From Bugulina stolonifera (taxonomy: Eukaryota > Bryozoa > Gymnolaemata > Cheilostomatida > Bugulidae): a DNA stretch of 64,000 nucleotides. The stretch spans positions 12,053,929-12,117,928 of the forward strand of contig OW285187.1 in the NCBI GenBank assembly GCA_935421135.1. Direction: 5' to 3'. Shown in pieces: positions 1 through 64,000 of this stretch; within the stretch, counting starts at the first letter, position 1; each line of letters begins with the position of its first letter. Below the pieces are notes generated by a model that was given only the letters and a program-made list of their open reading frames with translations, had not been told where the DNA came from and did no database searches. The translations under genes were made by a program, and so were the position numbers.

Positions 1-86
1 AAGACGTGATGATGGAGAAAGGGTCTCATTTCGCAGTGGAAAGGTTGTGCTGACGGTTCGTTTCAGACCGCGTGGAGAGAAATAAC

Positions 87-497
87 ATGGCCCCTCGCAT
101 AGTTCCATATTTTCCTGATGAGTCAGGTGAGATGTATGAAGACTATTATGCAAACCAGGTGGGAGAGGGAATGAGTGTGTACAGGGGAAAACCTATTATG
201 ACGGGTAATGGGATCGGCTCACTCTTTTCTGGACTGGCCCGAGGGGTCCTTCCCATGCTAAAGAATGGTGCCAAAACTATTGGGAAAAAGCTATTGACTA
301 CTGGAGCTTCGGTTCTGGGAGATGTAATCAAGGGAGAGAACTTCAAATCCTCTGCAGCAAAACGTTTTCGTGAAGCTGGTGGGGATCTTCTAGGTGATGT
401 AGAAGATGAATTACGTGAACCACCTGCCAAACGTGCACGAGTTAGTCAAAAGTCTACAAAGAAAAAGCGTAAAGGAAGAAAAACAGTTTTTGACTAA
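87..497 (+). CDS. Small basic virion-type protein beside the capsid gene
   Basis: A 136-residue protein. I start it at the ATG at 87 (context AACATGG); an in-frame GTG at 72 is less likely. It has an acidic tyrosine-rich N-terminus, a Gly/hydrophobic amphipathic stretch around residues 40-80 (GIGSLFSGLARGVLPML, then GKKLLTTGASVLGDVIKG) and a strongly basic tail (PPAKRARVSQKSTKKKRKGR) that looks like a nuclear-localisation or DNA-binding segment. Small proteins of this composition sit next to F54H12.2-like capsid genes in animal genomes and recall the basic core or membrane-active minor proteins of adenovirus-like virions. The role is inferred from position and composition. The frame is intact and lies 105 bp upstream of the capsid-type gene on the same strand. 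Confidence 0.65.
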   Translation: MAPRIVPYFPDESGEMYEDYYANQVGEGMSVYRGKPIMTGNGIGSLFSGLARGVLPMLKNGAKTIGKKLLTTGASVLGDVIKGENFKSSAAKRFREAGGDLLGDVEDELREPPAKRARVSQKSTKKKRKGRKTVFD

Positions 498-602
498 ATG
501 AAAGATAAATATATAATCCACACCTAGACTCACCACTCCCCACTCTTAGACAAGCGACTGTAGGAGCAAGTACTAGATGGAACAACTCTCACACTATCGA
601 AC

Positions 603-1949
603 ATGTCCGTCACACATCGAGCCATCTCTCTCTCCAAGGTTTCTGAAGACTCTCCAGACACGGTTGACTCCAGTTTTGACTTATTTGCCACTCCGCCAAC
701 TCATACTAGCGTGCTCAGAGGTGAGTGGGTACCTTTGGCTCCTGTTACGGACTCCCCTGATGGCACTATTGAATTTAACATCCCGCCCGCAGACGAACTC
801 TACACAGATCTATCAAGGTCTTACTTACACACCACAGTAAAGGTGAGCAAGGCGGATGGAAGCGTACTACCTGCGGAAGAACAACTAAAGGTTGTTCCAG
901 GGGACAATTTTATGCACAGTCTCTTTTCTTCTGCCACTGTTCAACTGGCTGGGCAAGATGTTGAGTATGAACCAAACTATGGACATAGAGCTTATGTCGA
1001 GAATCTCCTAAACTATGGTAAAGATGCTAAGAGCACATATATGAAAGTTGGGAGTGGGTGAATGGAGGATGAAGGAACTGGAGAAGACTATGATGGTATA
1101 CCTCCCGAAGTGGTTGAAAAAAGAAAGAAACTTATAGCCACAAGTAAAGAGATGAGCTTCTATGGGAGACCTAGGTTGAGTATGTTTTCTCAAGGAAGAC
1201 TTATTCCACCAGGAGTTCGCTCTCGCCTTACTCTACAACGTGCTATTCCACAAATGGCCCTCTTAGCAGAAACAGACAACCCTGCAGGAGGGGCGAAGAT
1301 TTCTATAACTAAGACAGAATTGTGGATTCGACGTGTACAAGCCAATCCGGCCTTACAAAAAGCACAAATGGATGTTTGGGTTGTGCAACAAGAGTCTATA
1401 AAACTACCAATTGACCGAATAAAAACTCATTTCCATGTCATCCCTGCTGGACACCAGTCAGTGAGCGTAAACTTTGATCAAGCGGGACAGAAGCCAAACA
1501 GAGTCTTTGTCGGACTAGTCAACCATACTGCAAAGAGTGGAACGTATAAGCAAAATCCCTTCAAATTTGGACATAACAATCTAAGTTCATTAGAACTACT
1601 AATTGATGGAACACCGGTGACCCGAAGATATGAACCAAATTTTGCAAGTGGAAAGTTTGCTCGTGAATTCATGAATTTGTTCACTGTCACAAATACATCC
1701 GATGCTGACACAGGGAATGAGATCTCCCCTAGCAAATACAAGTCCTGCGCTGCTCTCTACGCCTTTGACATTTCAGGAGATTTGTGTGATGACAACTTTC
1801 ACTTGTTATCAAATGGGAGTCTATCTATTAATCTAGCATTTGCTAATCAAACTCAAAATACACTTGGACTGTTTGTATACGAAGAAAAAGATGACATTAT
1901 CTACTTGAATGCAAATCACGAAGTATCTATGGTAGCCGGGATGATGTAA
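603..1949 (+). pseudogene. Capsid-type protein of the F54H12.2-like family, interrupted by one in-frame TGA
   Basis: One reading frame of 449 codons runs from the ATG at 603 to the TAA at 1947-1949, broken by a TGA at 1059-1061 (codon 153). The frame before and after is open and in register, so this is a point nonsense change, not a frameshift or splice junction: no intron signals flank it. The N-terminal half has the family's hallmark GDNFMHSLFSSATVQLAGQ stretch followed by a YGHRAYVENLLNYG block. I recognise it as the transposon-associated F54H12.2-like family, which accompanies adenain-like proteases in Polinton/adintovirus-like elements and is probably a jelly-roll capsid protein; major versus minor capsid cannot be decided here. 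The base after the TGA is A, which is not a strong read-through context. Confidence 0.7.
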
Positions 1950-1954
1950 AAAGA

Positions 1955-2482
1955 ATGGATACATTCTCAATCTCGAATATTCTATCTGATGATAAACTCT
2001 CATCAACCTCCTTTAGAGGGGTTATGCCAAGGGATCACTTCTTAGACTCCTTCTCCCCATCTGGATCTTTTGTTTTCAACACTCAAACAAGTGAGAAAAG
2101 TGGCGAGCATTGGATCTCTGTTTTTTCGAATGGAAAAGAAATAGAGTATTTCGACTCCTATGGTCTCCCCCCTTCTATTTATCCTGATGTGGGTAAGATG
2201 TTACAACAATGGGGAATACCAATAGTATGGAATGGAGAGTGTCTACAAGAAGAGAGTACTAACGTGTGTGGAGACTACTGCATCTTGTTCTGTCTCCTTC
2301 GAGCTCGAGGGTGGAGTATGGAGGGAATAATTACACGGCTAAGCAGAGTAGAAGGAAGAGTTCGAGATCATTCTATAAGAGCTCTATTACAACGTTTATA
2401 CTATAATAAAAGAAATAATACTTTCCCACTCACAACGCATGTAAACAATATTATGCTTTTTTCACCTTTTCACTTTGACTAG
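1955..2482 (+). CDS. Adenain-like (C5) cysteine protease
   Basis: A 175-residue protein starting 5 bp after the capsid stop. The adenovirus-type catalytic set is present in order: His52 (GEHWISVF), Asp67 (EYFDSYG), Gln98 (oxyanion) and Cys105 (NVCGDYC). The Gln-to-Cys spacing of seven residues is as in adenain. In adenoviruses this enzyme cleaves capsid and core precursors during virion maturation; Polintons and adintoviruses carry homologues. The length is slightly below the roughly 200 residues usual for adenain. The frame is intact, in contrast to the capsid-type gene before it. Its close packing with the two preceding genes suggests a late virion-gene block. Confidence 0.85.
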   Translation: MDTFSISNILSDDKLSSTSFRGVMPRDHFLDSFSPSGSFVFNTQTSEKSGEHWISVFSNGKEIEYFDSYGLPPSIYPDVGKMLQQWGIPIVWNGECLQEESTNVCGDYCILFCLLRARGWSMEGIITRLSRVEGRVRDHSIRALLQRLYYNKRNNTFPLTTHVNNIMLFSPFHFD

Positions 2483-2702
2483 AGAGAAATACTTCACCTT
2501 ACTTATAATTCGTTTTTATACTACTATAACTAAAAAAAAAAAAAAAAGAGACCAATAGTTTTTATCTTACCTGCATTCTTTTTTTTTCTTTGCTTTTTAG
2601 ATTTCTGCTTGATTCTTGATTCTTTTATTTTTTCTCTATTTATCTTCGTAATAAAACAATACTACTGAAGAAAGCTGCATCTTTTCTATCTTGGAATAAT
2701 AC
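2483..2702. terminator. Convergent, overlapping poly(A) signals
   Basis: Spacer between the protease stop (2482) and the stop of the opposing small ORF (2703). It holds AATAAA on + at 2650-2655 and AATAAA on - at 2624-2629, so the two predicted 3' ends overlap by tens of bases. There is also an A16-type run near 2534 and pyrimidine-rich stretches. No other coding content is seen. Confidence 0.55.
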
Positions 2703-2963
2703 TCATCCATGGGTTGTTGTGGTCTCGCCCCTATCCGAGGCCCGCTCCGGGGAGGACGGAGAGTCCACCATGTTAGAAAGATCCTTTCGGGCAGGACTCC
2801 CCACTCCTATTATTTTCCCCTTCTTCCGTGCCTCTTTTAACGCATCCACCTCTTCTTTCCTCTTCTGACTGCACTCTTCTTCCTCAATAATTCCATCCAT
2901 TTGTGAGTCCGTTAAGCCCGCAAATAACTCTTCTTGGTTTTGTACTATGTTGTCAGTATCCAT
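2703..2963 (-). CDS. Small acidic/charged protein of element 1, unknown function
   Basis: An 86-residue ORF starting at the ATG at 2963-2961. It is acidic in the first third (DSQMDGIIEEEE), then Lys-rich (KRKEEVDALKEARKKGK, possibly a short coiled coil), then Ser/Pro- and Thr-rich. I recognise no domain. It is supported by context: a TATAAAG motif lies upstream on the minus strand (3046-3053), and a minus-strand AATAAA at 2624-2629 lies 74 bp beyond the stop. It occupies the same place relative to the tandem array as the minus-strand gene of the 41541-50711 element, but I see no sequence similarity between the two. It could be the first exon of a longer gene. Confidence 0.45.
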   Translation of the reverse strand: MDTDNIVQNQEELFAGLTDSQMDGIIEEEECSQKRKEEVDALKEARKKGKIIGVGSPARKDLSNMVDSPSSPERASDRGETTTTHG

Positions 2964-3045
2964 CGATAATGTACTATTGTAGTAGTGTAGCTGTACAGTA
3001 GTGATGTGGTGAACTTTGAATGCTGAGACTGTGATCCCACTCTCC

Positions 3046-3053
3046 CTTTATAC
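3046..3053 (-). promoter_or_regulatory. TATA motif facing left from the tandem array
   Basis: Minus-strand TATAAAG about 83 bp upstream of the ATG of the small ORF at 2963, between it and the tandem array. The position fits a core promoter driven from the array. Confidence 0.5.
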
Positions 3054-3092
3054 AACTGCTCATTTCTTGACTCCTCCCTTTTTTTATCCAAT

Positions 3093-3834
3093 CCCAATGT
3101 GACCCGATGTGAATCCGAAGCCTTCCGATGTGAATCCGAAGCCTCCCGATGCATCCCGATGTGAATCCGAAGCCTTCCGATGCATCCCGATGTGATTCCG
3201 AAGCTTCCTTATGCATCCCGATGTGAAACCGAAGCTTCCCGATGCATCCCGATGTGATTCCGAAGCTTCCCGATGCATCCCGATGTGATTCCGAAGCTTC
3301 CCGATGCATCCCGATGTGATTCCGAAGCTTCCCGATGCATCCCGATGTGAATCCGAAGCTTCCCGATGCATCCCGATGTGATTCCGAAGCTTCCCGATGC
3401 ATCCCGATGTGATTCCGAAGCTTCCCGATGCATCCCGATGTGATTCCGAAGCTTCCCGATGCATCCCGATGTGATTCCGAAGCTTCCCGATGCATCCCGA
3501 TGCATCCCGATGTGAATTGACACATCGGGATGTATCGGGAAGCTTCGGAATCACATCGGGATGCATCGGGAAGCTTCGGATTCACATCGGGATGCATCGG
3601 GAAGCTTCGGATTCACATCGGGATGCATCGGGAAGCTTCGGAATCACATCGGGATGCATCGGGAAGCTTCGGATTCACATCGGGATGCATCGGGAGGCTT
3701 CGGATTCACATCGGGGTGCATCGGGAGGCTTCGGATTCACATCGGGGTGCATCGGGAGGCTTCGGATTCACATCGGGGTGCATCGGGAGGCTTCGGATTC
3801 ACATCGGGAGGCTTCGGATTCACATCGGGGTGGG
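3093..3834. repeat. Palindromic tandem array, 31-bp unit, CCCGATGTG core
   Basis: From about 3093 to 3514 a unit of about 31 bp (core CCCGATGTGATTCCGAAGCT, linked by a GATGCATC spacer) repeats about 13 times. At about 3515-3520 (AATTGA) the orientation flips, and about ten units run in reverse complement to about 3834. The block is therefore a roughly 740-bp near-perfect inverted repeat built from tandem repeats. The outermost units on both sides lack the GCATCC spacer, and units on the right end carry GGGGTGCATC variants. The period is not a multiple of three and the unit holds few stops, so long ORFs appear in several frames; these are by-products. The array lies between opposed TATA motifs (3046-3053 on -, about 3866-3875 on +), suggesting a bidirectional regulatory region or replication-related site. 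Confidence 0.9.
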
Positions 3835-4139
3835 GAAATGGTTAGACTCCGCCCACTGAATACTACTATTTAAGGTATAAGTTTCTCACTCTAGCAGTAT
3901 GAACAATCAGCCTCTAGTCAACAGAGTGAGAGTAAACAGAGACAGCTACCTACTAGTCAGTGCCTGATCAGAGATGTCAACAAGTAGAACATAAGGTTAG
4001 TGTTAAATGGAGTAATTGGCAGCAATTGTGAAGTGTTTATTGTATAAAATGCTACCAAGCTAAAAAATAACTCACACCCTACTACTATATATTTTTATAG
4101 GGAGGCTAAACAATTTAATATATTACATTATAGTCCCAC
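3835..4139 (+). other. Right-hand promoter remnant without an intact gene
   Basis: After the array comes a CTATTTAAGG TATA-like motif (about 3866-3875), then short ATG frames only: 22 codons from 3898, and a six-codon frame from about 3976 that ends just before a GGTTAGT donor-like site. In the sister element this position holds the promoter and first exon of the ankyrin gene. Here I find no ankyrin coding sequence. A gene on this side may have been deleted, or its exon may be non-coding. Confidence 0.4.
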
Positions 4140-4357
4140 CCCAGTGGAACTCGGAATGGGCGGCGGGCCGCTGCCTAGTCGCTTGGCCCGGTGGATACGG
4201 GGCACCGGCGTCGCCTCCACGTGTACGGTCGGCGCCGCACGCAACGTGGGCGGACGCGGCTTGACCGCCTCAAACGATCGGTCGTTCGGGTGAGTGGGGG
4301 TTGCGGGGGGGAGGGTGGGCGGCGGTGGAGGAGGGGTGGCGGTGATGACGGTGATGG

Positions 4358-4392
<35 letters not shown>

Positions 4393-4808
4393 GCGGTGGC
4401 GGCGGTGGCGGCGGTGGCGGTGGTGGCAGCGGTGGCGGCGGCGGTGGTGAGGGCGGTGGTGGCGGCGGCGACGGCGGCGGTGAGGGCGGCGGTGGCGGCG
4501 GCGGCGACGGCGGCGGCGCGGACGGGACGAGGGCGGTGGCGGGGAGTGGGGGAGGAGTGGGAGGTGGGGGAGGGGGAGGAGGGCGGGAAGGAGGGAGGGA
4601 AGGGGTCGTGGCCGGGTTCGGGGTCAAGTGTGCAAATGTTTTTTCGACCAATCAGAAGGGGGGATTTTGGGGTGACCTTGGCAAGGTCGTGTGCAAAATT
4701 TTTGTGCTCTTCTGTGATTGGTTGAAATCGGAAATACCGGCTTGTGATTGGTTGAAAACAGGGGTCAATGAGTGCGTGTCTGTCTAGAAGTGCACTGACT
4801 ATACTACT
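4140..4808 (+). repeat. GC-rich terminal inverted repeat of element 1 (right end)
   Basis: Shared with both ends of the 41541-50711 element. From inside out it holds a GC-rich unique block (from about 4160), a purine-rich GGC/GGT/GGA tract (about 4300-4600), and a unique outer 200 bp with one ACCAATCAG and two copies of TGTGATTGGTTGAAA (inverted CCAAT boxes), ending CTATACTACT. The inner 20 bp (4140-4159) aligns less well with the other copies. Tract length differs by GGC-type indels; the outer 200 bp looks identical by eye. Gly-, Ala- and Pro-rich ORFs here are artefacts of the tract. Confidence 0.9.
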
Positions 4809-5815
4809 CATATCTGTTAGCTACAAGACAATGTTATTCTATAAATTTAGCATGTCAGTAAAGGGCCCTATGAATGGATTACATACCACTGCTGAGCTGT
4901 ATGCTATATTTGTATGGTAGCAAAAGGTGTGAGTGTTTTACTTGCAAATAGTATAATATCCATGTGCCTGTATCCGGTTTAAAATATGGAATCGCCAACA
5001 TGTAAATTATAAAATGCAGTAGCTGGTGATAAGCAGAAGTTTTTGCAAGGCGTTTGAAACAATTAGGAGTTATATACTCATTTGTCATCTAAAACATGGA
5101 AATGTAACTCCAAATTGAATAGATCACTATATTATGTATTATTATAACAAACAAATACAGTGTATAACATCATCTCAGCTCTAGAATAAAACAGTTTGTA
5201 GCATTTCTGCACCAGTCCAAAATTGTTTGCTTTAATTGGATAATAGTTAATTCTTGTGCATGTAATTTAGAAACTTTGGGCATTGGTTGGGATTAGGAGT
5301 TGTCTTATATATAATTTAAATTAGGCTAATATACATACATGTAATCAATCATTGCTAATCTCATCTGTTTTGTCACAAAAAACAGCTCATACAATAGGAT
5401 GTAAACAAAGTAGATAAATAGGATATGTCAGTCAATGTGGCGATTTAAAATTCCCAGATGTTGATTGGTGACAGGCTGTTGACTAGCACATGAAACCAAC
5501 TAGCCACTATGTTGTGAATTATATGGGCGGGACATTGCCAATGCATACAAAGCTACATTCCCCTTTGGTCATTGAACAACAGCATAGAGTAGATTGGTTC
5601 ACTCTTTACAAGTGTATAACCTAAGCTCCTTGAGCATATTACCTAAGGCTTTTTAATTACAATATTCAATTGATCTTCTATTATTTCTTATTGAAAGCAG
5701 TAAATTACGGCAAGTCAAACTTTGTACCAAGGTAGTACAGCAAGCAGATTCACTAATAGCTGCTATTAGCAGCGCGGCAGCTGTTACAAATAGCTCAAAA
5801 CTATCTACTACTACG
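4809..5815. other. Intergenic region upstream of AHCYL
   Basis: Host DNA between the element end and the AHCYL start codon. No gene is recognised. The frame of the AHCYL first exon is open back to 5657 but has no earlier ATG, so 5657-5815 is probably 5' UTR. No clear TATA box is seen. Confidence 0.5.
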
Positions 5816-16131
<10,316 letters not shown>

Positions 16132-16566
16132 AATGACCTGTTTGCTGTATTCTACTGGACAGTGTTGGACAGCAATCTGGTACACATCGCTACTTGCAGC
16201 TACACAGATAACTACTTGTGCTATATTATCTCCTACAGTCTACATACATTTAATCATAACCCATGACATTGCATGGTGGGACCTTTACTGTGCTAGTGTG
16301 TGCTACTGTAAGATACTGGTACCTTTGCATTATTATAACTATATTATTCTATAATAACAGAATACATTGAATCTAATTCAAACAATATTGTTTTACACTT
16401 CATCTAGCCAACACGTTCATAACTCTATGTTGAATTAGCATATACTTTTATTACTGGTTGTCTTTTCTTAGCTGTTTTATAAGAAGAAAATCTGTCCAAG
16501 TAAATGGTTTGCTGTCAGGGTCTGAAACTAGACCACAGCATTGTTGTTTGTTTTCAGTACACTGTG

Positions 16567-16607
<41 letters not shown>

Positions 16608-16608
16608 G
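16567..16608 (+). repeat. (TAC)n trinucleotide repeat in the AHCYL 3' UTR
   Basis: Fourteen or so TAC/ACT triplets about 440 bp after the AHCYL stop codon, before the AATAAA at 16769-16774. Confidence 0.85.
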
Positions 16609-16768
16609 CTAGACAGCAACAAAGGATAATGGATGTGATCTCTTTGGTTTATTATAGTATGCATATAGAATGCACTATATTATTATAATCTATTCTAATG
16701 GTAACTACAATGTATATCAAGCCATAACTTTTGTGTAATAATGAATGTACATCTTATTCTATTACATC

Positions 16769-16774
16769 AATAAA
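16769..16774 (+). terminator. AHCYL poly(A) signal
   Basis: First good AATAAA after the AHCYL stop (ATCAATAAAATT), giving a 3' UTR of about 650 bp. Confidence 0.5.
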
Positions 16775-17149
16775 ATTATTAATTGTATTATATAAAAATA
16801 TTGTAGTTACACAGGCAATAAACAAAATGTACATGTTGCTCGAGATGTGGTCAGATGGACTGATCTTTTAAAATCTCCACTTAAATTCATTTAGAACTAC
16901 CAAACCTACTCAACTACATGTGTATTAAATTATTTTGAAACGATAATAAAATATATAAGCTGCATAATATACAGCTGTTGCATTTCTGTGCAACTAGATC
17001 TCATTAGTTCGGTGGTTATGAACTTTTGGTGACGTCACATTAATTTATTCTATGCGCTGTTGCCTTATCTCATATCTGCACATCCCACAAGTATAAAAAG
17101 AGGTTATTTATTGTACCACTTTGATCAAAAGTACATGTACAATGTAGGT

Positions 17150-18393
17150 CAGGGATGCCCAAATGTGTCCCTAAGGGACACAGTGTCCCTTTGCCTGGAT
17201 TTTGGTGTCCCTTCATCACTTCCCAAATTTTGCATGCAAAAATGTCTTTCTATGGCTGAGCAGTGCTAGCAAAATTTACACTGCTCAAATTACAATCAAA
17301 AATACATCACAACGTTAAAAGATTCTCACATTTGGAAATCCCAAAATATTTATAGCTGACATAGAGGTAGATTTCTGTCAAAAATTTGGAACCTACAGAA
17401 AACTGATGGCCTGACTAAGACCTGAAGGCAGAATAAAGTGGAAAGCACAGCTACCCCAACGTATCTAGAATTGCTGTCAAACTGGTGATACTCTTTGCTA
17501 GCACTTTCTTGTGTGAGAGTTTGTTCAGTCACCTGAGCTACATGTATATTGAAAATGAAAAATCAGGCATGACTGGCTGAAAAGCATACCAGGCAGCTAT
17601 TAAAAGAGACACAGACTTTATGACGATACAAGAGAAAGGACAATTTCATATCACCCACTAATAATTGCGTTCACAAGTGAAACATGTAACATGCATGGAA
17701 GATTCATTACAATTTTCATTTAATTTGCTGACATATTTTCTTTTAATTTTAAGACTGAATCAGACTAGTGAATATTTTTGACATGTTTCCACCACTTTTT
17801 GCCAGCGTGGCAACTTTTTTCTCACTGAACAACGCACACTAGCGATGTTTCCTTCATGAGCATAGTTTCTAGTTTGAGCATGTGTGGCAACGCAGGAAAT
17901 TATTTTTACGTCTCCTAAGTGGACATCACATCATATTCAATTTCGAATTTCAATTTACAGACGGAAATGCGGAGTGGCGTCGGTAAAGACGTTGCTGGCC
18001 AATCTGAAGCCAGCTTTATTGAAAGTGAAACACAAAATATTAATCATGCTAGATATTTGGCAAACAGGGCATTTTCGCTCAATTTTGTGACGGCCTGTCG
18101 CTCCACCGTGATTTCGCAGCGAATAACGGTACGAAGTTAGCTAGTCTGTTTCTCCCTTTATTTTGTTTTCGTGTACTCCAAAAGTAGATGACTATAATAA
18201 TTGCTGTTATACTTTGGTTGAAACAAAATCAATATATACGCGTGTTATAAAACCTATAAAATAAGTCATATTGTATTACAATCAAATTGCCCATTTGATA
18301 GCTGCAATAAATGCAGCAGCAAAACTAAGTGTCCCTTGCTCCGGTCCACTTTTATAATTTGTCCCTTTCCGCCAAAAAGTTTGGGCATCCCTG
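17150..18393 (+). mobile_element. Decayed hAT transposon with 8-bp target duplication
   Basis: Terminal inverted repeats CAGGGATGCCCAAA at 17150 and TTTGGGCATCCCTG ending at 18393. They are flanked by a perfect 8-bp duplication ATGTAGGT (17142-17149 and 18394-18401), as hAT elements make. A subterminal GTGTCCCTTTG-type motif is mirrored at the other end. Length 1,244 bp with only fragments of transposase left, so it is non-autonomous. It lies between AHCYL and eIF3F. Confidence 0.92.
17440..17680 (+). pseudogene. Remnant of hAT transposase C-terminal dimerisation domain
   Basis: Reading + with frame breaks gives fragments resembling the hAT C-terminal motif: a Tyr/Pro start, then VKLVILFASTFLCE (the family pattern is a hydrophobic run, Ser/Thr, then CE), then SHLSYMYIENEKSGMT. 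Stops and a frame change show it is dead. The placement inside hAT termini supports the reading. Confidence 0.6.
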
Positions 18394-18709
18394 ATGTAGG
18401 TGCTGAAGGATAAGGTGGGAGTTGGCTTCCCACTATTTTATATGCCAGTAGTTGTTTTTTCCAATTTCGTCATATCTAGCATCGGTACTTTAGGTTTGAC
18501 TTACCCGCAGCCAAAATCACTGATAAGGATTTATAAAAGAGGAACTATTTGCGAGTACCTTTTACAGGTTTACAGGTTAGTAAAGCCTAAGCGCCGTTGA
18601 TAGAAAATATAAACGAACCAAGTGTATAAGATGATAAATGGTTTGGGAACTAGCCTACATGTATTCTTGTTTCGGAGGCCGAATTTCGTAAACTTCAACG
18701 TTCACCAAG

Positions 18710-21700
18710 ATGGCAGCAATCAGGCGTGTGTGTAAAATTCACCCAGTGGTACTTTTTAGTATTGTAGATTCATTTGAAAGGCGCCCAGAGGACTCACAGC
18801 GAGTTATTGGCACTCTGTTAGGTATGATTGTGCTACTTATTAATTGCCGTTTATATACATACAGCTTGACTCGTAAAAACAATGGTATTTTCAAGAGCAG
18901 GCCAACAGTTGAGTTACAGTAACTTTTATTTTCATTCATTTGACTTGATTTTCATTTTCGGTTTCAATTTTTATTGATGTCATCGACTGATTAAGATTCA
19001 TGTTTTTTGAGTTAGCCCAATACGTAGGTTTACAAGGTACAGCCGAATTAAATTAGACCTACACTACACCCAAATAAAGTTTATTTTGTTGTCTTGAACT
19101 CAAATTAATTAAATTTAAGTGAAGTTGCGATGTTAATGTAATGCATTTGATTTAATTTAACTGATAAAAATATAAATAATAGGCCTAGTATTATTATAAT
19201 TATGATTGAATTATGCAACATCATTTTGGAAATGCTTAAAGGCAAGGGACATTTTAATAATGTTATAGCCTATAGGCTATAGGCCTATTATTATAATTAT
19301 TATATAATCCTTATCCTTTCATTAATTAATTTTAAATGATTTTGTTGAAGTTTGGAATGCTATGCTTAATTCAGTAACTGACAACTGGTGCTGGTGCTTA
19401 GGCTTACCGATGCTTTAAATAGTAGCTTAATATAATAGTAAATAGGCCTAAATATATAATTAATAATAATAATAATAATAACAACGCATAGTCAGTGTAG
19501 TCGTATTGTTAAGACATTAGATCTTGATCTAAAGTAACAATGGGTCTAAGAGGCTAGGCTATATGGTAGACCTACCTGCGACTGATGCATTGAGTGGTTG
19601 ACAGTTATATGTAGGCTAACCATTTTGTATTGTAGTTAACAGTAAACAACTTACAGTTAAGTCGATCTATGTAATGTTTTCTTATAGTTATGGTGAATTA
19701 CTATAAAATAAGCCGTTAGTTTTATTCTACCTTTTGGATGTATGATCTCGGCTAAATGTAGCTGTGAGTCTAGGACTAATAAAAAATACTAGTGCAAATA
19801 GTCAAATAGTAGTAGTCTACAGGAAGTTGATAGGGCAATAAAGGTTGAATAGAAAGTACAGTGGAACTTGTTTATTTCGACCTCGGATAATTCAAAAATT
19901 TGGTTAGCTCAAACTATTAGCCTTGGTTCCTGCTGAGCACTGTATAAATGGCTTCAAATAATTCAAACTTATTATCTGTAATTCAAACTCCACGCTGCTT
20001 AGGCTCACACTATAATGAACGATAATACTATTACAGCAAGCATAATAAGCTAATAATAGCTACTAGTAGTTACTACTGCAATGTTTCTTCTCAAGCTACG
20101 CTGGGAAAACCCACTGATTGCTTTATGTTCCTTAGCTAAATGTGTTTTCACACTGTTGTCCTGTACATGTGATGTATACACTCATGCACATTCATGTGCT
20201 ACTGCATTTATAGCATTGTTTGTCAGGTAGGCATCTAAGTCATTATACAAAATGAGTGATCACACAATTCAAACTCAGGCCTAATTCAAACCAATTGTGG
20301 CGATCCCTTGAAGTTTGAATTAAGCAAGTTTCACTGTATTTGCTGAACAACCTTTATATTGTAATTGTATTTAAGTTCACTAGACAGACTTGTTCTTTGC
20401 TTAGTAGGCCTAATTCTATTATAAACTTGAACTACAAAAGAAAGGAATTTAATTGTAACTTGGCTTTTAGTTACTCTAGAAAACTCAATAAAAACACGAA
20501 TTTTTGCAGACCACCAGATTTAACTTGTAACTTTAAAATTTTGATTAATCACTAAAATGTTCAAAAGAAAAACTAGCAGACACCTGTTAATAATAGGCCT
20601 ACGTGTATATTATTGTATTAGTCTATCAAAAGTGAGTCTGACATTATGATATGATTTATATTTTAATTTTACTTCTTGTCACCACAGGTTCAGTGGACGC
20701 TACTGGTGCAGTAGAAGTAACCAACTCATTTACTGTTCCTCACAATGAAGTAGAAGATGAGGTAAGATGTTAGACGACCTCTATAGACCTGCCAAATGGC
20801 TATTCTAACACATAGCAACCCTACACATATTCCTACACATGGCTGTGTACTCTATTTCACTCCGCTAAAATGAAATGGGAGAAACACATTTAAATTAACT
20901 GTGTGTGTGTAGCATGTAAATTTATTTATAGGTAGCTGTTGATATTGAATTCGCCAAGACAGTTTATGAGTTACACAAGAGGGTCAACAGTGCAGAGGTA
21001 GTAGTTGGTTGGTACTCTACAGGACCGGATGTGACAGAACATTCCGTTCTTATTCATGAGTACTATACAAGAGAAGCTAAAAATCCTGTTCATTTAACAG
21101 TTGACACAACTTTACGAAATGGGGAAATGGGAATGAAAGCCTATGTTAGGTATTTATGCGGTGTTTTAGCTTACTAACACTCAAAGTTTCGGGATATGGA
21201 GCAGAGAGAGAACATTGCATGTAAAAGATTTACAGTTGCATTAGGCCTAAATGATAAGGCAGTTGTCAATTAACATTCTATGTTTGACTCTTTTAGTGCA
21301 TTGCTTGGGGTGCCTGGCAAGACAATGGGGTCTATGTTTACACCAATTCCTGTAGAGTTAGCATGTTATGAAACTGAACAGATTGGACGTGAGTAAATTT
21401 CTACATAATGTCGTCATCAATATGTTTTGGCTATTAATCTCCAATAAAAAATATACAATTTTTATGTTGTTTTTGGGAGTGTTCGAGGACTTAATGCTAT
21501 ATTGGTGTGACCCATTAACTCGATTTTCTAGTAAATCTGATGCAGAAGGGTAAATCAGCCAAGTCGAGGACGGTGGCAATTAGCAAAGGAATGGAACAGA
21601 TGGAAACAGCATGTGACTCCTTGCTTTCCATGTTGAGTGTAATTCAACAGTATGTCAATGATGTGGTGGTATGTCCTGTTCTGTTACTATACTCATGTAG

Positions 21701-22209
21701 CCTACTAACAGTAAATTTTCTGGCAGGAAATGTGTAGTGCGAGCATAATCCTTGCAAGGAAAGGACAGGTATATTTAGTCGTATGTCAAAATTTGCCAAC
21801 TTGTATTGCATAGACAACTACATGGCATGCATGTGGTAGTTGGTTGTCAACTAATATTTATTTTCTTTGTAGAATGGTGACAAGCCAGCAGATCCTGCTA
21901 TGGGTAGGTTTTTGATGAATTTGATTAGCACTGTGCCCAAGATTGATCCAGAGGACTTCGAAAACATGTTGAATTCTAATATGAAAGTAAGTATGGCTGG
22001 GTTCAGATCTACAAGCATTAAATACTGCACATGTACATCCATGGTCATCTTTTCTATGTCATTGTCCTAGAAGTTACAAGAATTAGTAACATAGAGTTTG
22101 ACTGAGGCTATATTGTTCACTTATATTGTAGGATCTGTTGATGGTGGTGTACCTCTCAAACCTGACAAAGACCCAGCTGACTATTACAGAGAAACTTAGC
22201 TCAGCATAA
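18710..22209 (+). CDS. EIF3F: Eukaryotic translation initiation factor 3 subunit F
   Basis: Exons 18710-18821, 20688-20761, 20932-21149, 21297-21388, 21532-21668, 21873-21986, 22132-22209; 274 residues, all in phase. The start has a good context (AAGATGG). The N-terminal MPN domain begins [15 protein letters not shown] and includes [15 protein letters not shown]. The C-terminal part has [19 protein letters not shown] and the typical NDLLM-type helix region [18 protein letters not shown]. eIF3f is a core subunit of the eIF3 complex that recruits mRNA to the 40S subunit; its MPN domain lacks the full JAMM metal-binding set, and I see none here. The vertebrate Ala/Pro-rich N-terminal extension is absent. 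An extra in-phase 42-bp segment (21727-21768) could be a cassette exon; skipping it gives the length expected for the family. Confidence 0.95.
19857..20338 (+). mobile_element. pogo/Tigger-like miniature transposon in eIF3F intron 1
   Basis: Terminal inverted repeats CAGTGGAACTTGTTTATTTC (from 19859) and the complement of CAGTGAAACTTGCTTAATTC (ending 20336), flanked by TA on both sides (19857-19858, 20337-20338). The interior has recurring ATTCAAACT motifs and no ORF. Length 478 bp. The termini are of the Tc1/mariner-superfamily pogo/Tigger type. Confidence 0.8.
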
Positions 22210-22428
22210 AGTGTACTATCTCTCTCTCTCTCATCTAGTGTATACACTGCAGGTTTTATGCTGTCAAACTTGGTGAACTGTAAATTAGTTTTCACATTTC
22301 CAAACTAATTTGTTTTCAGATTTATTAACAAAATATACACAATGTGTAAAAAGATGTTGACACTTATTTGCAATAAAAATATATTAAATTTCACAAATTG
22401 TCTCTCGTAACATTACAGCCAAAGGTGC
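22210..22428. terminator. Overlapping 3' ends of eIF3F and ASCC2
   Basis: Only 219 bp separate the two convergent stop codons. AATAAA on + is at 22372-22377 (eIF3F) and AATAAA on - at 22321-22326 (ASCC2). The signals cross, so the mature 3' UTRs should overlap by roughly 50-90 bases as antisense. Confidence 0.7.
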
Positions 22429-25400
22429 CTAAAACATTCCCTTAGACATTTTACTTCTAGCACCAGCTTTTCTGTTGTGATTGGCTCCCCTGGCTTTGTG
22501 GGCAGTTTTGAAGTTTCTGTTTCTTACCACTTCTGCTGTCTGTCCTTGGCCTTTGCCTCTCCCCTTCACATCATATTTGGGTTTGCTATACGCTGCATGG
22601 GGCTTCTATATAAATACAAAACAACTCAATAATATACATGTAAGATGGCTACCATCTGTGGCTAGCTGGTAGACACGATTGTATTTCTCATGCACAGTAC
22701 AGGATGCTGGGTAGTGGACATAACAAGCCCCTTGTAAACAATTATTTGTGAAACCAGAAGAAAACTGTTTGCCAGCAACCGATTAGTATAATGTGGAGTT
22801 GTCATCCCTTGTCAACTTTTCTAGTGTAAGGAGACAACTGCATCAGAGTCAATAGCTACGTGTCCATGAATGTAAGCTGTGCCACTTACCGGGTTTTCAG
22901 CATTTTCTTCACTCCCTTCTGCTAACCCAGAACCCCCAAGTGCCACGGGAACCACCAGTTTCCTGCAAATATGGATTAACCTATGACTATGTCTGATTAC
23001 TTCATGCATATTAAAAAAACCTCATACTACTTGTCATATAAGTGCACGCATCATACATTATGTTATCAAGAGATTGCCATACATATTTACATGTATATCC
23101 TGTGTAGCCCGTATTTTTCATACACTCTACTTTCACTGATAAATCCCATAGCTCTGCATGGTTAAATTAGTTAAGGCCCACCCTAGAATTTCATAAATGC
23201 ACATGGCAGATCTTTACCTGCCCATAAGTTCGAGAGCTTCATCAGCATCATCAGCTCCTACTTCATTAGCGTCGTATGTATCGTCATATTCATCATCATA
23301 CAAGTTCTCATCAAGCAGGAACGACATAGAACTGTTAGCCGTTCCATCTGATAGGGACAAATCTTCACAGTTTACTACCAACTCTTTGATTTTATCTTTA
23401 TATGAACTATCTTCTGGGCCCAAAATATTCTGCCTAGAATCCAATACAGGAGTTATCTCATCTTGTACATGTAGTTACGTAATAAATAGGGGGCAGCTGC
23501 TCCTTCACAAATGAATAAGTTATTACTTATATACCAATAGATAGCATACGCTATATAATACTGATTGGACGTTGAACAAGACATACCACCCAAGGGTCCA
23601 TGAAGAGACCGGACAATATCTCATACTTTTTACCAATTTGTCACCACAAAATAATAAGCTTGGGGAAAAAATCTGAAGTGACAAAAACGAATTGATGTGA
23701 GATATAAACACTAGTATGTCCTCATACAAACCATAAAATACTATCACATACATGCACAACATACTGCGTGCATTGTTGAAGAGCTCGCTACCAAGATAGA
23801 GAAGACAGAGCAGAGTGACTTACCGTTTACCTCTGTGAACTTTTTTAGTGTCTATTTTTCCTTTTCTAAACACATCAAACTCATCATTGTCAAATACGTT
23901 TCTCCTCGATGTAACAACAGTTTCATCCCGAAGAGGTCTAAAACAGACAAAGATGAAAGAAACATTGTCCACACTTCATATACTAATAATAACAGTAAGA
24001 GTTAGGAGAGCAAGAATATGGTTTGGATACTTACTCTTCCAAAGTTCGGTCTAGGGTAGACAGTGATGATGGTAAACTTTCTTCTAGGAGTCCATTGATG
24101 ACAAGGTCCACGGATTTGTAATGGTCTAAACACATCTAAAACATTCCCGGCCTCTGTATTTATATCACATAACTTTTACCAACTCTGCATTTCCATATTG
24201 CTTTACAAATGAGATGCATAGCCATTGTGTAGACATTTGGTTATAGGTAGCAGTACAGTCTGAATTAGTCAACTAGATTAAATACAACACTTGATTCTCA
24301 CCTCTATAAAACCTTTACCATATTCTGGAAACATGTCTAATATTGACTGAATAGGAGATGGGAGTGTATGCTCTACAGCTGCTGCAGGCTCCGGGAGAGC
24401 AGCAGCACCCTCAGCTGACGGCATCCTACTTTCATTTTCTGATGGTGTCTGCTAAAAGTTTTGCAATAAAAAAGTTTTATCTTAACATTAAAATAAAGTT
24501 AGGTAACAATCAATATAGTGAAGTAATAATTTAAATTTACAAAGTTGTCCCATCCGAAGTGAGAGATCGTAGTGTTAACTTACAACTGATTCGGTTCCAC
24601 TAGACAAATTTTGGATTTCTTTCTCCTCTCGTAGTGCCTGGGCATGAGCTAACCCATCTAATATAAACTGTTCCCTTGTATGATCACTGGAATACAAGAT
24701 TATGAGAATACATTAGTAATAAAACATCATTGACAGCCACATATACTGTCACAAACCATTAGTGAAAGCAGAATCTACACATATCACACACACATATGTG
24801 ACATCTTACCTTTGTTGACTTATCTTAGCTATGTGGTCCACATCAACAGGAAATGGGTGTAGCGATGAGTAGTGACCCATAAAACTGTAATCATATTATA
24901 ATATGTTGTAACACATAGCTAACAATGGCTCAGGTGTGAGGATAACACATTCATACATCATACAGGATGTTATTATACGTAGGAATCTAAACAATGCATA
25001 AGAAGCGTTATTGTAATTACACCAGGCATTGCATCCTCTACACATGTACATTGGTAAATAGCCAATAGGGTGTCATCTCCTTGAACTGTTACATCCGCCC
25101 AATAAGATATGAAAATCTCCTCAAACCATATCCTGTAGCCAATAATCCTTGAATTTTGACATGTTCATCTTTACAGAACCCCAAAACAAATAACAATACA
25201 CATAAATGGTATATTTTATTAGAAAGGTATGCTATATTTTCAGTATCCACCTTATTACTAAATCGATTCACGCTAAGATTTTTAATTTTTTTCTATAATC
25301 CCTTGTTTTCTGGACTTACTCTTCACCAGAATACAAATGAAAAATATATACATGTAGAAGAACCAATGGTTGATAATAATTAGAAGTTGCCTTTTCCCAT

Positions 25401-27825
25401 TTCTGTTATGATTAAATTTGAGAGAGGATAACTTCTATATTATCAATAGTGCGTCAATATATTATCAATAGTGTGTGTATGGCACAACAGCACACAAAAA
25501 CAGAGCTGTATGCTGAGCTGATATATAATATGGTGATGGCATATAGTTAGTTATCCACATCTAGTAGATACGCGGGTGGTATTACCTTACGTCCCCTAAA
25601 TATTCCGTCAAGATATCATAGAACTGCTGCACTAGTGAATCACTCTTCTCACTGCAATAAAATAACAAATTAATGCTGAGATTCAAGCCACAGGTGAAGT
25701 TATGCAATAAGATGCCATTATAGTAACATGCAGTATATTTGTCTCAACTCTAATATTACTGCATTCTATACACCGAGTCAATAACCAATAATAATAACAC
25801 ATATGACTCACAATAAGAAATATGATATACACAACCAAATGTATACTCACCTGTTACTAGATGCTTCCTCTAAAGTGGAAGTGATCAGAATGTGTCTAAA
25901 TAATGAGACGCAATCTTCCTGAGCAAGACGAAGTCTTTCATAAGCTTTTAGTTCTTCAGCTTCTCTTTAATTATACCAAAACGAATCACATAAGCTGACT
26001 AGAATATTACATAGCAATGTACAGTAATGTACATTGTAAGTCAGTTATCCACGAATATGATGAGGAATATGACCATATGACAATACAATACATTACAATA
26101 TCACTATGCAAAATCATATTACAGCATATTACAATACGATATTACAATATCATATGGCAATATCATATTGCAATGTGGTTGTATAATATCATACTACAAT
26201 ATTGTTACACAACACCAGATTGTACATGTAATATCGCTATATATTATCATATTATAATATCGTTATATATTATCATATTATAATATCACTATATATTAGC
26301 ATATTACCTGATATTGGAAGACTCCAGCTGTGTTGTAAGACGTGTAAGTACATCCTCATAGAAAGTAGTTAAACTGGAAATAAAATGGCATTTGATATAA
26401 ACTTAGTAGCAACTAAAATTACTGAGCTTAGTAACAAGTTGTAGTCATATACAACCAGACAAGCTTTAAAATACATGTAGATATATAAGTGAAGTTCAGG
26501 CACACATTTCGACTATGTGTACAATTGTTAGTGAGGTGACTATACTAACACTCTGTAGAATGAGGCGTTGTGGAATGGTATGGAGGCCGGAGGGTAACTG
26601 TGTAGAAATGAAGATAGAGAGTGGCACATGTCGGATGAGTAGAGGCACATGTCAACCATGTCAACATCAGAAGTAGAAGTCTCAGGGTTTGGAGCTGACA
26701 GCTCTCTCGGTACAGTCAACTTATTGTCTGTTAATTTCTCTATCAGCTCTTCAAATAGCTGACACAAAATACAAAACAACATTATATACTACATAATTAT
26801 ATAAATGAAGGCCACAGAGAGCGGGTTACATTATTGCTAACAATGGTTTCATTCAGACAAATTAATAGTTTCTTTCTCGACATACCTTAGCAATAGATGG
26901 TACAGCGATATAAACATCTTCTAAATACTTGGGTTGATGCTTGAACACATTTCCTATCATTTTCTTGAGGAGTTCACTGTTGGTAGGACCGAATAGGACA
27001 CACATGTCTATGATTTTTGGTAAATCTAGTATGTAGTTCTCATAGAGGATGGTGCCAAACACATGGGGGGTAAAGTAATCACTGCTAGATTCTTTACACG
27101 TCGTCATCCGTATGAATATCTTGAAATATGTTGTGTAAAGTTTCTCTAGTTGAGAGCACAAAGCTGCTTCCAGTATTCGCCCATCAAAATTTCTATAGAA
27201 TTATATAAATATAGCATCAAACAATCATCTACTTACTGGAGGACTGGAGTACATAACTACCAAGTACATATTTGATTTAATTAAATGGAATATCGATGCA
27301 TAATTATATTATTCATATTGGAATTAGCAATTAATCAGCGCTGCTGCTGTCAGACTATAAAATAAATTAGCCATTTAATAAAAAGTGAAGCTACTTATTG
27401 TCAGACTATACTGTAGATGGCTATTTATACCTGGGCATCAGTTTGAGAAAGGAATCAAGAGATGCTCGCAATGTGTCGTCAAATATTAGATGACTCCAGA
27501 AGACATGGCATGACTCAGACAAGAGAGACTGGAGATCAGTCAGTAAGAGATCAGTTGCTACCAGCCACTCTTCAGCTTCCTCTTCCGTTGCCGAAACTCC
27601 AACAAATGAAAAGGGCAAAAATGAAGTGTCTTTCACCCAATGATGGTCCTGCAATACATAAATGCGTGTCTTATTCCTTTAATGTATTATGACTTGTGTA
27701 CTATCCCTGGAACACACACAGTTCATCCAACAATCAGTAATCAAATTTAAATTGGTTAGATTACATACCAGTGCAGGGTGTGCAACTCCATGAACTGTGA
27801 TTTTCCGAGTTTCTAAAGTTGCCAT
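22429..27825 (-). CDS. ASCC2: Activating signal cointegrator 1 complex subunit 2
   Basis: Fifteen exons on minus: 27825-27769, 27648-27431, 27192-26886, 26758-26550, 26373-26308, 25964-25851, 25651-25586, 24884-24810, 24686-24584, 24451-24302, 24135-24035, 23937-23831, 23461-23218, 22962-22890, 22605-22429. They join in phase to 688 residues. Diagnostic segments are a CUE domain at about 437-480 (IQSILDMFPEYGKGFIE through VDLVINGLLEESLPSSL), the conserved RRNVFDNDEFDVF block, an acidic DDEYDDTYDANEVGADDAD block and a basic C-terminus (ANHNRKAGARSKMSKGMF). ASCC2 binds K63-linked ubiquitin through the CUE domain and, with ASCC3, works in alkylation repair and in disassembling collided ribosomes. 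The acceptor of exon 13 (at 23462) has a poor polypyrimidine tract and was chosen because it keeps the frame. Confidence 0.93.
25382..25437. repeat. Short palindromic-end repeat (AGAAGTT...AACTTCT family), copy 1
   Basis: Starts AGAAGTTGCC and ends GAGAGAGGATAACTTCT; imperfect hairpin of about 55 bp in an ASCC2 intron. Related copies lie at 33061, 36781, 37351 and 38516. Confidence 0.55.
26040..26310. repeat. AT-rich ATATCATATTACAATAT-type degenerate tandem repeat
   Basis: An irregular array of TATCATATTACAAT-like words in an ASCC2 intron, ending at exon 5. No coding content. Confidence 0.7.
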
Positions 27826-30648
27826 CGTTCAATGTTAGTAAATTGAAGGAAACCTAAATGGAATGTAAAGAAGTCTAATTGTAAACTGTGCAAACTAATT
27901 AGTTTTATTCAAAAAAAAACTGTCAATAGGTAAGTATGGATCCCTTCTACTCATAATACCGTACAAGCAGTGAAAAAGATAGTGAGCAGGCCAGCAAGTA
28001 TATAACAGCATTGGAGGAAGGATACCACAGAATGCTATGGCTAATACCAACAGGCTTAAGCAGTTTCAACAGAAGCTTTGCTTGACTACGCGACTGGTTG
28101 TTCAGAAAACAATCTATAGATAAGCCCGGTAAGTCTAGCATTTGCTGAACATTTCTGTTAAAATATTAAAGATACTGCTTAATCTAAATTTTTTTATTTT
28201 TCAGATGTTGCTAAGTACATCATGTTAATCATGTTTTCAATGAGCTTTCTTAGATTTGTCTCTGCACTTTGAGCTCTTGGTTTGGGATATAAGGAATAGT
28301 TTACATCACTGAGTATATTAAGCTTGACATAGTTCCACATATTACTAGGAGGTACTTACTCAGCGTAGGCTCGATTAATTTTAATCAATAATGGGGCAAT
28401 ATGTTGTCACAAGCCAAACCAAGCAGAATTTTTTCACCAGATCTGTTAAAGAATTTTATGGGAGATTGTGGGAAGTGAGCTCCATGAAGATGCATGCATG
28501 CATTTCTCAGTGCCCCACCAAGATCCCGGTTGCCAGTCTACCTGTATATTGGGCTAATTTTGCCAAAAGTTGTGATTATATATCCTATGTTAAAGTATGA
28601 GCATATCTCTTAGATTTGATGATATTCTGAATATACACTGTAAATATAAAATATTCCTCTATCAAAATTAACTGAAATTATAATTTTAAATAAAGAGACT
28701 TTTCAAATAACATTAATAGACAATTACAACAAAATAAAATTCACACTTTAAAATCTGACCAGGGGTCCGACCCGAAAACAAAGACACTATGTGTATCATT
28801 CCTAAAATTACGTTGTTCCGCACTGAACATAAACTACCCAAATCAGTGTACACAGCTGCATATTATCGTAATGTTATCGCACCGACTTATCTGTACTGAT
28901 TTATTGTGTTGCACAGTTCCGATAGCACCATCTGATATTCTGGGTAGTATCGCCTTGACATATATTCTTACATTGTCTGAAACTGCACATTCTAATACTA
29001 ATCCAATATTATACCATTTGCTTGCGGAGGACTTTTACGTACATTCTTACATCTTTGAATTCTTCATGTACAAGTCCACTCAGACTCAACCTCGGACTTG
29101 CGGTGGACCAAAGTTTAGTTAAAAACAGTTTCACTTTTCTATCTTCTTCAGTTGCTTGTTGGCTTTTAATAAAGTAACATCTCTGACCATATATTAGGTT
29201 TATACATGTATTGATTGCTGCTAAAAGTATAGTAAGTAAGTTTCTTACACTGGACGTGGATTCCAAGTTTAGTCCCAGGCTTTGCCCTGAAGTAATCCCG
29301 AGTCCACCTGTCCACGCCTGCTACGCTCCGGAATGCTAGCCCACACTTTCATTGGTAAATACCCACGCGTTCCACCGTCTAGCTAAACGCTATACTTCAC
29401 AAATAGGCTAGAAGGGGACACTGCTGCCCATTTCTTCCACTACAGTTGGTACCTACTCTTTCATAGCAGACCCATACACTGGCTGGGACACAAATGTCTC
29501 CCCTCTCGCACTAGGCCACGCTAGTACACATTGTTAGTGTCTGCCTGGTTGGCTTGCAATAGGCATCGGTTACTCTGGTACATGTTGTGCCATCTTTGCC
29601 ACAGCTACTCAACCGGACAAAACAAAACTTGAAACTTAAAAAGTAATGTTATTACGTCTAGGCCTACCATAGTAATACTGTTATCTCTACAATTATTATA
29701 CTGTTATCTCGGAATAGCTAGTAGGCTGCAAGTGCCAGAGTTTATATTAGAATACGCATGAAATGGTGTACATGTATATACTAGTGCAACTGCAACCTGA
29801 GTAGTAATCAAATATATTATATTCTGATCGCAGGGAGAATAAAAGTATTTAAAACAAAAATTAATATATCCAATAAAGTATAAATAATAATAATTAATCA
29901 CTTAATAATGTAAATTAAATTGTCAATTTTAATTTTATTTGAACTTATTACTTAGAATTAACTTAATAACAATTTTAATGTATTCATGGATTAAATAGTA
30001 AAATAGTAATACTTTTCTTTAGCCAAATCCAAATGTGAAATGAAATTGAAATTCAGAAATTAAATTGGCCAAATAAATAAAATTGATATCAAATTCGGAA
30101 ATTCATTGAGATGTCAGTAAGGCTAAACTTTCTATTACGGTTAAATAAAACTGCGGTTGCTATTTTGTAATTTGCAATAATCTTTATCCTGTGGCAACAT
30201 TAGTCTTGGATTGCAGATTTCCATGTTCACTTTCATTTTGCTTTTGCATTTTTCTTTGGTTGGTGCAATATAGCCCGGGAGTAGCAGCCAATGCCAATTT
30301 GCATGCTCAGTTGTGTATTAAAACTTGAACTTATGCACTCACGTTATCTAGAAGGTAGGCTACAGTAGCCCAAGAGATGATAAATAACAGCTGATAATCA
30401 ACAAATCTAAATTATAGCTAAAGTAGGCTAAATGAAGAGAAGGATCCACGTCTTTAAGATTGTTGACCTTGACATTCTACTCCTTGCCACTTTGCTTGGT
30501 TTTCCCCATTGTTTTGATATAAAAACGTTTTACTGATCACAATCATCACATTCCATCGATAATTTATAATAGGTAATTCTGATACGGTGCACTGTCTGAT
30601 GTGTAGGTGACTGAGTGTGGCATCTGTGTGAACTGGCAGGATTTTAGC

Positions 30649-30677
30649 AAAGGGGTATATTCCCAATATACCCCTTT
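30649..30677. repeat. Perfect 13-bp-arm hairpin
   Basis: AAAGGGGTATATT, 3-base loop CCC, then the exact complement. The word GGATTTTAGCAA occurs on both sides as a direct repeat. Origin unknown. Confidence 0.75.
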
Positions 30678-30930
30678 GGATTTTAGCAACATCAACATCA
30701 GTAATGACCTCTCTTGGTCCCACGACCTCCTCTCCGCTGAGCCTGAGAAACAGCTTTCACTTGACTTTTTATCGCCTATCATTTTCATTAGGGCCATAAA
30801 TCAATATAATTGCTCCTTGATATTATTTGCCCCATAAATCAATGATTTCGATTTCCATTAAGCTTGTCTTGCCGGGGTCAAGTAGAACTCTGAGTCTGTA
30901 GTAGATGACTCTAGCAACCCATGGCTCCAA

Positions 30931-31094
30931 TTAGGTGCAGTAGTGGAGAAATTTGGATAGCCTTAGTTCCTTGTTTGTGGTTGGGGTTTGGGGTAAGGGC
31001 GATCAACCAGCAAAATATAGAGCGGACAACTTCTCCTGCTTCAGTTTCGGCGAAGAACAAAGGCTATCTCAAATTTCTCCACTTCTGCACCTAA
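30931..31094. mobile_element. 164-bp MITE with TTAGGTGCAG ends
   Basis: Inverted arms of about 33 bp (TTAGGTGCAGTAGTGGAGAA and its near-complement) around a non-coding core. If the element proper starts at GGTGCAG, it is flanked by TA on both sides as in mariner-type MITEs. Confidence 0.6.
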
Positions 31095-31448
31095 CTCACC
31101 CATGGGCAGGTGTGACAAGACTATCAAATATTTTATTAATTTAATATAGTAATGATGACAGTAATAATTTAATAATAATTATAATAGGCTTTGGCTAGGT
31201 AGCAAGGGGGTCTGTCTGTCTGTCTTTAGAGGCTCGAGACCTCCAATTGGAGGAAAGTTGAGACCTTCAGTTCGTCAGTAATTATATTATCCCGCTACTA
31301 GTTCCCCTGTTCTCAGTTCCCTAGATGTTCTGATCAGAAACCTCTGCAGATAGATGTTAGTTTTAGAGTACAAAGAGTTAAAGGAACTAGAACGAGTTGA
31401 AACATTTAAATTATTAGATGACATGAAGTAGCCGTGAATTTGCGGCTG

Positions 31449-31691
31449 TTCAAAAAAGACAGTTCGAAACAGGACGTTTCGAAAGTGGACAGTTCAACAC
31501 CGGACAGTTCGAAGCCCCTAGGCCTAACCCCAAACCCCAACCACCAAATTTCAACTAACTTTTATTATTAGCCTATTATTTTTATTTAATTAACTAAATT
31601 AATTATTTAAAATTAATTATCTGTAAGTTGTGTTCTTCTAAATGTCATCTACACAGTTTCAGACGGTCCTGTTTCGAACTGTCTTTTTCGA
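31449..31691. mobile_element. 243-bp MITE with AAAAAGACAGTTCGAAACAG ends
   Basis: Arms of about 26 bp are complementary except for single changes. Further GGACAGTTCGAA-like words repeat inside the left arm. The core is AT-rich and non-coding. No clear target duplication is seen. Confidence 0.65.
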
Positions 31692-32728
31692 AATGTCCCT
31701 TTACCGGTAGCTGTATAACATGTGCCAGAGAGAGTAGTACCAAACCAGCTCAACTACAGTGCCAATCAAGCAAACACTTAGGCTATTATAGTACTAGACT
31801 GCTAGTACCTGCCTGTGTCCTAGATGCTAGGGGCTAGTCAACCCTTGACCTGGCTGATGTATGGGCTAGCTACCAAATGGTAGGCACCAACATCAGCAGG
31901 TGGCCCAAAGGGCGGTTAGCCCAACTACATGTAGCTTAATTGTTGTGGAATGCATGGGCGTCTCCAGGCGTAGCATGTACAACGCCGATTATACGTTGGA
32001 GTAGTGGGTCCTAGTAGCGGTTTTGGAGAACCTGGGACTTGGAGTCTACGTCTAATAAGAAAAGATTGTCGCTTATGCTGTTAACAGTAAACAGCAAAAG
32101 ATTACATAATATTATAGTAAGAGATTTTTCTTTATTAGAAGCCTACAAGCACCTGAAGAGTATAACAAAATGAAGTGCCTTAGGCCTGTGTAGTAATTTG
32201 TCCAGTCCATCTATTTATATTCAATTAAACTTTTTAGTAACTATATTTTACCAGTTATTGACCGTTATTTGAATCGGCTATCACCTGGGGTACCAACCCG
32301 GCACTATTATTAAAGACAGGAACTGGGCATGATCAGAATGAAAATAATCATAGTTTTGTAGAGGTTTGTGTGATATGCTCTGGGGTGTTGTTAAAACAGA
32401 TAGATTAATTTAAATTTACATGTATAATATTATGTTCTCTTTATATTTTCCTCTTCAACTGTTAGATATGGTCACGTCACCCAACATTCACTACAATATT
32501 GTTCTAGTCCAAGTCAACCAGGTTGTGCATTTTGTAAGGTGTAAGTGTAGTAAGAAGGCCTTGTAATGCTAGTGTACAAGTCATGTAAAATTGTTTTCGC
32601 TTAATTTACACGAATCGGATAAATTTTTGTAACCGAAAATCCTTGGTATGTGAAAGTCACTTTCTTATCGTCAAAAAGCAAGAAATTGTGAACTTTTTAG
32701 TTTATATTTTTAAAGCTCACAATGTTAT

Positions 32729-33123
32729 TTTGAAGAATTGATTCGGAGATCGTTTGAAGCACCATTGAGAAATGAGTGTCTAGTTTATCACTGTCAGTAG
32801 AGTTTACATGTTGACCTTCTATCCTCTGCCAGCCTTCACCTGGCTCTTTCCTCGTCCTGCTAGATGTTTCAGCTGAATGACTAACAGTTCTCACCTGCCC
32901 GTTCTTGGTTGGTTTATGTCTGAACTTGCTTCCACTTCCCTATAGATATACAGTCTACATGTACAACGAAGCATAACTTGGAAATATCTGCAGTTACTGC
33001 TATCATTATGTCGATTGTAAGCTTGCAGCTGGAGGCACACAGAAGATGTTGATAATAATTAGAAGTTGTCCTCTCTTTGTCACTAATCTGTTAATAGCCC
33101 AAGAGAGAGGATGGCCTGAGTTA
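32729..33123 (-). pseudogene. Truncated duplicate of the last receptor exon
   Basis: About 395 bp nearly identical to 36447-36840: the 5' part of the final coding exon of the Cys-loop receptor plus its upstream intron, same orientation. It includes the splice acceptor and the frame starting [20 protein letters not shown]. The copy stops before the fourth membrane segment and runs into unrelated sequence ending in a stop, so it cannot complete the channel. INO80C lies between the two copies. Confidence 0.88.
33061..33115. repeat. AGAAGTT family hairpin repeat, copy 2
   Basis: AGAAGTTGTCCTCTCTT ... AAGAGAGAGGATGGCC; part of the duplicated receptor segment. Confidence 0.55.
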
Positions 33124-33268
33124 TTATGTCATAATGTATATTTGCACAAGAGTATTTAAATTTGCATTGTCTACTTTTGTCATAAAGGCTTAATGATGGT
33201 AATTAATTAATGAATTGAGAACTTCATGTATTTTAGATTGATTGATACAAAAATTAATCATTGGTGAA

Positions 33269-35871
33269 ATGGAACCAAACTCTAAGAAGATGAAACTGGT
33301 AAGGAATCAAATCAACCCAAATATATGTATATTGAAGTTTATGCATTATCTAATAGAACTTCCATGTTGTTATTGTGGATAGAAATGGTTATAAAGTAAT
33401 TGGTGATCTTCCATCATTACTTTCAGGTTGATCAGTCGGCTGAAACAAATCCTCAGGTTCCTAACCAGGTCTTCTCTCCTGATAAGGGGTGCTCCTTTAA
33501 GAACCCAAACTTTGTGGTAGGTTTCAATTACTGTAACTGTAAGTTTATAAACATATTTTTAAAGTCACTGTTTTTTCTATCATAAGTACTATCATTAGTA
33601 CTGTTATTGGTACTAGCATAGGATTACATAGCTGCATGTTTGTTCAGCATTCAATGAAAGTTGGAGCCACCAGTAAAAGGAGAGTGTGGAAAAACTTGAA
33701 ACAGATCCAAGCAGCTGAAAAATCTCTGCAGTGGAAAGATACTGACGTCACGTGTTAGTATTACTGTTATTCACCCTTGAGTCTTTACTCAATATTACAT
33801 AGACATGTATATATCATATAGACATGTATATATCATATAGACATGTATATATCATATAGACATGTATATGTCATATAGACATGTATATATCATATAGACA
33901 TGTATATATCATATAGACATGTATATATCATATAGACATGTATATATCATATAGACATGTCTATATCATATAGACATGTATATATCATATAGACATGTAT
34001 ATGTCATATAGACATGTATATGTCATATAGATATGTATATATCATATAGACATGTATATATCATATAGACATGTATATGTCATATAGACATGTATATATC
34101 ATATAGACATGTATATATCATATAGACATGTATATGTCATATAGACATGTATATATCATATAGACATGTATATATCATATAGACATGTGTATGTCATATA
34201 ATAGATATGTACATGTACATGTACATGTATATATCATATACATGTATAGACATGTATATATCATATATAGACGTGTATATATTATATTGTAATGGTACAG
34301 GACATTTGTATACGACTCCAACTACCGGACGAAGCTCCACCGCACCCCAAGTGCCTAGTAGTTGTTACAGCACTACTCATCTGACACTCACACTCTCATA
34401 ATTAGCTGTTCGTGTACTTATATTCAATTGCATTGCATGTTAAACCATTAATTACTGTCTATATACGTGTCTCCATGTGTTTATACTCGCTACTTATTCA
34501 TGTATTGTTCTCCTATATTATTGTATATAGTTACATGATTATTACTAAGTCTTTTAATGCCTTTTATACCCATGTACAGAGGCCCGACCTCTCAGAATCC
34601 ATTGATATTGATTTTGTACATGAATTGGACCATTATAAGCAACTTTTGTAGAACCCGACCTATTTTGGGTCGGCCGTCGGGCTTCCGGCGGCCATCTTGT
34701 TGCGCAACTTCCGGACGACCACACGTCGTCTTTTCCCGACGTCACATCGGCCGGAAGTCCTTATACTATATAAAGGGCACTGTTTTACTGTTCATTGTCT
34801 CAGTCTTCACTTGGCTTTCAATAAAGACACATCTATACTTGATACAGAGACTTTCACTTCCTTTTGTCAGGTCATTCGCTTAGCGAACCGCCTACTAGGT
34901 CGGATCACTCTCTTTCAACGTATAGTCTGAAGGTCAGACTTGGGACCAGATGGGTCGTCTTTGGTAGTTATTGGGCTACTGAGACCGCTCGATCTTTCAT
35001 GTAATGCGAAGTCCTATTACCACTCATAGGCACTTCATTTCTGGGTCGATAGTCGTCCAAGGACGACCGCACCAAATCACAGAAACCATTACAATATATA
35101 CATGTACATGTACATGTGTATATAATATAGACTTGTATATATCATATATAGAAATAATTATTATCTTCTCAATATATACTATAGTTCCATTTACTGATAA
35201 CCTGAATGTGAACATGTACACATGTAACTACATTTATCCATTCCTATCTTTAGACTCCAGTATCGATGCTCCACCATCCTTTTATCCTGCAAAGAAATAC
35301 TCTGATATAAGTGGCTTGCCGGTACGTCAGCTAACCCAGTAATTATATTTGCAGAGGAAAATCATACTGCTTATAATTGTTGCATTTTTACTCAATTGTA
35401 TTGACCAATGGCTGCTCCTATAGAGCATAGAGACTCTTGCCATCATTGATACAACTATATGTATCACTATGTTATTCTTCTACCAAAACATTCACATTGG
35501 ATTAGGGCCATAGTTTAATGTATGGCAGAGATCAAGACAAAACAGCTTGAAAACACTGTTTTTAATATATTGTGGATGAGTGCCCTTCCATTGTCTCTCA
35601 CCCATTCTATCGTCTCAATTGTATATAGGAGTACTGTTCTGTCTCCCCCAACAGTTCTACATTAATATATACATGTATAGTACACTGATCACATTGTTAC
35701 TACATTGTACTATATCGCCTCCCCCTCTTTAATTTAAAGGCCAAGTATGTAGACCCCCACAGTAAGTTACGATATGCTTCGGCTGACGAGTATACTCAGA
35801 TAAGGACACTACCTAGTGATATAATAACTGGACTACTGCAGCTCAGACGAGCTTATAATATGGTTGGATAA
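33269..35871 (+). CDS. INO80C: INO80 complex subunit C (YL1 C-terminal domain protein)
   Basis: Five exons: 33269-33298, 33427-33516, 33648-33753, 35254-35321, 35740-35871; 141 residues, in phase. The match to INO80C/Ies6 is clear: FKNPNFV near the start, RRVWKNLKQIQAAEKSLQW, then the YL1_C signature (APPSFYPAKKYSDISGLP, DPHSKLRYASADEYTQIR, LPSDIITGLLQLRRA). INO80C with ARP5 forms a module of the INO80 nucleosome remodeller in the nucleus. The vertebrate N-terminal low-complexity part is mostly absent. Intron 3 (1.5 kb) has been enlarged by a 19-bp minisatellite and a solo LTR. It is convergent with the Cys-loop receptor, whose stop codon is 422 bp away; 35872-36292 holds nothing recognised beyond UTR. 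Confidence 0.94.
33802..34285 (+). repeat. 19-bp minisatellite in INO80C intron 3
   Basis: About twenty copies of ACATGTATATATCATATAG to about 34200, then degenerating units with extra TACATG words up to the LTR. Related units resume after the LTR (about 35097-35150), showing that the LTR inserted into the array. Confidence 0.9.
34288..35093 (+). mobile_element. Solo LTR of an LTR retrotransposon
   Basis: An 806-bp block bounded by TGTAATGGT and ACCATTACA, the TG...CA ends of an LTR with a perfect 9-bp terminal inversion. It is more GC-rich than the surroundings and contains a TATATAAAG box (about 34766-34775) and AATAAA at 34820-34825, the U3-R-U5 order. A 4-bp ATAT flanks both sides, but the insertion is into an AT repeat, so the target duplication is ambiguous. 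No internal retroelement genes; presumably formed by LTR-LTR recombination. Confidence 0.8.
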
Positions 35872-36292
35872 ACAGTACATACACAGAGAAGGTATGTGTC
35901 TCCTAGCTACTGGTACAACTGCAGTGAATGATATATATAATATATCATATAGGAATACCTTATTTGGAATGTAGATTAGTAATGGGTTTGTGTGATATTG
36001 TTGATAAAACTGTTCTATTTGGTAGCACAGATAATTGCTAGCTATATAAGTGAGAAAGATAAAGTGTACAAGGTTTTTCAAAGTTGTCTACTTTTCGGGG
36101 AATATAAAAATTGTTGGTGAATGCAAATCTACTTTCTCAGCCATTTAATATGTTTATGTGAAGAATTATTGCTTTGTACAGGTATATACAGTATCTAACT
36201 TCAATGCTCAGTGAGTCAATACATAATATAACTACTTTGATATATAATTATCATGTAGAATGCTACACGTCGTCAGCTAACTAGAGTCTAAG

Positions 36293-39200
36293 CTATATGA
36301 TTACTCCTTGTAAGGTTAGTCCTAGTGTTATACCAATAGTCAGTGACACAAACAAAAACAACAGAAGTCGATCTACAACAACAGCGACCTGCTGCCATTG
36401 TAGTTTTATAGCATCCCTCCGGTCTTGTTCAACTAAACGCATTTCATTTTGAAGAATTGATTCGGAGATCGTTTGAAGCACCATTGAGAAATGAGTGTCT
36501 AGTTTATCACTGTCAGTAGAGTTTACATGTTGACCTTCTATCCTCTGCCAGCCTTCACCTGGCTCTTTCCTCGTCCTGCTAGATGTTTCAGCTGAATGAC
36601 TAACAGTTCTCACCTGCCCGTTCTTGGTTGGTTTATGTCTGAACTTGCTTCCACTTCCCTATAGATACACAGTCTACATGTACAACGAAGCATAACTTGG
36701 AAATATCTGCAGTTACTGCTATCATTATGTTGATTGTAAGCTTGCAGCTGGGGGCACACAGAAGATGTTGATAATAATTAGACGTTGTCCTCTCTTTATC
36801 ACTTATCCGTTAATAGCACAAGAGAGAGGATGGCCTGAGTTATTATTAACAGCTTATGAGTGCCCATTGTTAGCAGTCTTACACTATTGAAAGTATAGGT
36901 TGACGTTAGTATGCATGGATATGAGTTGGGCACAATTGACTAACATGGGCGCAAACCCCAAACTGTACACATGAAACATTGCCATTATATTAATGTACAC
37001 AATCATCTAATGTTGTATTATGCCTCAGGTGTACATGTACATGTATGTGTTATTTGGGTGATCATATATTATTGTATTGATCATGACATACCCTTTCTAT
37101 GCTGTGCTCTTCATTATACTTCTCACATTGAGTAGGGGGAGACAACAACTGCTCTTGCATCTCATATGTACCATTGGGATAGCCTCTCCTACTTTTCTTC
37201 CCTTTTTTATAAGGGTCTAGTGTAGAGTAGCTTAGACAACTACTTTTCTGTAATGTAGCAGTTCATATATTTGCATGTTTGAATAGAAAAAAATGAACTG
37301 TATAATAGGCATGTGCCATGGGCACTGATAACCCACTAATCATAACAAGCAGTTGTCTTCTCCCAATTTTAATAACTTAGTCACAATTATTAGGAGAGGA
37401 TAACTTCTTATTATGATAGCTTACAAGTGACCATGAAATGCAGCTGTGCTTGCTTGCTTGCTTGCATACATACATGTGTATATATGAATATGTCGACATG
37501 CTGAGCATACTGCTAGCTGATGAGGGTACAAAAAGATTTGATTGTCTCAGAACTTCACTTGCATTTATTTTATGATATCCCACAAATTGATATTTCTGTG
37601 AACTTCTTTGACTTGGTACCCTATTTGTATTCGCAGGTAAGAAATCAAAGTATGACCTACCTACGTACCTGATACAAGTATGACCTACCTACGTACCTGA
37701 TACAAGTATGGCTGCTCCTTCAATAGGTTTTTGTCAGGATATTCTATTGGTATGCAAAATATTTTTGCTAATATTTTGAAACAAACGAACTCTATCCACG
37801 GTGGTACGAGTTTGCCACGTGTACCTCGATGGTGAATGTTAAGGGTGCATACTGTCATTCCAGTCGCCAGTGACACTATTCCGATTGTTGTAAAGTAGTA
37901 GATACCTACAGTACAGAGTACAGACCAACCTAGATACCTACAGTACACAGTACAGTTTTTAACAGATTGTTTAAAACTCACCTCAATTATAATTAAATAA
38001 TTAACCCTTACTGTTACTACCTAGTGGTTATGAGAATTACTTAGTGTTTGGAATGGATACAGAGCTAGCCTATGGTAATGGAATAGCCTGTGTTCAATAC
38101 ATTACCAATAAGAGGGAGGTGGTCAGCCGTAGGTGGCATAGCCTCAGTGACTAACATCAGGAATACAGTCATTGATAGCAGTGTTGTAATTCCCATTGTC
38201 ACTTTCTCTCCAGAGTCTGACGGTATATAGAACCCTAGAAATCATACAACTTCTGTGAGTAGTGTGTGCTAGTGGTATCAATTGACTTGTGCCTCATACA
38301 CCTAATAAATTATTTGGTATCTACATTGTGCAAACATACTATTTGTTGGTTGAAATGTAATGACTATAACTATTTTACCTAAATATAACAATCACAGATA
38401 ACAGAACATAATATATTTATGATGTATTCTAACTTAATAAGCATTTCAACAAAGTAGCTTGTTGAAAATAATGTACAGTATAATATTGTGGAGGCAATTT
38501 TTTTGTTACACTTGAAAGTTATCCTCTCTTTTTATGAAATTGTAAGAGAGTGGGTAACTTCAAAATGTCCAGTTATAATTATAGCATCAAGTACTGTGTG
38601 TACTCTATAAGTTGTAAGTACCTAGAAGTGCTACTAATGTGATTAGGCAGCACGGAAGGAGCATGTTGAAGACATAGAACATAGGTCTCCTCTGCATATG
38701 CACATAGTATGTAATATCCGGGTACGGGTGTGGGCAACATGAGTAATAGATTGAGTGCCTCCTCACTTCCATGTTGAGCAATACAAACTCACTACAAACA
38801 TATCATGTTATGACGCTTCAAGACAAGGAATTTAACATGTTATATAGGTAGATGTCCAGATTCGATAGTTGAAAATATATATTTCTAAATGCCTGGAAAT
38901 GGAAAGGAAATAATATTTTACAAAGCATTTGGAACATAGTAAAAGGTAAAAAGTAATACAATGTACCTGCAATAAGACAACAGATAAAGGACTAACTTAA
39001 CTTGAGCTGAGTAGTTCAATTCTTACAGTTTGTTCTATAGAAAATAGCATGCCTCACAGTTCAAAATGAAAAAAGATGGAGTACCTACACCTTGAACTTT
39101 GTAGCTGTGCTTGTCACTAATAAAAATTGAAACTGGTGTATGAATGTAATTAGTGTACATTTGAGATTGAGAAAATGGTGTGTATGGCCGAAGTCGCTGG

Positions 39201-42200
39201 TACAAAGTTAAATCGATTTTCCTACTTCACATAATTCTGACAATCAGTAATAAAACTGTAGATTCAGCTACAAGCAAATAATTCTAAAATATTAGCCTAC
39301 AACAACCTAGTAGAAAATATTCTATAGTTGTACTTGGTGTTTAATGTGGGGATACAAATGGTTACAAAACCCAAACTACTGTACATGTATATCGTAATAT
39401 ATTGTGTTCTCTTTATGAACTGAGGAAAGGAACAGATAGTCTATTCTATGGAGAAGGGAAACACAGTCAGGTAGTTAGTACTAAAGAGAGATAAACCATG
39501 CATATGTGACTACTAGATTCCATTACCAGTTAGTACAACTATTATTATCTGTGGTCATCCCTCTGCTCCTAGCATGCATGCTTCTACAAAATGGTCATGC
39601 AGAGCAAGACTCAAGTGATGGTAACTATAGTTTCACTGGTAACCATAGTTACTCTGGTAGCTTAGTTACTACGGTAACCATAGTGATTATGGTAACTATA
39701 GTTGCTATGGTGACTATAGTTACTATGGTAACTACTGTAGTTACTCTGGTAGCTATAGTTACTACGGTAACCATAGTTATTATGGTAACTATAGTTGCTA
39801 TGGTGACTATAGTTACTATGGTAACTACTGTAGTTACTCTGGTAGCTATAGTTACTATGGTAACTATAGTTGTAGTGAGTAGCTGAACCAATAAGTGCAG
39901 GTTAGAACATGTAAAAGGTGTTTTTTCTCTTTAGTTGATTAAATCGCAGTAAATTTACATAAAGGAGTTGTTTTCTATAATTTGGTGAGACGACTTAATT
40001 TAATTCAAATTTATCAGCTGTTATATGCAACTCAAAATATGATTTCAATTGATGGTGTAATTATTGCAAAATGAGCTAATATAGCCCAAATACTAACTGT
40101 ATTTGCACCATTTAAAACCTTTCTAATCCTCAAAATAAATTTTATCACTTGCCATGTTGTGTCTAGGACATGTCAGATTTTAAGAATTATTTGCTTGAGT
40201 TATGTTGTTTGGTGTCATTATAAGTCTCTGTAGGGACAGAAACTGACGGTTTTGGGTCCGTTTCGAAAGCTTAGTACCGAGTAAATATGCTTCCAAAACA
40301 AAATATTTTAATTACATTAGAAACACCAGGTTTTCAGCTTTACAATGATGTAAACTTGTATGGTTTAAATGAATTACATGTATGTATAATTTATAAGGTC
40401 TGATGTAAAGTCTGTTGGCTAGGGTGACAACGGCAGGTGTTAGTACTTTTGGCCAGGACAATAATTGTACAATGTACATGTACAATTTCAAATTCAACAA
40501 ATGTGCAGTTCAACTACATGCAGTGCAAACGTTGCCATGTCATATATGCATGCTTTATACGCCACTAAATAGTATGTACTATTATTTAGTAACACTAGCC
40601 TGTATACAATGTTGAATTACCAAATCTAATCTATTACAAGCAAGGTATAGGCAAAACAACAAACATGCTGAGCCTGAGCAGCAATTGTACAATAATCATG
40701 TTGTGCTTTTATTAGCCCCTTGTAAGCTAGTGCTAGTTAGACACACTACAGTAGAATTTTAAATTTATATGGTCTTTGGATTTTATCTATAATCATGAAA
40801 TAAGAAACTGTTTTGGAATTATATATATATTATTCACGTCTGCATATTGTAAAATATTTTAATAACGAGACCTAAGCAACTGGTAGAAAAAGTTACTAAC
40901 TTCTGACAAGTTTGTTTGCCTGTATGTGAATGGTTATATACCACTTACCTGCTTTCAATATAGTTACTAAGGTCTCCCTTTGTGTCTACCAGCATTAGGT
41001 TGAGCTGGGAACCATCATATGTCCAGGAGGCAAACAGCATGGAACAGTTCTGGGTGTCAAATGGGAAGTACCTGTAGACACATGTACATTGTATATTAAT
41101 AGCATCAAGTCATGTCCTATACTCAGGCGTACATACAATGTATATGTATTACACAACGAGCTGACAGGCCTGTTACATTAATTAGATGCATGTAGGCATA
41201 CTAAAGACAAGACGGAGATTTTTCAAAGCCTAGCGATTGGGGAACTGGATCTGTGAAGCGGTTTATAGGTAAATCTATTGAAACTGGTTAGTTATACTAG
41301 TGCCTTAGCAGACCGAACTAACCATCTGTTTAGTTAGCATAAGAGCTTCTATTTGCTTACCTTACATTCATAGTGCAAGAACTTCGATATATGACAGTTG
41401 ATAACCATGTTACATTTCCTGTGTGGCTGACTATCACATTGGTGCTCACTGACGACGTTTTAGAAGAGGCAACATCGGCACTTAAATGAAAACACAGATG
41501 GTGCTATGCATAGTCCCTTGTCGTTGGATTTAAGCACATTAGTAGTATAGTCAGTGCACTTCTAGACAGACACGCACTCATTGACCCCTGTTTTCAACCA
41601 ATCACAAGCCGGTATTTCCGATTTCAACCAATCACAGAAGAGCACAAAAATTTTGCACACGACCTTGCCAAGGTCACCCCAAAATCCCCCCTTCTGATTG
41701 GTCGAAAAAACATTTGCACACTTGACCCCGAACCCGGCCACGACCCCTTCCCTCCCTCCTTCCCGCCCTCCTCCCCCTCCCCCACCTCCCACTCCTCCCC
41801 CACTCCCCGCCACCGCCCTCGTCCCGTCCGCGCCACCGCCGTCGCCGCCGCCGCCCTCACCGCCGCCGTCGCCGCCGCCACCACCGCCCTCACCGCCGCC
41901 GCCGCCGCCACCGCCGCCACAACCGCCGCCGCCGCCACCGCCGCCACCGCCGCCACCACCACCGCCGCCGCCGCCGCCACCGCCGCCGCCGCCATCACCG
42001 TCATCACCGCCACCCCTCCTCCGCCGCCGCCCCCCCCCCCCCCCCCCCGCAACCCCCACTCACCCGAACGACCGATCGTTTGAGGCGGTCAAGCCGCGTC
42101 CGCCCACGTTGCGTGCGGCGCCGACCGTACACGTGGAGGCGACGCCGGTGCCCCGTATCCACCGGGCCAAGCGACTAGGCAGCGGCCCGCCGCTTCTCCC

Positions 42201-45200
42201 GAGCCCTCCACTCGAAAAGCTTGTGATCTAAACGAGCGAATTCGGCTGCGCTTCGCCTACGGCTCTCATTAGCGATAAGAAGAAGTACTACGGAAGGCTT
42301 GGTTTCAGCGATAAGAAGAAGTACTACGGAAGGTTTGGTTTATGATGTGCATTGCATTGTTAATAAAGAAATGTGTAAAGTCTTGGCTATAAATATACTG
42401 ATGGGAAGAAGGGTTGTTTCTATGATATACATTGTATTGACAACAAAGAACCGTGTGCATGTGTTAAGTCAGCATATATAATACATTAAATAAACTTTTC
42501 GCAATGGTGACAATAGAATGAATAAAAGATTGTGTACACGTGTTAAAACACAATTGAAAGAATAAAAGACACATATTTAAAAGAGTATGTCATATCTGTT
42601 ATTAGCAAGGAAGTCTGTGTGCATGTGTTAAGACAGTGTATATTATACATTAGATAAACTTTTCACAATAGTAGCAATAGAATAAATAAAAGGTTGTGTG
42701 CATGTGTTAAGTCAGCATTATGTAATATATTAAATAAACTTTTCACAATAGTAGCAATAGAATAAATAAAAGATTGAGTGTATGTGTTAAGTCAGCATTA
42801 TGTAATACATTAAATACACTTTTTACAACACTAGCAATAGAATGAATAAAAAAGCTACATATGTAAAGGAGTATGTCATAGCTATTGTTAGCAAGAAAAG
42901 TCTGTGTACATGTGTTAAGGGCAGCATATATAATACATTAAATAAACTTTTCACAATAGTAGCAATAGAATAAATAAAGATTGTGTACACATGTTGAAAT
43001 ATCATTATAATATGATTTAAACACAATTGAAAGAATAAAAGACACATATGTAAAGGAGTATGTCATAGCTATTATAGCAAGAGACAGCTGTGTGCATGTG
43101 TTAAGTCAGCACATATAATACATTAAATAAACTTTTTACAATAGTAGCAATAGAATGTATAAAAGGATGTGTATAAGTGTTAGAATACCATTATATAATA
43201 ATTTAAAAAAATAATTTTAAAAAATCCTCACTGATTTGCTATCACATAAAAGTAAATGCAGAGGGAATGAGACACTAGAGAGAGAGAGTGGGAGAAAGAG
43301 AGTGGGAGAAAAAAGAAAAAAACTAAAGAAAGATGATTAGAGCTTTTCTTCACTGACTCGAAGGTAAGCTTCAGCTTGTGCTATTACCTCTCTGTGATAC
43401 CCATTCTTCTTGAGATGAAAAATGGCAGAGCGGTAATACTCAACTGCTCCAGAGAAAAAAGATGGGGGGAGTCTGCTTCGATCAACTAGTTCACTGACAG
43501 TCTCCTCTTCTATGGGGGTAATAGTGGTGGGGGTATTAAGATTGAGTTCAGACGAACAAGAAGGAGATTGCGAGCTAAGTAGCTCTCTTCCAAAAGAAAG
43601 AGAGGGTGAAGCTAAAGAAAAGGAAGAAGTGGTAGTAGTAGAAGTAGTAATAAAAGTAGGTATTGAAAGACTAGTAATTGTATTATTAGATCTTCCAAGA
43701 GAAAAAGAGGGTGAATCTAAGAAAAAGAGTGGAGCAGGTGAAGAGGTGGGAGTAGAAGTAGGTATCGAAACAGTGGTAACTGTATCATCAGATCTTTCAG
43801 AAGAATGAGAGGGTGAATGTGAAGAAAAGAGTGGGGGAAAAGAAGCAGTAGAAGGAGTGGTAGTAATGGTAGTAGTAATAGTAGTAGTTGTAAGAGAAGA
43901 AGTAGAGGTGGTAATGTCTCCATTAGTAAGAGAGTTACTGATGGAAGAAGCATCTGAATCAAAATGATGGTGAGAAGGGAGAGGAAATTGTGAAGAGCAC
44001 ACCCCAGACTTTACAGATCTTTCAGGAGAATGAGAGGGTGAATGTGAAGAAAAGAGTGGAGGAAAAGAAGTAGTAGAAGGAGTAGTAGTAATAGTAGTAG
44101 TTGTAAGAGAAGAAGTAGAGATGGTAATGTCTCCATTAGTAAGAGAGTTACTGATGGAAGAAGCATCTGAATCAAAATGATGGTGAGAAGGGAGAGGAAA
44201 TTGTGAAGAGCACACCCCAGACTTTAAAGAGAATGGAGTAGTAGACATCCCCTTAAAGAAGGGAGGGTATACTACCCCACCAACAGTTGTTGGAGTGTAT
44301 GCGGGGATGAGTATTTTGGAAGGTGGAGAGTGACCAGTGACCCTTTGCAAAAAGGATATGGTCTTTTTTAATGAATAGATATCGGTTAGAAAGCGTGTTT
44401 TGAATGAGATGTGTCGGTGACAGGGCTTTCCATCAATATGATGATTAGATGGAAAGTTGTAGTGTCTATTCATCCCCTCATCATCTACTGTTATGTGATA
44501 GCAAAAACAGATTCGGAGCAAAAAATGTTGTTGAATGTGGACACCTCGTCGGTGCCCAACATTCTTATTGCATAAAAAGCAGGGGTCGTCCGATTCAAAT
44601 GGCTTTGTTAGTGACATCTCCAGTCTTCTTTTTGTCTCATCACTAACAAAGACATAGAATCTTAGACCCCCCTTACATATCGACTTTGCTCTGAGTCCTA
44701 AAAAAGAAAGAAAATAACAAGAATAAGTGAGAGAGAACATATGACTTACTTGTAAATCAGAAAAAAAAAAAAAAAGATTCTAAATATACAAATAGATACT
44801 AGATCATTCTTACCTATCTCGAACCCATCTACTCCCCCACATTCTTCAAATAACGCAATTTCTTCTTCCCCTAGTTCTGTTTCTTTTTCATTCTATAATG
44901 TAAATAAAATGTGCAGAGACTAATTAACAAACTACATTAACATAGTTATTTGTAATATATGATTTTTGAGGAATTTGATGAAAAAACTAGCACTCTAAGT
45001 ACTAAGCAAGTCTACTAAAGCCTGTCTATTTACTCACATAAAGAGAAATACATCATTAACATAAGAAAACCAGTTGTAATTTATGTTATATTTTTTCACA
45101 TAAGAAAAGAAAAAAAAGTGTCTTATTGATAAAAATAATACATAAGAAAGAAAGTGCAATACTTATAATAAAAATATCACTAATCTTTAACATCTTAGAC

Positions 45201-48200
45201 ATGGTAAGAGACTTATAGAATTAGAGAAAATCATACTATGGCTAATTAACATCTGGTTTTAAAAAGGAAGTAGTCTCTTTTGACATTCTAGACATGGTAA
45301 GAGGCTTATAGTATAAAAAAGTACATCATCATCAGGGGGGTAACTTTCTTGAAAAAGTTGAGGCGGCCAAAATTTGACTGGCTAACATAGCGGTGTGGGG
45401 AGGGTGTGTGCGGGATGGGGGAAGGAGGGTGGGGCACCTCCCACAAGAAAATTTTTGAAAATTCACATAAAAACAGCCATTTTGATGCATATCTGAGCTA
45501 TACGTGATGGTACAAAAGTACAAAATGTTGCATAGTAATCTGCAAATAGTAAACTTCAAATTAGTATACTGCAAAATAGTGCTTCTCTGTTTGGCTTGGC
45601 CATGACGTACCATTGTAGTCCTTTACATCCTTACAAGACTTAGGCCTAAAAATGTACACACATTAATAAAACGGGAAATAGTGCAAATTTAGTTGATGGA
45701 TAGAGATGGAGAGTGGTATTCTAGGGTTCCCAAACCCTGAAGAACAGTGTTAGAAGTGGAACAAATGAGGTGGGTAGGCACACTGTGCATGCAATCTTGG
45801 GGCATTTCCTATTGTTGAATACAGAATTACACATGCAGTGATCCTATCTTACAGATGAGATTAGTATTGTCATTGTATAGCTAACAAATTGAGTGAATTA
45901 CTAAAATGAAAAAAATTGTCCCTCAGTGGGATTCGAACTCGTGTCTCTATGCATGAAGACCAAGCACTCTACCAATTACGCTATCAAATCAGCAGTGGCT
46001 TCACGCAAAAATTAGCCATTAATGTAATGATACACATAGTAGCATCATTTTCATTAGAGTATGTTTATATCATGTGGGGCATGGTAACTATGCCTTCCGA
46101 TATTAGCTTAATTTTTTCTTCTTTTAACAAAAAGTTCAGGCGGCTAGGGCCACCTGAGCCGCCTAGATAGTTACGGCCATGATCATTATGTGTAACTAAC
46201 ATGTACTTCTGAAGAAATGTCAGTAATCTCCTTTGACATCTTAGAAACCCAACACCATAGTGGATTGAAGGTGTAATGCATGTGTGAACAAATAAGATAA
46301 TAGACTAACCATTTCTGGAGATGGGATTCTTTTCCTCGAGATTCGTCTTCTGTCTTCCGAATCGTACGTAATCATATACTTCATACCTTTCTTTGATGTT
46401 TTAATTTTTCTTATATATTTCTTTCTTTGATATTTAGATGTAGAAGCCTGTAAGTATATGTAGAGTAATAAACATATACCAAAGCATGAGTCAAGTAGAT
46501 GGAACTACTAATGCAACATAGTTACTAAAGAAAGAAACACTACAGTGGTATAACCACTTATAATAAAGTTTCTAAGCTCTGGTCACACTGATTGTAGTAT
46601 AGACAGAGCAGATCTCTACACACATGCTCTCATGTTGAGAATCAAAACAGTTTAATATATAAGCTTACAACGTTTTTAAGCCCTGGACATACCAAAGGAG
46701 AATTATACCACTACTAAAATATAATTAGCCCCAATGTTAACTCAAATGAGTAAGTTCATATTAAAATACATATTAAAATAGCTAGGATGTACTAGTATAG
46801 CCAGTACAAGTGGTAATAAACTGTTTTGATACTTATTACACTACTAGTGGTATAACTACTCATATTGAAAACAAATCTCACAACATATAAAGCTTCTAAG
46901 CTCCGGTCACACAAATTGTAGTATAGACAGATCAGATCTCTACATACTTGCTCTCATGTTGAGAATCAAAACAGTTTAATACATAAGCTTACAAAGTTTC
47001 TAAGCTCTGGTCATACCAAGGGAGTATTATATCACTACTAAAATAGAATTAGTCCCAATGTTAACTCAAATGAGTAAATTCATACTAAAATACATATTAA
47101 AATAAGTTTACTCACCATATTAATTGTTGAGTGATGTTTATTCAGAGAAATTAGTAAATATCCACAGAGTTGCAAGTCTTTACTAGGTGGTGGAGTGGTA
47201 ATGATAAAAATCCTCTCTCACGCTTGCTTTTATGGAAATCTCTGTCCAATCAGAAGTGATTTGCCTTTTTTTAGTCTGATTTATTGCATCCCGATGTGAT
47301 TCGATGTAACCCGATGTAACCCGATGTAACCCGATGTAACCCGATGTAACCCGATGTAACCCGGTGTAACCCGATGTAACCCGATGTGTTTTCGACCTCC
47401 CCCGATGTGTTTTCGACCTCCCCCGATGTGATTCGATGTGTCTCGATGTGTTTTCGACCTCCCCCGATGTGATTCGATGTGTCCCGATGTGTTTTCGACC
47501 TTCCCCGATGTAACCCGATGTAACCCGATGTAACCCGATGTAACCCGATGTGTTTTTTACCTCCCCCGATGTGTTTTCGACCTCCCCCGATGTGATTCGA
47601 TGTGTCTCGATGTGTTTTTGACCTTCCCCGATGTAACCCGATGTGTTTTTGACCTCCCCCGATGTGATTCGATGTGTCCCGATGTGTTTTCGACCTCCCC
47701 CGATGTGATTCGATGTGTTTTCGACCTCCCCCGATGTGATTCGATGTGTCCCGATGTGTTTTCGACCTCCCCCGATGTGATTCGATGTGTTTTCGACCTC
47801 CCCCGATGTGATTTGATGTGTTTTCGACCTCCCCCGATGTGATTCGATGTGACCCGATGTGTTTTCGACCTCCCCCGATGTGATTCGATGTGTCCCGATG
47901 TGTTTTCGACCTCCCCCGATGTGTTTTCGACCTCCCCCGATGTGATTCGATGTGTTTTCGACCTCCCCCGATGTGTTTTCGACCTCCCCCGATGTGATTC
48001 GATGTGTTTTCGACCTCCCCCGATGTGATTCGATGTGTCCCGATGTGTTTTCGACCTCCCCCGATGTGTTTTCGACCTTTCCCGATGTGTTTCGATGTTT
48101 CCCTATGTGTTTTCGATCTTTCCCGATGTGATTCGATGCACTCTGATGTGTTTCCAATGCACTCCAATGTATATGCTGTTAACCAATCAGCTTTATTTGT

Positions 48201-51200
48201 ATCTTTTTATTCACTATATAAAGAGAGGTGGAAACAGTAGTTTAGTTAACTCTTTCTAGCTCCAGTCTGTTCTTAATAGAAATTAAAGAAGGTTAGCACA
48301 CAAATAGCATGGAAAGTGGATATGGATCAAGCGAGTATAGCAACAAGCTAATGACTCCTATAAACCAAGAGCTGATGAAGGTAACAGTGGAAAGATGTAC
48401 AGAACAAAGCAAGTATGAGAATAAAGACTTATTTGAGGGGGTGTCTGAGCTCTTTCTCCAAAAAAGCTTACCTCTAGACTGGCAGAAATGGGATCCTTTA
48501 ACCGATATTCGTAATAAGCTTAGCACACAGTTACTAGAAGAAATTCGTTCTATCTTTTGGGAGCAAGATGGAAAGGATGAAGAGTTGTAAGTTATACATA
48601 CTTCCAACTATTTTTTTTTTTTTTTTTGTTTAGTATTGTCTTTTATGATCAAAATAAAATATGATAGACAAATTTCCCATATAACTACCTCTCAACTATG
48701 TGAAAAACAAATATCATGCTAAATGATGTAGTGAGGTACTAGAAGCAGCCCGAGATAGAGATGAGAGAGCCGTTGCACTCGCGGTATTTGTTGCGAGGAG
48801 TCACAAACAACTGAATACAAAGAATGCGAATCGGCAGACGTTACTTCACCTAACTGTACAGTCTTATTGTTCGGATTCACTAATTCGCCTCATCATCACA
48901 AGGGGAGCGGATGGAGCAATAGCCGATGCTTGGGGTTAGTGTTTTATAGCACCAATGTTTGCATGCATTGCTTGTTAAAAAATAAAGTGTTGCAAAACTT
49001 GTAACAATTCGGTGCTTATCTATATTGCTAATGTTTATTTGGAAGGTGACACCCCCCTTCACATTGCTGCACGTCTGGGTAGAGCTAAGGTTATTCATGC
49101 TCTAACCACAAGTTTGACCAGAGCAGAAGTAAAGCATCCATACTTCAGAGTTCCTTACAAATCACTTCCCCAAGACAATGTACAGAGCTACAATCATGAT
49201 GGAAGGAGTGTAGTCCACCTCATTGTTGAAACAGCGCATAGCAGCAAGCATAGAGAGGCACTAAAGGTACTAAAAAAAAATACTCGGGCTGACTTAGATA
49301 TGAGGGTAAGTGAATACATTACAGTGGAATAAAAGTAGAGTAGATCGAATTGATAAGTTAGATGGGGAGTTTAATTCTATTCTCTTGTTTGATATTATAG
49401 CGAATGGGAGATGGATACGCCCCATCTCACATTGCCATAGAGAATGAAGACTACGAATGTCTACATACATGTCTAAGATTGGGAGCTGATTCTGAAGTTC
49501 GTAACTACAAAAGTGAAACCCCTCAACAACTAGCTCACCTCTACAAATCAGCAGATATGGTAAGGGACCAACAACATAAAGAAGTATAGGTTTCTTGCTT
49601 TGCCCACCTTGAGTGATATTCGTCTGAGTAAAAAACTAAAATCATCTTGTAGGTAAGACTGTGTCAAGAGTTTGGAGCTGGAGCATATCAATTAGAGTAT
49701 GCTGAGACCGAAGTCGTAAACATTATAGCTCCTACGACTTCTGATGAAGATGAGTAATAAGTACCTAAACTCCTCTTTTATTTATTCTATTGCTACTATT
49801 GTGAAAAGTTTATTTAATATATTACATAATGCTGACTTAACACATGCACACAACCTTTTATTTATTCTATTGCTACTATTGTGAAAAGTTTATCTAATGT
49901 ATAATATACACTGTCTTAACACATGCACACAGACTTTCTTGCTAATAATAGATATGACATACTCTTTTAAATATGTGTCTTTTATTCTTTCAATTGTGTT
50001 TTAACACAGGCGAAGCGCAGCCGAATTCGCTCGTTTAGATCACAAGCTTTTCGAGTGGAGGGCTCGGGAGAAGCGGCGGGCCGCTGCCTAGTCGCTTGGC
50101 CCGGTGGATACGGGGCACCGGCGTCGCCTCCACGTGTACGGTCGGCGCCGCACGCAACGTGGGCGGACGCGGCTTGACCGCCTCAAACGATCGGTCGTTC
50201 GGGTGAGTGGGGGTTGCGGGGGGGGGGGGGGGGGGGGCGGCGGAGGAGGGGTGGCGGTGATGACGGTGATGGCGGCGGCGGCGGTGGCGGCGGCGGTGGC
50301 GGCGGCGGCGGCGGTGGTGGTGGCGGCGGTGGCGGCGGTGGCGGTTGTGGCGGCGGTGGCGGCGGCGGCGGTGAGGGCGGTGGTGGCGGCGGCGACGGCG
50401 GCGGTGAGGGCGGCGGCGACGGCGGTGGCGCGGACGGGACGAGGGCGGTGGCGGGGAGTGGGGGAGGTGGGGGAGGGGGAGGAGGGCGGGAAGGAGGGAG
50501 GGAAGGGGTCGTGGCCGGGTTCGGGGTCAAGTGTGCAAATGTTTTTTCGACCAATCAGAAGGGGGGATTTTGGGGTGACCTTGGCAAGGTCGTGTGCAAA
50601 ATTTTTGTGCTCTTCTGTGATTGGTTGAAATCGGAAATACCGGCTTGTGATTGGTTGAAAACAGGGGTCAATGAGTGCGTGTCTGTCTAGAAGTGCACTG
50701 ACTATACTACTCACATTTACTGTTACTGTGCCAAGCACAAGCATGTAGCCATGTTGAACAACTGAATTATAGTAAAATAATATCATAGGAAAAAAACTTA
50801 TTTGATTGCATTAGGTAGTGATAGGTACATCATGTTTTATAGTCTGTTTAGTGTATACCAAGTTTATGCAAAAGTATAGGAATTACATGTATAATATAAC
50901 ACAGTGTTACTATGGTCATGGTGTACATGGCTAGCATTAGCGTACTTGTTGTAAAGGAGGATATCCGGTAGCCATATCGAATCGTGTGGTATGAGAATAC
51001 TTTCAATTCCACTATAGTTCTTTGGATCCCAGGCTAGGTCATTATCTACCCAAGCTTGGTTGAGCCAGCAGTTGGTCGTTATTATTTGATTCTTTTCATC
51101 CTACCAAATATTCAAGTGATCGTTTTAATTTTGAAAACAATTTATCTTATAAGAGTGATCATTCTGTATGTTATTATAACAAATATATGTAAAGTGTAAA

Positions 51201-54200
51201 ATTCAAAATCATTATATTATATGATTTTGAATTTTACACTACATATTATTTGTTTTTACAATTTCCCAACTAATGGCATATACCTTTCACATTTCACAAA
51301 AAAGAAAGAAATCGCATGAATAATATTTAGCTTTAAACTCTCGTGTTTGTTGCAGTCAGTCATACACAACATGTAAATGTACATGCAAGTTGTAATCACC
51401 ATGGAGAGAATAGCAATAGCTACCTACTTAAATGGTGTTAGTGATTTCACACAGGATTTTTATTCTATTGAATATTATACATGTATTACTAATTTACTAA
51501 TCCTTATTCCTTACAATAAACTGTATAATTATATATTATGTAATAGACTTGTGAAATGCTTAACACTTTGTATTATAATAATTGTAATACCATAAAATTA
51601 ATATTACATCTTTATGCAATGAACTAAGAATGATCCTTCAATGCACTTACATAATGCAGGGGCAGTGATATTTCTCTACTGCATTCAGACTATGGAACAT
51701 AGTAGCTGTGTGTACCTATGTAGTAGTAGACTTACCACATCTATTAATTGAGCCAAAGAGAGGCCGAAGGTGACGTTCAGTGCTTGACTAGCATTAACAC
51801 TTGGTCTTAATCTCTTCTCATAGCCACTTAACAGATCTTGGAGCAGACGTTTCTCATCTGAACCTCCTTTAGTTCGTTCCAAGGAGACCAATAGAACTTA
51901 AACATACATGATACACGTATATAACAATAATAGTGATGGCACAGAATATAAAATGTATAGACGTAAACTGGAGCCAAAATATTTATCAGTGCTGATTCAG
52001 TGTCTATACACAAATCATTTCATCACTTTCACAATATCATTATAGTCTGAACTCGGCTTTAGTCCAGAAAAAAGAATACAAAATATATATTATTTACATC
52101 TAGATAGAGAACAGTTACTAAATAGCAGTTCACATTTTGATCAGGTTTGGAAATTCAAAGCAGTCATTTCCCAACTGGATTTTCTGCAAACCCAAATTCT
52201 ATAAACTATATTTATATAAATTTAAAATACAATGGTCACATATTTAAACTTCAAGTTTTTTGGACAAAGTCTACGGACGTATTCCGGGAACATAGTCTAT
52301 TGACATACTCTGTGGATATAGTTTGTGAACGTAGTCTATGCCCTATGGATGTCATACGTGGACATAGTTTGTGGACAGTTAGGTTTTATTGTTGCGTTTC
52401 CATATCAAGCTCTGATAGTTTTTACTTACAAAGCTGCCTCAGCGGATGTCATATATTATACACTATATTTACACAATAGGTATTACGGCTCGAGGCACTC
52501 GCCCACAGTTTATCTTTATCCCCACAGAACAGGTTATATTCTGGTCAACTATTTTATTCCATGTCTATTTTCTAAAACAAACACGCCAGCCTAGAACTGC
52601 TATATGCTTTATATTATTAACCCAATTCCCCTGAAATTAATCTGTAATTAATGACTTACATAAATACACAGTAAATCTTTGCCACTTTATATAACTTATT
52701 TAAAAATAGAAACAATATTATGTTAGCTGTTCACTTTCACTTTGTATTGAACATAATTATGAAAGATTAATTCATTAACTATTTGTATCTGTATTCAGAA
52801 CTAAGTAATTGCAGTAGAGTATAACTTACTGTATTTTTATAACTTTATATGTTTGTTGATGAAAAGTGAAATAGTACACAGCCTATTATTGCATCATCGA
52901 ACCACTTTATGTTGGTAAAATAATTGATGCTAACTCATTGCTAGAAAATTTGTTAAAATGTCATGACAGCTAAGTTTTGTACCGTAGATTGTTATTCAGT
53001 ATTAATAATTTAATAGGTTTATTTCCAATGAATGCCATACCAAAATACTATTTTAAAAGGGGCAAAATATACATTGCATTTGCAATAAATATACTAAAAG
53101 TTTAGCAGTTTCATGATTAATCAGAGGTAACTGTGCTTCAAATCACAGTATACACGATAGTCTAGATTTGCAATGATAGAATAAGAAAGTATATTACAGT
53201 TGATAATACTGTAGTAACATTCAGTAGATTCATTTACATGTAGGCCTACATGTAAGAAGGAAGTCATAGTGGTAATACTTACTCAAACTGACATATAAGT
53301 ACACAGGTAACTTCTTATCTGGCATATTCTTGATACCAAAATATCAGGACATCTCGTGGACTACCTTATCCATTACACTATTCATTGGTGACAGTTGCTG
53401 CAGTCTATACTTGTCAATGCAGAGTTCAACCTAAAAGTCAGCATTATACTAACTATATTGGAACTCATTTGAAAATACAATCATGTAGTTACCATTTTGA
53501 TGCTCAAACAAGTTTAGTTCTCATGTTTAACAAGTTAAATGTGCTGTACATCCATGTAGAGTGCCTCAATGTTTTTGATCAGAGAGTTTGGTGTAAATAT
53601 CTTATCGAAATGCATCCATAACAGACGTCACAGTCTGACACAATTTAGACCTAGAAAATGGCATTTATTCATAAAACTTCCACATACATGTATGTAATAG
53701 AGAACAAAATATTGGGGCTAGTCATTGTTGTATCCTTCTGAAGAATGTTATTTAACTAATACATTGTAGATACGTGTACTCTCAAATTTGCAAGGCTTTG
53801 TTTGTAAAACCAATTTTGCCAGCATGACTTACATCAAAATTAATTCCTGTTTATATTGGAGAGAGTTGAACCACAATACAAACACAGTGATATCCACTGG
53901 TATGCCTATCAGCTATCACATGTAAGTGTAAGTAATGTAAGTAAAATAACACTAGAAACAACATTCACTTTGTGATGCTGCAATGTTGCAGGCAGAAAAC
54001 AAAGATTAAATATTATTTTCAAGTTTTATAGTTATTTATGTTTAAAAAATCTTATTTTCGCTGCATAAAATATCGTTCTAAATTATATGAAAGTTGGACA
54101 ACAATTATACTAACTTAACTGTGAAATATATTTATGAGAAATGACAACAGTGATATAGGCAGGCAAGAAAATATAATTTCATGCCTTAGGTAACAGTAGT

Positions 54201-55033
54201 CATCTCTGTGTCATAATTAAATTTTGCAACAAGAATGACACTAATTATCCCTACCTCTCTCTTCTTACATGTGTCATACTAGTAAGCTTACTGTAAGTGA
54301 CAGCAAAATTATTATATATTATAAACTTTAAAACTAGAAAATTATGAAGTAGCCTATGGTAAAGTATAATAGTCTATAGCTATTGCTTGTACACTTTCAG
54401 GGCAAGATTTGTATAAAACACATAATAGTGTAAACATAAGGCCTAGTTGTAAATTAAAATTAAATAATTACAAGTTAGATATCGGCCTACATGTAGTTAT
54501 ATACAAATTTGTACCATCTCTACTTTCTGAATGAGGCATATTGTTTCACTTTTATTTTATTCATAGATTCATAAAAGTGAAACAGTGATGTACTATTCTT
54601 ATACTGATGAATAACAAATGCATGCTCTTGAATATTTCTTTAGCTCTAAATACACACAGTGAGGCTTTTTAATCATAAACTAAATTCTATGCTTTAGCTT
54701 GTTCTATCTGAAAATATTGTTTTGAATTGTTATGAAACTTCAGGAAATTACAATTTATGTTACATTTATTGTGAGAAAGTGTATACTATATTATCATTTA
54801 TTAGTCAATAAGAAGAAGAAGCCAATAAGTAAAAAATAGTTAACTAACCTCAAAGATTTCACCAAAAACAAACATGTGTATTACAATTAAAAACATGACA
54901 TTAATTTCAATTTTGTTTTTCACACAACGAATAGTCTTAACAACAAGAATAAAATTAAGAGTAGACTATGGTAGAAGTCAGTGAACTTACTGTATGATGC
55001 ACTCCCAATGACTTGTAATAATATTATCAGCAT
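36293..55033 (-). CDS. Nicotinic acetylcholine receptor-like Cys-loop channel subunit
   Basis: Ten coding exons: 55033-54991, 51896-51736, 51100-50946, 41480-41361, 41071-40949, 38791-38622, 38234-38106, 37905-37697, 37247-37092, 36658-36293; 543 residues, all in phase. The first exon encodes a hydrophobic signal start ([14 protein letters not shown]). The ligand-binding domain has [17 protein letters not shown] and [11 protein letters not shown], and the Cys loop is Cys155-Cys169 around YFPFDTQNC. Vicinal Cys219-Cys220 (YYSCCPHP) is the mark of alpha-type agonist-binding subunits. TM1 follows [11 protein letters not shown]2 follows [12 protein letters not shown], whose GEK is typical of cation-selective channels. 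TM3 is [20 protein letters not shown] and TM4 lies near the C-terminus ([19 protein letters not shown]). The agonist cannot be told. A 9.2-kb element sits in the intron 41481-50945. Confidence 0.93.
36781..36834. repeat. AGAAGTT family hairpin repeat, copy 3
   Basis: GACGTTGTCCTCTC ... AGAGAGAGGATGGCC; receptor intron copy, paralogous to the one at 33061. Confidence 0.55.
37351..37408. repeat. AGAAGTT family hairpin repeat, copy 4
   Basis: AGTTGTCTTCTCCC ... GGAGAGGATAACTTCT in a receptor intron. Confidence 0.5.
37652..37707 (-). repeat. Tandem duplication of a receptor splice donor
   Basis: A 28-bp unit containing TGACCTACCTACGTACCTGA occurs twice in tandem. It spans the end of the TM3 exon, so two equivalent donors lie 28 bp apart. 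Using the first (37697) keeps the frame; the second would shift it. Confidence 0.75.
38516..38560. repeat. AGAAGTT family hairpin repeat, copy 5
   Basis: AGTTATCCTCTCT-type start (38518 on) and AGAGAGTGGGTAACTT end in a receptor intron. Confidence 0.45.
39616..39882. repeat. AACTATAGTTACTATGGT-type palindromic minisatellite
   Basis: Short words such as GGTAACTATAGTT, self-complementary at AACTATAGTT, repeat irregularly, with a 93-bp higher-order unit duplicated (GTTACTACGG at 39665 and 39758). Both strands are open for long stretches, giving Val/Thr-rich ORFs that are not genes. Lies in the receptor intron between the Cys-loop and TM1 exons. Confidence 0.85.
41541..42258 (+). repeat. Element 2 left terminal inverted repeat
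   Basis: 718 bp, reverse complement of 50008-50711. The outer 200 bp has three CCAAT boxes (CAACCAATCACA twice, GATTGGTCG once). A (CCG/CCA)n tract with a C run of about 19 follows, then the GC-rich block, then AAGCTTGTGATCTAAACGAG. Homology resumes inside at about 42540 after a left-only insert. Pro- and Ala-rich ORFs here are not genes. Confidence 0.93.
42259..42539 (+). other. Left-only insert inside the terminal repeat
   Basis: About 280 bp absent from the right end. It starts with two tandem copies of AGCGATAAGAAGAAGTACTA (about 42271-42330, separated by the end of each unit) and grades into the AATAAA-rich subterminal repeat. No gene. Confidence 0.6.
42470..43200 (+). repeat. Subterminal repeats rich in AATAAA (left)
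   Basis: Units of about 80-135 bp built of GTGTTAAGTCAGCAT, TAATACATTAAATAAACTTT and AGCAATAGAATAAATAAAAG repeat six or seven times. The same unit occurs about twice in inverted orientation at 49783-50003, extending the terminal inverted repeat of the right end to about 930 bp. Every unit carries AATAAA pointing into the element. Confidence 0.85.
43337..47118 (-). CDS. Element 2 gene A: Cys/His-rich, Ser/Thr-rich protein, unknown family
   Basis: Spliced minus gene. The last exon (44697-43337) has 453 codons, preceded by exons 44883-44814 and 46447-46310 and a first exon in which the ATG (47118-47116) is followed at once by GTGAGT. The total is about 523 residues. The exon 2-3 junction is in frame only if the AG at 44885-44884 is used rather than the stronger one 10 bp upstream; otherwise translation would start at the ATG at 44892 (about 479 residues). 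The N-terminus is very basic ([17 protein letters not shown]), then acidic. A Cys/His cluster follows ([28 protein letters not shown]) that could bind zinc. Then comes a Ser/Thr/Pro-rich region with a tandem duplication of about 70 residues, and a helical C-terminus ([16 protein letters not shown]). I recognise no family. It is transcribed from the array outward. Confidence 0.65.
43720..44225 (-). repeat. Coding tandem duplication in gene A
   Basis: A unit of about 210-235 bp (encoding [20 protein letters not shown] and a Thr-rich run) occurs twice, at about 43780-43995 and 44000-44225, nearly identical. A third, diverged copy of the Ser/Pro part lies at 43560-43780. Recent in-frame expansion. 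Confidence 0.8.
45330..46170 (-). repeat. Probable interspersed repeat in a gene A intron, with tRNA-like promoter boxes
   Basis: On the minus strand 45993-45919 reads like a degenerate tRNA: an A-box-like TAGCGTAATTGGTAGAGTGC and a B-box-like GAGTTCGAATCCC at the right spacing, but the acceptor and anticodon stems do not pair. This fits a tRNA-derived SINE head. The AAAAGTT(G/C)AGGCGGC word occurs at both 45354 and 46130 and may mark the ends of an insert. No coding content. Confidence 0.5.
46567..47104. repeat. Direct duplication of about 215 bp in gene A intron 1
   Basis: 46567-46780 and 46888-47104 are about 90% identical by eye (TTCTAAGCTCTGGTCACAC through TTCATA(T/C)TAAAATACAT). Each copy also contains an internal repeat of the TAAGCTCTGGTCA word. 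Second copy ends at the exon 1 donor. Confidence 0.8.
47226..47253 (-). promoter_or_regulatory. Core promoter motifs of gene A
   Basis: On minus: ATTGG (CCAAT box) near 47249 and CATAAAAGC (TATA-like) at 47234-47226, about 110 bp upstream of the ATG at 47118. They lie between the array and the gene. Confidence 0.5.
47287..48171 (+). repeat. CCCGATGTG tandem array between the two element 2 genes
   Basis: Composed of three interleaved unit types in one orientation: CGATGTAACC (10 bp, left end), CCCCCGATGTGTTTTCGACCT (21 bp), and CCCCCGATGTGATTCGATGT followed by GTTTTCGACCTC (32 bp). Dozens of GATGT cores occur. The right end (48130-48171) decays into GATGTGTTTCCAATG words. It shares CCCGATGTGATTC with the array of element 1 but is not palindromic. 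His/Thr/Ser-rich ORFs across it are by-products. It separates two divergent promoters and is a candidate shared enhancer, operator or replication site. Confidence 0.9.
48182..48222 (+). promoter_or_regulatory. Core promoter motifs of gene B
   Basis: ACCAATCAG at 48182-48190 and TATATAAAG at about 48215-48223, some 90 bp before the ATG at 48309. Mirror image of the gene A side. Confidence 0.6.
48309..49757 (+). CDS. Element 2 gene B: IkB-like ankyrin-repeat protein
   Basis: Five exons: 48309-48586, 48732-48934, 49046-49305, 49401-49559, 49653-49757; 334 residues, all in phase. Residues 1-93 are non-repeat. About five ankyrin repeats follow: [19 protein letters not shown], the canonical [19 protein letters not shown], an irregular [14 protein letters not shown] repeat, [20 protein letters not shown] and a degenerate last repeat ([15 protein letters not shown]). 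The tail is acidic (TSDEDE). Size, the [12 protein letters not shown] repeat and the repeat-to-acidic-tail order resemble IkB/Bcl-3 proteins, which hold NF-kB inactive in the cytoplasm. I see no DSGxxS degron in the N-terminus. A host-derived inhibitor of immune signalling carried as cargo is a reasonable inference; a generic ankyrin protein is the alternative. Confidence 0.75.
50008..50711 (-). repeat. Element 2 right terminal inverted repeat
   Basis: 704 bp, the inverse of 41541-42258; homology continues inward to about 49783 through the subterminal repeats. It contains a G run of about 21 (50217-50237), a GGC/GGT tract and the CCAAT-bearing outer segment. Confidence 0.93.
51184..51247. repeat. 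AT-rich hairpin, about 27-bp arms
   Basis: Arms contain GTGTAAAATTCAAAATCAT and its complement. Lies in a receptor intron 470 bp from the element end. No target duplication noticed. Confidence 0.75.
52262..52382 (+). repeat. Degenerate GGACATAGTTTGTGGA tandem repeat
   Basis: Five or six imperfect units of about 20 bp alternating ACATAGT and ACGTAGTC words in the receptor intron upstream of exon 2. The remainder of the large intron 51897-54990 shows no gene. Confidence 0.5.
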
Positions 55034-55784
55034 CGCAGCCTCCAGCTATAGGTTCAAGATTTCTCTTTGGTTACCAAATGAATGAATGAGCTGCACTATT
55101 GTGTCGATGCAAACTTGATTAGCCCATGCACTAATTAAAAGGTGGAGCCTCAGTGATTACTATCTAATACATGACTGGTTCATTTGCAATATTTGGTAAA
55201 AGTTGCACAATAACATACAATAGATTCATGATGAATTTGATCCTTTGAGATTTTACACAAAATTTACATAGTGAAAGAATATGAAAGTGGTATGAAAAAA
55301 AAATATTTTAGGTCTTCCGAATTGACTTTATAGTAATGGCTTTGACAGCTTTTGCATTGATTTTTGCCATCTTGATAGAATATGCACATTTACCGAGTAT
55401 TGATTGGAATGTGCTACATGTATGCACAACTGCAATATCACGCAAATCAAATATTAATATACACTCTATATTTATGGAGGTATCCCCTGAAGTTTTCCAA
55501 AAAGGAAATTAACACCTTTTATTCACAAGTATTACTCATTGTATGCACATTCAGTCAGTTGATTTATCTAGTCTACTCTTCAGCCAACTTGATGTAAATT
55601 AAAAGCACTTTGGTCTACATAATCCAGTACTTCTATGTCATCATGCTATTCAATATTATATCCCTGGAGCCTGCATCCAATAGTGACAAGTACTTGCATG
55701 TAATAACAATATATATAATAATATAACATTGCAATATAAAATTATTTATGTCATGCATATAATTATGTCTGTGTGTGTGTGTTC

Positions 55785-56025
55785 TGTCCTAGGGCAGGTC
55801 CCTCATTCTACTGCTCCTTTCCAAAATTCTCTATTTTCTGCCTCCTTCAAACTATATTTCTCTCCATTTTTTATATCATCTGTCATCATCATTCTTTTTT
55901 CCCTCTGGGTTGTTTCCCTTCTATCCTTCCTTCAATTACAACCTTCACTAAGCCCTCATGTCTGAACATATGTCCCACCCATCTCTTCTTTCTTGACCTG
56001 ATATTTTCCACCAATTCTCAAGGTA
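55785..56025 (-). pseudogene. Fragment of a non-LTR retrotransposon reverse transcriptase C-terminus
   Basis: The minus-strand translation contains SRKKRWVGHMFRHEGLVK followed by EGRIEGKQPRGKKR and TDDIKNG. This is the hallmark region after the RT domain of many animal LINEs (Arg/Lys-rich, W-GH, G-R-GKR, RGR, W/DDI). Only about 70 codons remain, with no flanking ORF. Confidence 0.65.
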
Positions 56026-56281
56026 TGCATGGTATAAATAATTTTGTTTTTAACTGTGCATATCATATAATAGGAAGTTACTTCCACCTTACACTTGCAC
56101 CATGCTGAATATTGTTTACTACATCCAATGCAATAGAATTTGCAGTTCCCCGCTTGATACTAGGATGAATTTGTATTATTATTAGAGAAATTAGCTGTTA
56201 AAATATGCCTGGACTGGTAATCAGGGAAATGATCAGCTACAGAATATGGTATTAGAACTCAGGCTAAGTATTATCAGTAGA

Positions 56282-56419
56282 CAGGCTTGCCAAGCTCCAC
56301 TGATGAAAATCAGGGAGATTCAGCATTCTGGTGGGAGGTGTCCATTTTGGGTGGGGTACCAAAGTTTGAGTTGAAAATCAGGGAGTCTCCTGCAGAATCA
56401 GGGAGAATTGGTAAGCCTG
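56282..56419. mobile_element. 138-bp hAT-type MITE with 8-bp target duplication
   Basis: Ends CAGGCTTGCCAA and the complement of CAGGCTTACCAA; flanked by perfect TCAGTAGA at 56274-56281 and 56420-56427. The interior repeats ATCAGGGAG. Non-coding. Confidence 0.88.
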
Positions 56420-56811
56420 TCAGTAGACCTAAAATGTATGAGCTAAGTCAAGTAAGCATTTGGTATTGCTCATTCAACATGCAGATTGAAGGGAAAACCT
56501 ATATTATGTAGACTATTCCATTAGGCCCAAAACTTCATATGAATCAAGCATCATCAATGTAATATAATTGTACAGAAAAATGAACAACATACATGTATTT
56601 GTTGTATGTTTATGGTTTTCTACCCATTCTCTGTGCTGCACTTCATTATGTAGCCTATTCAACTGAGGTAGGTCTACCTGTTTATACATGAGATCTGCAC
56701 AGAGAAGTTGTACCAGTAACACACAATATATGGGGCAGTTTTCCTTAGCTTGGTGATGAGTAATTAACTTTTGTAGTTTTAAAGACCAATTACCCTTCCT
56801 GGGCCAGAAGT

Positions 56812-56950
56812 AATACTACCTCAGAGATAATAATAATATACAGTATAGCGCCCATTTACAATACTACCTCAGAGATAATAATAATATACAATATAACGCC
56901 CATTTACAATACTACCTTAGAGATAATAATAATATAGTGTCCAGTTACAA
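56812..56950 (+). repeat. 48-bp unit in about three tandem copies
   Basis: Unit starts AATACTACCTCAGAGATAAT at 56812, 56860 and 56908, nearly identical. Confidence 0.9.
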
Positions 56951-57297
56951 TCTCCCTCAATGGTTGACCAAAATAGACTAGTGCACGACATGACTTACAT
57001 TGTATAGTGTACACTCTATACAAGTATATATTGGTTTTATAAAAAATAACTTACCTCAGTCAAGATAAAGATATGCGAGCACAGACAGATTGAGCTTTCC
57101 TATATTGGAGTCAGTCAGCTTAATGCTGTTAAGTTCCTCTGGTGGAAAATGGAGGAGGCATAGGCATAATATGAATGTTGAATGTAATATATTATATTAC
57201 ATACAATATGGGAATATATTATTATGGACTATCTGAAGTATGCTCGTCAGTAATTAAGAATTATTTTAGTAGAAGCCCTTTGGTAAGTGACAATTGG

Positions 57298-57525
57298 AAA
57301 GTTTACACGAACATCTACTTGAGCAGACTAAAAATAGTAATTTAGGGATGGTATTTTGTACACAAGTGCAATTGATGTACACCAGTATGATACATACATG
57401 TATTACAATGTCAAGTCATGTAATAGTATGTATCATACTGGTTTTCATCATTTGCACTTGTGTACAAAATACTATCTTGAATTTACTATTTTTAGTCTGC
57501 TCAAGTAGATGTTCATGTAAACTTT
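57298..57525. repeat. Foldback element, about 107-bp arms
   Basis: The left arm AAGTTTACACGAACATCTAC ... is complementary to the right arm almost to the centre near 57411 (ACATGTATTACAATGTCAAG). Only a handful of mismatches. Miniature foldback transposon or snapback duplication; no target duplication recognised. Confidence 0.85.
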
Positions 57526-58211
57526 GTATGTTACATTTATAATTATAATTTATATTTATTGCATATCAATAATATACAAGTAGATCCCCGTATTACATTT
57601 GGAATCATCTGCTCTCAGTAGAAGAGAATACACAACTCCAAAATACTCGAGAAATATTATGTAACAGGAACTATAAATAGAGGAAAGTAATGGAAACGCT
57701 GTCAGCTACATGATGCTAGTCCGAGTATATCTCGCACCTACATGCTTACGAAGATTTACAAATTGCACATTTCAATAAATGCTCTACTCGGTATATCCCG
57801 TTTCTATAAACAGAAAAACTTTCTGCATAATTTAAAATTACAATTTTCTTCATGTAATACACATGATCGATGTAGTCTACCACTGCTTATGATTCCCTAT
57901 TGGTTGACTTTATGTTTTAGTCTCAATTAATCGACATGGTAAACATAACAAAATTAGTATAGTGAACTAACAGCCAATATCAATATATACCAGAATTAGA
58001 ATTAGAATAATTATAATATAATTATTATAATTATTTTTATTATATGATATCAATATTAAATATCAATATGCAAAACATTTAATTTTTTAAACATAACTAT
58101 AGATATTTAATATATTTATATTCATATTATATATATTTATGTTCACATTGATTATTCATTATTGCTATTTCACAGCTAACTTGCCAGCATTTAAATTTAC
58201 AAAAAAATAAT

Positions 58212-58340
58212 GATTACCACTACTACTACCACTACTTTTAAATCAATGAAGGAAGATCATAGGTACTCGCCATGTAATACATGATGCTATGATCTTCCTT
58301 CATTAATTTAAAAGTAGTGGTGGTAGTAGTAGTGGTAATC
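58212..58340. repeat. Foldback hairpin, about 50-bp arms
   Basis: GATTACCACTACTACTACCA ... GGAAGATCAT pairs with ATGATCTTCC ... GGTAATC; loop about 28 bp. Non-coding. Confidence 0.85.
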
Positions 58341-59288
58341 TTGCTATGCTAAATAATTTAATTTTATTAATATTATAATAAAAATTTTATTTATTATTAA
58401 TTATACTACTTATATTTGTCATATAATTATTTTATATTAATATTTGCTATCAATAGCGTTATAAATAGTAATATATTACTGTCATGATCATTCAATTCAT
58501 TATCTTAGTCATTAATTGACTTGATGAATAGAAGCATGCATTTGATATCCTCACTTCTGATTATGAATAGAATATTAGCAGAGGTAATAGGATGAGCATA
58601 AATGTAGCTGACCTTCACAGAGGAATGCTAATTCTTATAACCTCCGTTTTCCTATTGAGAAGGATTATTAGTTTTATGCAGCATATGTATGTCATAGATG
58701 CTAATTCAGGTATACTAGTTCGATAATACTGTCAGCTATTTTATTTTACACCTTTGACAGGATAATGTATTTTCTATCTTTGATTTTTCTACCCCATTTG
58801 GTGTGTAGCTTCTTTAAGTTGCTTTCGCGTTCTGAATGTAGAATTCATTTTTACCTCTCAATATTCTTTAAGCAATGGATTGATTTTTCTAGCATGTCAA
58901 GAAATTTCCTGGTTTTAATTTTGCAGAGAATCACACACATATTTTCTGCTTGATGTCTGCAGTATGATGTAATATCATATCTATCATACTAACTGAAGGC
59001 TGAGGTAAGTTGTTGAGGTTTATCTACTATCTATGTGCTGACAAGTACCACTATTTATACAAGCCCCGCAGTCTGATAAGCAATTGGTCTGCGCTATTGG
59101 TTGAATTAGATAATTTCCATTACTGCTCATTTGGTGAAATAAGAACAAGTATGTTAGTGTGTTGCATGCAATGCAGTTTATAGTATAAAAAAATCTGATT
59201 TTTGAATCTTTTTATGGTTTATGATTTAGGCCTACTTATGTCTGGCTTTGGTAATAATGAGAAAAATATTATTTGTGTTTCTTTAGAA

Positions 59289-62200
59289 ATGTCTGTAACA
59301 CACGTGAAGTTATACAGTACCAACTCATGTAATATCCGTGGAAAGCAGACATGGTCTTCAGTCTCATGGTTTGGCAGAAATGGTGAAGGTGTGATTCTTC
59401 TGAATCGTCACAAATCCAAGCTACTTAACATTGGGGATGGCAGTGTTACTAAGCACAACCCTTTGGTGGATAGACTCATCACAGAGAGTGCTATGCTATT
59501 CTCCAGTAGAGATGGTAGGTTATTCACCAGTATAAAGTGCTATGTTATTCACCAGTGGAGTTGGTAGACTATTCACCAGTATAAAGTGCTATGTTATTCA
59601 CCAGTAAAGGTGGTCACTGAGTACAGTCTTCAGGATACAATAGTATTCAATAATTCTTGTGTTTTGAAAAATATGGATCATATTAAAATTCTAAATGTGG
59701 AAATTCCATGTTTAACTATAAACTAGCGTTTCTCTAGTATTACTCTAACATTATTTTAGTATGACCCTAGCATCATGCTAGCATTGTGTTAGCTACACAC
59801 TGGCATCACTCGAGCAGTAAATCGCAGTTGAGACTGCACTAGCACTACTCTTCCCACTCTCAACGTTCTTACATATTGCAGGTCATCTATTGGTTGGTGT
59901 GAAGAAATCAGGTGACATATTTGCTTGGGAGTACTCTAAGAATGTTGTATATGTGATTCATGGGCTAGAAGAATTCAAACAGAAAGGTAACATGGGCCAC
60001 GAGCAACTATAGATTACATTCTACTAACAAAATTATACTACACTAATCTTCATTGGTTCGCAACCTGAAAGAAATTAAAATCGTGTGAAATGTAGATTAA
60101 TCAAATTTTCCTAGTCAATTTCTTAACATTTCTCTCTCTTAGAATGAGAATTAATATAAATTTCACATTGACCTGCTTGTTCAGATGTTAACCGCTCAGA
60201 AAAGTAGCGATCCTGATTTGATGTAGGACTGCTGGTTATAGCACATACCTACTTATAGTCCTAATGTTGTTGCAGGAGACTCGCTGGAGCTACTAATAAC
60301 TGGAGATGTTGAAAGGATTATGGTAGTTAGAAAGTCTGCCATCTTCTATCTGTGGAAGAGGTTAAAGGGAGAGGTGAAGGTCAAACACCCTCCTAAGTTG
60401 ACTTTGCTATCTGGTCAGTGGTTTACTATAGACTCTCCACAGTGGGTTACTCTACCAGCCACAGAACAGGAAGTGGCTAAAGATATCTCCTGTTATGAGA
60501 ACGTAAGTACACAATATTGTATGCAGACGATAATAAGATACAGTAGTCATGAATTTTTAATTTTCTGAATAAATGTTTTTTCCCCAATTTTCTATATACA
60601 TTATTCTAATGACAAAAACTGAAAACAGTTTTATTTTTTTATGTTTATTGCTTGCCTATTCGGCGGGGTGTTATTAGCATAATGTCATACAAATATCTTT
60701 CCCAAAACGAAGGATATTTGTTATCTAAAAGAAAAGGCGGGTCTTCTTAATCTCCCAAATGGTTAACTAACAGAGAGAAATGATTGATTATGCTTCTATG
60801 CCTTACATACCTTCAACAGCAGTCAGTATTTCATAGGCTGCACATATGACTGGCATCTGTTGAAGTTATTACACAGCACCATATAATACCACATGTACAC
60901 ACATTGTACATACATTGTACATACATTGTACACACATTGTACACACATTGTACATACATTGTACATACATTGTACATGCATTGTACATGCATTGTACATG
61001 CATTGTACATACATTGTACACACATTGTACACACATTGTACATACATTGTACATACATTGTACATACATTGTACATACATTGTACATACATTGTACATGC
61101 ATTGTACATGCATTGTACATAATTGATGATAATAAACAGAACTTTACTCTTGATGTTTTATAATTGACAGGAAATATTTAGCAGCGTTGCGTTTGTTGAC
61201 GGTGCTGGTATTCTAAAGCTCTCTACGCTCTTAGTCTCAACTGAACCATCTATATTTGCTCAGAGGTATGTGTTATATAATTATACTATCTAATGCTAGG
61301 TTATCAGTCTCTCCTATATTGTACTGTGATACGATAATTGGAGTATATTATATCTTTCCAAATCCTCCAAGTTGTTTTCCATACACTTCACTGATGTAGC
61401 TACTTAGTGTTGTTGTAGAATGCGACCTCAGGCTGAATGGTTCTCACAGTCTCTGGCTGGTTCAAGTGAGATACCAGTGACGTCCACCCTAGAGCTTCTC
61501 CTGGTTAGATATGCTCCTACAGTCCCTATCTGTGCCGTCATTATAAACCAGCTCTCCGTGAGAGATGAGTGCATCCTGTTTGTCTCCCCGCGTCACAACT
61601 ATCTAGTTTCCTCTAGTCTCTGTTGCCTCAGGCAATCACCGACTACAGGCCGTAGGTAAGTTAATTGAATGCTCAGGCCGTAAGTAAGTTTATTCAACAC
61701 TCAAATGTTCACTTCTATGTGTACATGTGCGTAGTATATTATATTGTAAGATTATTAACATCTGCCATCAGATTTCACATTTATTTGTGTATCATGTTTC
61801 AGTCCATTGTGGATAGCAGATGTGAGATGGACATACAATAGTCTGCTACTCCTTATCCTCACACAGTCTGGATGTGTAGCCATATTGTCTAGAATGGGTA
61901 GCCCTCTCTATCTCTCCACCAGAGAGATGTCTATCAGTGGGACATTTGATCACCTCCTATCCTTACTACCCAGAAATATAATCAGGTACACATTGTACAT
62001 ATGACACACTGGTAGTAACACTTTACAACATTAGTAATTATGAGAAAAATTGAACTTTGGGTTTGTCCCCACCTTCGCTGTGATATTTTATGCTATGTAT
62101 GGTAGGCGTTATCAGAAAATGTAAATGCTACATAAAGGTGAGCGGAGCCCTTGATTTATAACAATAACTGAATATCATAAAATGGTCAATCTACTGATCG

Positions 62201-63770
62201 CACTTCACATAGTAACAAGCCTTTCCACCGAGAGCCAGCTTGGCCAGAGTGATGTTGATGTCACTAATTATTTGTAGTGGTCAAAGAGTTCGTGGATTCA
62301 ATAGAAGCCTGTCTATGTCTTCTGCTATGGAACGCCAAGTATCTCTTAGCTGTTGCTCATTTGCCATGAAGTTTATCTTGTCAGATGGGTATGTCTTACT
62401 TCTGTTTGAATTTAGTTTATCTGTCAGTATATCATACTATACAACTTTTATATCAACTTTGCCATAAGTTTGCAGAGAATATAAAGTTGTGTAGTCAAGG
62501 CCGATTCCACTCTGTGATGTTTATACATCTGACATATACGTTTGTTGTAATATCTAGATCTATGTATGAATGGTTCCACAATCATATAAATCAAACTTTA
62601 TGACACATTTTACTTAGTATTATATTATGGCTTATCCTTGTCATGTGATATTTTAGAAAGAAAGTGCTGATATTCCAGATTCCTGAGGACATAACTACGC
62701 GATCCTTAGCGATGGCATTGTTATCAGATGCCAGGATGGTGCATGAAAAGAGGTTGAGGTCTGCAGTAGAGGAAGTAGCTGCCATATCTTCTAACGGTGA
62801 GACTCTACTCTGTTATTGGTAGAGGCAGTCTCTGGTAACATACTATCTAGTGTCAACAATCTGATATCCATTTTCTTGGTTTCTATTTTTAGACATGAAA
62901 TCATCAGTAGATGTCGACCATCAGCTGAATGCGTCCGCAATGAGATCTTTAACACAAGTATGGTGCTTACTCCTCTCAGCAGACTGCTGGTCTAAAGAGC
63001 TCAAGGATGTCTCCAATGAGGTAGTCAATACTGTAGCACAACTTATTCGCCATCAGATAACTAGTGAAGATGTCAAAGGGAGTGCTGTTAGACTGGTTCA
63101 CACGACTATTACTCTTATCACCATGGTAACGGTGGACTCTGCCAGACAGCATTTACTTCCTTCCGCTGTTAAACTCATCAGCCTCATAGTTCGTCTGCTG
63201 CTTGAGGAGAGACAGGATAATATGGATCTTCAGATCAGGCTGGCGGAAGTCGCCTTCGTCCTGGTCAAAGTTTGTGAGAACATACTTAACAGGTGCTTGC
63301 TTAATACTGTTAACATCGACCATATTGTTAGTAACATAGGAACAGGTGTTTCTATGGTAGATGTTCTATAATATACATGTATATTCAACTGCCCTTCTGG
63401 ATCAATGTATGTATGTACATGTACATTGTATGTACATGCATGTATTAATATTATACGTTTAGAGAGTAGTGTAACAAAGTTAGTAAATCCTATGACCTTT
63501 GATATTTTATGGCTGCTGTATCATTTTTATTTATAGAACTTATTCCATGCTTCCAACACAAAGTATGAATGTCATGGGGGATGACTCCAACCCATGCTGG
63601 ACCCATGAAGTTGCCGCAGACTCATTTTACTCTGTTGAAAGAATTGTACCAGCTGGGAGCGTGGCATCTGCAGAACCTTCTGCAGACGGACACCAAGAAA
63701 CAATGACATCGCTTCCTGTTAGGATACACTCTAGTCTTTCTGTTAACTCATCATCTCTTGTATCAAAATG
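59289..63770 (+). CDS. CPLANE1: CPLANE1 (ciliogenesis and planar polarity effector 1), N-terminal part
   Basis: Exons 59289-59514, 59882-59986, 60276-60502, 61171-61265, 61419-61655, 61803-61985, 62278-62388, 62657-62796, 62893-63292 and 63537-63770, in phase, about 652 residues. The last exon shown could end at GTTAGT (63771) or read on to a TAA at 63847-63849. Vertebrate CPLANE1 is about 3,200 residues, so the gene should run past the window. The match is to the N-terminal beta-propeller-like region: SSVSWFGRNGEGVILLN, then GHLLVGVKKSGDIFAWE, then PLWIADVRWTYNSLLLLILT followed by QSGCVAILSRMG. CPLANE1 recruits intraflagellar transport-A components at the base of cilia; its loss causes Joubert syndrome 17. 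Its presence implies a ciliated animal. An in-frame ATG at 59202 is upstream of the acceptor and was not used. Confidence 0.85.
59507..59612 (+). repeat. Tandem repeat derived from the end of CPLANE1 exon 1
   Basis: A unit of about 54 bp with TTATTCACCAGTATAAAGTG and GCTATGTTATTCACCAGT occurs twice just after the donor. Its words resemble the exon end (GCTATGCTATTCTCCAGTAG), suggesting slippage from exon into intron. Confidence 0.65.
60895..61121. repeat. 11-bp ACATTGTACAT satellite in a CPLANE1 intron
   Basis: About twenty copies of the unit with single-base variants (TACATACATTG, TACACACATTG, TACATGCATTG). The unit contains the palindrome TGTACA, so both strands give Cys/Tyr/His-rich ORFs that are not genes. 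It ends about 50 bp before the next exon. Confidence 0.92.
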
Positions 63771-64000
63771 GTTAGTTATACTTACTACGTGTGTAGATTG
63801 TACTTCAAATAAAGCTTTGCCCCAAAAGCTTGAGGTGTATGTTGTTTAAACTTTTCTGCTTCTTGAAACTAATTCAAACTACTGTTGTTGTTCTTGGAAT
63901 CGGCTTTCCTTCCTCACAAAAAATTTCTACAGTTTGTGGAGCAGAGAAATTCAAACCATTTTGTGACAAACTGTTATCTTGAATACCTACCTTTCTATTT
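63771..64000 (+). other. Window end, CPLANE1 intron or 3' end
   Basis: Follows the GTTAGT donor at 63771. If the frame is read on it stops at 63849, and an AATAAA occurs at about 63809. I favour an intron because the homologue is far longer, but an alternative short end is possible. Confidence 0.4.

What the first reader, a model, noticed from the sequence alone, without database searches (positions are those of the whole stretch)
41541..50711. Complete small Polinton-family element carrying an IkB-like gene and an unknown gene instead of replication and virion genes
Seen: AG...CT termini, about 700-930 bp inverted repeats, perfect 6-bp CACATT duplication, two intact divergent spliced genes, no polymerase, integrase, ATPase or capsid frame. 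Known: Polintons/Mavericks have these termini and 6-bp duplications but normally 15-20 kb of replication and virion genes. Inference: a cargo-type, trans-mobilised (satellite-like) member whose payload is host-interaction genes.
Basis: partly seen in the sequence, partly recalled or inferred. Interest (0 to 1): 0.92.

Follow-up and report, generated by a model that had tools for sequence, protein, structure and literature searches.

The report
Polinton split into three separate elements
In a sea-mat (bryozoan) genome, the genes of a virus-like mobile element appear to be shared out among three kinds of separately inserted elements with the same tips: one with capsid and integrase genes, one with the DNA polymerase, and one (the element found here) with an immune-regulator-like gene.

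Summary
In detail: a complete 9,171-bp element (41541-50711) with CACATT duplications, long inverted repeats, two intact spliced genes (IkB-like; an orphan) and no core Polinton gene. The host is Bugulina stolonifera. But it is not a lone cargo element. Its outer 18 bp occurs 1,371 times in the genome (control 0). Behind that tip lie three gene-complementary types, mostly 8.4-10.9 kb. A: IkB plus orphan (144 loci). B: ATPase, integrase, penton, capsid, protease, no polymerase (198 loci). C: DNA polymerase B, no integrase or virion gene (140 loci). A and B share a whole terminal repeat; B and C share a gene and a repeat array; chimeras join A to C sequence. The right part of a B element lies in this same window (1-4808). 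A single-unit 17.3-kb Polinton with all these genes lies in the same genome; B and C proteins are 29-51% identical to it. None of the elements read, and no listed tip pair, held both integrase and polymerase. Best reading: a Polinton split into two mutually dependent parts plus an immune-modulator part, moved in trans. Joint packaging as a multipartite virus is inference. My searches found no report of a segmented Polinton; segmented bidnaviruses are the nearest analogue.

The parts
41535..41540 (.). left target-site copy CACATT of the type A element
   Evidence: identical to 50712-50717
41541..42258 (+). left terminal inverted repeat; first 18 bp (41541-41558) is the tip shared by types A, B and C
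   Evidence: tip counts
42540..42773 (+). inner continuation of the inverted repeat after a left-only interruption (42259-42539)
   Evidence: 99% to 49774-50007
43337..44697 (-). orphan gene, exon 4 (with stop)
   Evidence: no Pfam match
44814..44892 (-). orphan gene, exon 3
46310..46447 (-). orphan gene, exon 2
47116..47118 (-). orphan gene, start codon in exon 1
   Evidence: inferred from splice sites, no transcript seen
45332..46178 (.). insertion of a dispersed repeat in the orphan's intron, not part of type A proper
   Evidence: absent in L009, L010, L016, L025; relative inside B element L041
47290..48140 (.). short-period repeat array between the two divergent genes
   Evidence: families D1, D4
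48309..48586 (+). IkB-like gene, exon 1
   Evidence: Ank_2 6.6e-13 for the protein
48732..48934 (+). IkB-like gene, exon 2
49046..49305 (+). IkB-like gene, exon 3
   Evidence: 144 genome loci by a 50-mer
49401..49559 (+). IkB-like gene, exon 4
49653..49757 (+). IkB-like gene, exon 5 with stop
49774..50711 (-). right terminal inverted repeat
50712..50717 (.). right target-site copy CACATT
87..494 (+). type B element: small basic virion-type protein
   Evidence: 43.5% to its counterpart in the 17-kb Polinton
603..1946 (+). type B element: major capsid protein frame, interrupted in this copy by a stop (codon 153 of 449); open in copies L021 and L028
   Evidence: 33% to the 17-kb Polinton capsid protein
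1955..2479 (+). type B element: adenain-like protease
   Evidence: 38% to the 17-kb Polinton protease in the alignment, Peptidase_C5 0.097, under cut-off
2712..2963 (-). type B element: start of the small charged-protein gene shared with type C (limits approximate)
   Evidence: 96.4% to the C gene; DNA 2712-4112 is 92% to C
4157..4808 (-). type B element: right terminal repeat, the same family as that of type A (inner limit approximate)
   Evidence: 95.5% over 662 bp
4809..4814 (.). type B element: right target-site copy CATATC
   Evidence: same six bases at the left end in L022

Best explanation
The element is the accessory part (A) of a Polinton whose genes are divided among three separately integrated elements. 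Type C carries DNA polymerase B; type B carries integrase, packaging ATPase, penton, capsid and protease; type A carries an IkB-like gene and an orphan. All keep the same 18-bp tip and make 6-bp target duplications. SHOWN: the division of genes, the shared tips and duplications, similar copy numbers, mostly open genes with signs of constraint in A between subfamilies and in B integrase, and chimeras joining A and C sequence. INFERRED: C's polymerase copies all three from the shared tip, B's integrase inserts all three, B's virion proteins could package units of about 8-11 kb, and A's IkB-like protein damps host NF-kB (Rel) signalling.
For: Gene matrix with positive controls: A copies 0 of 18 core proteins; 4 of 4 B elements read have no polymerase; 2 of 2 C elements read have no integrase or virion protein; the 17-kb relative has both sets. 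Tips: 678+693 exact 18-mers, control 0; A/B-type ends 360+361, C-type ends 309+306. Same six bases on both sides in 19 of 19 pairs read, also at C element L035. Loci: A 144, B 198, C 140. No tip pair holds two gene types among 45 on C1. A and B share the terminal repeat, 95.5% over 662 bp; B and C share 1.4 kb at 92%. L011, L012 and L033 join A-like and C-like sequence between intact tips and keep only a 65-aa PolB piece. Constraint: window against L018 16 synonymous, 8 non-synonymous; B integrase 11:2.
Against: No transcript, virion or mobilisation was observed. Complete Polintons exist in the same genome and could act as helpers. Probe lists are capped at 100 places, so the absence of unsplit copies is shown for part of the set only: 27 of 45 pairs typed by listed probes, 4 more by reading, 14 untyped. 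Among the closest A copies the orphan's changes look near neutral. ORF442 is broken in one of four B copies and gapped in another; ORF195 changes fast, 2:13. A and C have no shared sequence beyond the tip region except in chimeras. Clustering of elements is weak, P 0.044.
Confidence: 0.68

Rival explanations
1. A, B and C are each non-autonomous hitchhikers of complete Polintons in the same genome, which supply whatever each lacks; their complementarity is incidental.
For: A complete 17.3-kb Polinton and several further PolB classes are present; its tips share AGTAGTAT with A/B/C.
Against: Shared tip is only 8-11 bp with the complete Polinton but 18 bp among A, B and C. The 100% PolB class of the complete Polinton has 2 listed loci against 140-198 for each of A, B, C. 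B integrase looks constrained (11:2), which is not expected if it is idle.
Confidence: 0.15
2. B and C are the split Polinton, and A is only a satellite that captured B's terminal repeat and a host-type IkB gene; it is not needed by the other two.
For: A has B's terminal repeat but no other B or C sequence; chimeric gene-less copies show that anything with the right ends spreads.
Against: 144 A loci, comparable to B and C, and genes conserved between subfamilies. Neither decides between a useful part and a successful satellite.
Confidence: 0.13
3. A host-tamed delivery system like polydnaviruses, kept for the host's benefit.
For: Ankyrin IkB-like cargo on a separate unit resembles polydnavirus segments (recalled).
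Against: Hundreds of dispersed copies with 6-bp target duplications and an open integrase fit a spreading element.
Confidence: 0.03
4. Artefact: misassembly or chance repeats.
For: The ends hold GC-rich low-complexity stretches.
Against: Same six bases on both sides in 19 of 19 pairs, control counts 0, consistent sizes and content across chromosomes.
Confidence: 0.01

Closest known systems
Polintons/Mavericks (polintoviruses, adintoviruses)
   Same: Integrase with chromodomain, PolB, packaging ATPase, penton, capsid, adenain-like protease across the set; AG...CT ends and 6-bp duplications
   Different: Described as single 15-20 kb units (PMC4028283, passages); here the genes lie on three separately integrated elements
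Bidnaviridae (Bombyx mori bidensovirus) and Vesanto virus
   Same: Polinton-derived PolB in a divided genome; Vesanto segments share similar terminal repeats (PMC4061559, PMC8363768, passages)
   Different: Single-stranded DNA with parvovirus-type capsid and helicase; here Polinton-type capsid and an integrase, and copies are integrated
Polydnaviruses with viral ankyrins (recalled)
   Same: IkB-like ankyrin genes carried on separate DNA units
   Different: Those are wasp-tamed; here copies are dispersed, with integration marks
Virophages and transpovirons (recalled)
   Same: Division of replication and packaging between partners
   Different: Partners there are unrelated viruses; here the partners share tips and sequence
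Cactus / IkB of bryozoans
   Same: 71% to cact of Bugula neritina, 60% to that of Watersipora subatra
   Different: Carried in 144 loci inside mobile elements; shorter N-terminus

Membership tests
Polinton/Maverick (given element alone) | AG...CT inverted ends and 6-bp target duplication (rule recalled) | tested here: met
Polinton/Maverick (given element alone) | protein-primed PolB and rve integrase | tested here: not met
   0 matches of 18 core proteins
Polinton/Maverick (given element alone) | capsid, penton, ATPase, protease | tested here: not met
Polinton/Maverick (A+B+C as a set) | rve integrase, ATPase, capsid, penton, protease | tested here: met
   type B: rve 2e-11, Chromo 1.2e-6, Pox_A32 1.4e-6; capsid, penton and protease by homology to the 17-kb Polinton only
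Polinton/Maverick (A+B+C as a set) | PolB | tested here: met
   type C: 30-51% by piece to the 17-kb Polinton PolB; PF03175 19.2 bits, under its cut-off of 25.8
Polinton/Maverick (A+B+C as a set) | one unit of 15-20 kb | tested here: not met
   separate elements of about 8.4-10.9 kb
Polinton/Maverick (A+B+C as a set) | protein-primed replication from the ends | not testable with these tools
   inferred from PolB and ends only
Bidnaviridae | PolB in a divided genome with common termini | tested here: met
Bidnaviridae | parvovirus-type capsid instead of Polinton-type | tested here: not met
   B capsid is homologous to the 17-kb Polinton capsid, which matches DJR-like_dom weakly, 0.0035, under cut-off
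Bidnaviridae | single-stranded DNA genome | not testable with these tools
   -
IkB (cactus) | ankyrin repeats and homology to known IkB | tested here: met
   Ank_2 6.6e-13; cact B. neritina 71%. PDB sequence search ranks generic ankyrins first
IkB (cactus) | binds and holds Rel/NF-kB | not testable with these tools
   -
Polydnavirus segments | fixed, non-spreading proviral loci | tested here: inconclusive
   hundreds of dispersed copies with target duplications; no population data

The most novel reading that the evidence does not exclude
A multipartite integrating double-stranded DNA virus of the Polinton group: replicase part, virion/integrase part and immune-modulator part, each inserted on its own, held together only by shared tips and trans-acting proteins, and derived by fission of a Polinton of about 17 kb.
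Probability: 0.45. Interest if true: 0.93.

Novelty: new variant of a known kind. Interest (0 to 1): 0.86.

Why it matters
Polintons are taken to be self-contained and are proposed to lie near the origin of many eukaryotic DNA viruses. A Polinton divided into mutually dependent parts, with an undivided relative still in the same genome, would let the origin of segmented genomes be studied directly. It would also show how separately inherited parts stay together, and how such an element takes up a gene of the host's NF-kB pathway. Each of these can be checked in other bryozoan genomes.

Tried and rejected
Rejected: random internal deletion of a full-length element (discrete types, same content in the A copies read). 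Rejected for two long B elements: hidden PolB in their extra sequence. L024's extra stretch looks like a nested transposon by reading only. Rejected: C6:8269386 as the host's own IkB gene; it is another A element. Not resolved: the host's own IkB gene (one search scored 104 of 893 candidates; listed matches are 68-76% identical and I did not place each of them).

Led nowhere: AlphaFold model of one orphan exon, pLDDT 33.8, meaningless. Homologues of the first 223 aa of the orphan: 134 candidates, none at E <= 0.01; whole orphan against Pfam: none. Viral contigs related to the B integrase, a C PolB piece and the B capsid: none confirmed. PHROGs gave only transposase-type matches to the integrase. 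PDB sequence searches with the capsid, ATPase and a PolB piece: nothing useful. tRNA scan of the window: none. B integrase homologues are many but without context.
Full report
OBSERVATION. The element lies exactly at 41541-50711 between two copies of CACATT. Its arms are inverted copies: outer 259 nt 98%, inner 229 nt 100%, and a further 234 nt at 99% behind a 281-bp left-only interruption. Two divergent genes are intact. The plus-strand gene has five exons and codes for a 334-aa ankyrin protein (Ank_2 6.6e-13), best match cact of Bugula neritina, 71% identical over 87% of it. A PDB sequence search ranks designed and generic ankyrins first, so the IkB label rests. The minus-strand gene has four exons and codes for 526 aa; Pfam gives nothing, and its first 223 aa find no homologue. 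About 850 bp at 45332-46178 is an insertion in an intron of the orphan, absent from L009, L010, L016 and L025; a relative of it lies inside a B element (L041).

HOST. G000 has 234,951,659 bases in 27 contigs; contigs 1-4 are 36.81, 28.45, 26.37 and 20.48 Mb, as are chromosomes 1-4 of Bugulina stolonifera in PMC10213821 (passages; that paper lists 30 scaffolds). The window is on chromosome 1.

TIPS. The outer 50 bp (up to 3 mismatches) occurs 360 times forward and 361 reverse, reversed-pattern control 0. The outer 18 bp, exact, occurs 678 + 693 times, control 0. A second kind of end, sharing these 18 bp and differing after them, occurs 309 + 306 times, control 0. Paired ends fall into size classes: A mostly 8.4-9.6 kb, B mostly 10.0-10.9 kb, C mostly 9.6-9.8 kb, with outliers from 2.8 to 17.2 kb. 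The same six bases flank both ends in 19 of 19 pairs for which both ends were read.

THREE TYPES. Type A is the given element. Type B has the same terminal repeat (95.5% over 662 bp). The right part of a B element fills window 1-4808 (whole: G000:C1:12048086-12058736). B codes for a 442-aa protein of unknown role, a packaging ATPase (Pox_A32 1.4e-6), a small Gly-rich protein, a 189-aa protein, an integrase (rve 2e-11, Chromo 1.2e-6), a penton-like protein, a basic protein, a capsid protein and an adenain-like protease. Type C, read at L035 (G000:C1:14211142-14220827, 9,686 bp, CACATA on both sides), codes for a PolB (PF03175 19.2 bits, under its cut-off; C2H2 zinc-finger matches at residues 47-70 and 405-425 of the first piece) and two small genes. 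B and C share 1.4 kb at 92%: a repeat array and a small charged-protein gene; B copy L021 lacks that gene. With 18 core proteins tblastn gives: type A 0 matches in the window copy and 10 of 10 further copies and in L025/L026; PolB in none of four B elements read (window/L022, L021, L023/L024, L027/L028); integrase or virion proteins in neither of two C elements read (L035, L037); both sets in the 17-kb Polinton.

COUNTS. 50-mers (up to 3 mismatches, controls 0) give A 144, B 198 and C 140 loci. The C count may be low, since C-type ends number about 308 and include gene-less copies. From the 100 places listed, 45 pairs on C1 were taken; 8 single tips and one tip-to-tip pair were dropped. Listed probes type 6 A, 13 B and 8 C; of 18 left, four were read (L019 A; L012 and L033 chimeras; L037 an older, decayed C) and 14 were not. 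No pair holds two types. None of 100 listed B integrase places lies within 12 kb of the 68 listed C polymerase places on C1-C8; these are 100 of 198 and 68 of 140. A to B is under 12 kb once, A to C once, of 82 listed A places each. Two long B elements were checked where PolB would lie: none.

UNDIVIDED RELATIVE. C1:22072416-22089691 is a 17,276-bp Polinton with GCAGTG on both sides and tips beginning AGTAGTAT. In gene direction it has ATPase, PolB, the small protein, a further frame, integrase, penton, basic protein, capsid, protease. B has the same order without PolB. B proteins are 29-45%, C PolB pieces 30-51% identical to it. This fits fission of such an element, PolB going to C; no tree was made, so it is not proof.

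CO-REPLICATION. L011 and L012 (A/B-type ends) and L033 (C-type ends) are near-palindromes made of C-like (83-94%), A-like (81-87%) and B-like (85-88%) pieces. Of 20 queries (18 core proteins, IkB, orphan) they match only a 65-aa PolB piece. The 130-bp DNA of that piece occurs in 19 inverted pairs among the 41 matches listed (40 of 357 candidates scored). Such joints need A and C DNA in one replicating pool, and such copies must be moved by proteins made elsewhere.

SELECTION. Of 12 A copies fetched, 11 were scored: IkB is intact in 9 (L009 lacks two exons, L019 has a gap) and the orphan in 8 (not L010, L016, L019). Window against L018: 16 synonymous, 8 non-synonymous codon changes over both genes; P 2e-5 if 75%, 2e-4 if 70% were expected non-synonymous. 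Among the closest copies the orphan is near neutral (L013 3:5, L014 1:3, L015 1:2). B integrase L022 against L021 is 11:2; B ORF195 is 2:13; ORF442 has a stop in L027 and gaps in L021. The window's B copy has a stopped capsid frame; those of L021 and L028 are open.

HOW IT MOST LIKELY WORKS. C's polymerase starts at the common tip and copies A, B and C. B's integrase inserts them with 6-bp duplications. B's capsid, penton, protease and ATPase could package units of similar size. A's IkB-like protein would bind host Rel/NF-kB and hold down defence; its start, ESGYGSS, resembles the IkB degron (DSGxxS, rule recalled), which reads DSGFMS in B. neritina. Shown are content, tips, duplications, counts, chimeras and constraint; each step of action is inferred. 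Against it: complete Polintons in the genome could be the helpers, and A may be a satellite of the B+C pair.

LITERATURE. Polintons are described as 15-20 kb (PMC4028283, passages). Bidnaviruses carry a Polinton-derived PolB in a genome of two segments packed in separate capsids (PMC4061559, passages). Vesanto virus may have up to twelve segments, many with similar terminal repeats (PMC8363768, passages). PMC11071296 and PMC11071308 were searched for passages. Nine searches showed no segmented Polinton in their listings; two that asked for bryozoans with Polintons or Mavericks found 0 papers. The library holds open-licence papers only.

Noticed in passing
window 45332-46178; L041: A dispersed repeat of about 850 bp sits in the orphan's intron; a relative (88.7%) lies inside a B element.
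   Followed up: partly
L011, L012, L033: Near-palindromic chimeras with intact tips and only a PolB fragment, like defective genomes that spread.
   Followed up: partly
G000:C1:14505550-14505589: Two 18-bp tips face each other with 4 bp between them, as if an element had lost its whole interior.
   Followed up: no
G000:C1:14183858-14220827: Three elements lie in a row, C-B-C, the last two 559 bp apart.
   Followed up: no
L029-L030, L034 (G000:C1:12828897, 34622916): A second, distant Polinton type with its own PolB, integrase and ATPase-like frames.
   Followed up: no
whole genome: The host's own IkB gene did not stand out from the element copies when searched with B. neritina cact.
   Followed up: partly
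window 603-1946: The capsid frame of the window's own B copy is stopped at codon 153, while copies L021 and L028 are open.
   Followed up: yes
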